Positions 1 to 58,496 of a DNA stretch of 58,496 bases are shown piece by piece. Position numbers and translations under genes: made by a program. Each line of letters opens with the position of its first letter. Position 1 is the stretch's first letter. Origin of the DNA: Acidobacteriota bacterium (GTDB taxonomy: Bacteria; Acidobacteriota; Polarisedimenticolia; J045); assembly GCA_030949985.1 (NCBI GenBank), contig JAUZRX010000033.1, forward strand, positions 1 to 58,496, in the 5' to 3' direction. Below the pieces are notes generated by a model that saw nothing but the letters and a program-made list of their open reading frames with translations, did not search any database and was not told the origin of the DNA.

Positions 1-475
1 GTCGCAGCTCAACCCGCGGTGCGCGCCGGTCAGGGGGAAGTCCGTCGCCTGGTGGTCGAAGTTCCCATGGCTCCAGTCTTTCGTGTCGTGGCACTGCATG
101 CAGTCGGTGGTATAGCCGGCCGCCTGGTGGTTCGGATCCGTCGTCCCCTCGTAGTCCTGACGGTGGCACGAGTAACAGTCCGTCGGCTTGCCGCCGTACA
201 CCCCGTCCGCATGGCAAGCGTCGCAGCTCAACCCGCGGTGCGCGCCGGTCAGGGGGAAGTCCGTCGCCTGGTGGTCGAAGTTCCCATGGCTCCAGTCATT
301 CGTGTCGTGGCACTGCATGCAGTCGGTGGAATAGCCGGCCGCCTGGTGGTTCGGATCCGTCGTCCCCTCGTAGTCCTGGCGGTGGCACGAGTAACAGTCC
401 GTCGGCTTGCCGTCGTACGCCCCGTCCGCGTGGCAGGCGTCGCAGCTCAACCCGCGATGCGCGCCGGTCAGGGGG
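1..475. repeat. 219-bp tandem repeat inside the cytochrome gene
   Basis: A 219-bp unit (73 codons) starts at 1, 220 and 439. The first two copies differ at about seven positions by eye. The third matches for only about 37 bp and then diverges to the older, less regular part of the gene. The period is a multiple of three, so each copy adds three CXXCH motifs in frame. The array continues off the left edge. Confidence 0.9.
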
Positions 476-1374
476 AAGCCGCTGAGCCCATGGTCGAAAT
501 CAGCGGGCTTCCAGGCGGTTCCGTTGTGGCACTGTTCGCAGTTGACGGGAAATCCGGAGGCCAGGTGCGCGGGACTGGTGGTCGCCTCGTACTCCGCTCT
601 GTGGCAGTCATAGCAGTTCACCGGACCGCCGCCTCCGAGCCCCGACGATCCATGACAGTCGGAACAGTCGAGGGCCTGGTGGGCTCCCTTGAGCGGGAAA
701 CCGGTTGCACTGTGGTCGAAGCGCGCACCGGACCAGTGATTCGTGGAGTGACAGGACACGCAGCGAGTGGAGAAGCCCGACTTCTGATGGTCCGGATTCG
801 CCGTCGCTTGGTAGAGATCGAGATGACACTGCTCACAAGATGCCGGAGTGCCGACAAAGACCAGATCATCCACAGGGGTCGCTTCGTGACACTGCCGGCA
901 GTCCAGGGTCAGATGGGCACCTGAAAGAGGAAAACGGGTCCCCCGATGCAGGCGGAGCTGGTCCCCGCGATCGATGAAGGTCTGCGTGCCGTGGCAGCGC
1001 GAGCAATCGATGCCCATCTCTCCCCGGTGCACGTCCGTGTGGCAGGAGGAGCAGGACGCATCGGCCTGGGCGAAATCGAGGACCTGGTGGCACGCCCGAC
1101 ACTCGAGGGAAGCATGGGCGCCCTGCAGGGCAAACCCGGCCAGGTCCTCGTGGTGGAATTCAGGACGGATGCGCGCCGGGGTCCAACCCGAATCCGTGTG
1201 GCACAGGGAGCAGTCCTCGGCCAGATCACCGTGGGGGTAATCCGGTTCGTTCTGCGCCACCAACCGCGCTCCCGCACCGGCGAGAAGGACCACGCCCAAA
1301 AGCGCCGCCGCCAGGACGCGCGGTGACCGGCGAGGCGGGAACAGGTAGAGTCGGACCGAGGGTCGACGTTTCAT
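1..1374 (-). CDS. Multihaem cytochrome c, 3'-truncated by window edge
   Basis: Reading from ATG at 1374 there are 458 codons and no stop before the left edge. An N-terminal hydrophobic segment (about residues 19-36) is a signal peptide or anchor. The visible part carries 16 complete CXXCH haem-binding motifs and the first Cys of a seventeenth, so it is a periplasmic or surface electron carrier. The C-terminal half is built of 73-residue units with three haems each (CDACH, CYSCH, CMQCH). Its ATG overlaps the stop of the upstream 23-haem gene (ATGA, 1371-1374), which implies translational coupling. No catalytic site is recognisable; an electron-conduit role is inferred. Confidence 0.9.
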   Translation of the reverse strand, partial: MKRRPSVRLYLFPPRRSPRVLAAALLGVVLLAGAGARLVAQNEPDYPHGDLAEDCSLCHTDSGWTPARIRPEFHHEDLAGFALQGAHASLECRACHQVLDFAQADASCSSCHTDVHRGEMGIDCSRCHGTQTFIDRGDQLRLHRGTRFPLSGAHLTLDCRQCHEATPVDDLVFVGTPASCEQCHLDLYQATANPDHQKSGFSTRCVSCHSTNHWSGARFDHSATGFPLKGAHQALDCSDCHGSSGLGGGGPVNCYDCHRAEYEATTSPAHLASGFPVNCEQCHNGTAWKPADFDHGLSGFPLTGAHRGLSCDACHADGAYDGKPTDCYSCHRQDYEGTTDPNHQAAGYSTDCMQCHDTNDWSHGNFDHQATDFPLTGAHRGLSCDACHADGVYGGKPTDCYSCHRQDYEGTTDPNHQAAGYTTDCMQCHDTKDWSHGNFDHQATDFPLTGAHRGLSCD

Positions 1375-3374
1375 GGTCTTCCTTCTCCTTGCTTGGACCC
1401 GTGACAGTCACGGCACGCACTGGGCAACGGCCGGTAGAGGACGATTCGCTTCCCCTCTCGCTCGAGAGCGGGCCGGTGACACTTTTCGCAAGCGAGGCCC
1501 CGGTGCGCACCGCCGAGACGAAAATCCGAGTCCCGTTCGTGGTCGAATCCACCGGCGGGTCGGAAGGAATCCGACGAGTGGCAGCGATCGCAGGCCGCGC
1601 CACCCCGGCTTGCCGCAAACTGGCCCCCATGAGGATCGTCGTGACAATCGGAGCACTGGGAACGACGCTCGCCGAAAGGCAGGCGTCTCAAATCCAGGGC
1701 GGCATCGAGCAGAGCCGGCCCCTCGGCGGCTTTTTCTTTCAGACCACGGTGACACTCGAAACAGGGGAGCGCCCGGTGCGCGCCCCGCAGTTCGAATCCA
1801 AGCTTTCCGTGGGAGGCCGGGTCGATTTCCGAATGCCTGAAACTCGAGGTGTCGTGACAGTCCTGGCAGGTGCGCCGACCGTCGAAATGGCGCTGGTGCG
1901 GATCCGCGTGGCAGGCGCTGCAAGGCTGGGGGCCGAGAGCCAGGGCCAAACCCGCGCTTCCCAGGTCGCCGTCCACCAACGTGGCGAGAAAACGATGCCG
2001 TCTCGGATCATGACATGAACGACACTCCGCTGTGGAGTGGCGGCCCTCGAGGGCAAGGCCGAATCGACCATGGTCGGCGGCTTTCAACAGGCTGGGCTTG
2101 AAGCCCTGGAGGTCGTGGCAGGCGCTACAATCCAGGCTTTCCCGGCGCGGGGAGAGCTGCCCCCCGTGGGCGTCCTCGTGGCAGTCACGGCAGCGGTCGT
2201 GGGCTCGTCTCAGTTCCACTCCCGCCGAACCCAAACGACGCAACGAAGCGGCATCCCTCCGGTGCTTGTGGCAGGCCGAACATTCGACCCTGGCGTGCTT
2301 GCCCTCGAGGGGCCAGGGCGAGCGCTGATGCTCCCGCACCGTGTAGATCGACGGCTTGAAAGCGCGGACGGAATGGCAGAGCGAGCAATCCGCTCGCGCT
2401 CCCCGAATCGTAGCCAGTCCGTTGTGGGGATCGCGGTGACAATCGCTGCAACTGGCGAAGGAGGGCCGCGGGCCCCACGCCTTCTGCCGATCGTGGCATG
2501 TCTCGCAAGAGACCTCGAGGTGCGCTCCCTCGAGCGGGTACCGGGTTCGCGAATGATCGAAGAGTCGGCGGTCGACCCGGCGAAAACCCTCCTCCACGTG
2601 GCATCGGCTGCAGTCGGCCCCCAGTCGTCCCTCGTGTACATCGCGGTGACAGTCGGAGCACTCGTCGTGAGGCAGAGGTTTGTAGAGCGGCACGCGCTGA
2701 CCCGCCGCGTTCAACTTGACCGGCCCCTTGTCGGCCAGGTGGCAGTCGTTGCAGGCCAGTTTGCCGTGGCGGCCCTTGAGCGCAAAAGCGGTCGTGGCGT
2801 GATCGAAGGCGGAAGCCGGTTTCCAGGCTTGTTGCCCATGGCACTCCAGGCAATCACCGCCCAGCTCACCCCCGTGCGGATCCTCGTGGCAGGACGTACA
2901 GGTGGAGTCGAGACCGAGCCAGCTTGCCTCCGGATGAAGGTTTTTCATCTTTTCGAGCCGTCTCGGATTCTGGCGTTCAGGCTTGTGGCACTCGCGGCAG
3001 TCCAGCGCGGCATGCTTACCGGCCAGGGCCCAGCCACTGCGCTCGTGCCGGAACAGGCGGGGTGACCCTTCCTGCCAGGCGATCAGGTCGAATTCTCTTC
3101 CCACGTGCTCGGGATGGCAGCTTGCGCATCCCGCTCCAGCCTCCCTCCCGTGCAGTCCTTCTCCCGAGACGACCATCTCGGCAATCGCGCCGTGGCAGTT
3201 CAGGCATCGGCTCTTGAGCGTCTCGTCGCCGCGACCGTGACACTCCAGGCAGCCTTTGGCGGTATCCAATTCGTGGTGTGCCTGCGAGAGGGGGCCGGGG
3301 GAGATCTGGGCCGGGGTCGGAGTCACTCCCGACAGGAATCCGGTCACGAGGAGGAACTTAAGCGCCCACGGCAT
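1371..3374 (-). CDS. 23-haem cytochrome c
   Basis: A 667-residue protein with a Sec signal peptide (hydrophobic stretch at residues 5-22) and 23 CXXCH motifs spread evenly along its length, many in the context CSDCH-x-DPHGG. Pairs of motifs separated by FDH and GAH/GKH segments show it is made of diverged repeats of the cytochrome c7/c3-like type. It probably acts in the periplasm or at the outer membrane as a long-range electron wire. It overlaps the upstream oxidoreductase gene by 17 bp and the downstream cytochrome gene by 4 bp, so all four genes of this cluster look co-translated. Confidence 0.9.
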   Translation of the reverse strand: MPWALKFLLVTGFLSGVTPTPAQISPGPLSQAHHELDTAKGCLECHGRGDETLKSRCLNCHGAIAEMVVSGEGLHGREAGAGCASCHPEHVGREFDLIAWQEGSPRLFRHERSGWALAGKHAALDCRECHKPERQNPRRLEKMKNLHPEASWLGLDSTCTSCHEDPHGGELGGDCLECHGQQAWKPASAFDHATTAFALKGRHGKLACNDCHLADKGPVKLNAAGQRVPLYKPLPHDECSDCHRDVHEGRLGADCSRCHVEEGFRRVDRRLFDHSRTRYPLEGAHLEVSCETCHDRQKAWGPRPSFASCSDCHRDPHNGLATIRGARADCSLCHSVRAFKPSIYTVREHQRSPWPLEGKHARVECSACHKHRRDAASLRRLGSAGVELRRAHDRCRDCHEDAHGGQLSPRRESLDCSACHDLQGFKPSLLKAADHGRFGLALEGRHSTAECRSCHDPRRHRFLATLVDGDLGSAGLALALGPQPCSACHADPHQRHFDGRRTCQDCHDTSSFRHSEIDPASHGKLGFELRGAHRALPCFECHRGLKEKAAEGPALLDAALDLRRLPFGERRSQCSDCHDDPHGGQFAASRGGAACDRCHSSDSFRPAGGFDHERDSDFRLGGAHRGLACEKCHRPALEREGKRIVLYRPLPSACRDCHGSKQGEGRP

Positions 3375-4809
3375 CTTCGACTCCCGCGATCGGCACGTCC
3401 TTGGTGATCATCCGGACTCCGATCCTCTCGAGCACGTCGAAGGGCGGGCTGCCTCCGATACGGATGACGACATCATCGTTCGGTCGGCGGGTGAGCTTGC
3501 CGTCTTGCTCGATCACCACGCTGTCGGTGTGGATTTCCTTGACCTGGCTTCCCAGCAGAACTTCCACCCTGCCGGCCGCGGCGGCCTCGGCGATACGATC
3601 CTGGTTGCGTTGGCGCGCCTTGGTGAATTGCCGGCCGCGATAGGAAAGCGCCACCGTCGTACCTTCCTGGTTGGCCAGGCCGAGAGCGGATTCGATGGCG
3701 CTGTCACCGCCTCCCACGACCACAACCCGCCTGCCGCGAAACGTCTCCATTTCGACGATGTCGTAGAAGACGTTCTCGCCTTCCTCGCCGGGCACGCCCA
3801 GGCGCCTCGGTGTCCCCCGGCGGCCGAGCGCCAGCACTACCCGCCGAGCCTGAAAGTCCCGGCCCGCCGCGTGCACGACGAAGCAGCCGTCCTGGCGCGT
3901 GATCGTCTCCACGCGGTGGTGCGTGCGCAGGTCGATACGGGTGCTCTCAATGATGGATTCCCACACGCTGAGCAGGGTTTCCTTCGTGGTATCGGCGATC
4001 CAGAGGTCGCCATAAAGGGGAACCTTGACCGGTTCGCCCAGCAGTAGTTTTCTCCGTGGATATTTGCGGATGGTATCGGCCAGGGTTCCCTGCTCGAGGA
4101 CCACGTATTGCAATTTGGAACGCGCGGCCTCGAGGGCGGCCGAAAGGCCCGCCGGACCGGATCCGACGATCACAAGGTCGAGAACTTCACCCACATTCCC
4201 GGCGGACGATTCGGCCCGGGAGAGTTCCTGGCCAATCGCTTCGACGGCGATCTTCCCCTCGTTGATCGCGTTTTTGATCAGCCCCCGACCGCCGAGTTCG
4301 CCGACGATGTAGATACCCGGGACGTTGCTCTCGAAGGTCGGCCGCGTGTCGGGCACGACGACCCGCTGCACGGCTTCACCCCGCGTCATCAGGATCCCGC
4401 CCACCGGGCAGGCCTCGGCGCAATCTCCATGGCCTTTGCAAAGCGCGAGATCGACCACCGCCAACTTGCCTTCCATGTAGATCGCGCCGGGCTCGGGACA
4501 GGCCGGAACACAGGTGCCGCATCCCACACAAATATCGGCGCGGACCACCGCGTGCAGCGGACCCTCGGCGGCGCCCTCGGCCTCGCCGGATGCCTCCCGG
4601 GCCTGCACGACCTCGTAGATTTGCCGGGGAACACCACAGGAGGGACAGAAGGCGGCCGACCGGGGCTGAGGGGCCCCGCAACGAAGACAGGCCGGCCCCT
4701 TCGGCGCGGCATCGCCGGCCGTCGCGGTCCCCCCGCTCCGCTGGAGATAGACGTAGACACACAACCCCGTCACCGCGAAAAAACTCAGGGTGGTGAGCAT
4801 CATCTCCAT
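3358..4809 (-). CDS. Membrane-anchored ferredoxin/FAD-NAD(P) oxidoreductase
   Basis: A 483-residue fusion. It has an N-terminal membrane helix (residues 5-22), a zinc-ribbon CLRCG...CPSCG (about 41-59), a two-cluster ferredoxin domain (CVGCGTCVPACP and CKGHGDCAEACP, about 95-136), and a thioredoxin-reductase-like flavoprotein with two dinucleotide folds (VGSGPAGLSAA near 215 and VVGGGDSAIES near 366). No CXXC redox disulfide is visible in the flavin part. With cytochrome b upstream and multihaem cytochromes downstream, it probably moves electrons between NAD(P)H or ferredoxin and the cytochrome chain. ATG at 4809 has AAGGA at suitable distance. The direction of electron flow is unknown. Confidence 0.85.
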   Translation of the reverse strand: MEMMLTTLSFFAVTGLCVYVYLQRSGGTATAGDAAPKGPACLRCGAPQPRSAAFCPSCGVPRQIYEVVQAREASGEAEGAAEGPLHAVVRADICVGCGTCVPACPEPGAIYMEGKLAVVDLALCKGHGDCAEACPVGGILMTRGEAVQRVVVPDTRPTFESNVPGIYIVGELGGRGLIKNAINEGKIAVEAIGQELSRAESSAGNVGEVLDLVIVGSGPAGLSAALEAARSKLQYVVLEQGTLADTIRKYPRRKLLLGEPVKVPLYGDLWIADTTKETLLSVWESIIESTRIDLRTHHRVETITRQDGCFVVHAAGRDFQARRVVLALGRRGTPRRLGVPGEEGENVFYDIVEMETFRGRRVVVVGGGDSAIESALGLANQEGTTVALSYRGRQFTKARQRNQDRIAEAAAAGRVEVLLGSQVKEIHTDSVVIEQDGKLTRRPNDDVVIRIGGSPPFDVLERIGVRMITKDVPIAGVEDAVGA

Positions 4810-4831
4810 GGCGAACAGTCCTTTCCTTCCA

Positions 4832-5779
4832 TCACCAGAACCAGGTCGCGCCGAGGAAAAGCACCACGGCCACGTGCAGAAGAACGGCCGCGAAAGCGGT
4901 CACGGCGACGGGCAGATGTGCGGCATGCCAGAACTCGAAAACCCGGCGCGTGGCTTCCAACAGGCGAGCCTGCTGCCGGAGCGCCATTTCCCGCCGGGCC
5001 AGGTTGAGAAAGAGCCTTATCGCCTTGCGCGAAGGAGCGGCTTGGGCGCCAAGGGTTTGCTTCCACCGGCGGCAGAGGGCCCGGGCCCGCCGACGGCGCT
5101 CGAGGTCGTCACGCACCATCTGCGTGACCGTCGCCAGGCGTCCCCGCGGAGCCTGGGCCCGGCTCGGCGCGGCCAGGGCGGCTTCGAGGACGGCTCGTTC
5201 CATGCCACTGAGCCGAACCCATTGATCCAGCATCGCCTGCCGACGACTCTCGATTTCCGCGAGCGTGAGTTCAATGCCGCTGTTGGACCGGGGAATACGG
5301 ACGTAGACATACTTTCCGGCAATACCGCTGATGCAGACCACGAGCATCGCGCCGTAGCCGAGGCCGATCAACCCGCCGAATCGCCAGCCGGCATGGATCG
5401 CCCCGACCAGGGGAACCAGCAGGCCGGCGGCGATGTGGTAGTCGAGCCACCGGGGCACCGGTCCGAGGAACTTCCACCGCACTCGTTTTCGCAAGGGGTA
5501 GAGCCAGAGAAAGGCGAAGAGCAGAAAAGCGAAGATTCCCGCACTCTGACCGATCAGGCCCGACGGCTTGAACCACGAATGCCACGGATGCCGCACTCGC
5601 TCCATCGGCGACAACACGTAATAGGGCATTCCCAGCAACCCTGTGGCACAAAAAAAGGTCAGGATGAGTGAAAAACCCACGGGTAAACCACGGGATACGG
5701 CCCCCTTCCGGTCCGACTGTGCCTCCGGGGTCAGGCTCTCGCCTGCGGAAGCAGCGGACGGCATTCTCATTGTCGTCAT
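4832..5779 (-). CDS. Di-haem cytochrome b-type membrane protein
   Basis: A 315-residue protein with about five hydrophobic helices and a charged cytoplasmic-looking insert (about residues 165-265). Two His-x13-His pairs, one in the DYHIAAG...IHAGW helix (about residues 113-127) and one in the final helix (AAHLPV...LLHVAV), are the spacing expected for two b haems within a membrane. This suggests a quinone-linked electron entry or exit point for the multihaem cytochromes encoded downstream. It is the first gene of the minus-strand cluster; the next gene begins 22 bp after its stop. I cannot assign it to a named family. Confidence 0.75.
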   Translation of the reverse strand: MTTMRMPSAASAGESLTPEAQSDRKGAVSRGLPVGFSLILTFFCATGLLGMPYYVLSPMERVRHPWHSWFKPSGLIGQSAGIFAFLLFAFLWLYPLRKRVRWKFLGPVPRWLDYHIAAGLLVPLVGAIHAGWRFGGLIGLGYGAMLVVCISGIAGKYVYVRIPRSNSGIELTLAEIESRRQAMLDQWVRLSGMERAVLEAALAAPSRAQAPRGRLATVTQMVRDDLERRRRARALCRRWKQTLGAQAAPSRKAIRLFLNLARREMALRQQARLLEATRRVFEFWHAAHLPVAVTAFAAVLLHVAVVLFLGATWFW

Positions 5780-6106
5780 AGCAGGACCCCTTCACCAACT
5801 AGATCAACTATTGCGGTGTGTGATACACCTCGCAAGCACCAATTAAGTAACAAGGACGACTTCTGTCCTGTAATCAAGGTTTCGAAATTGTTCGATCAGA
5901 ACGAGGTGTGAGTCCGGAGGTCGTGGCCGGCTTCGGCACGTCCGGACCAACCGGTGGTCAACTCTCGACGAACCGGGGATGCCCCTGGTGACTTATCGAC
6001 GGGTGACGCGGGTGGCCGGGAACAGCTTCAAACACGGCGAGGGCACCCGCCGTACCCCTCATCGGCCCTTGGCGATCCGCGACCGGGGACTGGGCAGAAA
6101 GACAGG
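5780..6106. other. Intergenic region upstream of the cytochrome operon
   Basis: This 327-bp stretch between the stop of the sulfatase-like gene and the cytochrome b start contains no convincing coding frame. It is less GC-rich near 5795-5895 than its neighbours, as expected for a promoter region. I see no clean -35/-10 pair. An inverted repeat at 5815-5829 is listed separately, and a second one, GACCA-ACCGG-TGGTC, lies at 5945-5959. Confidence 0.5.
5815..5829. promoter_or_regulatory. Candidate operator upstream of cytochrome operon
   Basis: A 5-bp inverted repeat with a 5-bp spacer, GGTGT-GTGAT-ACACC, lies 36 bp upstream of the cytochrome b start codon. The position suits an operator. The arms are short and the binding protein is unknown. 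Confidence 0.25.
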
Positions 6107-7552
6107 TTATTGTTTTCCGCCGACGTAGCCGAGGCTCTCGAGGGTTTTCTCGATCGCTTCAGGAACAGCCTCTTTTTCGACCGGACGGGCTCCCCTGGCC
6201 ATCATCGCCCGGAACCGGTCCACCTGCGCCCGGTAACCGGCAAGGAGCGGTCGCAGAAGCGCCAGGGCCCGCTTCCGTGCAGCCCCCTCCAGGGGGACCT
6301 TTTCTCCGGGATCCCTTTGCAGGTCGAAGATCTCGAACGATCCTGTTCGACCGTTCTCGATTCCCTTCAGATGGCCGCTCCGAATCGCAGTCAGCGCATA
6401 CTTGGGCAGATGATTGGAGGAGATGACCGGCCGGGGGCGCAGGGGAGCACGCAGGTCCCTGCCCACCCAATGATCGGGCCTCGTGGCTCCGGCCACCGCC
6501 AGCAGGGTCGCACCCAGGTCAAGGAGATCGACGGCTTCGCCACGCACGGCCGGGCCGAAAAACTTCGGGTGACGGAGAATCAGCGGCACCCGCGTGGTCT
6601 CCTCGTAGACCGTCTTGCCGTGCCCCCTGCTGCCGTGCTCGGCAAATTCCTCGCCGTGGTCGGCGGTCAGGACCACGAGGGTGTTCCGCAGGCGTCCGGT
6701 ACGGCGCATCCAGGCCAAAAGGCGCCCGAATTCCCGGTCCAGGTAGCTGACCTCGCCATCGTAGAGGGTTCGAATCGCGCGGGGAGAAGGGTGCTCCCCC
6801 GCGGCCAGACGCCGATCGAAGTCCAACAGCGGCGACATGCGGCCCAGCCGGGCTCCCGCCAGGGCGGGGTTGTAGATGCGGTCGAAAGGCGCCGGCGGGG
6901 TGTAGGGGGCATGAGGGTCGATGGCGAGCACGAAAAGAAACCACGGCTCCCTGCCGGAAAGGTCGTCGAGGTCGGCCATGGTCCGGGAAACGACGGCCGC
7001 CGCGTCGGAGACGAGGTCCTGGGAAGCCGCCGGGCGCGTTCCGTGACGCGCCGCGTAGAGTCCCACGTAGCTGTCGAAGCCGCGGGCGAAACCGAAGACG
7101 CGATCCACGTTGGGGTTGGCCACCAGGGCCGCGGTATGGTAGCCGCGAGCCTTGAGTCGTTCCGCCAGGCGCGGCAGGCCGGCGACCGTCCCGTCCAGAT
7201 AATCCGAGTGACCGAAGATGCCGTGGACGTCCGCGGAAACTCCGGTCATCAGCGACGCAATCGCCGGGCGCGTCGCGGGCACGGTGGTGCAGGCCTGCCT
7301 AAAGACAGTCGACTCGGCCGCGAACGCGTCGATGTGTGGGGTGCGGATCTTCTCGTTGCCGTAGCAGCCCAGTGCGTCAGCCCGCAGGGTGTCGACCATG
7401 AAGACCAGGATGTTGGGTGGAGCCGACTGGCTTTGCGGGCGGACCCGAGCTGCCGCCCCGGGCTCCTTGGCCGGAACCTGCGCGAAACACGATCCCGGTG
7501 ACAGGAGGATGGCAGCGGCAACCCAGAACGGGAAAAAACTCGTCCTCGGCAT
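6107..7552 (-). CDS. Exported sulfatase-fold hydrolase
   Basis: A 481-residue protein of the alkaline phosphatase/sulfatase superfamily with an N-terminal signal peptide (residues 8-24). Metal-site motifs are present: VDTLRADALGCYG near the N terminus, and TADHGEEF followed by HGKTVYEETTRVPLI in the C-terminal half. The position of the formylglycine nucleophile motif (C/S-x-P-S-R) reads TVPATRP, so it lacks the Cys or Ser needed for classical sulfatase maturation. A Thr nucleophile, as in phosphoethanolamine-transferase-like relatives, is possible. It is a single gene 86 bp upstream of the end of the atp operon. Substrate unknown. Confidence 0.8.
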   Translation of the reverse strand: MPRTSFFPFWVAAAILLSPGSCFAQVPAKEPGAAARVRPQSQSAPPNILVFMVDTLRADALGCYGNEKIRTPHIDAFAAESTVFRQACTTVPATRPAIASLMTGVSADVHGIFGHSDYLDGTVAGLPRLAERLKARGYHTAALVANPNVDRVFGFARGFDSYVGLYAARHGTRPAASQDLVSDAAAVVSRTMADLDDLSGREPWFLFVLAIDPHAPYTPPAPFDRIYNPALAGARLGRMSPLLDFDRRLAAGEHPSPRAIRTLYDGEVSYLDREFGRLLAWMRRTGRLRNTLVVLTADHGEEFAEHGSRGHGKTVYEETTRVPLILRHPKFFGPAVRGEAVDLLDLGATLLAVAGATRPDHWVGRDLRAPLRPRPVISSNHLPKYALTAIRSGHLKGIENGRTGSFEIFDLQRDPGEKVPLEGAARKRALALLRPLLAGYRAQVDRFRAMMARGARPVEKEAVPEAIEKTLESLGYVGGKQ

Positions 7553-7638
7553 GGCGCCTCACGATCGGCTCTGCTCTGCGGGAGACCTCCCGAACGAAAC
7601 CCCGAGAGCCTGGCTTCAATCTACCACACGCCGGTCGC

Positions 7639-8046
7639 TCAGCGACCCTGCCCCGAGGCCTGGAGCCGGGCCAGATGCTTCATCATGCGGAAGCGCATCA
7701 GGTCGGGATCGGCCTCGGCGGTCTGGTTGACCTCGCTTTCGATCTCCCGAAGGCGGCTCCGAGCACGCTCGACATCGATCTCGTCGGCCTTCTCGCAGGT
7801 TTCCGCGAGAACCACCACGCGGCCGGGCTGAACTTCCACGTAGCCCGAAGAGATGGCCATCACCTCTTCCTGGCCGGCGCTGCGACTGACGGCGACACCG
7901 GGGGAGAGCCCCGCCAGGAGCGGGGCATGACCGGGACGCACACCGAAGGAACCCGCCGCACCGGGCAGGATCACCTCGTCCACGTCCTTGTCGATCACCC
8001 GCCTTTGGGGAGTGACGATCTCAAGGTGGATCTTCTCGGGAAGCAT
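7639..8046 (-). CDS. atpC: F1 ATP synthase epsilon subunit
   Basis: A 135-residue epsilon subunit: an N-terminal beta-sandwich (IHLEIVTPQRRV and GSFGVRPGHAPLLAGL are characteristic) and a C-terminal helical hairpin rich in Arg and Glu. It belongs to the central stalk and regulates rotation. It is the last gene of the atpHAGDC operon, starts 22 bp after atpD, and has GGAGAGG just before the ATG. Confidence 0.95.
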   Translation of the reverse strand: MLPEKIHLEIVTPQRRVIDKDVDEVILPGAAGSFGVRPGHAPLLAGLSPGVAVSRSAGQEEVMAISSGYVEVQPGRVVVLAETCEKADEIDVERARSRLREIESEVNQTAEADPDLMRFRMMKHLARLQASGQGR

Positions 8047-8068
8047 CTCTGGCCTCTCCCGGCGGCGG

Positions 8069-10449
<2,381 letters not shown>

Positions 10450-10453
10450 CGCT

Positions 10454-12118
<1,665 letters not shown>

Positions 12119-12167
12119 CGATTCGCTCCTGGCCGCCTGCACCGGCGGCCTGTAGCCGGCTCGGCCT

Positions 12168-12728
12168 TCAGCCGGCCGCTTGACTCGTGCCGGTCAACCG
12201 CGAACGCAGCGCCGTCAGGCGAGTCCGCAGGCTGCCGTCGAAAACCGTGGCTCCGACCCGGGCGACGATCCCGCCGAGCAGGGCGGGGTCGACCCGCTCG
12301 GTGATCCGGATCTTGCCTCCCGCCACCTTGCCCAGGGCACCCGCGAGACGGCTGCGAAGCTCGTCCGGCAGGGGCGCCGCGGAAGAAATCTCCACCTCGT
12401 GGACGCCCTCCCGGCGGTCGCCCACCCCATCGACCGCGTCGGCCATGTCCACCAGCAGCACCAGCCGCTCGTTCCTGGCCACAACGTCCAGAAAACGGAG
12501 GGTTTCCGGCCGCCCCCCCAGGCGCTCGGCAAGGGTCCGGGCCACCCGCGCCTTGGCCTCTGTGGGAATCACCGGGTTTGCGAAAGCGTGGCGAAGTTCT
12601 TCGCTGTCACGCACCAGATCGGCCATGGCCCGAACCTGGCGACGCACCTCGGCGAAGACAGCGTCGTCCGCCACCGCGTCGGACAGGGCCTGGGCATAGC
12701 GCTTGGCTACGAGACCGGCGTCCTGCAT
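12168..12728 (-). CDS. atpH: F1 ATP synthase delta subunit
   Basis: A 186-residue delta (OSCP) subunit that joins the F1 head to the peripheral stalk. The family pattern is clear: [13 protein letters not shown] at the N terminus, [14 protein letters not shown] in the middle, and the C-terminal signature [23 protein letters not shown] (quoted in part as [13 protein letters not shown]). ATG 12728 has GGGAGG upstream. It is the first gene of the operon. The F0 genes (atpB, atpE, atpF) are not in this window, so the complex is encoded at two or more loci. Confidence 0.95.
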
Positions 12729-12833
12729 CTGCGTTCCGCCTCCCGGCCCTGGCGATGGTCCAGCCGCCGGAGCCTGTGCACCCCGGCCCACATCGCCGAG
12801 GCTCCCAAATCATGAGGGGTACCCGAGGAACCC

Positions 12834-12883
12834 TGCCCACCGGCAGTGGGCACACTCGCCACTCCTGCGCCGAGGACGGCGCA
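12834..12883 (-). other. Leader hairpins of the atp operon
   Basis: Two perfect 7-bp stems lie in the predicted atp leader: TGCGCCG-AGGA-CGGCGCA (12866-12883) and TGCCCAC-CGGCA-GTGGGCA (12834-12852). They sit between the candidate promoter and the atpH start, about 105-155 nt upstream of the ATG. Neither is followed by a U-tract. A role in mRNA stability or translational control is possible but not shown. Confidence 0.35.
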
Positions 12884-12893
12884 AGAGGGGCGG

Positions 12894-12922
12894 ATGGTAA
12901 CAATGGCCCCCCGGAGCGTCAA
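12894..12922 (-). promoter_or_regulatory. Candidate sigma-70 promoter of atpHAGDC
   Basis: On the minus strand TTGACG (12922-12917) is followed after 17 bp by TACCAT (12899-12894). This is the best -35/-10 pair in the gap upstream of atpH and would give a leader of about 155-160 nt. Confidence 0.45.
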
Positions 12923-12946
12923 CCCAAACCAAGAAATGTCGGCAGG

Positions 12947-13399
12947 TTAACTCTCCATGATCGAATCGGCGGGACTCCGGCGCCGCTCTCCGGCGGCTGC
13001 GCGGGGCCGGTAGCCGTGAAACACGAGGAGCAGGCAGAACCCTGCGCCCGACAGGCCGTGTATCCAGGAAAGAACCGGGCGCAGGGCGTCGTCGGTGACG
13101 ACCTGGCGCAAGTAGGCCGATCCCGCCATCACGACCACCAGGCCCAGCAGCCACCAGCCTCCGCGACGCGGGCCGGAGCGCCGGGAGGCGGGGCGATGCG
13201 CTCCCCAGGCCCAGCCCAGGGCGAAAAGCAGCGCCGGTGCGGCCAGAACGTGCAGATCCAGCATCCACGGCTGCCAGGGATGCCCGAACGCCGTGAAGGG
13301 ATCCGGCGGTTCGAGCAGGTAGCGCATCCAGGCGTAGACCAGGCCCGTGACCAGGGCCACCAGGGTTAGGCCGACCAGGGCTGGCCAGGGCCGGCTCAC
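12947..13399 (-). CDS. Small membrane protein, possible b-type haem carrier
   Basis: A 150-residue protein with four predicted membrane helices. The last helix contains a His-x13-His pair (WIHGLSG...LLVFHGY), and another His lies at the start of the second helix (WMLDLHVLAAP), a pattern seen in membrane b-type cytochromes. GTG at 13399 overlaps the stop of the FMN-binding protein gene (GTGA, 13396-13399), so the two are coupled. In context it is likely the membrane partner that passes electrons to the periplasmic flavoprotein. Haem binding is inference. Confidence 0.65.
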   Translation of the reverse strand: MSRPWPALVGLTLVALVTGLVYAWMRYLLEPPDPFTAFGHPWQPWMLDLHVLAAPALLFALGWAWGAHRPASRRSGPRRGGWWLLGLVVVMAGSAYLRQVVTDDALRPVLSWIHGLSGAGFCLLLVFHGYRPRAAAGERRRSPADSIMES

Positions 13400-13959
13400 G
13401 GCCGCTCCCCAAGCTGAAGCGCGGGCGGCAGGATCTGGTGAACCGCCAGGACGCGGCGTACGGCGTCCGTGGCGGCGTGGGACGAGAGGGTCGCGCCCGC
13501 CAGGACCCGGATGCCCCGTCGCACCTGCAATTCTCCATCCAGACCCCGGCCCTCGAACTGACCGTACCAGGTCGCCCTCGGTCGATACTCCGGCGGCTCC
13601 TTGAAGGCGAGCACTTCCACCCGTCGCACCTTCCCGCCGTCATCCACGACGATCAGCAGGGTCTCGGCCAGCGAGCGAACCAGGTGGGTGTCGACGTAGG
13701 CCACGGCCAGCAGCCGCCCGGCCCCGGAATACAGCCGGTAACGAGTCACCAGCCGGGTCGGCAGGGGCGAACCCGCCACCCGTTGGACCCGCCGTGCCTG
13801 CTGCCCGGACAACACCAGGGTGTCCTTCTGCCGGACCACGGCCTGCGGCACAGCGCGGTCGAGAGCGGCGTCGACAGGAGCCCCCTCCCCCGCCCGCGCC
13901 CCGGGGGGAGGTGCCAGCAGGGCCAGCAGAAGGCTAGAAAGAGAAGCCCAACGCCACAT
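13396..13959 (-). CDS. Periplasmic FMN-binding protein
   Basis: A 187-residue protein with a signal peptide (residues 3-22, ending GARAG) and a C-terminal FMN-binding domain. The motif AGATLSSHAA (about residue 160) resembles the S/A-G-A-T-x-S/T site at which FMN is attached to Thr through a phosphoester bond. The enzyme for that attachment, ApbE, is encoded two genes upstream. The ATG at 13959 lies 26 bp inside the end of the porin gene; longer versions read only antisense-like sequence. It probably carries single electrons in the periplasm. Confidence 0.8.
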   Translation of the reverse strand: MWRWASLSSLLLALLAPPPGARAGEGAPVDAALDRAVPQAVVRQKDTLVLSGQQARRVQRVAGSPLPTRLVTRYRLYSGAGRLLAVAYVDTHLVRSLAETLLIVVDDGGKVRRVEVLAFKEPPEYRPRATWYGQFEGRGLDGELQVRRGIRVLAGATLSSHAATDAVRRVLAVHQILPPALQLGERP

Positions 13960-15271
13960 GGATCTGATCCACCGCGTCGGCGGTGTCGTTGCTGGAGTCC
14001 TGGTAGTCGAGCTTGAGGGCCACCGAAGGGTGGGGCTTGTAGACCACGCCCCAGGTCCAACTGCTTCTATCCGCTCCGGTGGGGGCGGGCGGGGGACTGC
14101 CGCCGACCCGTTCGAGCGTGTCGAAGCTCTCGTACTTGGCAAAGACGATCATTTGGGAACGTCTCGCGCCGGAGGCGGCGAGCAGGTCCCAGCCGGCCTG
14201 CAGGTAGTAGCCGCCCATGCGGGCCCCCACCGGCTCCCCCACCAGGAGGGAAATCCGCTCCGCATCCTCCATCTCGACCCGCGCCCAGACCCCCCTCAGC
14301 TCCAGCCCGCGCCAGGTGTAGAGGGCGTGGAAATCCACGGTGGTCACTCTTCCGTCGAAAGTCTGGCCGGCCACCTGCCGCCCCTGGGCCGTATCGCCGG
14401 AGAAGAACGAGACGCCGGCGAGCAGGCCGGCCTTCCCGCGGTAGTCCAGCCGGCCGGTCAGGGCCCAGTCCTCCGCCCGGGCTTTCGAGCCCTTCTGCCG
14501 GCCTCCGCGAATCCCGCTCATGGAGGAGAAACCCGCCGCGTCGAGGCTGCTGACCAGGTAGACCCGGTATTCCCAGGCCCCCAGGTCACCCCAGACCCCC
14601 ACCCCGGTCTCCGACCAGGTTGTGGGCAGGATGACGGTCTCGAGATCCGGCCGGCGGGCCGACAAGAAGACGGGAGGCTCGTGCAGCTCGTTGGTCAAGC
14701 CCACGGGCACGAGCATCATGCCGGCTCGAACGCCGAACCGTGGCGCGAGGAGGAAATCGAGATAGGCGAATTCCACCGACGCGCTCCCCGACTTGGCGGT
14801 GCTGGCGTGCTCCCACTCCAGCTCGGCGTTGAAGAGGATGCGGTCGCTGAATTTGTAACCGGTGTAGAGCACCAGGCGCAGGAAGTCCGTGGTGTCCGTG
14901 CGCCCGGCGGGCCCGCCCGCGTCGGTACGGGCGGCGTAGTTCTGGTAGAGCCACTCCCCGTATCCCCCCAGGGCGAATCCCGTGTCGGTGCGGTAGATCC
15001 GTTCCGCGGAAGGCGCCAGGCCCGTATCGGGATGCTCCAGGTTTTGTTCTCGGCCGCCGGCCCCGTGGCGCAGGTCGGCCAATACTTCGGCCAGCACCTC
15101 CACCATGGCCTCCAGTTCTTCGATGCGGTCTTCGCGCCGATCTTCATCGGGTTCGGCGGCGGCCCGGCTCGCCGGAGGAACCAGGGCCATCGTCAGCGCC
15201 AGGACCAGGGGAATGGCGCGGGTGGGACGGACAACCCTGCCGATTCCCGAGGTCTTCGGATTTCGCGTCAT
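13934..15271 (-). CDS. Outer-membrane porin-like beta-barrel protein
   Basis: A 445-residue protein with a signal peptide (residues 15-37), a short coiled-coil segment rich in Glu/Arg/Leu (EDRREDRIEELEAMVEVLAE), then a barrel of alternating aromatic/polar strands that ends in the terminal Phe typical of outer-membrane proteins (HVALGFSF). This resembles OprO/OprP or DcaP-type trimeric porins. ATG 15271 overlaps the apbE stop (ATGA) and has GAGGAG upstream. In a flavin/electron-transfer operon it could admit a substrate or metal chelate; the specificity cannot be read. Confidence 0.75.
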   Translation of the reverse strand: MTRNPKTSGIGRVVRPTRAIPLVLALTMALVPPASRAAAEPDEDRREDRIEELEAMVEVLAEVLADLRHGAGGREQNLEHPDTGLAPSAERIYRTDTGFALGGYGEWLYQNYAARTDAGGPAGRTDTTDFLRLVLYTGYKFSDRILFNAELEWEHASTAKSGSASVEFAYLDFLLAPRFGVRAGMMLVPVGLTNELHEPPVFLSARRPDLETVILPTTWSETGVGVWGDLGAWEYRVYLVSSLDAAGFSSMSGIRGGRQKGSKARAEDWALTGRLDYRGKAGLLAGVSFFSGDTAQGRQVAGQTFDGRVTTVDFHALYTWRGLELRGVWARVEMEDAERISLLVGEPVGARMGGYYLQAGWDLLAASGARRSQMIVFAKYESFDTLERVGGSPPPAPTGADRSSWTWGVVYKPHPSVALKLDYQDSSNDTADAVDQIHVALGFSF

Positions 15272-16278
15272 TGCCGGAAACTCCTCGATGCCGCCTGCCC
15301 GGCGGCGGGGTTGGGGGTGAGCCACAGGACCCGTGTGCCGGGCGGAAGAAAGCCCGGTGCTCTTGGATCCCGATAACCGAACAGGGCTGTGGACAGCGCG
15401 TCGGCATCGGTGGCGGAGGGGGTGATCACGCTCACCGCGCCGGTGGCGGGAAGCGGTCGGCCGCTGAGCGGGTCGATGATCTCGGCGTGACGGGCCGATC
15501 CCACGGTCAGGTAGCGTTCGGACGCGCCCGAGGTGGCGACGCTCCCGCGTTCGACGAACACCGTCGCCATCACCCGGTCGCGCCGGCGAGGATCGGCGAG
15601 GGCCACCACCCATCCCCGCTCCCCGGGGGGCGGGCCCGTGGCCAAGACCTGGCCGCCGAAATTGAACAGGGCGCCGTCGAGGCCCCGGGCGGCGAGCACT
15701 CTGGCGGCCTCGTCGAGAGCGAATCCCTTGCCGATACCCCCCAGGTCGAATTGCAGGCCGGTGCGCAGGGTACGAAGCCGTCCCCGTCCGGGGTCCACGG
15801 TGTAATGCCGCCACCCCGTCCGGGCGGCGGCGGCCGCCAATTCACCGGCGGTCGGCTCACGACCTCCCTCCCCCAGGCCCCAAGCCCGGGAGAGGACGCC
15901 AACCGTGGGGTCGAAGCGGCCGCCACTGCGCTCGGCCCATCGGCGTGCGACTGCAAGAGCCCGTGCCAGGTCGGAAGAGACGGGGTAAACCGCGGCCCGC
16001 GAGGCCCCGGCGAGACGGGCGTTGAGGGCCGCGAGTTCCCCGTCGGCCGACCAGGTGGTCAGCACTCTTTCCAGCTGGGCGATGCGGTCGAGCGCCCGAT
16101 CGAGAGCCGGAGCCACCTTCCCCGGAGGTCCCCAGGCGCGCACCTCACAATACGTGCCCATCAGGTAACGGGCTCTGACCGTCCAGGATGAAGCGGGGGG
16201 GCTCCCCGCAGACGGAGAAGGTACGGCGCAAAATACTAAGGCAACGCAGGTTATAACTATAATGCGAACTATTCGCAT
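15268..16278 (-). CDS. apbE: FAD:protein FMN transferase
   Basis: A 336-residue ApbE-family enzyme that transfers FMN from FAD to a Thr of exported flavoproteins. Family segments are present: MGTYCEVRAWG, GGRFDPTVGVLSRAWGLG, FDLGGIGKGFALDEAARVL and the C-terminal TPSATDADALSTALFG. A signal peptide (residues 6-26) places it in the periplasm, matching the FMN-binding protein two genes downstream. ATG 16278 is chosen; TTG 16290 is possible. The first 25 codons are unusually AT-rich and the start codon lies inside a 19-bp palindrome (16261-16279). Confidence 0.9.
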   Translation of the reverse strand: MRIVRIIVITCVALVFCAVPSPSAGSPPASSWTVRARYLMGTYCEVRAWGPPGKVAPALDRALDRIAQLERVLTTWSADGELAALNARLAGASRAAVYPVSSDLARALAVARRWAERSGGRFDPTVGVLSRAWGLGEGGREPTAGELAAAAARTGWRHYTVDPGRGRLRTLRTGLQFDLGGIGKGFALDEAARVLAARGLDGALFNFGGQVLATGPPPGERGWVVALADPRRRDRVMATVFVERGSVATSGASERYLTVGSARHAEIIDPLSGRPLPATGAVSVITPSATDADALSTALFGYRDPRAPGFLPPGTRVLWLTPNPAAGQAASRSFRQ

Positions 16279-16279
16279 T
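16261..16279. promoter_or_regulatory. Fur-like palindrome over the apbE start codon
   Basis: The minus strand reads AATGCGAATAGTTCGCATT, a perfect 8-bp inverted repeat with a 3-nt centre. Its length and layout resemble the 19-bp Fur box (7-1-7 form TGCGAAT-A-GTTCGCA with one mismatch). It covers the apbE ATG. Repression by a Fur-family regulator is the natural reading, but no regulator gene is in the window. Confidence 0.45.
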
Positions 16280-16356
16280 GCAGGCCCCAAAAAAAGGAAC
16301 GCAGCTTCCGCGCTCGCCCATGTCGCCTTACTTGCGATCGATTCTCAACACAGCAG

Positions 16357-16385
16357 ACGGTACCCCCCCCGCTCGCCCCTGTCAA
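16357..16385 (-). promoter_or_regulatory. Candidate promoter of the apbE operon
   Basis: A perfect TTGACA (16385-16380) is followed after 17 bp by TACCGT (16362-16357), a weak -10. Transcription would start about 70 nt upstream of the apbE ATG, so the Fur-like palindrome would lie at the end of the leader rather than over the promoter. Confidence 0.35.
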
Positions 16386-16445
16386 ACGCCGTCCCGGCCA
16401 GCCCCCCACGACACCCGGCTCCCTCTGCAGTAGTCTGCACCGCGA

Positions 16446-17351
16446 ATGAACACCACCGCGCGACAGCTCGAATCCCTCGAGAGGAAACTGGCCGCCTTCG
16501 ATCGACGTGGGCTCTTCTTCGTGCTGGGCACGATGAAGTCGGGCACCACCTGGCTGCAGTTGCTGCTCGACGCCCATCCCGCCATCTGCTGCCGGGGCGA
16601 GGGGCACTTCACCAGCTACCTCGCGCCACGCCTCCAGCAGGCTCTCGGTGAATACAACCAGATCATCGCCGGCAAGAACCAGGACATCTTCACCGACCTG
16701 CCCGACTTCCCTCTGCTGAAAAAGGAACACCTGCTGCACCTGTTGCGCACCACCGTGGCCCTGCTGCTGGCTGAACTGCCCGCCGACGAAGAGGTGACGC
16801 TCGTGGGCGAGAAGTGCCCCAACAACATTCGTGGGCTCGACATTCTCGCCGCGCTCTTTCCCCGCGCCCGCTTCGTCCACGTAGTGCGCGACCTGCGGGA
16901 CGTGGCAGTTTCGGCCTGGTTCCACAACCAACGCGTCAGCCCCCAGTGGACCCGGGAGAACTTCGAAGACCTCGACCAGTACGCCCTGGCCAACCTGCCC
17001 GAGTGGACGGCGGAACTTCGCCTGGCCCGGCGCTTTGCCGCCACCCACCCCGAAAAGGTCGTCACCGTGCGTTACGAGGACCTGCTCGCGGAACCGGCGC
17101 GGAACCTGGCCCGGACGCTCGACTTCCTCGGCGTCGACAGCGACGGCCGGATCATCGACCGCTGCCTGAAGGCGGCGTCCTTCGAGACCCTGACCGGCGG
17201 CCGGCGACCGGGGGAGGAGGACCGGCGCTCTCACTTCCGCAAGGGCCTGGCCGGCGAGGGGCGGCAAGCTCTCCAGCCGGAAACCCTCGAGCAATTCGAG
17301 GTGGCCGCCGGCCCGGAGCTACGCGCTTTCGGCTACGAACCGGACCGCTAG
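16446..17351 (+). CDS. Sulfotransferase family protein
   Basis: A 301-residue PAPS-dependent sulfotransferase. The 5'-phosphosulfate loop GTMKSGTTWLQLL (residues 28-40), the 3'-phosphate-binding RDLRDVAVSAWFH (about 148-160) and the C-terminal FRKGLAGEGR (about 266-275) are the three expected PAPS contacts. It should transfer sulfate to a hydroxyl or amine of a small molecule, lipid or glycan; the acceptor is unknown. It is cytosolic (no signal peptide). Its TAG stop shares the CTAG at 17348-17351 with the stop of the convergent peptidase gene. Confidence 0.85.
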   Translation: MNTTARQLESLERKLAAFDRRGLFFVLGTMKSGTTWLQLLLDAHPAICCRGEGHFTSYLAPRLQQALGEYNQIIAGKNQDIFTDLPDFPLLKKEHLLHLLRTTVALLLAELPADEEVTLVGEKCPNNIRGLDILAALFPRARFVHVVRDLRDVAVSAWFHNQRVSPQWTRENFEDLDQYALANLPEWTAELRLARRFAATHPEKVVTVRYEDLLAEPARNLARTLDFLGVDSDGRIIDRCLKAASFETLTGGRRPGEEDRRSHFRKGLAGEGRQALQPETLEQFEVAAGPELRAFGYEPDR

Positions 17352-19483
17352 TCGCCGGTCTCGTCCTGTTCGACGAACGCGCGGCCCTCGGCAAACTCCC
17401 GCGTGCTCCAGGGAGGAGCTTCTCCGCCGAGGTAGTCGTGGAACCATTCCAGGTGGGCGGTGTAGTACAGGGCCATCTCGTACCATCCCGGCCAGTGACC
17501 GGATTGGGGGAAGACCACGAGCCGCGCGGGCACTCCCTGGCGGCGCAAGGTGGTGAAAAGCTGCACGGACTGGGTGTAGGGAATGCGGAAGTCCTTCTCG
17601 CCGGTGATGATCAGGGTCGGAGTGGCGAACCGCCCCATCTCCCTGGCGAAGGCCGCCGGGTTCCAGCGCCGGTAGTCCCCCGAGTTCCAGGGGACGCCCT
17701 TGAGATCCCACTCGGGGAACCAAAGCTCCTCCGTTCCACCATAGAACGACGCCAGGTCATAGATGCCCATCATCGAAGCGACGGCTTCGAAGCGATCGGT
17801 GTGCCCCAGCAGCCAGTTCATCATGTAGCCGCCGAAGGACCATCCCATCGCCCCGACCCGCTCCCCGTCGATCCAGGGCAGGCGCTCGAGATGATCGACC
17901 ACGGCCATCAGATCGTGGTAGACCCGCCCTCCCCAATCTCCGGAGATCGCCGCGGTGAACTCCTGTCCATAGCCCAGGGAGCCGGTGGGATTGGCGAAAG
18001 CCACCACGTAGCCCGCTCCCGGGTAGACCTGCCAGTCGCCGCGGAACGCATCGGACCACTGGTACTGGGGCCCACCGTGCACGTTGAAGATCAACGGGTA
18101 TTTCCTGGCGGGATCGAAACCGTGGGGCTTGATCACGAAGACCTCGATCCGCCGCCCCTCCGGCCCCTCGACCCAGATCCGCTCGGCGGGGCGGATGTCC
18201 ACCTCCTGCTCGAGGTCCTGGTTGTGGTGGGTCAACCGCCGGGGCGGTGCCGCCGCGTCGAGCGCGAGCACCCAGATCTCCGGGGGGGCCGCCACCGCCC
18301 GCCGCACGACCACCGCCCGGCGGCCGTCGGGCGTGAGCTGCAACTCGTCGATGTGGGCGAAATCCGCCACGAGGCGTGGCGCGCCCGACTCCAGGTCGAC
18401 GACGTAGAGCGGCGTCCGCCCACCCACGGCGGCGGTGAAAACCAGCCCGCTGCTGTCGGGTTTCCAGGCCATCGCCTGGATCTGGAAGTCGAACCCCCCG
18501 GCCAGGACGCGACGCTCACCGCTTTGGCGATCGAGCAGGATCAGGCGCGGCAGGTCCGACTCGTAGCCGGGGATCCGGTGCCGGAGGTAGGCCAGCCAGC
18601 GCCCATCCGGAGAGTAATGGGGATGTCCATCGAAAGCCGGGTTGTCGGCACTCAGGTTCCGCGCCCCGTCGGCCGGAGAGGCACGCGCCGCCAGGGGCGC
18701 TTCCCAGATGTCCGAGTTGGTGGACCAAGCCAACTCCTCGTAGGGGTCGGGGTTACGAGTGTAGACCAGCTGTGCGCCGTCGGGAGACAAGTCGAAGGCG
18801 GGCCCGCCGAAGAAGGTGGGAGCTTCCTTCTCACCCGGCGTCAGATCCCTCACGTCGCCCGAGTTCACGTCCACCGCGAGCAGGTGGGTGACCCGGCCAT
18901 CGGACCAACTGTCCCAGTGGCGAAAAAGCAGATCGTCGGCAATGTGCACCTCGAGGGGGATCGCCTCGCGCAACTCGTCTCGGCGACGATGGCAGGCATC
19001 ATCGGCGCCGCAGCGGGGGTCGACGGTGCTGGTGAAGACCAGCGTCTTGCCGTCGGGGGACCAGCGCAGATGGGCCGCACCCGTCGACAGATCGGTCAGG
19101 GCGCGGGCCTCTCCGCCGTCGGCGGGCAGCAACCAGACCTGCTCACCGCCTCCCCGGTCGGCGACGAAGGCGATGGTCTTGCCGTCGGGGGACCATACGG
19201 GGAAGGACTCACTCACCTCGTCGGTGGTGGTCAAACGCCGGGGCGCGCCTCCATCGAGGGGAATCCTGTAGATGTCGGCGTTGCTCTTCCCGGCACGCAA
19301 GTCTCGACGAACGAGCCTGTAGAGTACCGTCCGGCCGTCCGGGGAGACCTGGATCTGGCCCGGGTACTCCACCCGGTAGAGGTCTTCGATGGTCCAGGCC
19401 CTCTTGTCCTGGCCACGGTCGGCGTCCGCGGCCGGGGCCACCGGCAGCACCATCAAGGCGAGGGGAACAACGAACCATCGCAT
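17348..19483 (-). CDS. Exported S9 family peptidase (prolyl oligopeptidase fold)
   Basis: A 711-residue secreted serine peptidase. Signal peptide at residues 3-22; an N-terminal beta-propeller with PD40-type repeats (PDGRTVLYR, SPDGKTIAF, SPDGKTLVF, SPDGRWLAY); a C-terminal alpha/beta-hydrolase domain with catalytic Ser in GWSFGGYMM (about 549), Asp in GEKDFRIPY (about 631) and His in PQSGHWPG (about 663). ATG 19483 is preferred over 19507 because GGAGGT lies 6 nt upstream of it. It probably degrades proline-containing peptides outside the cytoplasm. Confidence 0.9.
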   Translation of the reverse strand: MRWFVVPLALMVLPVAPAADADRGQDKRAWTIEDLYRVEYPGQIQVSPDGRTVLYRLVRRDLRAGKSNADIYRIPLDGGAPRRLTTTDEVSESFPVWSPDGKTIAFVADRGGGEQVWLLPADGGEARALTDLSTGAAHLRWSPDGKTLVFTSTVDPRCGADDACHRRRDELREAIPLEVHIADDLLFRHWDSWSDGRVTHLLAVDVNSGDVRDLTPGEKEAPTFFGGPAFDLSPDGAQLVYTRNPDPYEELAWSTNSDIWEAPLAARASPADGARNLSADNPAFDGHPHYSPDGRWLAYLRHRIPGYESDLPRLILLDRQSGERRVLAGGFDFQIQAMAWKPDSSGLVFTAAVGGRTPLYVVDLESGAPRLVADFAHIDELQLTPDGRRAVVVRRAVAAPPEIWVLALDAAAPPRRLTHHNQDLEQEVDIRPAERIWVEGPEGRRIEVFVIKPHGFDPARKYPLIFNVHGGPQYQWSDAFRGDWQVYPGAGYVVAFANPTGSLGYGQEFTAAISGDWGGRVYHDLMAVVDHLERLPWIDGERVGAMGWSFGGYMMNWLLGHTDRFEAVASMMGIYDLASFYGGTEELWFPEWDLKGVPWNSGDYRRWNPAAFAREMGRFATPTLIITGEKDFRIPYTQSVQLFTTLRRQGVPARLVVFPQSGHWPGWYEMALYYTAHLEWFHDYLGGEAPPWSTREFAEGRAFVEQDETGD

Positions 19484-19554
19484 CGGCTTACCTCCCAGTC
19501 GAGTCATGATACCTTTCGTTGCCCGCTCCCGCGGGCGGACTCCGGAGACTCACC

Positions 19555-19923
19555 ATGCGCTTGCCCGATTCCGACGACCAGATCGTGATCCTGCACAACC
19601 CGCGCTGCTCGAAGAGCCGCCAGGGCCTGGAGCTGCTCGTGCGGGCCTCGGTGCCGCACCAGCAGTGGCGCTACCTCGAACAGCCGCCCACCCTCGACGA
19701 ACTGCGGGAGATCGGCCGCCGCCTCGGACGCCCGCCCATCGAATGGTTGCGGCGCAAGGAAGACGCCTTCAAGGCTTCCGGCCTCGGTCCCGAAGCCGAC
19801 GCAGACGCGCTCTACGCCTTGATGGCCCGGCACCCGAAGGTCATGGAACGCCCCATCGTGATCCGAGGGAAGCGAGCCGTGCTGGGGCGGCCGCCGGAGG
19901 CCATCGAAACGCTGCTGGATTGA
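19555..19923 (+). CDS. ArsC/YfgD-family reductase-like protein
   Basis: A 122-residue thioredoxin-fold protein of the ArsC family. The N-terminal HNPRCSKSRQGLELL holds the redox Cys and the anion-loop residues, and RPIVIRGKRAVLGRPPE supplies the C-terminal arginines of the family. The length and motifs fit YfgD-type proteins at least as well as arsenate reductase, and no arsR or arsB lies nearby, so an arsenate role is not assured. ATG 19555 has GGAG 9 nt upstream. Confidence 0.8.
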   Translation: MRLPDSDDQIVILHNPRCSKSRQGLELLVRASVPHQQWRYLEQPPTLDELREIGRRLGRPPIEWLRRKEDAFKASGLGPEADADALYALMARHPKVMERPIVIRGKRAVLGRPPEAIETLLD

Positions 19924-19945
19924 GGGCCGGGCGACCGACCCTGGC

Positions 19946-20323
19946 TCAGGAGAGTCCCTTCTCCGCCTCGAGGCCCGCCAGCAGCGCGTGAAGTTCGCGG
20001 ATGTCCTCGTCTTCGAGGGGATAGATCAGCGCCCCGCAAACCGATCCAGGCCCGGGATCCGGCGTCAGGTGCATCACCAGCAGGTCGGCGTGGACCGTCC
20101 GGCCCCGCAAGCGGATGGCGACCCTGTCCAGGCTGCGCCCTTCTTCGAGCCCCGGCAGTTCCCGGGAAATGAGAAAGGAGACGCCCGAGGCACTGATGTC
20201 CCTCAGGGGCATCGTGCAAGGCTCCCCGCCGGGAAAGGGGTAGCCGAACTCCACTCGCCCGTTGGCGCCGGGCTCGATGCGGTGGCGAGTATCAGCACGC
20301 CGACAGGCGATTGTGGTGGTCAT
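19946..20323 (-). CDS. PilZ domain protein (cyclic di-GMP receptor)
   Basis: A 125-residue single PilZ domain. The two ligand motifs are present: an arginine motif RRADTRHR near the N terminus (residues 8-15) and DISASGVSF (residues 42-50), matching RxxxR and D/NxSxxG. It should bind cyclic di-GMP in the cytoplasm and pass the signal to an unknown partner. It is monocistronic or follows the acyl carrier protein gene on the same strand (72-bp gap). Confidence 0.85.
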   Translation of the reverse strand: MTTTIACRRADTRHRIEPGANGRVEFGYPFPGGEPCTMPLRDISASGVSFLISRELPGLEEGRSLDRVAIRLRGRTVHADLLVMHLTPDPGPGSVCGALIYPLEDEDIRELHALLAGLEAEKGLS

Positions 20324-20395
20324 CCTGGTATCTCCCGGACGCCCTTTCCCCTCGCTCGAGAATCTAGGTTCCCCCGGAAGCCGAAGCCACGTTCT

Positions 20396-20650
20396 TCAGG
20401 CGGCGCTCTCCGCCCGCTTGCGGCGCACGAAGTCCGCCACCAGCCGGATCGAGTCGAGATTTTCCGGTGTCAACTCGTCGTCGAGCACCTTGACCGAGAA
20501 CTCTTCCTCGAGAAACGCGACGAGTTCCAGCACACCCGTGGAATCGAGCACGCCTTTTTCGATGAACGAGTCGGTGTCTTCCACCTTCTCGTCCTCGGAC
20601 ATCAAGTAGCTATCCAGCAGAAACTGCCTGATCTTCGCTTCCTCGGTCAT
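20396..20650 (-). CDS. Acyl carrier protein-like protein
   Basis: An 84-residue acidic helical protein. The phosphopantetheine-attachment Ser lies in GVLDSTGVLELV (about residue 37), with the typical D-S context. ATG 20650 follows a GGAG. It is not next to fatty-acid synthesis genes, so it is more likely a specialised carrier for a ligase or acyltransferase pathway than the housekeeping AcpP. Confidence 0.8.
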   Translation of the reverse strand: MTEEAKIRQFLLDSYLMSEDEKVEDTDSFIEKGVLDSTGVLELVAFLEEEFSVKVLDDELTPENLDSIRLVADFVRRKRAESAA

Positions 20651-21017
20651 CGATCGTGTCTCCACCCTATCTCGGGGCCGGCTCGCGGCTCCGCCCGCGA
20701 AGTGGCCGCCCTCCCGTAGAGGAATAATGCCTGCCTCTTCCGGGAACCACCTCCACGGGCGCCTATCAGTAGCACGAACCGGGCGCCTCCCGCACCCATT
20801 CCCCCGGGGCTTCGGCCGGCGCCGCCCGGGAGCGGGGACTCCAGGGGGCGGCGGAAACCCACCGCTGGGCTTTCCTCCTCTCCCCGGGCGGTAAGCACGC
20901 GGCCAGGACCCGCCTCCGAGCGCTTTGCGACTTGACTCTTGCGTTCTTGCCCGTACATCCCCTGCACGTCACGGAGTATTCGAACGAAACGGACAGAAAC
21001 AGCCAAGGAGGAGGCCG
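20651..21017. other. Intergenic region upstream of the SGNH hydrolase
   Basis: This 367-bp divergent gap has no convincing coding frame on either strand. The only pattern I can support is the weak promoter at 20932-20959. Confidence 0.5.
20932..20959 (+). promoter_or_regulatory. Candidate promoter of the SGNH hydrolase gene
   Basis: TTGACT (20932-20937), 16-bp spacer, TACATC (20954-20959). The -35 is good and the -10 poor. It lies about 60 bp upstream of the ATG. Confidence 0.3.
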
Positions 21018-22250
21018 ATGTCGGTACGACGCGTGGGGATCGTCATGTTCTTGTCATTTGCTCTTCTGGGAGCATCGGTCTTGGCGGCCGACGCCCCGGA
21101 CTTCTCCCGGATGGTAGTAGTCGGCGACTCGCTCTCCGCCGGCTACATGAGCGGAGGCCTCGAGGAGGAAGGCCAACTGGCGGGCTACGCCGCCCTGGTG
21201 GCCCGACAGGCGGCAGCGCCGCTCTCCCTGCCCCTGATCGCCTACCCCGGGGTGCCCAACATCATGGAGCTGGAGACCTGGGGCCCGCCGCCGGTCTTCG
21301 GCGCGGTCGCCGGCCAGTCCTCCGGGCGTATCGACCCCTTCACCCAGGCCACCGACCTGGCCGTCCCTGGGCATGACGTGCTCGACGCCCTCGAAGCCCG
21401 CCCCGACTTCCCCATCGACAGCCTGACAGACCTGGTCCTGGGCCTGCCGGGACTGCTCGAAGGGGTTTCCATGAGCCAGGTGGAGTGGGCCGAGGCCCTC
21501 GAGCCCGGCGTGATCCTGCTCTGGATCGGCAACAACGACATCCTTGGAGCCGCGACCTCCGGCTCACCCGAACTGATGACCGACCCGGAGGTCTTCGAAG
21601 CCGCCTTCGGAGAGATCTTCGACCGCCTGGCGGCTACCGGCGCGCCGATCGTGGTGGCCAACATCCCCGACACCACCGTGATCGGTTACCTGACCCCGGT
21701 GTCGGAACTCTCCTGGACGCTCGGCGTGCCGATCGAGATCCTCTCCCAGGTCCTGGGAGTCGGCGCCGACGACTACGTCACCCTGCCCGGCCTGGACCTG
21801 GTGGGCAAGATCCTGGGCGGCACCATGCCGGGTCCCCTTCCCGACACAGCCGTCCTCGACGCCGAAGAGACCGGGCAAATTCGCCGGCGCACCGAGTTGT
21901 TCAACACCTTCATCGCGGCCAAGGCCGAGGAACACGCGGCGGCCCTGGTCGACATCCACGGCCTGCTCGAACGCGCCGACGCGGGCGGCGTCATGGCCTG
22001 CGGCAAGCGGCTGGCCACCCACTTCCTCGGCGGAGTCTTCTCCCTCGACGGTGTCCACCCGACTCGCACCGGCTACGCCGTGGTGGCCAACGAGTTCATC
22101 GCGGCCATCAACGACACCTTCCAGACGGCCCTGCCGATGGTGGACCTCTGCGAGGTGAGCGCCACCGATCCCCTGCTGCCGCCGGGACTGAGCTTCGCTC
22201 CCTCGGCCCTGGGCGCTCCGGACCGGGGCCTGCTGCGGCCGCACCCCTGA
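21018..22250 (+). CDS. Exported SGNH/GDSL-family hydrolase
   Basis: A 410-residue secreted esterase or lipase-like protein. Signal peptide at residues 4-23 (ends SVLAAD). SGNH block I is VVVGDSLSAGYMSG with the catalytic Ser (about residue 40), block III is IGNNDILG, and block V is DGVHPTRTGY with the catalytic Asp and His (about residue 345). It should hydrolyse an ester, perhaps of a lipid or an acylated polysaccharide. ATG 21018 has AAGGAGGAGG upstream. It ends in a strong terminator at 22356-22394, so it is a transcription unit of its own. Confidence 0.85.
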   Translation: MSVRRVGIVMFLSFALLGASVLAADAPDFSRMVVVGDSLSAGYMSGGLEEEGQLAGYAALVARQAAAPLSLPLIAYPGVPNIMELETWGPPPVFGAVAGQSSGRIDPFTQATDLAVPGHDVLDALEARPDFPIDSLTDLVLGLPGLLEGVSMSQVEWAEALEPGVILLWIGNNDILGAATSGSPELMTDPEVFEAAFGEIFDRLAATGAPIVVANIPDTTVIGYLTPVSELSWTLGVPIEILSQVLGVGADDYVTLPGLDLVGKILGGTMPGPLPDTAVLDAEETGQIRRRTELFNTFIAAKAEEHAAALVDIHGLLERADAGGVMACGKRLATHFLGGVFSLDGVHPTRTGYAVVANEFIAAINDTFQTALPMVDLCEVSATDPLLPPGLSFAPSALGAPDRGLLRPHP

Positions 22251-22355
22251 ATCGACCGCCCCCTCCTGGTGACAGATCTTTTACGAGCCGAGGCCTTTAC
22301 CAGGACGCCCATCAGCGATTAGTGTTCCGCGTAAGTGCCGGCGGTGGGTAACGGC

Positions 22356-22394
22356 GCCCGGGGGTGGGCCTTTCGGTCCACCCCCGGGCTTTTT
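22356..22394 (+). terminator. Rho-independent terminator
   Basis: A perfect 12-bp stem, GCCCGGGGGTGG (22356-22367) paired with CCACCCCCGGGC (22378-22389), is followed directly by TTTTT. It lies about 105 bp after the SGNH hydrolase stop. Confidence 0.9.
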
Positions 22395-22520
22395 CGACCC
22401 GACGCCTGCCGACGCTTCACCGCCCCTTCCGGTCCCCACGTTTGCAGTTCTGCCGCGACTCCCGCGAACGAGTTATGATGCCGGGGTCTGGATTCCACCC
22501 AGGGGACGAGGAGACCGGTG

Positions 22521-23348
22521 ATGGTTCGACGCGCTGCAACAGGCATCCTGGCCGTGCTGATCGCTCTGGGCGTGGTGAGCCTCGGGTGGAGTGAAACGGA
22601 CACGGCCCTCGACCACCCCTCGGTCGCGGAAGTCCTCGCCATGGCCGAAGCCGGCATCGACGACGCGGTCATCCTGGAACGAATCGCCCGACTCGAGCTG
22701 CCGGAGCTCTCCGGCCAAGACCTGGCGGCGCTGAAAAAAGCCGGGCTTTCCGACGGTGTACTCCTGGCGCTCGTCCGCCGCGGCGGGCACGCGCCCTCGT
22801 CGGACCCGGCGCCCGGGCCCCGGCAGACGCCTGCCACCGCGGCGCGCCCGGAGGCCCAGGCTCCCGAGCCTTTCCCCGAGGGCATGGGCCGGCTGGTCGT
22901 GGAGTTCCGCTCGCCGTTTCCCGTCTCTTTCCTCGAGGTGGTGGTGGACGGCAAGTCCGTGGCCACTCGCGGCGAAATGCTGGAAGGAGCGTCGGATCCC
23001 GGCCAGTTCCTCGCCCGCCCCGCCCGCCTGTCCATCAAAAAGGGCGAGGTGATCTACGAGGAACTGCTACCCGCCGGTTCCCATGAAATCCTCGCCGGTT
23101 TCGCCGTCACCAGCGTGGAGAGCAACCCGGACGACGAGTGGAGCGAGTACTCGCGGGAGCGCTATACCTCCCGCGGCGTCCGGGCCGAGCGCCGCACCAC
23201 GCCCCTGCCCGCATGGGGAGCCAACCCGGGAGCCACCTGCGAAATCGTCGAGGGCGAGACTTGCCGGGTGATCGTCGAACTCCAGCGCCGGCGTTCCCGC
23301 CACCGCGGCGGCGGCTCGGCATACGGACTGAAATACCGGCTGCGCTGA
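22521..23348 (+). CDS. Exported protein of unknown function
   Basis: A 275-residue protein with a signal peptide (residues 5-25). Residues 30-90 form two short helical units (SVAEVLAMAEAGIDDAVI and DLAALKKAGLSDGVLLAL) like the small helical repeats common in exported acidobacterial proteins. A Pro/Ala-rich linker follows, and then a beta-rich C-terminal domain with two Cys (CEIVEGETC), perhaps a disulfide. ATG 22521 has GAGGAG upstream. It is the first of four exported proteins on this strand. I do not recognise a named family. Confidence 0.7.
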   Translation: MVRRAATGILAVLIALGVVSLGWSETDTALDHPSVAEVLAMAEAGIDDAVILERIARLELPELSGQDLAALKKAGLSDGVLLALVRRGGHAPSSDPAPGPRQTPATAARPEAQAPEPFPEGMGRLVVEFRSPFPVSFLEVVVDGKSVATRGEMLEGASDPGQFLARPARLSIKKGEVIYEELLPAGSHEILAGFAVTSVESNPDDEWSEYSRERYTSRGVRAERRTTPLPAWGANPGATCEIVEGETCRVIVELQRRRSRHRGGGSAYGLKYRLR

Positions 23349-23380
23349 ACCCGGCCCCCCGGCCGGCGCCCGTCCATCCG

Positions 23381-23396
23381 GCCCCCGGCCGGGGGC
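23381..23396. repeat. GC-rich palindrome
   Basis: GCCCCCGGCCGGGGGC is a perfect 16-bp palindrome 32 bp after the preceding stop codon. There is no T-tract, so it is not called as a terminator. Confidence 0.4.
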
Positions 23397-23587
23397 GCGG
23401 CGCCGTCCGGCCGCATGCCCATTTTGCCGTGTAACGCTTCCCCTCCCACCGCGACCTCCTCTTGTGGACGGGCCGGCACGCCCGCCAGCCGGAAGGTGGC
23501 CCGACTCCCGCCCCGCGGGGTCGCTGGCCCTTCCCGGATGCGCTGGAGAGTCCGCTTGCTTGCGGCACGACACAGGAGGAGAAGGCG

Positions 23588-25006
23588 ATGCATTGGCGAA
23601 GGAAGGTTCTTGCCCTGTTGATCCTGGTAAGCCCGGCTCCGGTGACCTGGGCCAACAAGGTCACTCGATTGACCCTGGGGCCCGTCGCCCCCCTGTCGGT
23701 GAAAGTCGCATCGAGCCAGGGAGTCAGCTATGACAAGGTCGTCTCGACCGATGAACTCGAATTCTCCGTCTCCGCCGACTGCCGCTTCGACAAGAAGCCC
23801 GGGTTCCAGGAGCACGATCTCAACGAACTGACCATCAACCCCTCCGGCCTGGGCGGGGAGTTGCGAGCACCGGCCTGGCGGTCGAGTCACAGTTGGGGCC
23901 GGTACTGGATCAAAACGCCACTGTTGGGCGAGAAGGTCATCCTGCGGACCCGCTGGAACCGAACACCGAGCAGCAGAATGGCCGATGCGGTCGAGGCCTG
24001 CAATGACGAACTGGCGCGACTCGTCTTCAAATCCCCGGACAAGACGCGCGAGTACTTCCTGGCCCGGGGCTTCCATGTCATGGTTCCCGATGGTGGCGAA
24101 CTGAAGGTCTCGCTCACCTGCAATCCTCTCCTTCCCAAGGCCGGATTCTCCGACTTCCATGACAAGACCAAGCGCTTCGATCTGAAAATCGAGTGCCTGC
24201 CCTCGAAAGCCGCCAAGGAAAAGCTGGTCGACGGCGATACCGTCGAGATCAAGAGCTTCACGACTCCTCCGAAGAAAGATGCGGTGGCCTGCCCCGGCAA
24301 GGTCCGCTTCAGGGCCACCATCGCGAGCAAGGCCAAGGTCTCCGGGGAGGCATGGCTCGAATCCATGCCCGCGGGTCCGGGATCTCCTCCCGCGGGAAAA
24401 GGCAAGAAAACGAAATGGTCGATGAGCAAGCCCGGGCAGGCGACCTCCACGCTCGAACAACCCTGGGATGGGGCCGCCGGCAAGTGGACCCGCGGCAAGA
24501 CGCGCCTCGTCCTGAGCTGGAAAGACTCCAGCGGCAAGACCTGGACGACCCGCTCGGCTCCCGTCACGTTCGATCGTCGCTGTTCCCCTGCCTCGGGTGG
24601 AGGCCTCGCCCTGGCTCCGCAAATCAACAGCAGCACGGTCGAGATCAAGAGCTTTTCCGTCGACAAGAAGAAATCCGCCCTCCGGTGCCCCGGCAAGGTC
24701 ACCTTCAAGGCCAGGATCGGCAGCCGGGAAAAGCTTTCCGGCCAGGCCTGGCTGGAATCCATGCCGAAAGCGGGACGTCCCCGGCAGGTCGGAAAAAAGC
24801 ACAACTGGACGATCAGGGGAGCCGGGCAGGCGACCTCCACGATAGAACAGCCGTGGGAGTCCCCGGCGGGGAAGTGGGTCGAGGGCAGGACCCGCCTGGT
24901 CGTCGGTTGGAAAGACCTCAAAGGCAGAACGCACACGATCCGGTCGAAGCCGGTGACCTTCAGTCGTCAATGCATGAAGACGGCCGCCATCAGGATCCAT
25001 CGCTGA
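23588..25006 (+). CDS. Exported protein with two Ig-like repeats
   Basis: A 472-residue protein with a signal peptide (residues 4-21, ending TWAN). Two homologous blocks of about 115 residues fill the C-terminal half (about 220-338 and 352-467). Each starts near VEIKSF, contains CPGKV, WLESMP and AGQ/PGQATST-x-EQPW, and ends TFxRxC with the two Cys spaced to form one disulfide per repeat. This looks like a duplicated Ig-like domain. The N-terminal half is unrelated and contains three more Cys. ATG 23588 follows AGGAGGAG. Function unknown; surface binding is a guess. Confidence 0.7.
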   Translation: MHWRRKVLALLILVSPAPVTWANKVTRLTLGPVAPLSVKVASSQGVSYDKVVSTDELEFSVSADCRFDKKPGFQEHDLNELTINPSGLGGELRAPAWRSSHSWGRYWIKTPLLGEKVILRTRWNRTPSSRMADAVEACNDELARLVFKSPDKTREYFLARGFHVMVPDGGELKVSLTCNPLLPKAGFSDFHDKTKRFDLKIECLPSKAAKEKLVDGDTVEIKSFTTPPKKDAVACPGKVRFRATIASKAKVSGEAWLESMPAGPGSPPAGKGKKTKWSMSKPGQATSTLEQPWDGAAGKWTRGKTRLVLSWKDSSGKTWTTRSAPVTFDRRCSPASGGGLALAPQINSSTVEIKSFSVDKKKSALRCPGKVTFKARIGSREKLSGQAWLESMPKAGRPRQVGKKHNWTIRGAGQATSTIEQPWESPAGKWVEGRTRLVVGWKDLKGRTHTIRSKPVTFSRQCMKTAAIRIHR

Positions 25007-25019
25007 ACCTGTGAGTCCC

Positions 25020-25052
25020 CCGGGAGGGCCGGTTGTCGACCGGCTCTCCCGG
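25020..25052. other. Long hairpin between two exported-protein genes
   Basis: A 14-bp stem with one G-T wobble (25020-25033 with 25039-25052) and a TGTCG loop lies between the stop at 25006 and the ATG at 25066. No U-tract follows. It could be a processing or partial termination site. Confidence 0.5.
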
Positions 25053-25065
25053 CACGGAGGCGATC

Positions 25066-27123
25066 ATGGTTCGTCGACATGCATGCGGGGCGGGAAGAAG
25101 GCGCTGGACGCCGGGACGGACCGGCAAGGTCCTCCTGCTGTGTCTCGCGGGCCTGCTCGCAAGTCTGCCCTCGGCTCCCGCCCTGGAGACACCCGCCGTA
25201 CCGACCCTGCTCGAGCCCGACCATCCGGTCCGCCGACCGACCGATCCGATCCGCATCCGGGTGCCGGGACTCGCCACGCTCGAGCCCGACCGCATCATGC
25301 TGGAAATCGATGATTTCGACGTGACCGACATCGCTCACGTCGACACCGGCAGTGAGATCCTCTCGATCCGGCCGGTCGAAGCGCTGGAGTGGGGTGAGCA
25401 CAGGCTGCGGCTCACCGTGCGCGGCCCTGACGGCGAGTTCCTCGAACGCGGGGCCTGGAGCTTCGAAATACGCCACTCCCGCCATCTGCGCGAAGTCGGC
25501 ATGACGGCGGAGGCGAGCGCGAGCGGATTCCGCCGGGTGCTGGCCCGCGACCCCGAAGACACGGGAAAGAGGTCGGGGGCCGATGGCGGCGCCCGCTTCT
25601 CGGGGGCGGTGTCCGACGACGGCTGGCGGCTATCGGCCGCAGGAGAACTGCTCTACGACAGCGATCCCCTGCAGCTTCCTCGCGAGCGGGGGTCCGTCGA
25701 TCTCGGTGATTTCCTGCTGCGCGGAGAGTTCGGATCCTGGTGGCTCGCCGCGGGACACCAGGATCCCGCGGCCCCCTCGCTGGTCCTCCAGGAGCTGCGG
25801 CGCCGCGGTGTCTCGACGGGCTATGGTGACCTCGAGGGGAATCTGTACGCGGCGGCGTTCCTCGTGCGTTCGCAACAGGTCACCGGTTTGACCGGCGGAT
25901 TCGGCGTGGGCGACACAGGAGACCGCGTGGAAGGTCTGACGGTCCGGGGCCGTCCACTCGACGGCCGGCCGGAAGCGCTGGTGCTCTCTGCGACCTGGCT
26001 CAGTGGACGCGACCCCGGGCAGACCGGGGAAGGCGTCGGCGGCGACACGATCACCCGGGCCAGGGGACGGGCGGCGTCCGTGTCGCTGGCGAGTCGCCTG
26101 CTCGACGATCGCCTGCAGATCGACGCGGAACTCGCACGAACGCGTTTCGACTTCGACGGCGACGGCAGTGCGGAGGCCAGGCGCGATCGGGCCCTCTCTG
26201 CGCGGATGGGCTGGGCGGCTCTCAGGGATCACCAGATCCGGAATCGGACAGCGACTCTCGACCTGGGCCTCGAACATCGCCGTATCGGCACGTTTTTCCG
26301 CAGCATCGCCGACCCGACCGTGGTCGCCGACCGGGATCTCCTGCGGGCCACCGGTGCGTTTTCCTGGGCGGGATGGGACGCCCAGGCGGAACTCTCGAGA
26401 GAGTTCGACAACGTCAACGGCCTTCCGTTGCTTCCACGCCTGCGCACGACCCAGGGCACGCTCTCCATCGGGTGGATGGCGCCGCCACCCGACGACGAGG
26501 ATCCAGCCCCCTGGTACGGACAGCCGTCACTGACGGTGAACTGGATCCGGCTGGGCCAGAACGTCGTCCGCCCGGGGATCGAGCTGCCCGTGGGTGATTT
26601 TCGTGAGACCGACACGCTCTCGCTGTCGGCCGCCTTTTCCTACCCGGCGTGGCACTGGAGCGCCGGACACACGGTCGGGAGCGAGACCGACTATGCGGAA
26701 ACGAGCGCCAACACGGAGAATCGGATCACGGAACTCGGCGTGCAAATCACACCCGGGTCCGGGGCGAGCGTGGGGATTTCCATGCAGCGAAGTCTGACCA
26801 GGGACCGGGACGCCGGGGCGGCCTGGACCACCGATACCGTCGTGATCGACCTGGGCCATACCCTGAAAGCGGGCCTGCACGCCAGCCTGGGAGCGTCGTG
26901 GAATCGAGATCGAAGTTCCAACGGCGCGGCATCGCCGCGCACGCTGGACCTGACCGGCATGCTCCAGTGGGTCGTGCAGGAAGGGGGAGGCGGTCGACCC
27001 GCCATCCTGCTCTCGCTCGAAGGACAGCACCACCGGCGCCGGGACCCCGCCGACCTTTCCGGTTCCGCCAGGGTCTACCGGGTCTACCTGCGACTGGCTG
27101 TGAGCTGGTCCACAGACCGATGA
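25066..27123 (+). CDS. Predicted outer-membrane beta-barrel protein
   Basis: A 685-residue exported protein. The N terminus is Arg-rich, followed by a signal segment (about residues 22-41). Next comes an Ig-like or cadherin-like domain (about 50-140, with PTDPIRIRVPG and EWGEHRLRLTVRGPDG). From about residue 150 to the end there are alternating-residue amphipathic strands, many ending in aromatic or Arg residues, as in a large porin. ATG 25066 has GGAGG 7 nt upstream. The next gene begins within 12 bp of its stop. No named family recognised. Confidence 0.65.
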   Translation: MVRRHACGAGRRRWTPGRTGKVLLLCLAGLLASLPSAPALETPAVPTLLEPDHPVRRPTDPIRIRVPGLATLEPDRIMLEIDDFDVTDIAHVDTGSEILSIRPVEALEWGEHRLRLTVRGPDGEFLERGAWSFEIRHSRHLREVGMTAEASASGFRRVLARDPEDTGKRSGADGGARFSGAVSDDGWRLSAAGELLYDSDPLQLPRERGSVDLGDFLLRGEFGSWWLAAGHQDPAAPSLVLQELRRRGVSTGYGDLEGNLYAAAFLVRSQQVTGLTGGFGVGDTGDRVEGLTVRGRPLDGRPEALVLSATWLSGRDPGQTGEGVGGDTITRARGRAASVSLASRLLDDRLQIDAELARTRFDFDGDGSAEARRDRALSARMGWAALRDHQIRNRTATLDLGLEHRRIGTFFRSIADPTVVADRDLLRATGAFSWAGWDAQAELSREFDNVNGLPLLPRLRTTQGTLSIGWMAPPPDDEDPAPWYGQPSLTVNWIRLGQNVVRPGIELPVGDFRETDTLSLSAAFSYPAWHWSAGHTVGSETDYAETSANTENRITELGVQITPGSGASVGISMQRSLTRDRDAGAAWTTDTVVIDLGHTLKAGLHASLGASWNRDRSSNGAASPRTLDLTGMLQWVVQEGGGGRPAILLSLEGQHHRRRDPADLSGSARVYRVYLRLAVSWSTDR

Positions 27124-27134
27124 GGTACAAGACC

Positions 27135-28289
27135 ATGCACGACGGAACCTCGAAAAGCATGCTCATCGCCGCGCTGCTGGCGCTGGGCGCCCTACAACCG
27201 ACCCGCGCGGCGGTCACGACCGTCACCGCCACTCCCGCCTCGCGCAGCGTCCCCATCGCCCGCGCCACTTCGGTCGCCGTGGTCTGGAACGTCACCCGGG
27301 TGATCACCGGCGCCAGTGGCGGCACCACTGTCTTCTCTTCGGGAGGCACCTTTCGCGCGGGAAGCACAGACGGTCCGATACTCGGCACGAACGCGCGCGG
27401 CCTGTCGCAGACCAAGCCACCAGCCCCGCTGACCGTGCTCTCGTTCCGCGAGTCGGTGCTCGTGCCCGCGCAAGTGGTGTTCAGGGCCCACGAGCTCGGC
27501 GCCGGACGCCTGTTCTACCTGCGCACCTTCGATGACGGCACGGCCGCGGCCGGCGGTGCCGTCGAACTCAAGATCACAGGCGGCGCTGGCGGGAGTTTCG
27601 GGGTCGAGCGGCTGGCCTTGACGTTCGAGGGCGGAAGCGTCATCGACGTGGTCGAGCCGGGAGCGGACCTGCGCGCCGAAGCGCGTCTGACTTTTTCGGG
27701 CAGCGGCCTGCTGCGGGCTGTCTGGGAGGTGGCCGAGCCCGGGGATGCCGTGGAGAACGCCGCGTTCCGTCCGCTGGCGATCGTCCGCCGGTATGTGGCC
27801 GGCCGTCGTTCACCCTCGCTGAAGAGCCCGGCCCTTCCGGTCCACCTCGGGGGCATGTACCGGGTGCGGTTGAGGCTCGTCGCACCAACACCCGGCTTCA
27901 CCCCACCGGAACTACGCTACTTCGTCCGCGCGGCGGCTCCGTTCCGGCCGGCTGTGATGGCCCCTCTCGGGCCCCGCGCTGGAACGACACTCGACAAGAG
28001 CACCCGGTTTGCATGGAGCCCCGTACCGGGCACGCGAGCCTACCGGTTGCAGATCCTCGAGCCCACGGACAGCACCCGGGCCGTCACCGGTGCGATCGTG
28101 GACGCCGAGCGCCGAGAGCTGGTCCTGTCGGAGATCACCCGCGCCCACCTGGCTCCGGGAGAGCGCTATGTCTGGCGGGTGCAGGCGATCGACGCCTCGG
28201 GCCGCGTGATTGCGGAAAGCCCGCCCCGGGAACTCGTCGTCGCCCCCGAGGGCTCTGCTCCACGACCCGCGGCGGACGGGCGCCGCTGA
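27135..28289 (+). CDS. Exported protein with a fibronectin-like C-terminal domain
   Basis: A 384-residue protein with a signal peptide (to about residue 25, ending PTRAA). The C-terminal ~95 residues (FAWSPVPGTRAYRLQILEP and GERYVWRVQAIDASGRV) look like a fibronectin type III fold. ATG 27135 has GAGGT at good spacing; an in-frame ATG at 27120 overlaps the previous stop (ATGA), so the two genes are coupled either way. It likely works with the beta-barrel protein encoded just upstream. Function unknown. Confidence 0.65.
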   Translation: MHDGTSKSMLIAALLALGALQPTRAAVTTVTATPASRSVPIARATSVAVVWNVTRVITGASGGTTVFSSGGTFRAGSTDGPILGTNARGLSQTKPPAPLTVLSFRESVLVPAQVVFRAHELGAGRLFYLRTFDDGTAAAGGAVELKITGGAGGSFGVERLALTFEGGSVIDVVEPGADLRAEARLTFSGSGLLRAVWEVAEPGDAVENAAFRPLAIVRRYVAGRRSPSLKSPALPVHLGGMYRVRLRLVAPTPGFTPPELRYFVRAAAPFRPAVMAPLGPRAGTTLDKSTRFAWSPVPGTRAYRLQILEPTDSTRAVTGAIVDAERRELVLSEITRAHLAPGERYVWRVQAIDASGRVIAESPPRELVVAPEGSAPRPAADGRR

Positions 28290-28350
28290 ACGATCCGGCA
28301 CCACGAACCAAGACCCGGGCACGCCGCCGGGTTGTGGAAGACCCACCCTC

Positions 28351-28375
28351 TGACACCCGCGCTCGTCGGGGGTCA
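28351..28375. other. Hairpin at the 3' ends of convergent genes
   Basis: A 9-bp stem with one mismatch, TGACACCCG paired with CGGGGGTCA, overlaps the napH stop codon. It faces the end of the exported-protein operon and could slow transcription from both sides. No U-tract. Confidence 0.3.
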
Positions 28376-29224
28376 GCTTCGGTGGGAGCGGAAGCGGAGG
28401 GATCCGGGACTGGTGGGGCAACCCTCGATGCAGGCGCCGCAGTTGGTGCAGCCGTCGTAGGGGCGCAGGTGACGCGGATCGAGGCGCCAGGAGCAGGCTT
28501 TCACGCAGTTGGTGCCCTGCAGTCCCGGCCGGCAAGTCTGCGCCTGCCAGCCCACGGTCAGCGTCCAGGGCAACCGGATCAACACCAGCACCGAGCCCAC
28601 CGGGCAGAGGAGCCGGCACCAGGTCCGCCGCGGGAGCACGATTTCGAGCACCAGCAACACGACGAGCAGGACAACGGTGCCCACGGTGGCTCCGCCGAGA
28701 TACAGGATCTCCAGCGGAAGCTGGGTGATCAGACGGGGGGCGGAAATCAACGCCGCCAGGGGCAGGCCGAGCCCGGCGGAAGCGGCCAGCACACCTGCCA
28801 GCCAAAGCCATCGCAAGCGGCCCGCCGGCCGAGTTCCCGCCCGCGGCCGTCGCCCCGGCAACTTGTCCAACACCTCGCTGATCAGCCCCCAGGGACAGAT
28901 CCACGAGCAAAAGACGGGGCCCAGGACCAGGGCCAGCAGAACCGGAAGGATCATCCCCCCCAGCAGCGAGAGCTGCGCCGAGCGCGACGCGAGCATCGAG
29001 GCCAGGCCCGCGGCGGGATCCACCAGCGCCACGGGACCGAGGTGCAAGGAGGCCAGCGTTCCCAAGACCGCCGTCTGCCCCCACCACCTGGCCGACAGGG
29101 GCAGCAGCGTGAAGAAGAGCGCGAAGAAGAACTGGCTGGCCCGCCTCCAGCGGGTCCAGCGTAACCGGACGCCCACGGCCTCACCGCAGGGACGGGCCGG
29201 CGTCGATCCGTCGCCCCGTCCCAT
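28373..29224 (-). CDS. napH: NapH-type membrane ferredoxin protein
   Basis: A 283-residue membrane protein with four to five helices. It has the two NapH cytoplasmic-side motifs, FCSWICPWGLISE and WCRLLCPVGSVL, and one C-terminal 4Fe-4S cluster motif CTNCGACIEGCP; a second set of Cys lies just before it (QTCRPGLQGTNCVKAC). NapGH is known to pass electrons from quinol toward periplasmic nitrate reductase. ATG 29224 starts 1 nt after the napG stop. The C terminus is short. Confidence 0.85.
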   Translation of the reverse strand: MGRGDGSTPARPCGEAVGVRLRWTRWRRASQFFFALFFTLLPLSARWWGQTAVLGTLASLHLGPVALVDPAAGLASMLASRSAQLSLLGGMILPVLLALVLGPVFCSWICPWGLISEVLDKLPGRRPRAGTRPAGRLRWLWLAGVLAASAGLGLPLAALISAPRLITQLPLEILYLGGATVGTVVLLVVLLVLEIVLPRRTWCRLLCPVGSVLVLIRLPWTLTVGWQAQTCRPGLQGTNCVKACSWRLDPRHLRPYDGCTNCGACIEGCPTSPGSLRFRSHRS

Positions 29225-29225
29225 C

Positions 29226-29729
29226 TCAGAGGAATTCCCGCCGCTTGACGCGAATCGCGATGGGACGGGCCGGACACGGTGGCACACAAAGGCCACACCC
29301 CACACAGAACTCCCGGTCCACCACCGGCTCGAGGGCGAAGTTCTGACGCAGAGCCTTGTCCTGGAAAGGGCAGGCATCGACGCAAGCCCGGCAAAGGATG
29401 CCCTGGAAGGCATAGCAGAGATCTTCGTCCACCACCGCCTCGCCCATGTCCACGTCTTCCTTGGCCACGGGCTGGAGGGCGCCGGTGGGACAGAGGGGCG
29501 GACAGATCATGCACAGGTAGCAGGGGGTTTGCTCCGGCCGGATCACCGGGGTCCCCATGCCGGCGCCGAAAGTCCAACCCGCAGGCCGGATCGCCCGGTA
29601 GGGACACGATTCGGTGCAACGCTGGCACTGGATGCACAGGCGCAGAAACTCCTCCTCCCGGCGGGCTCCGGGGGGACGCAAGTCGGAATCGTTGAACCAG
29701 GCGAGAAACCCTCTGCGGCTGCGTTGCAT
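29226..29729 (-). CDS. napG: NapG-type ferredoxin
   Basis: A 167-residue protein with four 4Fe-4S-type Cys groups: CIQCQRCTESCP, CYLCMICPPLCP, a CRACVDACP group and CVGCGLCVPPCP. This matches NapG/MauM ferredoxins. The N terminus (MQRSRRGFLAWF) has two arginines before a short hydrophobic stretch but no clear Tat signal, so its cellular side is uncertain; NapF is an alternative name. napH follows after 1 nt. Confidence 0.8.
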   Translation of the reverse strand: MQRSRRGFLAWFNDSDLRPPGARREEEFLRLCIQCQRCTESCPYRAIRPAGWTFGAGMGTPVIRPEQTPCYLCMICPPLCPTGALQPVAKEDVDMGEAVVDEDLCYAFQGILCRACVDACPFQDKALRQNFALEPVVDREFCVGCGLCVPPCPARPIAIRVKRREFL

Positions 29730-29771
29730 CGTCGGGCGTGGATCCAGGAGAGGGAGAAAGGCGGGGACCTG

Positions 29772-30077
29772 TCAGGCCCCCGCCTCGTCGGCTCTTCCCA
29801 TGAAGGTGGGAAACAAGCCGAGAATCTCGTCGTCTTCCGCGAGGAGATCCTCGGCCTTCTTGACCAGGCTCTTGCCACTTTCGGCTGTCCAGACGGCGGC
29901 GATGCGCTGGCTGCCATCGCCTCCGACCAGTTCGAGACCCTCCTGGCGCGCCAGGCGAATCGCCACCGCCGGAGCGCGGCCGGGCATGGTTTCGATGACC
30001 AGGCCGGCCACGATCTCCACCCCGTCGGCGGGCAACGCGCCGGCCCAGTGGCGAGGAGATCCGGAGGAGGTGTCCAT
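29772..30077 (-). CDS. napD: NapD-type Tat-proofreading chaperone
   Basis: A 101-residue protein with the NapD ferredoxin-like layout: VEIVAGLVIETMPGRAPAVAIRL, then a central beta strand (RIAAVWTAESGKSL) and an acidic end (quoted in pieces). NapD binds the Tat signal of NapA during cofactor insertion. ATG 30077 shares one base with the napA stop (TGATG), so translation is coupled, as expected for a dedicated chaperone. Confidence 0.75.
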   Translation of the reverse strand: MDTSSGSPRHWAGALPADGVEIVAGLVIETMPGRAPAVAIRLARQEGLELVGGDGSQRIAAVWTAESGKSLVKKAEDLLAEDDEILGLFPTFMGRADEAGA

Positions 30078-32329
30078 CACGCCTTCTCCAGCTTCACGGC
30101 GCAAATCTTGAACTCGGGCTGCTTGGAACCCGGGTCGTAGGCATCGACGGTGATCTCGTTACACATGCGGTCGGCGTCATGCATGTTGACGAACACCATG
30201 CCCCGCGGAGAGGTGTCGGTAACGTTGACGGGGAAGACCACGCTGCCCCTGCGCGAGCTGACCTTGACCTTGCCTCCCGCACGCACGCCGATCTTCTTGG
30301 CGTCGTCGGGATGGATCTCCACCTCGGCCTCCCGCCGCGCGTGAGCCAGTTCCTTGCAACGGCCGGTCATCGTGCCCGTATGCCAGTGCTCGATGACCCG
30401 ACCGGTGGTGAAATAGAAGGGATATTCCTTGTCCGGGACTTCCTGGGGATCCTTCTGGGGACGGAACCAGACCACCGCCTTCTTGTCGGGCTTACCGTAG
30501 AACATCATCCGGTGGGGCCAGTCCGCGGGAACCAGCGGATCCTCGCCCTTGACATACCGCCGCTTGGTGCCGGGGTGTCCCTCGCTCGGACAGGGCCAGA
30601 GAACGCCGTGATCCTTGTGCAGCCGATCACGGGTGATGCCCCAGAAAGCGTAGGGCGTGTCCTTGGCGATGCGCCGGATTTCATCCCAGGCCTCGGCCGG
30701 ATGTTTCCAGGGCAAGAGATCCTTGAAGCCGCAACGGTGGGCCAGGTCGACGAGAATGTCGAAATCGGGCCGCGCCTCGCCCACCGGATCGACGACCTTG
30801 GAGTCGAGCTGATAGCGCCGTTCCGAGCAGCCGTAGACACCCTCCTTCTCACCCCAGGCCGCCGCCGGCAGCACCACGTCGGCCAGTTCGGTGGTGCGGG
30901 TGGGGAAGATATCGGAGACGACGACGAAGGTATCCTTGCTCTGCATCGCCTTGCGATAGCGGTTGACGTTGGGCAGGGACTGGCCGGGATTGGTGCACAT
31001 GATGTAAATGCACTTGATGTCCCCGCTCTCGAGCCCCTGGAACATGGCGATCGCGTGCTTGCCCGGTCGGTCAGGCAGGGTGCCCGGCTCGAGTCCCCAG
31101 AGCTTTTCCATCAAGGCGCGGTGCTCGGGCTTGCCGGACAGCCGGCCGTAGGGCAGCAGGTGCGAGAGGCCGCCCTGATCGCGGACACCGCCGCAGGCAT
31201 TGGGCTGACCGGTCAGCGAAAACGAGGTGCTTCCGGGCATGCCGATCTTGCCCGTGATCAGGTGCAGGTTGTGCACGAGGTTGTTGGCCCAAACGCCGCG
31301 GGTGCGCTGATTGAGCCCCATGGTCCAGAACGACAGGGTGCGCTTGCCCTTGGCTCCGAAGATCCGTGCCGCGGCGATGATGTCGTCTTTCGGACAACCG
31401 GAGACTTTCTCGGCGTACTCGGGCGTGTAGGTTTCGAGGAAGGCCTTGTAGTCTTCCCAGCTCTTGTCGGCGGCCTTGCCGGCACCGAAGCCGACGGAGT
31501 TCTTGATGAACTTCGGATCCACCAGGTTTTCCTTGACCATCACGTGGGCCATGGCGTTGAGGATGGCCAGGTCGGTCCCGGGCTTGAAGCGCAGGTGCAG
31601 ATCAGCGATCCGAGCGGTCGGCGTTCGCCGCGGGTCGGCGACGATGACCTTCACCGCGCCCCCCGTCTCCTTCCGCTTGGCGATGCGGCGGAAGATGATC
31701 GGATGAGCCTCGGCGGTGTTGGATCCGATGAGGAAGAAGACATCCGCGTGATCGATGTCCTCGTAACACCCCATCGGCTCGTCCTTGCCGAAGGTGGTCA
31801 CATAACCGCCGACGGCCGACGCCATGCACAGCCGCGGATTGCCCTCGATGTTGTTGGTGCGAAAGCCGGCGCGGAACAGCTTGTTCGCCGCGTAGGACTC
31901 CTCGGTGTAACCCTGTCCGGAACCGTAGAAGGCCACCGAGTCGGACCCGTGCTTCTTGACGGAGTCCTTGAAACGCTTGGCCACCAGGCTCAGCGCCTCG
32001 TCCCAGCTCGTCTCCACCAGCTTGCCGTTCTTGCGAACCATGGGCTTCTTGAGCCGGTCGGGGTGATTGGGCACCTGGGCCAGCAGGAAGCCTTTCAGGC
32101 AAAGAAAACCCTGGTTGTGGTTGTACTTGTCACCCTTGACGGCCACCAGCTTGCCGCCCATCACCCCCTTGTAGACGCCGCAACCCGTGCCGCAGTAGCG
32201 GCACACGCCCTTGGTCCAGGTGATGCCCGATCCACCGGTCTCGGCCAACGTCTGGCCGCCCTTGCCCAGCGCGGCCAGCGCCGAGGCGGCAGCGGTGGTG
32301 AAGAGGAATTTTCTGCGGCTAACAGCCAT
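30077..32329 (-). CDS. napA: Periplasmic nitrate reductase catalytic subunit
   Basis: A 750-residue molybdopterin (bis-MGD) enzyme. It has a twin-arginine signal (SRRKFLF at residues 4-10), a 4Fe-4S site CRYCGTGC plus the distant Cys of FLCLKG (the Lys there lies between cluster and cofactor in NapA), and the Mo-ligand Cys in NPRLCMASAVGGY (about residue 168). The length is close to the monomeric Desulfovibrio-type NapA (~755) rather than the ~830 of enterobacteria. ATG follows AGGAGAG. It reduces nitrate to nitrite in the periplasm. Confidence 0.93.
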   Translation of the reverse strand: MAVSRRKFLFTTAAASALAALGKGGQTLAETGGSGITWTKGVCRYCGTGCGVYKGVMGGKLVAVKGDKYNHNQGFLCLKGFLLAQVPNHPDRLKKPMVRKNGKLVETSWDEALSLVAKRFKDSVKKHGSDSVAFYGSGQGYTEESYAANKLFRAGFRTNNIEGNPRLCMASAVGGYVTTFGKDEPMGCYEDIDHADVFFLIGSNTAEAHPIIFRRIAKRKETGGAVKVIVADPRRTPTARIADLHLRFKPGTDLAILNAMAHVMVKENLVDPKFIKNSVGFGAGKAADKSWEDYKAFLETYTPEYAEKVSGCPKDDIIAAARIFGAKGKRTLSFWTMGLNQRTRGVWANNLVHNLHLITGKIGMPGSTSFSLTGQPNACGGVRDQGGLSHLLPYGRLSGKPEHRALMEKLWGLEPGTLPDRPGKHAIAMFQGLESGDIKCIYIMCTNPGQSLPNVNRYRKAMQSKDTFVVVSDIFPTRTTELADVVLPAAAWGEKEGVYGCSERRYQLDSKVVDPVGEARPDFDILVDLAHRCGFKDLLPWKHPAEAWDEIRRIAKDTPYAFWGITRDRLHKDHGVLWPCPSEGHPGTKRRYVKGEDPLVPADWPHRMMFYGKPDKKAVVWFRPQKDPQEVPDKEYPFYFTTGRVIEHWHTGTMTGRCKELAHARREAEVEIHPDDAKKIGVRAGGKVKVSSRRGSVVFPVNVTDTSPRGMVFVNMHDADRMCNEITVDAYDPGSKQPEFKICAVKLEKA

Positions 32330-32342
32330 GATCTCTCCTCCC

Positions 32343-32720
32343 TTACATTCCTGCGCCGTGAGGCTTCAGAAGGTGATTCGGATGACAGGAGAAGCAGGTC
32401 TTCCCCTTCATCATCGGGCTGGACATGCTGACTACCTGGTCGGCGTGACAACTCACGCAGCGGGTGGTGTCGGGTACCTTGGTGAAATTCGTGCCGGTCG
32501 AGCCGTGACACACGAAGCACTTGACGTTGTTCAGCCCGTGGGGACCGGCAAACCACTCTTTCGTCACCTCGGGGGTCACCGCCTCGTGGCAAGCGACACA
32601 ATCCCCGCTCGTGCCCACATCGGGGTGTCCGCTCGGCTCGGCACCGATGGTCAGAGACAGTCCAGCCAGCAGCGCTCCTGCGAGCAGGATGGCTGCGGCG
32701 GCCGTTGCTTTTCGGCTCAT
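32343..32720 (-). CDS. napM: NapM-like tetrahaem cytochrome c
   Basis: A 125-residue periplasmic protein with a signal peptide (residues 6-27) and exactly four CXXCH motifs (CVACH, CFVCH, CVSCH, CFSCH). Its place directly upstream of napA, followed by D, G and H, matches the napM of Desulfovibrio nap operons. It is the likely electron donor to NapA, since no dihaem NapB is present. The ATG follows GGAGGAGAG, and napA begins 13 bp after its stop. Confidence 0.75.
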   Translation of the reverse strand: MSRKATAAAAILLAGALLAGLSLTIGAEPSGHPDVGTSGDCVACHEAVTPEVTKEWFAGPHGLNNVKCFVCHGSTGTNFTKVPDTTRCVSCHADQVVSMSSPMMKGKTCFSCHPNHLLKPHGAGM

Positions 32721-32744
32721 TTCTCTCCTCCTCGGCCCTGGAAA

Positions 32745-32774
32745 GCCGGCCGCCCCCCGTTCAGAGCGGCCGGC
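32745..32774 (-). other. Intercistronic hairpin upstream of napM
   Basis: A perfect 9-bp stem, GCCGGCCGC (32745-32753) with GCGGCCGGC (32766-32774), lies between the porin stop and the napM start. It is not followed by a U-tract; it may protect one half of the transcript or give partial termination. Confidence 0.5.
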
Positions 32775-32789
32775 ATCCGGAAACTGGAC

Positions 32790-34361
32790 TCAGCCGCCAA
32801 CCTTGATGCCGCCAAAGGTGTACTTGACGATGGTGCGAAGCTCGTAGGCTTTGTCGTCGTACAGGTTGGTGCCGTTGATCAGGTAGCCGGCGCCATCTCC
32901 AGGCCAGAAAACGCCGCCACGGAGAATCCACACGAGGCCCGGCTGGAGCTTCCAGGTCAGGCGCATATCGAGTTCCGTGCCCAGGTCGTCGGATGAAGGC
33001 ACGTTATCGAGATCGCCGGTCTGCAGGCCGTAAGAGTAGGAAGGCAAGGTTTTGTCGGTTGGAATCTCGCTCCAGGCGAAGATCGGCTCGGTGGCCTGCA
33101 TCCAGGTCCCCGAAATGAAGTAGCTCAGGGTGTCGCTGATCTTCCAGTTGTAGTTGACCTGGAAGAGGGTCGTGTTTTCGAACTCCCGGTATCCGCGGGA
33201 AGCGGGCGAGCCCAGACCCTGGGGCGTGATGCCCTCCTCGTCGGGCATCACGGAGTCTTCCCAAACCTCGGTCACGTAGAAGAAACCGTTGGTACGGATC
33301 TTGTTGATGTTGCCGCTCCCACGCAGCGGATCGTCGTCACCCGAACCCATACCGAAGACGAAGCCCAGCTTGCCCGGTCCTGCAGGAACCTTGGCGTCGA
33401 GATAGAGGTTGTAGCCGTCGAGATCGCCATTGTTGATGTCGACCTGCTGCTTGTCCCCGGTGTAGTCGTTGGCGATGTCGTCGTCACCGGTGAGGTAGTC
33501 CACCTCTCCCTTGAACTCCCAGGATCCGGACTTTCCGCTGAAAGCCAACCCCAGCACCGTAGCCTGGGTGATCTGGGGGGTGAAACGGGCACGGAAGTAC
33601 TGCAGATTGTCGGGAATGTAGGCGAATCCGTCCTTGTCTCCATCGTCCTTGTAGAAGGCCAGGAAGGGGTTGAAGTTCCAGGCACCGGACTTTTGCTTGT
33701 AGCTCACGGTGTAGAGCGTGGCGTCTTCGGCACTCGTGGCGTTCGGGCCGATGGCATCGTAGTCCGAAAGGGAGTCGGCTCCCTCGGACATCTTCGCCCA
33801 ACCGAGGGTCAGGCTTCCGTCACCCACCTTCCGCGTGAACTGCACGCCGTCAGAGTCCTGGTCGAGAACCAGCAGGTTACCGAGAGCGTACTTCATGCGA
33901 CCGAGCTTGACGTTCCAGTCATTCTTGTTGAAGTCCACGTAGGCCCAGTCGAAGTGGGTCAGAAAGTTGGTGCCCTTGCGGTTGAAGAGGTTGGAGAACC
34001 CGCCCCGGTCGACCTCGCGCTGGTTGTTGTCGATGCCCCAGATACTCTGGGCCAGGTCGGCGCGAACGACCATTTTCACATTGTCACCCATGCCGAATTC
34101 AGCGAGCAGACGAACGAGCTGAATCGCGTACTCATCCTTGTCGGAAACGCCTCCCACGCTGCCCTCGCTGTCGGTCTTCGCTCCGAAGAAAAAGTTGTTC
34201 TGACTGTAGGCGTTGAAAGCGTAGAAGCCCGAAATCTTGAAGTAGGGCTTTGGCTTCCCTTCGTCTCCCGCCAGTGCCGCCGGGGCCAGGAGCCCCATGG
34301 CGGCGATCCACATCAAGGCTAATGCGACTTTTCTCATCTTCTTGCCCCCACACCCGATCAT
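32790..34361 (-). CDS. Outer-membrane porin of the nap/HAO cluster
   Basis: A 523-residue beta-barrel protein with a signal peptide ending LAGDEG. Strand-forming segments alternate aromatic and polar residues through the whole length (FKISGFYAFNAY near the start, YELRTIVKYTFGG near the end). It resembles alginate-export or nitrate/nitrite-permeable porins, but I cannot fix the substrate. ATG 34361 is chosen because GAGGT lies 7 nt upstream; ATG 34337 would give a shorter signal peptide. It lies between the HAO-like gene and napM, so anion uptake for the pathway is a reasonable inference. Confidence 0.75.
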   Translation of the reverse strand: MIGCGGKKMRKVALALMWIAAMGLLAPAALAGDEGKPKPYFKISGFYAFNAYSQNNFFFGAKTDSEGSVGGVSDKDEYAIQLVRLLAEFGMGDNVKMVVRADLAQSIWGIDNNQREVDRGGFSNLFNRKGTNFLTHFDWAYVDFNKNDWNVKLGRMKYALGNLLVLDQDSDGVQFTRKVGDGSLTLGWAKMSEGADSLSDYDAIGPNATSAEDATLYTVSYKQKSGAWNFNPFLAFYKDDGDKDGFAYIPDNLQYFRARFTPQITQATVLGLAFSGKSGSWEFKGEVDYLTGDDDIANDYTGDKQQVDINNGDLDGYNLYLDAKVPAGPGKLGFVFGMGSGDDDPLRGSGNINKIRTNGFFYVTEVWEDSVMPDEEGITPQGLGSPASRGYREFENTTLFQVNYNWKISDTLSYFISGTWMQATEPIFAWSEIPTDKTLPSYSYGLQTGDLDNVPSSDDLGTELDMRLTWKLQPGLVWILRGGVFWPGDGAGYLINGTNLYDDKAYELRTIVKYTFGGIKVGG

Positions 34362-34395
34362 GGGCGCCACCTCATCTGGTGGAAAGGAAGGCGGA

Positions 34396-34413
34396 GCCGG
34401 CGTGAGCGCCGGC
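34396..34413 (-). other. Intercistronic hairpin after the HAO-like gene
   Basis: GCCGGCG-TGAG-CGCCGGC, a perfect 7-bp stem with a tetraloop, sits between the HAO-like stop and the porin start. It is of the kind that tunes segmental mRNA stability. Confidence 0.4.
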
Positions 34414-34432
34414 CCCGTCGTGGTGTCCCAGG

Positions 34433-35788
34433 TCAGTGGATCTCCTGGTTGTAGCGCCCCTTGTAGAAGTCGAGCATCTTCTGGATCTGCTCCTTCGTCA
34501 TGCCCTTCTTCCAGCGGTGCTCTTCCATCGACATCACCTCGGCCGTCACACCTCGCTTGAGCTTTTCAGCCGCCGGGATGAACTTGTTGTAGAAGTGCTT
34601 GGCCACCTCGTAGAAGCCGTGCCACTGGGTGTAGTCGGGCCCCATCATCGAGGCGCCCATGCGCGCGCGGCGACCCTCGTGATGCCAGAGTTCGAAGTAG
34701 ATCCACTCGATCGGATCGTCAAAGGGTGTGGCGGTGATCTTGCCCGCCTTCTTCAACTCTTCCATGATCGCCGCCGCCGGGATGCCGAACTTGTTGTTGT
34801 AGTGATTGACAGCGCCGTCATACATCACGTAGAAGTTGTTGACCCAGGTCTTGGAGTGGCATTCGAGGCAGACCTTCTGCATCTTCGTGCGCCGCTCTTC
34901 CCAGTTTTCCAGCTTCTTCGAAACCGGCGGACGCAAAGTCCAGGAGATTCTGTCGCCCACGTCGTGGGTGCGTTCCATCGTCGGCGTCGCCGACATGTGG
35001 CATGTCGCGCAGGTGGGAGCGGCGGTATAGGTCTCGCCGACGATCCACTCCTTCTCGTCCATATTCATCTCTTCGCGGTGGGCCACGAAGGCGATGCCGT
35101 GCTTGGATTCTTCGTAGATTTCGATCTGGGGATGATCGGGGCCCATGTGGCAACGACCACAGGTGGCGGGCTCCCGCACCTGCTTGAGCGAGAAGTCATG
35201 GCGCAGATGGCAAGCCGTGCAGGTCCCCTGGGTGCCATCGGGATTGACGCGTCCGATGCCGGTGTTGGGCCACGTGCCGGCCACGGGAACCCCCTTTTCG
35301 TCGACCTCGACCTGGGAACCATGGCACTGGCGGCAACCCATGTTGGCCGCGGGGGTCCCCTCCACGATTTCGCCGAGGATATTGTCCAGCGAACCGATGA
35401 ACTGGGTCGCCTTGGCGTGGTGCGACTCGGTGAATTCTTTGAACTCCTGCTCGTGGCACTGTTTGCAGTCGCCCGGAGTGGGAATATGCGTCACCAGGTA
35501 TCCCTCGTGCTCCCAGGCGTCGGGCTCTCCTTCCTTGGCCTGGTGGCAGGCGATGCAGCCGATACCTTTCTCGGCATGCCGCGACTTCTCCCACTGGCGG
35601 TTCCAGTTGACCGAGATGTGCTTCTCGTCGTGGCAGTCGATGCAGGCCCGGGTGACCTCGTCGGCATAGACCCTGGCGGCCACTTCCGGCTTGTGCCTGT
35701 TCTTCTCGATCATCCCGACGGTGATCACCGCGGCGAGAAAAGCGAGGGCGAAAACTGCGACGATGAACTTCTTGAACTGGAGGCTCAT
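34433..35788 (-). CDS. Octahaem cytochrome c of the hydroxylamine oxidoreductase family
   Basis: A 451-residue protein with an N-terminal signal anchor (residues 7-26) and eight CXXCH motifs (CIDCH, CIACH, CKQCH, CRQCH, CTACH, CGRCH, CATCH, CLECH). The stretch from WPNTGIGRVNPDGTQGTC to CGRCHMGPDHPQIEIYEESK (quoted in parts) is characteristic of the HAO/octahaem family. In bacteria without ammonia oxidation, such proteins are thought to reduce nitrite to hydroxylamine or ammonium. I cannot tell from sequence alone whether the P460 cross-link Tyr is present. Its start overlaps the stop of a 32-codon ORF (ATGA). Confidence 0.88.
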   Translation of the reverse strand: MSLQFKKFIVAVFALAFLAAVITVGMIEKNRHKPEVAARVYADEVTRACIDCHDEKHISVNWNRQWEKSRHAEKGIGCIACHQAKEGEPDAWEHEGYLVTHIPTPGDCKQCHEQEFKEFTESHHAKATQFIGSLDNILGEIVEGTPAANMGCRQCHGSQVEVDEKGVPVAGTWPNTGIGRVNPDGTQGTCTACHLRHDFSLKQVREPATCGRCHMGPDHPQIEIYEESKHGIAFVAHREEMNMDEKEWIVGETYTAAPTCATCHMSATPTMERTHDVGDRISWTLRPPVSKKLENWEERRTKMQKVCLECHSKTWVNNFYVMYDGAVNHYNNKFGIPAAAIMEELKKAGKITATPFDDPIEWIYFELWHHEGRRARMGASMMGPDYTQWHGFYEVAKHFYNKFIPAAEKLKRGVTAEVMSMEEHRWKKGMTKEQIQKMLDFYKGRYNQEIH

Positions 35789-35883
35789 GACCTCTCCCCC
35801 ATCGGGTTGGTGATCTCGGGACCCTTGCGTCCCTTCGGGTTGCAGACGGAATTGCGGCTCTTCCGGGCGGCTTCCTGCCTCAT
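35785..35883 (-). CDS. Small coupled ORF between cytochrome b and HAO-like genes
   Basis: A 32-residue basic peptide (eight Arg/Lys) with no hydrophobic segment and one Cys. Its ATG overlaps the cytochrome b stop (ATGA at 35880-35883) and its stop overlaps the HAO-like ATG (ATGA at 35785-35788). Double coupling suggests it is translated, either as a real small subunit or as a ribosome-delivering leader for the next gene. No homologue comes to mind. Confidence 0.45.
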   Translation of the reverse strand: MRQEAARKSRNSVCNPKGRKGPEITNPMGERS

Positions 35884-36992
35884 GCGAGGGCCTCCCAGAT
35901 GGTGAAGATGAGCACCACGATCAGTGCAGCGGCTCCGATCACCGTTCCCACTTCGCTGCGCGGGTTGCGCCGGCGGAAGAGTTGGTCGATGAAGGGCCAG
36001 AAGACGAAGGCCGCCCCTGCCGCCATCATGCCCGCCATGCCGAGCCACAACGGCGTCAGCTTGAGCCAGCGGAAGGCCGGGAAGAAGTACCACTCCGGCT
36101 TGATGTGCAGGGGGGTTTCATTGGGGTTGGCAGGCTCACCGAGATGGGCCGGGAAGCTGATGGCCAGCACGGCGAGCACGGTCACCAGGAACAGACCGAC
36201 CATCAGCTCGGTAGTGATATGGTCGGGGAAGAAAGCGAAGTAACGGTTGGGATCGAATCGTTTCTTGCCCTCGCGGTCTTCTTCCACGGTCAACGGGGTC
36301 TGCTGGACTTCTTCAGGAGCGTCGAGCTCCATCACTCCGTGAATGCGGATCAGAAAGATGTGGGCTCCCACCAGGACCATCACGATCGAGGGCAGCGCGC
36401 CGATGTGGAAGACGAAGAATCGGGTGAGGGTCGTCGGCCCCACTTCGGCCCCTCCACGCAGCAGGTGAAGGATCCATTCGCCGATCAACGGTGTCTGGGC
36501 CGCCACGTTGGTGCCCACCGTCGCCGCCCAGAAGGAGAGTTGGTCGTTGACCAGGGCGTATCCCGTAAAACCGAAGCCGAGGGTGGCCATCAGCAGTCCT
36601 GACCCGACCATCCAGTTCAGCTCCCGTGGCTTGCGAAAGGCGCCGGTGAAGAAAACCCGGACCAGGTGCAGGGCGACAGCGACGATCATCAGGTTGGCCG
36701 CCCAGTGGTGCACCGAGCGGATGAACCAGCCGAAGGGAACCTCGGTGGTGATCTTGTGCACCGTCTCCCAGGCGCCCTCCGGTGACGGCCGGTAGTAGAA
36801 GGTCAGAAGGATCCCGGTGGCCGCCTGGATCATCAGGAGCATCAGCGGGGTTCCCCCCAGCGCGTACCACCAGTTCTTCATGTGGTTCGGGATGGGCTCT
36901 TTGGAGAGTTCTTCGAAGACCTCGATGTTGACGGGAATCCGGGCCCTGATAAAACGCACCCAACCGGGAACGCTGGGATTCATCTGCGCCAT
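35880..36992 (-). CDS. Cytochrome b of a Rieske/b quinol-oxidising complex
   Basis: A 370-residue integral membrane protein that contains both halves of the bc1/b6f core. Haem ligands are His-x13-His in SVHHWAANLM...ALHLVR and His-x14-His in FHIGALPS...GAHIF; the 14-residue spacing is b6-like. The Qo-site motif PEWYFFP (about 292-298) is a variant of PEWY. It has about eight helices. Together with the Rieske protein 1 nt upstream it should oxidise quinol; no cytochrome c1 or f gene is adjacent, so a multihaem cytochrome may take its place. AGGAGG precedes the ATG. Confidence 0.9.
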   Translation of the reverse strand: MAQMNPSVPGWVRFIRARIPVNIEVFEELSKEPIPNHMKNWWYALGGTPLMLLMIQAATGILLTFYYRPSPEGAWETVHKITTEVPFGWFIRSVHHWAANLMIVAVALHLVRVFFTGAFRKPRELNWMVGSGLLMATLGFGFTGYALVNDQLSFWAATVGTNVAAQTPLIGEWILHLLRGGAEVGPTTLTRFFVFHIGALPSIVMVLVGAHIFLIRIHGVMELDAPEEVQQTPLTVEEDREGKKRFDPNRYFAFFPDHITTELMVGLFLVTVLAVLAISFPAHLGEPANPNETPLHIKPEWYFFPAFRWLKLTPLWLGMAGMMAAGAAFVFWPFIDQLFRRRNPRSEVGTVIGAAALIVVLIFTIWEALA

Positions 36993-36993
36993 C

Positions 36994-37446
36994 TCAGGCC
37001 TCCTTCTCCGGAACCGTGACGAAGATGTTGTCGCCCTCCAGGCGCACCTCGTAGGAAGGCAGGGGCGTGGGGGGGGGGCCGGATACCACCTTGCCGCTCG
37101 TGTCGAATCGGCCGAGGTGGCAGGGGCAGAAGAAATCGCCCTCGGTCTGCCTCCATTCGACCCGGCAACCCAGGTGGGTGCAGATGGAAGAAAAGACCCG
37201 GACGTCCTCTTCTCCCAGGCGGATGGCGATCAACTCGTTGCCCAGGACGTCCTTGAAGGGCTTGCTCGAACCCACCGGCAGTTGACTGAGCCGGGTCAGC
37301 AGGACCTCGGAGGTCTTCTGGGGTTCGTAGGGCACCAGGTACTGGAGAATCTGGCTGGCCAGGATCCCCAGGCCCGGCACGACCGTCACCGCCAGTGCCA
37401 GGTTGGCAAGAAAGTCTCGACGGTCCTTGGAAGCTGCTGTCGACAT
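36994..37446 (-). CDS. Rieske 2Fe-2S protein
   Basis: A 150-residue Rieske subunit. A single N-terminal membrane anchor (about residues 14-32, preceded by KDRRDFL, which resembles a Tat signal anchor) leads to the cluster domain with CTHLGC (about 93-98) and CPCHLGRFD (about 110-118). The usual CPCHGS is changed to CPCHLG. ATG 37446 has GAGGTGAGG upstream; longer starts only add intergenic sequence. It is the first gene of the respiratory cluster and forms the quinol oxidase with the cytochrome b downstream. Confidence 0.9.
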   Translation of the reverse strand: MSTAASKDRRDFLANLALAVTVVPGLGILASQILQYLVPYEPQKTSEVLLTRLSQLPVGSSKPFKDVLGNELIAIRLGEEDVRVFSSICTHLGCRVEWRQTEGDFFCPCHLGRFDTSGKVVSGPPPTPLPSYEVRLEGDNIFVTVPEKEA

Positions 37447-37520
37447 GGGCCTCACCTCAGGCGGGACACGACCCGCGGCGGAAAGACCGGGAGCAAGAGC
37501 CATACCGGAGATTTTTAGAA

Positions 37521-37600
37521 ACTTATAAGTAATTGACGCGGCGAGGACTTGCCGGTTCGGCGCCCGGGACGGCAGGCGGCGTTCCGGCAACTAATTGCCG
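37521..37600 (-). promoter_or_regulatory. Candidate control region of the Rieske-nap cluster
   Basis: In the 237-bp gap upstream of the Rieske gene there is an AT-rich island with the palindrome ACTTATAAGT (37521-37530) and, 54 bp further upstream, a perfect inverted repeat CGGCAA-CTAA-TTGCCG (37585-37600). The repeat is a good candidate for an activator site. I could not find a correctly spaced -24/-12 sigma-54 promoter here. Confidence 0.35.
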
Positions 37601-37648
37601 ACCATCCGCCAGGATCATGGCTAAGTTAAAGGAGTTCAGGTTTTTCTT

Positions 37649-37681
37649 GAGTCGGCGGGAAATGCAATGAAGTGCCGACTC
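37649..37681 (-). other. Hairpin after the regulator gene
   Basis: An 8-bp perfect stem, GAGTCGGC (37649-37656) with GCCGACTC (37674-37681), and a 17-nt loop start 3 nt after the regulator stop. The following transcript is A-rich, not U-rich, so termination is uncertain. Confidence 0.35.
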
Positions 37682-37683
37682 GA

Positions 37684-39081
37684 CTAGCCCCCACTGCCGG
37701 AAGTGTTATCTTCTTCGCCCACGACTCGGGGCATGCCCTCGCCCTTCAGCCGGTGCTTGCGCAGCAAGTTGTAAACCTGCCGTGGCGAAAGGCCGCTGGC
37801 CCGCGCGATCTCCCCCACCCTGCCCCGGGTCGCCAGCAGGGCATTGGCCAGGTATTCCCTTTCGAAGGCGTCGAGCACCCGCCGCTTCTCGTCGTGGTAG
37901 GGCATGATCAGTCGATCGGGAACCTGGTCGGGAGCCAGGCGGAGAATGCCGTCCCGGCAGAAGACCACCAGGCGCTCGAGCTCGTTCTCCAGTTCCCGGA
38001 CGTTGCCCCGCCAAGGCCGCGACTCGAGCCAGCGAGTCACCTCGGGGTCGACCCGCCTGACCGTGCGGCCATGGCGCCGCGCCAAGGCGGGAAGGAAGTG
38101 GGCCACGAGCAAAGGAATGTCTTCTTTGCGCTCCCGCAGGGGCGGCAAGCGGATCGGAACCACGTTCAGCCGATAGTAGAGATCCTCCCGGAACCGGCCG
38201 GCGTCGACCTCCTGCCGCAAGTCCCGGTGGGTCGCGGCGATGAAGCGCAGATCGACGGAACGACACTCGTCGGACCCGAGCGGTGTGACCACCCCTTCCT
38301 CGAGAAAGCGCAGCAGCTTGGGCTGGATCACCAGCGGCATCTCACCGATTTCATCGAGAAACAGGGTGCCCCGGTCGGCACTGAGCAGCTTGCCGTCACG
38401 GTTCTGCTCGGCGCCGGTGAAGGCCCCCCGAACGTAGCCGAAGAGTTCGGCCTCGAGCAGGGTGTCGGGAATCGCCGCGCAATTGACGGGGACAAAGGGC
38501 CCCTCCCGCCGCGGCGACAGGCGGTGTATCGCACGAGCGACGACCTCCTTGCCCGTCCCGGTCTCCCCGAGGATCAGCACGGTCGCACGGGTGCCGGCCA
38601 CGTCCTCGATCAACCGGCGCACCTCGACCATGGGGGCGGATTGCCCGACCAGGCCGTGTTGGGCCGGGGCCAGGGTACGCCGACCGGCACCAGCCGCGGT
38701 TCCCGCGGCACGGTGCACCTCGCCGACCAGCTCACAATAGTCGAGAGGGCGTGGCAGATAACTGAAGGCACCGATCTGCATCGCCTCGACGGCGGTCTTC
38801 TCGTTGCCGTGGGAAGAGACCAGTAGGACCGGAAGCCCGGGATAGCGACGGTTGACGTAACGCAGCAACTCGAGCCCGTTGAGATAGCCGGGCAGGTCGT
38901 AGCTGGTGACAATCACGTCCGGGGAGAGTTCGTCGATATCCCGCAGAACACGGCTTGCCTCATCGACAGTCGTGACCCGAAAGCCCGCCTCCTCGAGGCA
39001 GCGGCACATCGCCTTGCTGGCCGCGGGATCCTCTTCGACCAGAACGACGTGTCCGGAACCGGGCGTGACGGGCGCACTCAT
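37684..39081 (-). CDS. NtrC-family sigma-54 activator with degenerate receiver
   Basis: A 465-residue regulator. Receiver-like domain at about 8-125; AAA+ domain at about 145-385 with Walker A GETGTGKE, sigma-54 contact loop GAFTGA, Walker B LFLDEIGE and arginine-finger segment REDLYYRLNV; C-terminal Fis-type helix-turn-helix (RVGEIARASGLSPRQVYNLL). In the receiver the phosphoacceptor position in PDVIVTSYDLPG is Ser rather than Asp, and the conserved Lys is Arg (YLPRPLDY), so ordinary phosphorylation is unlikely. It lies upstream of the Rieske-nap cluster on the same strand and is its likely regulator. ATG 39195 would add 38 residues. Confidence 0.88.
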   Translation of the reverse strand: MSAPVTPGSGHVVLVEEDPAASKAMCRCLEEAGFRVTTVDEASRVLRDIDELSPDVIVTSYDLPGYLNGLELLRYVNRRYPGLPVLLVSSHGNEKTAVEAMQIGAFSYLPRPLDYCELVGEVHRAAGTAAGAGRRTLAPAQHGLVGQSAPMVEVRRLIEDVAGTRATVLILGETGTGKEVVARAIHRLSPRREGPFVPVNCAAIPDTLLEAELFGYVRGAFTGAEQNRDGKLLSADRGTLFLDEIGEMPLVIQPKLLRFLEEGVVTPLGSDECRSVDLRFIAATHRDLRQEVDAGRFREDLYYRLNVVPIRLPPLRERKEDIPLLVAHFLPALARRHGRTVRRVDPEVTRWLESRPWRGNVRELENELERLVVFCRDGILRLAPDQVPDRLIMPYHDEKRRVLDAFEREYLANALLATRGRVGEIARASGLSPRQVYNLLRKHRLKGEGMPRVVGEEDNTSGSGG

Positions 39082-39366
39082 GACCGCCGCCACCCGCGTG
39101 GCCCCGCGACGCCTCCGGACAGCACGAGACAAATGGGCAAGATGGACCGGCTCCTCGGGTGGGATGGAATCGAGGTTCGCGGCATTATCCCGCATGATGC
39201 CTGAACCTTCGAGCGGAAATGCCGGAGACGCAGGGGAGAGGATCCCAAGGACGACCGGCGTGCTCGTGGGGCGTCGCGGCCGAAGGACTCGGGAAGGCGG
39301 GGCTTCCGTTCCATGACGCCTGGCCGGAGTCCAGCTGCCACAGAAGATCGCGAGGAGACAACCCAG

Positions 39367-40470
39367 GTGTTCCGCAAGCCGCAGCCCATCGCCTCGCTGG
39401 GTCGAACCCTGCTCACCTGGTACGACCAACACCACCGGCGCCTGCCCTGGCGGGAGACCCGCTCCCCCTACCCCGTCTGGATCTCCGAAATCATGCTCCA
39501 GCAGACCACCGTCGAGACGGTGATTCCCTACTGGAAGCGCTTCATCGAGAGGCTTCCCGACGTCGAGGCCCTGGCCGCCGCCACCGAGGACCGGGTGCTG
39601 ACCCTCTGGGCAGGACTCGGCTACTACCGCCGGGCCCGCTTCCTGCGGGCCGCCGCCCGGCATATCGTCGACGTCCACGGAGGCCGCTTTCCCCGGACGG
39701 TCGAAGGCTTGCGCGCCTTACCGGGCATCGGAACCTACACGGCGGCAGCCATCGCGTCGATTTGCTTCGATGTTCGCGAACCCGTCGTGGACGGCAACGT
39801 GATCCGGGTACTCGGCCGTTGCCTGGCCCTCGAGGAAGACCCCCGACGGGGAACCGGGCGCCGACGCATCGAGGCCGCGGCACGGGAAATCCTGGACCCC
39901 GCCCGGCCGGGAGACTCCAACCAGGCCCTGATGGAAGTCGGTGCCATGGTCTGCCGCCCGCGCAGCCCCCGCTGTTCCGCCTGCCCGCTGGCACCCGGCT
40001 GCGCGGGGCGAGCGGGGGGGAATCCGGAAACCTACCCTCCCCCGCCGACGCGTTCGCCCATGGTGGAGGTCTGCCGGCTGGGCGTGATCGTCGAGGACTT
40101 CCAGGGCCGGCTGCTGCTGCGCCGCGTTCCCGCGGGCGAACACAACGCGGGGCTCTGGGAACTTCCCTGGATCCCAGTGGAGGCTCCCCATCCAGGGATA
40201 TCCGCACCTCTCCGGCGCCGGCTGGAAGACGCGGTGGGTTTCCCCCTGACCGGTATCACGGGGCCGGTGGCGGAGATCCGCCACGTCATCACCCGGCATC
40301 GCATCCAACTCCGCCTGCACCGGGCACGGCCGGCGGGGCCCGCGCCCCGTTCCCGGCGGGGCTGGCGCTGGCTCCCCCCCGCCCAGGCAGGCCGCCTGGC
40401 GCTGACAGGGGCCACCGGCAGCGCTCTCGGCACCTTCCACCGCGGGGCGAAGCGTGTCCATCGGGGCTGA
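39367..40470 (+). CDS. mutY: A/G-specific adenine glycosylase
   Basis: A 367-residue MutY, which removes adenine mispaired with 8-oxoguanine. The catalytic Glu lies in SEIMLQQTTVETV, the helix-hairpin-helix in LPGIGTYTAAAI, and the catalytic Asp in VDGNVIRVLGR. The 4Fe-4S Cys pattern is C-x6-C-x2-C-x5-C (CRPRSPRCSACPLAPGC). The C-terminal NUDIX-like 8-oxoG recognition domain follows. GTG 39367 is chosen because AGGAG lies 9 nt upstream; ATG 39313 would add 18 unconserved residues. Confidence 0.93.
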   Translation: MFRKPQPIASLGRTLLTWYDQHHRRLPWRETRSPYPVWISEIMLQQTTVETVIPYWKRFIERLPDVEALAAATEDRVLTLWAGLGYYRRARFLRAAARHIVDVHGGRFPRTVEGLRALPGIGTYTAAAIASICFDVREPVVDGNVIRVLGRCLALEEDPRRGTGRRRIEAAAREILDPARPGDSNQALMEVGAMVCRPRSPRCSACPLAPGCAGRAGGNPETYPPPPTRSPMVEVCRLGVIVEDFQGRLLLRRVPAGEHNAGLWELPWIPVEAPHPGISAPLRRRLEDAVGFPLTGITGPVAEIRHVITRHRIQLRLHRARPAGPAPRSRRGWRWLPPAQAGRLALTGATGSALGTFHRGAKRVHRG

Positions 40471-40521
40471 GACGCTCAAAAGGAGGAAAACAGCCGGAGG
40501 GGAAGCCCTCACCCGACCGCT

Positions 40522-40959
40522 TCAGGGCTCGGCCTCGCCCCCAGGACGGTGGACCTCTCCCGCCGGTTCGGCGGCGGCCGGTAGTGACGCCGGTGACCGC
40601 GACGACGCTTCGGCCCCGGTGCCGACGCGGGCCTGAAAGCGCCCTCCCTCCTCCACCTGTAGCGCGGGGCGCTGCAACTGCATTTCACCGCGAAACTGCC
40701 CGCCGGCGGCGATGCGCACCGATTTGCGAACGAGAGCCGTCGCGTCCACGGTGCCGAAGACGATCAACTCGTCGACTTCCAGGCGACCACTGACGGACGC
40801 GCCCTCACCGACCACCAACACCCCTCCCTCGAGGGTGACGCCGTTGAGCCGGCCGTCGACTCGCAAACAACCCGCGAAACGCAAGACCCCGCCGGCGAGG
40901 CGCACTTCCTCGCCCAGCCAGGCGTTGATCGCCTCTCCTTTCACACCGGAGCGGGGCAT
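40522..40959 (-). CDS. Bactofilin-family polymer-forming protein
   Basis: A 145-residue protein whose central ~85 residues form the right-handed beta-helix of bactofilins (DUF583): repeated short turns such as FAGCLRVDGRLNG, LVVGEGASVSGRLEVDELIV and VRKSVRIAAGGQFRGEM. Flexible, Ala/Pro-rich C-terminal tail. It starts 3 bp after parB, so it belongs to the parAB operon. In myxobacteria, bactofilin polymers are known to anchor ParAB-type segregation proteins, and a similar role is inferred here. Confidence 0.85.
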   Translation of the reverse strand: MPRSGVKGEAINAWLGEEVRLAGGVLRFAGCLRVDGRLNGVTLEGGVLVVGEGASVSGRLEVDELIVFGTVDATALVRKSVRIAAGGQFRGEMQLQRPALQVEEGGRFQARVGTGAEASSRSPASLPAAAEPAGEVHRPGGEAEP

Positions 40960-40962
40960 CGA

Positions 40963-41889
40963 TCAGGCGGAACGGGAGTGAGTGGAAGCCGAAAGAAGAA
41001 GGCGGTAGAGACGATCGAGATCTTCGCCGTCGGCAAAGAGAATTTCGAGGCGGCCACGACCCCGGGCGGACTGCACGATGCGCACCCGGGCCTCGAGAGC
41101 CCGGCTGAGATCCTCTTCGGCGGCCGCGACGTTGGGATCCTTGCGCCGCGCCTTCTTCACCGCTCCCTCGCCCGCCGGGGCCACGAGTTGCTGAACCTGC
41201 TGCTCGGTCTCGCGCACCGACCAGCCCCGCCGGGCGGCCCGCTCGGCCAGGCGCTGCTGCTGTTCGGGCCGGGGCAGACCCGCCAGAGCGCGACCATGCC
41301 CCATGGTCAGCACACCCCGCTCGAGCAGCTCCTGCACCTCCCGCGGCAGGTCGAGTAACCGCAGATAGTTGGCCACCGTGCTGCGCGGCTTGCCGACCCG
41401 CGAAGCGACTTCCGCCTGGGTCAGACCGAAGCCACGTACCAGTTCGCGAAACGCCAGGGCGGTCTCCATCGGCCCCAGGTCGTCCCGTTGCAGGTTCTCC
41501 ACCAGCGCGAACTCGAGCAGGCGGCTGTCGGGCAGATCCCGAATCACGGCAGGTACGGTTTCGAGGCCCGCCAGGGCCGCCGCACGCAAGCGGCGCTCGC
41601 CGGCAACCAGCGTGTAACCACCGTCCTTCTCGGGACAAACCAGCAGGGGCTGCAGAATACCGCTGGCCCGAATCGAAGCCGCCAGGGAATCGAGTTCCTC
41701 GGCATCGAATTCGCGGCGGGGCTGGTGGGGATTGGGGCGAATCCGGTCCAGGGGCAGTTCGGTCACCCCCCCTTCCCCGCCGGCGGCCCGGGAACCGACG
41801 ACAGCGCCGAGGGGATCTCCACCCCGCGCCTCGGGAATCAGACTACCGAGACCCTTACCCAGCGCCCTGCGCTTCGGCTGACCCTTCAC
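40963..41889 (-). CDS. parB: Chromosome-partitioning protein ParB
   Basis: A 308-residue ParB/Spo0J. The N-terminal RRALGKGLGSLIPEA is the ParA-interaction segment, the CTP-binding box is LVAGERRLRAA (about 93-103), and the helix-turn-helix is LTQAEVASRVGKPRSTVANYL (quoted in part as LTQAEVASRVGKPRS). The C-terminal dimerisation domain is present. It overlaps the end of parA by 35 bp. The likely binding sites are three palindromes at 42821, 43149 and 43205. Confidence 0.95.
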   Translation of the reverse strand: MKGQPKRRALGKGLGSLIPEARGGDPLGAVVGSRAAGGEGGVTELPLDRIRPNPHQPRREFDAEELDSLAASIRASGILQPLLVCPEKDGGYTLVAGERRLRAAALAGLETVPAVIRDLPDSRLLEFALVENLQRDDLGPMETALAFRELVRGFGLTQAEVASRVGKPRSTVANYLRLLDLPREVQELLERGVLTMGHGRALAGLPRPEQQQRLAERAARRGWSVRETEQQVQQLVAPAGEGAVKKARRKDPNVAAAEEDLSRALEARVRIVQSARGRGRLEILFADGEDLDRLYRLLLSASTHSRSA

Positions 41890-42643
41890 GGCTCAGAACC
41901 TCCCTGGCAAGATCGAGATAGGCGGCTGCCCCCTTCGATCTGGAATCATAGAGAAACACGGGCTTCCCGAACGAAGGCGCTTCACCGAGGCGGATGTTCC
42001 GGGGGATCACCGTGCTGTAAACCGAACCCTTGAAGAACTGGTAGACCTCTTCGGCCACCTGCCGGGAGAGATTGGTCCTGTCGTCGTACATGGTGAGCAA
42101 GACACCTTCGACCTTGAGCTGGGGATTCAGCGCCTGCTTGACCCTGCGCAGGGTCTCGATGAGCTGGGTGACGCCCTCGAGAGCCAGGTACTCACACTGG
42201 ATCGGAATCAACACCGAAGTCGCCGCTGTCAGCGCGTTGACCGTGAGAAAACCGAGGCTGGGAGGGCAATCCATCAGCAGGAAATCGAAATCGCCACGGA
42301 TCCGGGAGAAGATCTCGTTGAGGCGGTATTCCCGGCGGGGCATACCGGCCAGTTCCACCTCCGCGCCCGTCAGCTCGTTGTCCGAGGGACAGAGAAAAAG
42401 ATTTTCCAGGTCTGTCGTCAGAAGAGTTTGATCGATCGGCGTACCCTCGATCAGGCAGTCGTAGATCGAGTAGCGCTGAGGATCGCGCTCGTAGCCCAGG
42501 GCGCGGGTACTGTTGGCCTGGGGGTCGAGATCCACCAGCAGGGTCTTGCGCCCCGCCAGGGCGAGGCCGGCGCCGAGATTGACCGCCGTAGTGGTCTTTC
42601 CCACGCCCCCCTTCTGATTGGCAACGGCAATCGCCTTCGGCAT
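41855..42643 (-). CDS. parA: Chromosome-partitioning ATPase ParA/Soj
   Basis: A 262-residue Walker-type ATPase with the deviant Walker A KGGVGKTTT (residues 11-19), LLVDLDPQANST (Walker A') and FLLMDCPPSLGFLT (Walker B). It forms nucleoid-bound gradients that pull ParB-parS complexes. It is the first gene of the parA-parB-bactofilin operon, adjacent to mnmG and rsmG as in many bacterial origins. Confidence 0.95.
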   Translation of the reverse strand: MPKAIAVANQKGGVGKTTTAVNLGAGLALAGRKTLLVDLDPQANSTRALGYERDPQRYSIYDCLIEGTPIDQTLLTTDLENLFLCPSDNELTGAEVELAGMPRREYRLNEIFSRIRGDFDFLLMDCPPSLGFLTVNALTAATSVLIPIQCEYLALEGVTQLIETLRRVKQALNPQLKVEGVLLTMYDDRTNLSRQVAEEVYQFFKGSVYSTVIPRNIRLGEAPSFGKPVFLYDSRSKGAAAYLDLAREVLSREGSAEAQGAG

Positions 42644-42820
42644 CGTGAACCCGTCCTGAGAAAACGCCGAAGGATAGCACGGCGGTCTCGCCGCCTCCCC
42701 GAAAGACGGCTGGGATCTTTATCCTCGCCCCCGAAAACACAAGACAGACGTACGGCAAGCAGGAAGACAAGTCCAATCATAACAACAACATAGAGACATC
42801 CCCGGTGAGTCTGGCCCGAT

Positions 42821-42836
42821 TGTTCCACGTGGAACA
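42821..42836. promoter_or_regulatory. parS site 1
   Basis: TGTTCCACGTGGAACA is a perfect 16-bp palindrome. It matches the parS consensus TGTTTCACGTGAAACA except for C/G at the fifth position of each arm. It lies between parA and mnmG. Confidence 0.85.
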
Positions 42837-43148
42837 GGGCCGACGATCCCACGCCGGGGCACCCACGCAGAGGGCCAGCGAGGACCCCGGGGCGGGGAAG
42901 GGGGGGCGTACGAAGGCCGGAATCCCCGGGAAGACACCATGGCGAGGGGCATGGAGCCCCCCCCCCCGGAAGGAGCAGAGGCGCCCCCGGGGACAGCGCA
43001 GGGGCCCGCGGGCGTTTTCACCCCGGGAGCGGCTGAACCCGAACAGGCGAAGCCCGGGCCGGGAGGGATCCCAGGGGTCCCGCCATGTGAAAACGCGCCG
43101 CTCGCTCCGATGCGTTCCCGTACCCGGCGCGACCCCGTCCCGGGCCGA

Positions 43149-43164
43149 TGTTCCACGTGGAACC
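43149..43164. promoter_or_regulatory. parS site 2
   Basis: TGTTCCACGTGGAACC matches site 1 at 15 of 16 positions, with the last base changed. It lies 114 bp upstream of the mnmG start, measured from the left edge of the site. Confidence 0.8.
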
Positions 43165-43204
43165 ATCTGCCCACGCCGCACCGAAGGCTCGCCGCCCCGA
43201 CCGA

Positions 43205-43220
43205 TGTTCCACGTGGAACA
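43205..43220. promoter_or_regulatory. parS site 3
   Basis: TGTTCCACGTGGAACA again, and the palindrome extends to 24 bp (43201-43224 region, CGA and TCG flanks). It lies 56 bp from site 2 and 42 bp upstream of the mnmG ATG. Confidence 0.85.
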
Positions 43221-43262
43221 TCGGCCCGCTCACCGGGGCGGACAACCCTCTCAGCAGGTACC

Positions 43263-45134
43263 ATGAACACTTCACTTGGACCCGGGAAGAAGAGTGCGCC
43301 CACGCCCATGAGAGCTACGGATCCTATCGTCGTCATTGGAGGCGGCCATGCCGGCCTGGAGGCAGCTCACGCGGCCTTTCGCATGGGCATGCCGGTGGTT
43401 CTGCTGACCCTGCACCGGGATTCCCTGGCGCGCCTGTCGTGCAACCCCGCCATCGGCGGTATCGGCAAGTCCCACCTCGTTCGGGAGATCGACGCCCTCG
43501 GGGGCCTGATGGCCCGGGCCGCGGACGCCGCCGGCATCCACTTCCGTGTGCTCAACGCCAGTCGGGGCCCCGCCGTCCAGGGCCCCCGCATCCAGCAAGA
43601 CCTGGAGGCCTACCCCCGGGCCATCGGAAGCTGGCTCGAAGAGACGGACATCACGATCCGTCAGGCTGAGGCCATGGATCTGCAACTCCGCGGCGGGCGT
43701 GTCTGCGGCGTGGTGACCCGCGAGGGGGAGGTCATCGCGGCTTCCGCGGTGGTCCTGACCTCCGGTACCTTCCTCGGGGGCCGCCTCTTCCGGGGAGACG
43801 AGGTCGTTGAAGGCGGGAGGGCAGGGGAGGCGGCCTCCAACGGACTGAGCGCCGCCTTGCGGCGGGCGGGCCTGCGGCTGGAACGCTTCAAGACGGGGAC
43901 ACCCCCGAGGATTCTGGCCGACTCCATCGACTACCACGCCCTCGAGGTCCAGCCAGGAGACGAAAACCCCGTGCCCCTGGCCTTCGAAAACCTGGCACGG
44001 CGTGACTTCCGCCCCGACCTGCCACAGGTCCACACCCATATCGCCCATTCCAATCCGCGGACCCACGATCTGGTCCGGGCCAACCTGGACCGGTCTCCCC
44101 TCTACACGGGGAAGATCCGCAGCCAGGGCCCCCGCTATTGCCCCTCCTTCGAAGACAAGGTCGTCAGGTTCTCGGACCGGGAGCACCACTTGCTTCACCT
44201 CGAACCCATGGGCCTCGGGCATCCCTGGATCTATGTCAACGGGATGTCCACCAGCCTCCCGGAAGAGGTGCAGGAGCAGGTCGTCCACTCGGTTCCCGGA
44301 CTCGAAGAAGCGAAGATCGCCCGCTACGGCTACGCGGTGGAGTACGACTACGTGCCTCCGACCCAGCTCTCGGCTTCCCTCGAAGTCCGATCTTTGCCGG
44401 GACTGTTCCTGGCCGGCCAGATCTGCGGGACGACCGGATACGAAGAGGCCGCCGCCCTGGGCCTGGTGGCTGGGGCCAATGCCGTGCTCGCCGCGCGAGG
44501 CGCCGAACCCTGGCACCCCTCCCGCCTGCAAAGCTACCTCGGCGTGATGGTGGACGACCTGACGGTTCGCGGCGTTCTCGAACCCTACCGCATGTTCACT
44601 TCCCGGGCCGAAATGAGGCTTTCGCTCGCTCCCGACACGGCGGATCGCCGTTTGGGCGACCTGGGCCACCGGTTGGGTCTGGTGAGCGCGAGCGGACAAC
44701 AGCGGATGACGACCCGCTGGACTCGAATCCGGCAGGCCCTCGAAACCCTGGATCCGGATGCGTCCTCGAAGAACACTCCCGGCCATCGCATTCGCCGGGG
44801 CGAGGACCCCGTCACGGTCCTCGAACAGGAAGCGCCCCACCTTGCGGAGTGGCCCCGGGCCGACCGTCACTCCCTGGTGGCCCTGATGCGTTACCGGGGT
44901 TACCTGGAGATCGAAAGGCGCGAAGCCAAGCGCCTGGAACGACTCGAGAAGGTGCGGATTCCAGGAGACTTCGCCTTCCAGCAGGTCCCCGGTCTTTCCC
45001 ACGAGGTCCGCCAGCGACTGGAGGAAGTCCGTCCCGCCCGCCTGGGGCAGGCAGCCCGCATCCCCGGCGTCACGCCTGCCGCTCTCGCCCTGCTGGCGTC
45101 GGCCCTGGGCCGACCCGAGGAGGCCGCCAGCTGA
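43263..45134 (+). CDS. mnmG: tRNA uridine-5-carboxymethylaminomethyl synthase subunit MnmG
   Basis: A 623-residue GidA-family flavoprotein that with MnmE modifies wobble uridine 34 of several tRNAs. FAD motif VVIGGGHAGLEAAHAAF near the N terminus; conserved SCNPAIGGIGKSHLVREID; Cys-containing ICGTTGYEEAAALGLVAG; C-terminal YRGYLEIERREAKRLE that binds MnmE. ATG 43263 is the first with an AGG-type ribosome site; ATG 43308 is also possible. rsmG follows with a one-base stop/start overlap. Confidence 0.95.
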   Translation: MNTSLGPGKKSAPTPMRATDPIVVIGGGHAGLEAAHAAFRMGMPVVLLTLHRDSLARLSCNPAIGGIGKSHLVREIDALGGLMARAADAAGIHFRVLNASRGPAVQGPRIQQDLEAYPRAIGSWLEETDITIRQAEAMDLQLRGGRVCGVVTREGEVIAASAVVLTSGTFLGGRLFRGDEVVEGGRAGEAASNGLSAALRRAGLRLERFKTGTPPRILADSIDYHALEVQPGDENPVPLAFENLARRDFRPDLPQVHTHIAHSNPRTHDLVRANLDRSPLYTGKIRSQGPRYCPSFEDKVVRFSDREHHLLHLEPMGLGHPWIYVNGMSTSLPEEVQEQVVHSVPGLEEAKIARYGYAVEYDYVPPTQLSASLEVRSLPGLFLAGQICGTTGYEEAAALGLVAGANAVLAARGAEPWHPSRLQSYLGVMVDDLTVRGVLEPYRMFTSRAEMRLSLAPDTADRRLGDLGHRLGLVSASGQQRMTTRWTRIRQALETLDPDASSKNTPGHRIRRGEDPVTVLEQEAPHLAEWPRADRHSLVALMRYRGYLEIERREAKRLERLEKVRIPGDFAFQQVPGLSHEVRQRLEEVRPARLGQAARIPGVTPAALALLASALGRPEEAAS

Positions 45135-45820
45135 TGGGATCCCCACATCCCCCCCCGAGCCGGGAAGAAATCGCCGCATTCGCTCGTCGAGCCTTCCGGG
45201 AAACCGGCCTGGCACTGCCCGATCCCATCGCCCTCGAAGCCCTGACACGCCACCTGGCCGAACTTTACCGCTGGAACGCCAGGATCAACCTGACGGCCAT
45301 CCGGGATCCCCGTGTCGGCGTGCGACGACACCTGGTCGAATCCTGGGAGGGAGTTCTGGCCCTGCGGGAGGCAGGGGTAGGGGAGGGAGGCCTGCTCGTG
45401 GATCTGGGCAGCGGAAACGGCTATCCGGCGCTCGGGATCCTGGCCGGGTTTCCCACCTGGCGCGGAGTCCTCTACGAATCCGTCGGCCGAAAAACAGATT
45501 TTCTTCGGTCTACGATTCAGCGCCTCGGCTGGACCGACAGGGTGGAGGTCCGCCAGGAACGGGTCCAACAGGCAGCGCAACTCCCGACCGCCGACGTCTT
45601 CTCCTTCCGGGCCTTTCCGCGACCCGACCAGTGGTCCGTCGAAATCCTCGGGACGCGACCCTCCGCAACCCTGCTCGCCTGGCTCGCCGCACAGGACGCC
45701 CGGCGCATCGGCGCTCTCCTCCAGGACGCGGGAGGGACCCCTCACATCCTGCCGCTGCGCTCCCACCGGGAGGGGGCGCTGCTCCTTGGCCGGGGAAGCT
45801 CCCGGTCAACGACACCCTGA
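45134..45820 (+). CDS. rsmG: 16S rRNA (guanine527-N7)-methyltransferase
   Basis: A 228-residue GidB. The family signature is present: LYRWNARINLTAIRDP, HLVESWEGVLAL and the SAM loop VDLGSGNGYPALGILAGFP. The usual RRKVAFL segment after the SAM site is replaced by VGRKTDFLRSTIQRLG, as in many relatives. It methylates G527 of 16S rRNA. The ATG shares a base with the mnmG stop (TGATG), the classic gidAB coupling. Confidence 0.93.
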   Translation: MGSPHPPPSREEIAAFARRAFRETGLALPDPIALEALTRHLAELYRWNARINLTAIRDPRVGVRRHLVESWEGVLALREAGVGEGGLLVDLGSGNGYPALGILAGFPTWRGVLYESVGRKTDFLRSTIQRLGWTDRVEVRQERVQQAAQLPTADVFSFRAFPRPDQWSVEILGTRPSATLLAWLAAQDARRIGALLQDAGGTPHILPLRSHREGALLLGRGSSRSTTP

Positions 45821-46058
45821 GAGGCTGTTTTTCGCATCCCGGAAACTTCCCACCCACAAGGCGAATGACGAATAAAAGGCGAAGTGTCAGCGTGCAGACA
45901 TGGCGAAAATTCTCCCCGGAACCGCTTAATTTACTATCGGTCAAACTTTGGCGACCCCGCGGAACGGCCCCTGCTTCTGGGGATAGCCGAAACGCCCCTG
46001 CACAGGGGTCAGGCGGGACCACCCGGGGTCAGGGAAAGGGTGGAGGCGCCTGCGGGCG

Positions 46059-47435
46059 CTATTTCCCGATGCAAAAGCGCGAAAAGATGCGCCCCAGCAG
46101 CTCTTCCGGCCCTACGGCCCCCAGAATCTCCTCGAAGGCGCCGAGGGCCCCGCGAAGTTCGGCGGCGGCCAATTCCGGAGAGGCCGGCGGGTCGAGCAGT
46201 GCCGCGGCCGCCAGCAGGCGCTGCCGGGCCGCTTCGGCGCGGCGACGATGACGCTCGGTCGCCAGGGCCACACTCTCCGGGCTGCCCACTCCCGGGGCTT
46301 GCAGGCGCCGGGCGAGCTCCCGCCGCAGGGCGTCGATCCCCTCACCGGTGAGCGAACTGATCGCCAGCGCGGGCTCGGAAGGCGGAAAGCTCCAGGGACG
46401 GTCCGCATGGGTCGCGACCACCAGCGCGGGCACGCCTTCCGGCGCCGGGGCCGGCTGGCAGGCCTCACGAATCGCGGGATTGCAGACCCGCAGCACCAGG
46501 GCCGCGACCCGCGCCGCCCCCAGGGCGCGCTCCATCCCGGCCTTCTCCGCCTGGGAGTGGCTCGGGCCGATCCCGGCGGCGTCCACCAGCACCACCGGCA
46601 GCCCTTCGATGACCACGACTTCCTCGATCAGATCCCTTGTGGTTCCCGGCTCCGACGTGACGAGCACTCTTTCCTCGCCCAGCAACCTGTTGAACAGAGA
46701 AGATTTTCCCGCGTTGGGCGGCCCCACCAGGACCACCCGCGCACCCTCCCGGATGCGCCGCGCCGATTCGGAGCGACGGGCCACCTGCTCGAGTCGAGTC
46801 GCCAACCCTCGACACCGGCCCGCCAGTCCAGCGACGGGATCGGCGAGCGCAGCCTCCTCCTCGGCGAAATCGAGACCCGCTTCCACGTCGGCCACAAGAT
46901 CCATCACATCTTCGGCAAGCGGCAGAAGCGCCCCTGAAACCTCTCCCTGGAGCTGTCGGCTGGCTACGTGAGCCTGCTCGACGCTGACCGCCTCCACCAG
47001 GTCGGCCACCGCCTCCGCCTGGGCCAGGTCGATCTTGCCGGACCGCAGGGCCTTCAAGGTGAATTCCCCCCGCTCCGCGGGACAGGCCCCCGCCTCGAGG
47101 CAAACCCGCAGCACCTCCTCCACCACCACCGGCGCGCCATGCAGCGAGATTTCGGCCAGATCCTCGCCGGTATAACTCGCGGGCGCCCGGAAGAGGGTGA
47201 CCAGGGCCCGATCGACGTCACGGCCAAGACGATCCCGCACCGGCAGGAGCAGGGGCTTCCGAGGGCGCAGGCGTCGCAAGGCCCGCCTCCCGAGCACCGC
47301 CTCGAGCACCGCGCTCGTAGCCGGCCCGGAAACCCGCACGATGGCCACGGCGCTGCGACCCGGCGGGGTTGCCCGCGCGACGATGGTGCGTCCCCGGGCA
47401 CCGGGCTCAGCGCCCCTCGATTCTCTCGCCGTCAT
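46059..47435 (-). CDS. mnmE: tRNA modification GTPase MnmE
   Basis: A 458-residue MnmE (TrmE). N-terminal folate-binding domain (TIVARATPPGRSAVAIVRVSG in part, and FTLKALRSGKIDLAQAEAV); a central GTPase with G1 GPPNAGKSS (about 219-227), a switch region EPGTTRDLI, and G3 VDAAGIG instead of DTAGIR. The G4 position reads ATHADR rather than NKxD, which is unusual. It ends in the diagnostic FCIGK, with the Cys used in tRNA modification. It is convergent with rsmG and lies near its partner mnmG. Confidence 0.93.
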   Translation of the reverse strand: MTARESRGAEPGARGRTIVARATPPGRSAVAIVRVSGPATSAVLEAVLGRRALRRLRPRKPLLLPVRDRLGRDVDRALVTLFRAPASYTGEDLAEISLHGAPVVVEEVLRVCLEAGACPAERGEFTLKALRSGKIDLAQAEAVADLVEAVSVEQAHVASRQLQGEVSGALLPLAEDVMDLVADVEAGLDFAEEEAALADPVAGLAGRCRGLATRLEQVARRSESARRIREGARVVLVGPPNAGKSSLFNRLLGEERVLVTSEPGTTRDLIEEVVVIEGLPVVLVDAAGIGPSHSQAEKAGMERALGAARVAALVLRVCNPAIREACQPAPAPEGVPALVVATHADRPWSFPPSEPALAISSLTGEGIDALRRELARRLQAPGVGSPESVALATERHRRRAEAARQRLLAAAALLDPPASPELAAAELRGALGAFEEILGAVGPEELLGRIFSRFCIGK

Positions 47436-47541
47436 GGTGGCAGGATACCCGCAACGGATCGCCGGCAAAGTCGCGGGGGAGCGGGCCGGTGGATCCGGGA
47501 CAGATTCGTGTACTCTTAGGCTCCGATTCTGGAGACAGCCC

Positions 47542-48087
47542 ATGCCTTCCCGCCCACCCGTCGCCTGGATCCTCGTCACCATCCTGGTGGCGGGCATCTT
47601 CGCCCCCCTCTTCGCCCAGCCCGCGACGGCCGCCCTCAGGGGCGTCCTGCTCGATGCCGAGGGCTTGCCGGCGGTGGCCTACCAGGTGGGCCTGCGTAGC
47701 GCCGAAGGCGACCTCTTTCTCTCCGCCCCCGCCACCATCGACGGCCATTTCAACATCAGCGACCTGCCGGCCGGCCGCTATCGCCTGGTGGCCTTCGATG
47801 AGAAGGGAGCCGAGTTCCCCGTGCTTTCCGAAGAGATCACCCTGAAACCCGGAACCGTCGAGCGCCTCGAAATTCGCATCTCCGGCACCAGCGCTCCCCC
47901 CGGACGCGCGGCCTCTTCGAGCACCGCTCCCGCCGGCGGGGCCGGACGCCACCTGGTCCAGTGGTGGAAGGGCTTCCCCCTGGCAGCCAAGGTCGGCGTC
48001 GTCGCCGTCGGTGCCTTCGCCGTCTACCAGGCCGTGGACAGCAGCGACCCTGCTCCCGAGCGCCCGGTCTCTCCCAGCGCTCCCTAG
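47542..48087 (+). CDS. Exported protein with carboxypeptidase-regulatory-like domain
   Basis: A 181-residue protein: signal peptide (residues 8-29), one beta-sandwich domain of the CarboxypepD_reg type (about 32-115; LRGVLLDAEGLPAVAYQVGL and ISDLPAGRYRLVAFDEKG), a Ser/Ala-rich linker and a C-terminal membrane helix (about 150-168). GGAG lies 9 nt upstream of the ATG. Function unknown; it is probably a periplasmic or surface anchor protein. Confidence 0.75.
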   Translation: MPSRPPVAWILVTILVAGIFAPLFAQPATAALRGVLLDAEGLPAVAYQVGLRSAEGDLFLSAPATIDGHFNISDLPAGRYRLVAFDEKGAEFPVLSEEITLKPGTVERLEIRISGTSAPPGRAASSSTAPAGGAGRHLVQWWKGFPLAAKVGVVAVGAFAVYQAVDSSDPAPERPVSPSAP

Positions 48088-48100
48088 CCCCGACCCCGTA

Positions 48101-49360
48101 GTGACCAAGGTCCTCGCTCTTGCAGGCCTGATGCTGATCGTCATCGCCGGCGCCCGGCGTCGGCCGGAGCGCTTGCGGCTGCCCGCGGGCCTCCGCCTGC
48201 TCTTCGTGACAGGCTCGGAGTTTCTCCTGGTGGGGGTACTTCTCGGGCCCCTGGGCCTCGATTTCCTCGATCAGCAGATTCTCGACACCCTCCGCCCCCT
48301 GGCGGCCATCGCCATGGGCTTCGTCGGCCTGCACTACGGACTCCAGCTCGAGGCGCGGATCCTGCGGCAGGTCCCCCTGTTCTACAACGTGGCGCCCCTG
48401 GTCCAGGCCCTCGGCGGAGCCGTGGCAGTGGGCGTGCCCGCCGGGGTTCTCTTCCATGCCGCCTATGGTCCCGGAAGAGAGTCCCTGGTCGCCTCCCTGG
48501 TCGTGGCGGCCGCCGGCGCCTGTTCGACGGTCGCTCCCCTCGACCTGCTCTCCGAAGATCGTCGCTGGGCCGCGTCACCCCTGCTGATGATGCTGCGCCA
48601 TCTTGCGGAGATGGGAGAGTTGCCGGCCCTGGCCATCTTCGGCATCGCCGTCTGCCTGCGGCCGGAAGCCAGCGTGATTCCCGGGCTCGACCTCGCCGTG
48701 CCCCTACAGTGGTTTTTTCTCGCCCTGCTGCTGGGGGTCGTCTTCGGCGGCCTTCTCGAAATACTCCCGAGGGTGGGGAAGGGGGGGACCGGCCGCCTGG
48801 TCGTAGGAGGACTCGGCGCCACTCTCTTCTTCGCCGGTGCGGCACGCTATCTCCAGCTCTCACCGCTGCTGGTCAGCCTCTTTGCCGGGATCCTGGTGGC
48901 CAACGTTCCAGGTCCCATCGATCGCCTCAGGCGCCTGGTGGCGAACACGGAGCAGCCGCTCTCCCTCTTCCTGCTGCTGCTGGCGGGAGCCAGTTGGCGG
49001 CTGGACCAGGCCGGACCCTTCGGGTCCCTGGCCCTGGTTGCGCTCTCCCTGGGCATGATCGCCCTGCGCCTGCTGGGCAAGGGAGCCGCCGGCTGGCTTC
49101 TCGCCCGAACGACCCACGCGCCCCGCAACCCGCCCGCCGGATTCGGTTTCGGACTCGTCGCCCAGGGCGGCATCTCGGCGGCCCTGGCTTTGGACTACAT
49201 GGACGCGGGCCAGAGCGCCCTGACCCCCGTGGTGGTGACGGCGATCCTGCTTTCGTTGATCCTGACGGAAATGCTGGCGCCATGGATTACCCTCCGCGTT
49301 CTGGCTGCCGCGGGAGAAGAGACCGGCCCGGCCGCCGGCAAACAGGAAAACTCGCCATGA
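48101..49360 (+). CDS. CPA2-type cation/proton antiporter homologue, first copy
   Basis: A 419-residue membrane protein with about 12 helices resembling Na+/H+ or K+/H+ exchangers. The helix expected to carry the ion-binding acidic pair reads LMMLRHLAEMGELPALA, with Glu where Asp is usual. The start is uncertain: GTG 48101 (13 bp after the preceding stop) is used, ATG 48131 is possible. The stop overlaps the ATG of the next antiporter (ATGA at 49357-49360), so the two may form a heteromer or act in sequence. Confidence 0.75.
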   Translation: MTKVLALAGLMLIVIAGARRRPERLRLPAGLRLLFVTGSEFLLVGVLLGPLGLDFLDQQILDTLRPLAAIAMGFVGLHYGLQLEARILRQVPLFYNVAPLVQALGGAVAVGVPAGVLFHAAYGPGRESLVASLVVAAAGACSTVAPLDLLSEDRRWAASPLLMMLRHLAEMGELPALAIFGIAVCLRPEASVIPGLDLAVPLQWFFLALLLGVVFGGLLEILPRVGKGGTGRLVVGGLGATLFFAGAARYLQLSPLLVSLFAGILVANVPGPIDRLRRLVANTEQPLSLFLLLLAGASWRLDQAGPFGSLALVALSLGMIALRLLGKGAAGWLLARTTHAPRNPPAGFGFGLVAQGGISAALALDYMDAGQSALTPVVVTAILLSLILTEMLAPWITLRVLAAAGEETGPAAGKQENSP

Positions 49361-50751
49361 AGGGTCCCGGTAACACCCCGGGTGACGAACAGGCCCGGGT
49401 CGCCCCCACGGCCTGGGCCCTGGCGGTCCTGCTGATGATCGGCCTGTTGATGGCCTACCTTCGCTCGCTGCCCCAGAACGCGGGCCAGGCGGGGACGACC
49501 CCCCTGGCCCTCGGCTTCCTCCTGCTCTCCGCATGGTGCGCTGGACTGCTGGTGGAAAAGCTGCGTCTGCCCAAGCTCACCGGATACATCCTCGCCGGCC
49601 TCGCGGCGGGTCCGGCTCTGACCGGGTTGATATCCGCCGAAAAACTCGTTGCCCTCCAACCGATCAACGACCTGGCCCTGACCTTCATCGCCCTGGTGGC
49701 CGGTGGCGAACTTCACTTTCCGATGGTGCGCCGCTTGTGGCGCTCGATTGCCGGCTGGATCGGAGGACAGCTCCTGCTCACCCCCCTGGTGGTCGGCGGG
49801 GGCCTGTTTCTGATCGCCCCCTGGCTCCCCGGCGAGATGGGGGGGCTGGAGCTGGCGGCGCTGGCGATCGTGCTGTCCGCCATCAGCCTGGCCCGCTCAC
49901 CGGCGGCCACGGTGGCGGTGATCAACGAGGCCGAGGCCAAGGGACCCTTCACCGAAACCGTGATGGCCACCACCATCACCCTCGACACCCTGGTGGTGCT
50001 GATCTTCGCCGTGGCCGTCGCCGTGGCCGAAAAGCTGACCACCCCGGGCGCGGGTTTCGATCTTTCCGTACTCACCAGCCTGAGCGCCGACCTGTTGCTT
50101 TCCATTCTCCTCGGCGGCGCGGTGGGGTGCGGGGTTCTGCTGGTGATGCGGACCTTCCGCATCGACCTGCCCATTCTTCTCGCCGGCATCGCCTACCTGA
50201 TCACGCGGCTCTCCCGCGAGGCCTCGCTGTGGCTCGCCGACAACTTCGATACCCACCTCCACCTCGAACCCCTGCTGATGGGCCTGACCGCCGGCATCGT
50301 CGTTCAGAACCTCTCCCGCCGGGGCCACGTCTTCACCGAGAATCTCGAGCGCATCGCTCCGCCGATCTATGTCGCGTTCTTCGCCCTGACGGGGGCCGGG
50401 CTCGATCTCGATGCCCTGACCACGTCATGGCTGCTGGCCGTCTCCCTCGTGCTGCTGCGCATGGCGGGGCTCTTCGTCGGCGCCTGGGGAGGCAGCGCCG
50501 CGGCCGGTGATCCGCGGATTTGGCGCTCGCTGGCCGGCTGGACCGCCATCAGCCAGGCGGGAGTCAGCCTCGGCCTGGCCGCCGAGCTGGGGCGCCGCTT
50601 CCCGCAATGGGGAGCGACGGTGGTCGCGCCCCTGATCGCCGCGATCGCCATCAACCAGATCGTCGGCCCCGTACTCCTCGTCCGCTCACTGCGGCGGGCC
50701 GGAGAGAGCCACGAGCATCCCCTCGAACCCGAAGAAAGCGACATTCTATAA
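49357..50751 (+). CDS. CPA2-type cation/proton antiporter, second copy
   Basis: A 464-residue membrane protein with 12-13 helices. Conserved features are clear: LRLPKLTGYILAGLAAGP near the N terminus, LALTFIALVAGGELHF, and the central LSAISLARSPAATVAVINEA followed by TTITLDTLVVLIFAVAV with the Asp expected of cation exchangers. It belongs to the KefB/NapA-type antiporters. No C-terminal TrkA-N domain is present. Translation is coupled to the upstream paralogue. Confidence 0.8.
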   Translation: MKGPGNTPGDEQARVAPTAWALAVLLMIGLLMAYLRSLPQNAGQAGTTPLALGFLLLSAWCAGLLVEKLRLPKLTGYILAGLAAGPALTGLISAEKLVALQPINDLALTFIALVAGGELHFPMVRRLWRSIAGWIGGQLLLTPLVVGGGLFLIAPWLPGEMGGLELAALAIVLSAISLARSPAATVAVINEAEAKGPFTETVMATTITLDTLVVLIFAVAVAVAEKLTTPGAGFDLSVLTSLSADLLLSILLGGAVGCGVLLVMRTFRIDLPILLAGIAYLITRLSREASLWLADNFDTHLHLEPLLMGLTAGIVVQNLSRRGHVFTENLERIAPPIYVAFFALTGAGLDLDALTTSWLLAVSLVLLRMAGLFVGAWGGSAAAGDPRIWRSLAGWTAISQAGVSLGLAAELGRRFPQWGATVVAPLIAAIAINQIVGPVLLVRSLRRAGESHEHPLEPEESDIL

Positions 50752-50820
50752 ATCCGCCAGGCGCCTGCCCGAGACGGCCCAGACACCTGCCGGAGACGGC
50801 GTTGTGCCAGAAGCACAAGC

Positions 50821-50848
50821 GCACTTCTCCCTTCGCACTTCTCCCTTC
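50821..50848. repeat. 14-bp tandem duplication
   Basis: GCACTTCTCCCTTC occurs twice in perfect tandem (50821-50834 and 50835-50848), just upstream of the acyltransferase remnant. Confidence 0.8.
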
Positions 50849-50861
50849 CAAAACTCGCGAG

Positions 50862-51329
50862 GTGATCGGCCCCACGCTGAACCATCCCGGCAGGCAACCC
50901 CTGGCCATTGTCGGCACGAGCAGCTTCGGCGAAGATGCGCGCTACCACGTCGTGGCTTGCATCGAAAGCCTCGATCGCAGTCGTCGCAGCCTGCGTTTGC
51001 ACGGCATTCCCGTGCCCTGGCCCGATGAGATCGACCAGCTTCCGGCCGGGTGCCGGGGCCTGTGCGCCGTCGGCAGCCCCCGCCGTCTCGATTGCATCCG
51101 CCAGGTCCGGGAACGGAGACTGCCCTGCACCACCTCCGTGCACGCCAGTGCGCAGGTTTCGGCCAGCACACGACTCGGAGTGATGAGTCAGCACGAGAAG
51201 ACCAGTTGCCACTCCCGCGGGGGTCGGGGGGCCATGGAGGCCGACTTGCCCGGCCCGGGGGCCGGAGATGGTGACAGCTCACCGGGATCCGCCACTCGCG
51301 CTCACTGGGGACGCGCCGTGACCGGTTGA
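50862..51329 (+). pseudogene. Remnant of a NeuD/PglD-type sugar O-acyltransferase
   Basis: The frame from GTG 50862 reads PLAIVGTSSFGEDARYHVV, then LHGIPVPWPDEIDQLP and CTTSVHASAQVSASTRLG (to about 51179). This is the N-terminal PBD domain of NeuD/PglD-type enzymes up to the point where the left-handed beta-helix should begin. Beyond that the frame is unrelated sequence to 51329 and the hexapeptide repeats are missing. No good ribosome site. I read it as a truncated relic, although a short expressed domain cannot be excluded. Confidence 0.45.
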
Positions 51330-51553
51330 CATCAGGCATCCCGATCTTCAGACCCGCGACGGTTTTCCACCGGCGACCACCGGTCACCCGGAGCGGGGTC
51401 GCGCCGCCCCACTCCCCCTCCCATCGCGTCTTCCGCCAGGCCGACATCTGGGCGCCGCTCGCGGAACCCGGCCGCACGCCGGGGAGACATGCGCCCTCCG
51501 ATCACCACGCCTGGAGGAACAGGCTTCGCTCCACGGTGGGGAAGGCGCCCCCC

Positions 51554-52270
51554 TCAGCGCCGGCCACCGCCGAGCAGACCCAGGCGCATGGCCCAGTACA
51601 ACAGGGTCAAAATGGACGAAACCGCCGCCGCCACGTAGGTCATCGCCGCCGCCGACAGCATCTTGCGCGCACCGGCAAGCTCGTCGGCCGCCACGTAGCC
51701 GCCCTTCTCCAGGGCCAGCAGGGCCCGCCGGCTGGCGTCGAACTCCACCGGCAGGGTGATCAGGGTGAACAGGGTGGTCGTGGCGAACAGTCCCACCCCC
51801 AGCAGAGCCATCGTGGAGCCGAAGGCCGTGGCCACGCCCCCCATGAAGAAGGCCAGCAAAAGCACCACCATCGACAACCCGCCACCCAGGTTGGCCACCG
51901 GCACCCAGGCTGACCGGAACTTGAGCGGCGCATAGTCGTGGGCGTGCTGAATCGCGTGCCCCACCTCGTGGGCCGCGATGCCCAGGGCCGCCATGTTGGT
52001 GCCCCGGTAGACCGGCTCACTCAGGCGCAGGGTCCGGCTGCGTGGATCGTAGTGGTCGGTCATCTGACCGGGGATCGCCACGATCCGCACGTCGTCGATA
52101 CCATTTTCCCGCAGGATCGCGGCCGCTACCTGGGCCCCGCTCATGCCGCTGCGCACCGGAAGCCGGCTGTACCGCAGGTACGCCCCCTTCACCTTGGCCT
52201 GGGCCCACAGGCTCAGCAGCAATCCCGCGCCGATCACCAGCCAGTAGAGCGGATCGAAGTAGAAGTACAT
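51554..52270 (-). CDS. YugP-type membrane zinc metallopeptidase
   Basis: A 238-residue protein with an N-terminal membrane helix (FDPLYWLVIGAGLLLSLWA) and the zinc motif AAHEVGHAIQHA (HExxH, about residue 103), followed by two or three more helices. This fits the Zn_peptidase_2 (YugP) family. DHYDPRSRTLRLSEPVY is another family segment. ATG 52270 is chosen because GGGAG lies 9 nt upstream; ATG 52279 would touch the ribosome site. Physiological role unknown. Confidence 0.88.
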   Translation of the reverse strand: MYFYFDPLYWLVIGAGLLLSLWAQAKVKGAYLRYSRLPVRSGMSGAQVAAAILRENGIDDVRIVAIPGQMTDHYDPRSRTLRLSEPVYRGTNMAALGIAAHEVGHAIQHAHDYAPLKFRSAWVPVANLGGGLSMVVLLLAFFMGGVATAFGSTMALLGVGLFATTTLFTLITLPVEFDASRRALLALEKGGYVAADELAGARKMLSAAAMTYVAAAVSSILTLLYWAMRLGLLGGGRR

Positions 52271-52596
52271 CGCCATCATCTCCCGGGCCGCGGACTGCGG
52301 CGCGACTGGTTCTTAAGACCGAAACGTCCGCCGGTCAAACAGCATGACACGACTCGCCCCTCCCTACGAAAAGCCCTGGCCACCAGGCGGCCGCCACCCC
52401 GCGCCGGCCCCTCCCCGTCGTCCGCCCACCCGGGAACGATCGAAACTCCGCAGGCCCAGTCGGTTATCCCGGTCGCCCTCACGATCGCCGTGGGGCTCAC
52501 CCGCCGGAGCCTGCTATTCTCAGGGGCCGGCCCTCGAAAGCGGGGCCGAGCCGGTCCCGCGGCCCCCAGTCGGGGCCGGGACCCCGGAGACGATTC
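52271..52596. other. Intergenic region
   Basis: This 326-bp divergent gap between the zinc peptidase and pepQ shows no convincing gene, hairpin or promoter pair. Confidence 0.5.
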
Positions 52597-53946
52597 ATGA
52601 CTTCCGCCAAACTCTACCGGGCCCACCTCGAGGCGCTCGGAGGCATGCTCGAAGACGCCCTGACCCGCGCCTCCCAAAAAGGCCTGGCCCTCGATGGCGT
52701 GCTCTTCCACGCGGGCCGCGAGACCTACTACCACGCTGACGATCAGCCGGTCCCCTTCCGCGGCACGCCGCACTTCCTGCGCTGGGTTCCCCTGGCCGGC
52801 CCCGAGCACTGCGTGCTGGCCCGCCCCGGCCACCGGCCCCTGGTGATCCGGGTGGCCCCCCGGGATTTCTGGTACGAGGTGACGCCCCTGGCCGATTCCT
52901 ACTGGCAAGCGGCAGTGGAAGTGGTCGAGGTATGTCGGCTCGCCGACGCGCGGCAGTATCTCCAAGGCAGCGGCAAGCTGGCCTACGTGGGCAACTCCGC
53001 CGAAGCTGCGGAGGAGCTGGGTATTCCCACGACCCTGGTCGAACCCGAAGCCCTGATGGCCCCCCTGGCCTGGCACCGCGCAACCAAGACCGACCACGAG
53101 GTGGCCCAGATCCTTCGGGCCGCGGAAAAAGCCGCCGAGGGCCACCGGGTCGCCCGCAAGGCCTTCGAGTCGGGAGCCAGCGAGAAGGAAATCCACTGGG
53201 CCTACCTGGAAGCCGCCGGACAACTGGAGGCGGAACTTCCCTTTGCGACCATCACCGCGATCGACGAGAAAATCGCCATCCTCCATTACCAGAACAAGCG
53301 GGGCCTGGAATCAGCTCCCGGCAAGGTCTTCATGCTCGACGCCGGCGCCTCCCACGAGGGCTACGCTTCGGACATCACCCGCACCTGGGCCCGACCGGAG
53401 GCTGACGATCTCTACCGCTCTCTGCTCGCCGCCATGGACGCTCTTCAGCGGGACCTGGTGGCCATGGTCACCCCTGGTCGGCCCTACGCCGAAATCCACC
53501 TCGAAGCCCATCGCCGCACGGCCTTGCTGCTGGCGGAGACGGGCATCGTTCGCTGCAGCGCCGAGCAGGCCCTGGAGCAGGGCATCACCCGCGCCTTCCT
53601 GCCGCACGGCGTGGGGCACCACCTGGGTCTGCAGGTCCACGACCTGGGCGGACACCAGGCCGGCCCCGACGGGGGCACCGCTCCGCCCCCCGCCGAGCAC
53701 CCTTTCCTGCGCAACACCCGCACCCTCGAGCCCGGCCACGTGGTGACCATCGAACCCGGGATCTACTTCTGCGACGTTCTCCTCGACGAGCTGCGGGAGC
53801 GGCCCGAGGGCAAGAGAGTCGAGTGGAAGCTGGTCGAGCGCCTCTCCGGCCATGGCGGCGTGCGCATCGAAGACGACGTGCTGTGCACCCCGGAGGGCGC
53901 CCGCGACCTGACCCGCCCCCTGATCCAGGGGCCTCGGGGTCTCTAG
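52597..53946 (+). CDS. pepQ: Xaa-Pro dipeptidase
   Basis: A 449-residue M24 metallopeptidase that cleaves Xaa-Pro dipeptides in the cytoplasm. The five metal ligands are visible in order: DAGASHEGYASDITRTW (two Asp, about 248 and 259), HGVGHHLGLQVHD (His, about 340), TIEPGIYF (Glu, about 388) and RIEDDV (Glu, about 427). The length is close to E. coli PepQ (443). ATG has GGAGA upstream. Confidence 0.92.
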   Translation: MTSAKLYRAHLEALGGMLEDALTRASQKGLALDGVLFHAGRETYYHADDQPVPFRGTPHFLRWVPLAGPEHCVLARPGHRPLVIRVAPRDFWYEVTPLADSYWQAAVEVVEVCRLADARQYLQGSGKLAYVGNSAEAAEELGIPTTLVEPEALMAPLAWHRATKTDHEVAQILRAAEKAAEGHRVARKAFESGASEKEIHWAYLEAAGQLEAELPFATITAIDEKIAILHYQNKRGLESAPGKVFMLDAGASHEGYASDITRTWARPEADDLYRSLLAAMDALQRDLVAMVTPGRPYAEIHLEAHRRTALLLAETGIVRCSAEQALEQGITRAFLPHGVGHHLGLQVHDLGGHQAGPDGGTAPPPAEHPFLRNTRTLEPGHVVTIEPGIYFCDVLLDELRERPEGKRVEWKLVERLSGHGGVRIEDDVLCTPEGARDLTRPLIQGPRGL

Positions 53947-54034
53947 CGACCTGCGGACAAAAGTCTTCCCGACCCCCACGGCGCGCCGCGCGGCCACCGG
54001 TCACGGGCCCTCCGCGGCCTGGTCCCTGCGTTAG

Positions 54035-54072
54035 GATGGACCCCTCCATGGAAGATGGACCCCTCCATGGAA
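54035..54072. repeat. Two tandem 19-bp units, each with an inverted repeat
   Basis: GATGGACCCCTCCATGGAA is present twice in perfect tandem (54035-54053 and 54054-54072). Each unit contains ATGGA-CCCC-TCCAT. The pair lies about 75-110 bp upstream of the next gene, a position suited to an operator. Confidence 0.7.
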
Positions 54073-54146
54073 GATGAAGGAAGCCGTCTGACGCTCGGTG
54101 AAGGTGGGCCGGGCTCCCACCCGCGCCGTGCCCTGCCGGAGGTCCC

Positions 54147-55844
54147 ATGCGCCCCGATTCCTGCCGCTTGTCGATGCCGCTCCTGGTCCTGCTGATCCTC
54201 ACCCTGGCTGTCGGCCCCTCCCTGGCCGGCCAGGCCCTGCTCACGGTGCGGATCGCCGGCCTCGGAGCCATGCTCGACGACCTGGAAGTGGCGGCCCGCG
54301 CCCTCGGCCGGCCCTTCGACCGCGACGAGGTCCTGGACAGCCTCGCCAAGCTCTCCCCCGCGGTGCTCCTCGACCAGGTGGACTTCGATCGTCCCCTGGT
54401 CTTCGTGATGCCCATCGAGGGGATGCTGCTGCAAGACCAGGGCGTGGTGGCCGTGGTGCCGGTCCGAAACGCGGATCTCGCCCTGGCGAAGCTGATCGAG
54501 GGGGTCGAAGGCGCCACGACCCAGGGGGCGATCACGGCATTGCCCGTCACCGAAGAGAAGACCGTCTACGTCCAGCCCGCCAAGGGTTACCTGATGGCTG
54601 CGTTCAACCGCCGGATCGCCGAAGACGCCAGGGTCGAGGATCTGCTCGACGACGGCCTGTCGCCGCCGGGAAACATCTCCGCGACGATCCAGATCGCCCC
54701 CATCGCTCCCATGGTCCAGATGGGGCTGATGCAGGTTCAGGCGATGGCCGAGGAGCCGTCCAGGCGTGAAACGCAGGGTGACGACGCGGCCGGAACCCAG
54801 GCGACGATCCCCTCCCTTGCGACTTACGGCGGCCTGATCAGCGACGCCCTGGCCAACGTGGCGACGATCAAGCTTTCTCTCGAACTGAACGGCGACGATG
54901 TTCTTTTCCATCATTGGGTCGTACCGAAAACCGGCAGCAGCCTCGAGGCCTTCATCTCCGCCCAGCGGGCGACCTGGCCCAAGATCGCCCGTTTCGCGGA
55001 CCCCTCGGCACCCGTGGTGATCGTCAGCAGCGTCACCCTCACCGACGCGGCGCGGGCGGCCTTCATCCGGTGGACCGCAACCCAGACCCGGGGCCGGATG
55101 CGCCCGACCCAACAAGCTGACGGCGACAACCCGGCACCCTCACCGATGGCGCTTTTCCAGTCCTTCTCCAGGCTTGGTACCCAGTGCAGCCGGGGTGACG
55201 GGGCGGCTTCCATACACCTCGATGGGTCGCGCGTGCCCCGAGTCGCCGGGGTCCAGGGTCTGCTCGACAGCGAAAAGTGCCGGGATCTTCCCGCCGCCCT
55301 GGCCAGGGCCTTCGGCCCGAGCGCCGAAAGCTTCACCCACGGCCATCTCGAGGCCTGGCAAAACAGCTTCCCCCTGAGCCTGGCGGGGCCGGGAGCGCCG
55401 GATCGGCAAGGGGGGACGGCCCCCAGCGGGGAAGTCCCCATGGCCGCGGGCCTGCTGGACGACCTGTTGCTGACCGTCCTGGGCGACGACGCTGCCCAGG
55501 CCCTGAAAGCCCTGGCCGATCGCATCGAGTCCCAGAAGGGCCCCGGTGTGGTCCCGGCAGACTTCGCCCCCCTCGAAACAGGGCCCGGCTCCTTCGCCCG
55601 GGTCGATCTGCGGGCCCTGAGTGACGACCTCCAACGGGCGGAGTCGAAGGGACCACCGCCGGCGATGGCCGTAAAACTCCCCCCTCTACCGAGCGGCCGC
55701 ATCCTCGGCGGCGTCCTGATCGACCATGGGCGGCTGGACTTCCGCCTGGTCGTGCCGCTCCACGTGATCGCGGCCCTGGCCGAAAACAACGCCTCCGCCG
55801 AGGCCGACGCCACCCCGGAAACCAGCTCGCCCGAGGGGCCGTGA
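54147..55844 (+). CDS. Exported protein of unknown function
   Basis: A 565-residue protein with a signal peptide (residues 10-27, ending SLAGQ). It is mostly mixed alpha/beta, without TM segments after the signal. Stretches such as DRPLVFVMPIEGMLLQDQGV and VVAVVPVRNADLALAKLIEG recall exported proteins of the DUF3352 type, but I do not claim the family. GGAGG lies shortly before the ATG. The stop at 55842-55844 is followed in the same frame by transposase-like sequence, so its C terminus may have been altered by the insertion. Confidence 0.6.
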   Translation: MRPDSCRLSMPLLVLLILTLAVGPSLAGQALLTVRIAGLGAMLDDLEVAARALGRPFDRDEVLDSLAKLSPAVLLDQVDFDRPLVFVMPIEGMLLQDQGVVAVVPVRNADLALAKLIEGVEGATTQGAITALPVTEEKTVYVQPAKGYLMAAFNRRIAEDARVEDLLDDGLSPPGNISATIQIAPIAPMVQMGLMQVQAMAEEPSRRETQGDDAAGTQATIPSLATYGGLISDALANVATIKLSLELNGDDVLFHHWVVPKTGSSLEAFISAQRATWPKIARFADPSAPVVIVSSVTLTDAARAAFIRWTATQTRGRMRPTQQADGDNPAPSPMALFQSFSRLGTQCSRGDGAASIHLDGSRVPRVAGVQGLLDSEKCRDLPAALARAFGPSAESFTHGHLEAWQNSFPLSLAGPGAPDRQGGTAPSGEVPMAAGLLDDLLLTVLGDDAAQALKALADRIESQKGPGVVPADFAPLETGPGSFARVDLRALSDDLQRAESKGPPPAMAVKLPPLPSGRILGGVLIDHGRLDFRLVVPLHVIAALAENNASAEADATPETSSPEGP

Positions 55845-57506
55845 GCGCTGGCAAACCTGAGTTCCTGGCCCTACGACCGCGTGGAAGCGCTCCGCGCCGT
55901 CTTGCGGGGAGCCACGGCCGTGGAGAATCTCTCGGAGGCATGCGAGATCGAGCGCAGCCTCCCTCATGGCCACGTGAGAGCTGTGCTCGGCTCCCTCCGC
56001 CGCCTGGGCCTGGATCGTATTCTCCACTCTCGGCGGTCACGGCAGCGCGACCTCATCGTAGCGCTGATCGTTGCCCGGATCGTCGCACCCGCTTCGAAAC
56101 TGGCGACGGCGAATGGACTCGAGCATGCCACTTTCGGCACCTTGGCCGATGAGCTGGAACTCGAGGATGTCAATGAGGACGACCTGTACAAGGCGATGGA
56201 CTGGCTCTTGCCCCGTCAAGACGCGATCGAGACCCGGCTTGCTCGGCGCCACCTCCGCGAGGGATCTCTGGCTTTGTACGATCTCACCTCATCCTGCTTT
56301 GAAGGCCGCACGTGTCCGTTGGCGAAATTGGGGCATTCGCGCGACAAGAAAAAGGGCAAGGCCCAGATCACCATTGGCCTGATCTGCGATGCGCGCGGAT
56401 GCCCTGTGGCGGTCGAGGTGTTTGAGGGCAACACAGCAGATCCGACGACCTTCTCCGCTCAAGTGATCAAGGTTCGTGAGCGCTTTGGTTTGAAGCGTGT
56501 TGTCTTTGTCGGAGATCGCGGAATGATCACGAGCGCTCGCATCCGCGAGGATCTTGAAAACCAACAGGACGTTTCATGGATCACTGCCTTGCGAGCCAAG
56601 CAGATTCAGCGCCTTGTCCAGCAGGGAAGCCTGCAACTCTCGCTCTTTGATGAATTCGATCTGGGCGAGGTCACAAGCCCAGAGTACCCAGGCGAGCGAT
56701 TGATTGCCTGCCGCAATCCCTTGCTGGCCGACGAGCGTGAACGCAAGCGTGAAGAGCTGTTGCAGGCCACCGAATCCGACCTGGACAAGATTGTGGTCGC
56801 GACACGACGCGCACGAAAACCCCTGAGGGGTCAGAGCGAGATTGGGCTTCGGGTCGGACGCGTGCTGGGCCGCTACAAGATGGCCAAGCACTTCCTTTTG
56901 GAGATCGAAGAAGACTCGTTCTCCTATCGAAGAGACGAAGAGAAGATCGCCCGCGAACAGGCTCTTGACGGGGTCTATATGATCCGTACCAGTGTGCCGG
57001 CCGAGGCGATGGGGACAACAACTGTGGTGCGCGCCTACAAGAGCTTGTCACATGCTGAGCGTGCTTTTCGCACGATGAAGACGATCGATCTCAAGATGCG
57101 CCCGATTCACCATCGTCTCGAGGACCGTGTGCGTGCCCACGTCTTCCTTTGCATGCTGGCCTACTACGTCGAGTGGCACATGACCCGCGCCCTTGCCCCA
57201 CTCCTTTTCGTTGACGAGGAGCCGGAAGGTGACCAGCTACGTCACAAGTCGATTGTGGCCCCCGCCCAGCGCTCGGCGTCTGCGCTGAGCAAGGCTTCCT
57301 CGAAGAAGAACAGCCGCGGCGAAGCGGTCCACAGCTTCCGTGGACTCTTGGCGCATCTCGGTACACTGACGAAGAACCTCGTCCGGCCCAAGATCAAGGG
57401 GTCGGCTCCCTTCGAGCAGACGACTCGCCCCGACCCTCTTCAGCAACGGGTGTTCGACTTGCTCGAGGAAAACTGCCGGCCAGAGGCTCCGTACCCAGTA
57501 CCGTGA
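55845..57506 (+). pseudogene. IS1634-type transposase, 5'-truncated
   Basis: The frame reads LANLSSWPYDRVEALRAVLRG directly after the preceding stop (quoted in part) and continues to a stop at 57506. Full-length IS1634 transposases have about 40-80 residues before the LANLS motif; here they are missing, leaving GTG 55881 as the only start. Catalytic residues remain: Asp in YDLTSS, Asp in VGDRGMI, and Glu/Lys of HAERAFRTMK (E-x6-K). Codon use is less GC-biased than in neighbouring genes. No terminal inverted repeat was identified. It is probably immobile. Confidence 0.8.
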
Positions 57507-57516
57507 TGGACTGAGG

Positions 57517-57819
57517 TTGCCTAACCCGTTGAATTGGTGGTGCTTTCTGCTCGTTCAGCCGAGGAACTTCGGACTAAAGCAAGCACCAGTCACATCCGTC
57601 TACACCGTTACGGCGGTCGACTTCGCTCTCGTTATCGTTTATGTCGACCACGAAACTCGCAGGGCTTGGGTCCTCACTTACGAGACTGAACGCTGGTCGG
57701 AGAATTCCGTCTTTGGACTTCGGGCGGCTCTCCTTGACAGGCTTGCCGAACAATGTGGCGGCAGGAAGGCGCGGCCAAGCATTCTGGACCGAATCCGAGA
57801 CAAGCTCGACAGGAGGTAA
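57517..57819 (+). CDS. Hypothetical protein
   Basis: A 100-codon frame starting at TTG 57517. The central part (VDFALVIVYVDHETRRAWVL) and the charged end have protein-like composition and the GC level is lower than the chromosome average, as in the adjacent transposase. No family recognised and no clear ribosome site. It may be a fragment carried in with the mobile elements. Confidence 0.3.
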   Translation: MPNPLNWWCFLLVQPRNFGLKQAPVTSVYTVTAVDFALVIVYVDHETRRAWVLTYETERWSENSVFGLRAALLDRLAEQCGGRKARPSILDRIRDKLDRR

Positions 57820-57926
57820 GCTGCGCATGGCAACACACAAGGTACCAAGCCTTTCACCTCCGTGACCTTCGATCTGAGCGGATCTTAGCCGAAACGCTCC
57901 TCCAGCAGCCGCAGTTCAGCAGTTCC

Positions 57927-58427
57927 GTAAGCGGTAGGCCATCGGCGTTCCTCCCCGGCTCTTCATCCGCCTGCGGATGCTGAAACGAGGAGGCCCACGA
58001 TGGCGGAAGAGCGTTCCCGGCGTGTCCGTCGTAGCGAGGAAGAGTGGCGAGAAGTTCCAGGAACATTCGAGGCTTCGAATCCGAGCGCCAGGGCGTGCTG
58101 CCGGCAGGAGCGAATCGGGACGGACGGACGGCATCGCCGGTGCAAGCGGCTGGCGCCTGGTTCCACCAGCGGATTCGTCGGCCTCAGGCCTCCGAGCGTT
58201 GTCGCCGATCGTGACGGTTGGGAGCTGGACCTGGAGCTGGCCTATGGCGCGGGTCTACGGTTGCGGGGCCCGGCGATGTTTCCCGCGGAACGCCCCCGGC
58301 GCGTCGCCTGCCACCTCACTCGGACATGGCTCTGTCGACGCCGGGGGCGGCGGGGAAGGAGCGTTCCGACGAAGATCCGCGGCCCTCTCCGCTCGTCTCG
58401 CGGGAACCCCGTCTGACGACCGCTTAC
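57927..58427. mobile_element. Decayed IS66-family element with both ends
   Basis: The segment is bounded by GTAAGCGGT at the left (57927) and its complement ACCGCTTAC at the right (to 58427), typical IS66 ends. It is only 501 bp, far shorter than a complete IS66 (about 2.5 kb), and holds a tnpA-like frame and the first residues of a tnpB. No matching 8-bp target duplication is seen (GCAGTTCC versus AGCCGCTC). Confidence 0.65.
58000..58416 (+). pseudogene. IS66 tnpA remnant fused to tnpB start
   Basis: ATG 58000 opens MAEERSRRVRRSEEEWREV, the usual start of IS66 TnpA proteins. Similarity continues through FEASNPSARACCRQE, a decayed helix-turn-helix, and GWELDLELAYGAGLRLRG. The tnpA stop is lost and the frame runs into MFPAERPRRV, the typical start of tnpB, before becoming meaningless. 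GAGGAGG precedes the ATG. Confidence 0.65.
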
Positions 58428-58496
58428 AGCCGCTCCACCTCCGGCGCCGCATGGCGGCCGGGGGACCGTCGATCACCGCGCCATCAGCAACACCCG

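Follow-up and report, generated by a model that had tools for sequence, protein, structure and literature searches.

A four-gene operon found in a 58,496-nucleotide contig of an Acidobacteriota bacterium of Thermoanaerobaculia type (the whole stretch of DNA analysed here, referred to as the window) most likely encodes a Fur-repressed, TonB-independent periplasmic ferric reductase that feeds FeoB; electrons would pass from a haem-b membrane protein to a protein flavinylated by ApbE. We assign to this reading a probability of about 0.7. The genes lie on the minus strand in the order apbE, porin, FMN-binding protein and small membrane protein, and overlap by exactly 4, 26 and 4 bp, which is the arrangement that the sequence-only reading of the window had described. 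The features of the operon are as follows; Rfam families gave no match anywhere in the window.

15268..16278, minus strand: apbE, FAD:protein FMN transferase with signal peptide, 336 aa (PF02424, E 1.1e-61; PDB 4xdt, E 4.6e-37)
13934..15271, minus strand: outer-membrane porin with N-terminal coiled coil and general-porin fold, 445 aa (model pLDDT 85.0; Foldseek matches to general porins, OmpM1/OmpF-type, E down to 1.3e-13)
13396..13959, minus strand: periplasmic FMN-binding protein, 187 aa, flavinylation motif GAT at residues 155-157 (PF04205, E 9.1e-6; RnfG 9eri_G, E 2.2e-9)
12947..13399, minus strand: four-helix membrane protein, 150 aa, GTG start, proposed di-haem b cytochrome (invariant H40, H50, H68, H114 and H128; pLDDT 87.8)
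16380..16385, minus strand: −35 element TTGACA of the operon promoter, with a 17-bp spacer to the −10 element (also in the same-genus genome and many relatives of the class)
16357..16362, minus strand: −10-like element TACCGT (shared with the same-genus genome; the feoA promoter has TACCAT)
16333..16347, minus strand: conserved box TGAGAATCGATCGCA, predicted Fur-type operator, immediately downstream of the −10 element (same-genus ortholog TGAGAACGACTCGCA; same box class at feoA)
16261..16279, minus strand: palindrome AATGCGAATAGTTCGCATT over the apbE ATG, probably a further Fur-type operator, with core TGCGAATAGTTCGCA (Fur-box score; match in locus L053)

Gene products and the putative electron path

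The first gene product is assigned to the ApbE family by a profile search (209.1 bits against a cut-off of 25.6), and its N terminus resembles a signal peptide by inspection. The FMN-binding protein scores 26.7 bits with PF04205, whose curated cut-off is 22, and retrieved no match when its sequence alone was searched against the PDB. In its GA[T/S] motif the GA pair is invariant and the third residue is threonine in 25 of 31 proteins and serine in the other 6. On the basis of domain and motif, we consider it a putative target of ApbE flavinylation. Both the FMN_bind domain and the GAT-type motif are common to the RnfG and NqrC subunits; the protein of the operon differs from them in that it is predicted to be soluble and periplasmic, with a small cytochrome as its partner, and Rnf and Nqr genes are absent alongside.

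The small membrane protein carries the anatomy expected of a di-haem b cytochrome. H50 and H68 are located in the helix spanning residues 43-68, H114 and H128 in that spanning residues 106-130, and the four residues are invariant in all 29 members, so that two membrane helices hold two histidines each and could coordinate two b haems. Assignment to a described family is less straightforward. With the cytochrome b561 profile (PF01292) the protein reaches 19.6 bits, below the cut-off of 30.1, and weak matches occur in 11 of the 29 members (best E 6.9e-7). DUF4405 and FezC cytochromes (Huang et al. 2024, PMC11334425) are small haem-b membrane proteins with paired histidines that adjoin apbE or have a link to iron, and the protein is like them in size and in its paired histidines. 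DUF4405 is nevertheless described as a six-helix protein (PMC11334425), whereas four helices are predicted here and only 3 of 29 members match PF14358, weakly (best E 0.041). Foldseek with the model of the membrane protein gave nothing significant (best STEAP2, E 0.14), the fold-match Z of 10-12 is no higher than helical bundles can attain by chance, and its profile found no match in the PDB. Within the class, the protein occurs solely in this operon module. The route of electrons from membrane protein to flavinylated protein, suggested from the sequence beforehand, fits these families and the invariant histidines; the pathway itself we infer.

The porin shares the predicted barrel fold of general porins (OmpF/OmpC, OmpM1), but unlike them it is the fixed partner of a flavoprotein and contains invariant Glu and His residues, placed in strand 3 and in the long loop preceding strand 6. 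The window porin has no match to Porin_O_P (PF07396), a profile matched by 12 of the 31 porin members, up to E 1.5e-5. It is conceivable, though we regard it as improbable, that the porin takes an active part in the reduction: its invariant Glu and His at the constriction would bind Fe(III), and the flavinylated protein, docked at the periplasmic mouth, would reduce it in place. Were this so, the operon would provide a reductive iron route through the Gram-negative envelope independent of TonB and siderophores, served by at least two unrelated families of small membrane cytochromes.

Promoter and Fur-type boxes

The 19-bp palindrome on the apbE ATG (16278-16276) has exact 8-bp arms and a 3-nt centre, as first noticed. 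Its interpretation as a Fur-like site holds in that it contains a Fur-type 7-1-7 box, although the promoter upstream and a better conserved box 70 bp away had been overlooked. An exact inverted repeat is by itself not rare, since the window holds 16 with 8-bp arms and a loop of up to 5. With a Fur-box scorer, whose weights were chosen after Acidobacteriota loci had been inspected, only the palindrome and the site at 16333-16347 reach 11.5 in the 58.5 kb. The E. coli Fur consensus, with 3 mismatches allowed, has no match in the window, and a promoter scan of the window missed the operon promoter, as TACCGT agrees with TATAAT at too few positions.

The palindrome is probably a second operator. 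Its core, TGCGAACTATTCGCA on the plus strand, is identical letter by letter to the box preceding the porin gene in L053, and two boxes are likewise present in another genome of the family. The same-genus genome has a degraded palindrome but an intact upstream box, and this would agree with a different origin, compatible with our main reading: an mRNA hairpin controlling translation, for which exact 8-bp arms over the apbE start codon are suited, or a chance result of the codons for MRIVRI. We consider such an origin rather unlikely, and its hairpin version was rejected because the apbE leader folds no more stably than shuffled sequences (z −1.21).

Copies of the palindrome near iron genes had been anticipated. 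The exact 19-mer has none; it is unique genome-wide up to 3 mismatches, save for one poorer site, and the looser box class was required to reach an iron gene. A pattern-based search for that class in the own genome (3.7 Mb) gave four places: two at the operon, one at the feoAB promoter (TGAGACGGGTTCGCA, C26:66343-66357) and one at a perR promoter. About 4 matches per genome to the loose pattern are expected by chance, and the control also gave 4, so the argument rests on the positions of the boxes. These positions recur. Boxes of the same type lie at −50 to −59 of feoA in the own genome and in four relatives of the same family (G001, G007, G008 and G011), and a box is present at 10 of 27 feo loci against about 1.8 expected at the background rate. 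A Fur-type 7-1-7 box precedes 56 of 103 operons (p ≤ 0.01 against shuffles); many of the 103 upstream regions are without a box, in part because fur separates the box from the operon or the true start is located farther upstream. In 12 of 60 genomes we found the exact class box TGAGAHTGAGTCGCA, always at this operon; one additional site lies at a contig end. Hence, a predicted operator that is conserved across species at the promoter, and whose type recurs at the iron-uptake gene feoA within the genome, supports Fur-type iron control of the operon.

Conserved neighbours and the proposed destination of the electrons

The four-gene set, sought in other genomes, is kept in most of the class and extends over about a dozen phyla. 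The FMN-binding protein is present in 34 of 60 relatives, with the porin and the membrane gene beside it at nearly all those loci, and in 31 of 32 loci the genes of FMN-binding and membrane proteins share exactly 4 bp. More widely, the porin gene is followed by the FMN-binding gene in 80 loci, wherever the contig permits and with very few exceptions, in about a dozen phyla; carriers include Acidobacteriota, Gemmatimonadota, KSB1, methanotrophs, Bdellovibrio relatives, Planctomycetota, Geothrix and Geothermobacter. Iron genes are frequent at these loci. feoB is within 6 kb of the operon in 10 related loci and fur directly upstream in 11 of 33, and the Fur encoded on contig C104 of the own genome groups with four of the operon-adjoining Furs (support 100/99). 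Two loci (L110 and L060) have the order fur-feoB-apbE-porin-FMN-membrane gene, another (L137) has DtxR-feoA-feoB adjoining the operon, and in L133 a FeoA domain is fused to the membrane subunit and followed by feoB. A similar fusion considered for L158 was rejected, the membrane gene and feoA being separate there. The box type shared with feoA and the feoB, feoA, fur and dtxR neighbours in several lineages strengthen the earlier guess of a periplasmic ferric reductase or iron-uptake system.

We propose that at low iron Fur, the best candidate being the gene on contig C104, would leave the two operators at the apbE promoter and the one at the feoAB promoter. ApbE would covalently join FMN to the threonine of the GAT motif in the periplasmic FMN-binding protein. 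The four-helix membrane protein, whose second and fourth helices would hold two b haems between them, would carry electrons from the quinone pool, with quinol as the presumed donor, towards the flavoprotein. Fe(III), the putative substrate, may enter via the co-encoded porin to be reduced by the flavoprotein, and the resulting Fe(II) would be imported by FeoB. FeoB is not an obligatory partner, as it is missing from two families of the class (f6 and f10) though operon and box are present there; in f6 Nramp is absent as well. The own genome encodes 7 TonB-receptor plug domains, so the operon is not its sole possible iron route.

The families without FeoB would also agree with the flavoprotein reducing some different target (an organic acceptor, peroxide, a disulfide or another metal, for example Mn or Cu), iron control then reflecting the need for haem or an anoxic, iron-poor use. 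Fur boxes are present on many genes not devoted to uptake, and flavinylated proteins act in many reductases (PMC8238504). Against this, the operon is linked directly, and even fused, to FeoA/FeoB, it has its box in common with feoAB of the same genome, and no conserved partner reductase gene adjoins the module. We therefore judge this alternative unlikely.

Less probable still is that the regulator is PerR instead of Fur and the operon part of a peroxide response. One of the four genomic boxes, TGAGATAAAGTCTCA at C1:52307-52321, lies in the promoter of a PerR-like gene, after which come genes of a cytochrome c peroxidase and a rubrerythrin. However, the operon and feoA boxes have mixed halves (TGAGA..TCGCA or TGCGA..TCGCA), unlike the symmetric PerR box, and the regulators adjoining the operon in relatives belong either to the Fur type, with HEHLICLRCGEVxEF and with E. 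coli Fur as the best match in the PDB, or to the C104 type.

The inseparable porin and FMN genes, and the occurrence of the module in Geothrix and Geothermobacter, which are Fe(III) reducers, might suggest that the two products form a conduit across the outer membrane through which solid Fe(III) is respired, but this is the most improbable of the readings, as Fur-type control and feo linkage indicate assimilation, the porin model resembles general porins of the OmpF kind with a lumen apparently too narrow for a flavin domain, and methanotrophs, Bdellovibrio relatives and Planctomycetota carry the module without reason for iron respiration.

Relation to known flavinylation-linked systems

Iron-assimilation systems linked to flavinylation have been described (PepSY-like, MsrQ-like and P19-associated; Meheust et al. 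2021, PMC8238504), and PepSY clusters are reported to be Fur-repressed (PMC8238504). As in the operon, those systems combine ApbE, an extracytosolic flavinylated protein and an electron donor in the membrane, and are found together with iron transporters. The operon departs from them in two respects: its membrane donor matches none of NapH, MsrQ, PepSY, DsbD and the NQR/RNF-like proteins, and the porin is a fixed part of it, whereas the word porin is absent from the main text of PMC8238504. A search of openly accessible articles found no literature on porin, FMN-binding protein, FeoB and ApbE together. Iron reduction linked to flavinylation is already known, and the version with porin and small cytochrome is new.

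The operon offers a testable candidate for the step from Fe(III) to Fe(II) before FeoB in many poorly studied Gram-negatives (Acidobacteriota, Gemmatimonadota, KSB1, methanotrophs and others). In most of these, we know of no enzyme that makes Fe(II) for FeoB. It would also join a porin, a flavinylated protein and small unnamed membrane cytochromes in one iron-controlled unit, in which the slot of the membrane protein is filled in other loci by a second, unrelated family whose homology to the first is undetectable (hhalign probability 0.25%).

Gene layout and operators of the operon

All four genes are encoded on the minus strand, flanked by a divergent sulfotransferase-like gene and by the ATP synthase operon.

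16446 onward, plus: sulfotransferase-like gene, divergent from apbE (by reading of the ORF)
16380-16385, minus: TTGACA, -35 element of the conserved promoter
16357-16362, minus: TACCGT, -10-like element of the conserved promoter
16333-16347, minus: TGAGAATCGATCGCA, upstream Fur-type box (TGAGAACGACTCGCA in the same position in a same-genus genome)
16278-15268, minus: apbE (Pfam ApbE, E 1.1e-61, over the cut-off)
15271-13934, minus: porin gene, without Pfam match
13959-13396, minus: FMN-binding protein gene (Pfam FMN_bind, E 9.1e-6, over the cut-off)
13399-12947, minus: membrane protein gene (150 aa, GTG start; sub-threshold Pfam matches only)
12894-12922, minus: promoter-like TTGACG-N17-TACCAT, with TG ahead of the -10, between the membrane protein gene and atpH
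From about 12791 down, past the membrane protein gene: ATP synthase operon, atpH

The overlaps of 4, 26 and 4 bp claimed for the four genes in the sequence-only reading are exact. Judging from the TTGACG-N17-TACCAT site, the ATP synthase operon probably has a promoter of its own. The operon is not the sole source of ApbE activity, since a second apbE is found elsewhere in the same genome (G000:C6:44394-45227; L001, L068). Two parS-like palindromes, TGTTCCACGTGGAACA, at 42821-42836 and 43202-43223, suggest that the contig lies near the replication origin.

Comparison of the regions upstream of the operons revealed a promoter, TTGACA-N17-TAnnnT, with a Fur-type 7-1-7 box (two 7-nt halves around 1 nt) immediately after it, which the sequence-only reading had missed. 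The palindrome that it placed over the apbE start does contain the ATG (AATGCGAATAGTTCGCATT, 16261-16279) and is a second box, core TGCGAATAGTTCGCA, 70 bp downstream of the first. Its symmetry alone is little proof, since the window holds 16 exact 8-bp inverted repeats. The palindrome is degraded in the same-genus genome; its core agrees letter for letter with the box preceding the porin gene at another locus (L053), and G004, from the same family, also carries two boxes. No sites in the window other than the upstream box and the palindrome reach a score of 11.5. Against shuffles, 56 of 103 operons have a box at p of at most 0.01, about one being expected, in a set that includes a few near-duplicate loci and with a scorer tuned with Acidobacteriota loci in view. 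Perfect Fur boxes are present outside that phylum, at L154 (Deltaproteobacteria/Myxococcota) and L166 (Bdellovibrionales). Twelve of 60 genomes contain the class box TGAGAHTGAGTCGCA, each time at the module operon, with one extra site at a contig end.

Linkage to feo and fur

In the whole genome the loose pattern TGMGAHNNNDTCKCA gives four matches and a control pattern also four; by count it is at chance level, and the weight rests on the location of the matches. Two of them lie at the operon, the others at the feoA promoter and at a perR-like gene. The feoA promoter (TTGACA, TACCAT, box TTGAGACGGGTTCGCAA) is followed by feoA and feoB, with which the operon has its operator type in common. As to copies of the palindrome near iron genes, a check named in the sequence-only reading, the looser box pattern is found there, at the feoA promoter, whereas an exact 19-bp copy is absent. 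The same box type stands 50-59 bp ahead of feoA in four relatives (G001, G007, G008, G011). In the class as a whole a box is present at 10 of 27 feo loci, where the background of the same sequences would give about 1.8. The perR-like gene, whose promoter carries a near-perfect TGAGATAAAGTCTCA (G000:C1:52307-52321; L074, L070), precedes genes for a cytochrome c peroxidase and a rubrerythrin, forming a compact peroxide regulon.

A Fur-family gene lies directly upstream of the operon at 11 of 33 loci. One type has E. coli Fur as its closest PDB match; the other groups with the second Fur of the window's genome, on contig C104 (support 100/99), which makes the latter a candidate regulator of the operon. 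FeoB is encoded within 6 kb of the module at 10 loci. The order is fur-feoB-apbE-porin-FMN-membrane at L110 and L060; at L137 the module is followed by a DtxR-like gene, feoA and feoB, and at L158 by feoA, a PepSY-like protein (by reading; L158:9745-10984) and feoB, a cluster that combines two putative reductase types.

FeoB was not found in two operon-carrying families of the class, f6 and f10 (G016, G021, G024, G026, G028, G030, G032, G034, G036, G038-G040), nor Nramp in the f6 genomes. These genomes retain the operon, in most cases with just one Fur-type box; if the iron reading holds, another importer would be needed there.

Conservation of the gene set and of the membrane-protein slot

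The four-gene set recurs in other genomes, within the class and in other phyla. The FMN protein is present in 34 of 60 relatives of the 3.7-Mb genome, and at nearly all loci read its gene is adjoined by the porin and membrane protein genes, and at most by apbE, in the order apbE-porin-FMN-membrane or porin-FMN-membrane-apbE. At 31 of 32 loci the FMN and membrane protein genes overlap by exactly 4 bp; the porin/FMN overlap of 26 bp is seen again in six. The membrane protein is restricted to the module: all strong matches in 41 class genomes sit at the FMN locus.

A GTDB genome scan with the porin alignment gave at least 80 loci, kept from the matches listed, in Acidobacteriota, Gemmatimonadota, KSB1, Planctomycetota, Calditrichota, Bacteroidota, Bdellovibrionota-like genomes, Myxococcales, Deltaproteobacteria, Methylococcales, Rokuibacteriota, Verrucomicrobia/Kiritimatiellia and Dadabacteria. 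Where the contig extends far enough, the FMN protein comes next after the porin with very few exceptions. The four-helix membrane protein was recognised at 51 of 80 of these loci; most of the remainder encode, in the same position after the FMN gene, a different membrane protein of about 165-200 aa with EVTHFH...THL...GWLVRF (L133:7125-7904; also L128, L131, L137, L139, L148, L149, L154, L169, L174, L178, L179, L181, L183). A Pfam search of the latter gave no match, and comparison of the two families detected no homology. At L133 this subunit carries a fused C-terminal FeoA domain (E 8.8e-21), with feoB next. Two unrelated membrane proteins in one slot point to one job, which suggests that both families donate electrons to the flavoprotein.

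Predicted proteins and proposed mechanism

Besides its resemblance to RnfG (9eri_G, E 2.2e-9), the FMN protein has an invariant flavinylation motif, GA[T/S]. The membrane protein is confidently modelled as four helices (pLDDT 87.8), with invariant histidines in helix 2 (H50, H68), helix 4 (H114, H128) and the first loop (H40). Among natural structures, cytochrome b6, hydrogenase-1 cytochrome b and superoxide oxidase ranked close to the top in the fold comparison, at Z 10-11.7, but helical bundles can score this high by chance; the case for two putative b haems rests more on the four paired histidines. The porin is modelled as a general porin (pLDDT 85.0), kin to OmpM1 and OmpF. Judging by strand alternation and porin anatomy, its invariant residues E150, E152, E154 and H155, together with E195, H197 and E198 of the long loop that joins strands 5 and 6, would face into the constriction and would suit a cation path.

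In the mechanism that we propose, ApbE would load FMN, Fe(III) complexes would enter via the porin, and quinol electrons would pass through the membrane protein and its two haems to the flavoprotein; the latter would reduce Fe(III) in the periplasm, and FeoB would import the Fe(II). Flavinylation clusters are often found beside iron transporters, and NapH-, MsrQ-, PepSY-, DsbD- and NQR/RNF-like donors have been listed for them (Meheust et al. 2021, PMC8238504), DUF4405 and FezC cytochromes being added later (Huang et al. 2024, PMC11334425); the main text of neither paper mentions a porin. A text search of open-access main texts found no published description of the module. The module would work in the same way as these known flavinylation-linked systems, but the Pfam tests do not place its membrane protein with any of the named donors, and we therefore regard the porin module as a new variant of them.
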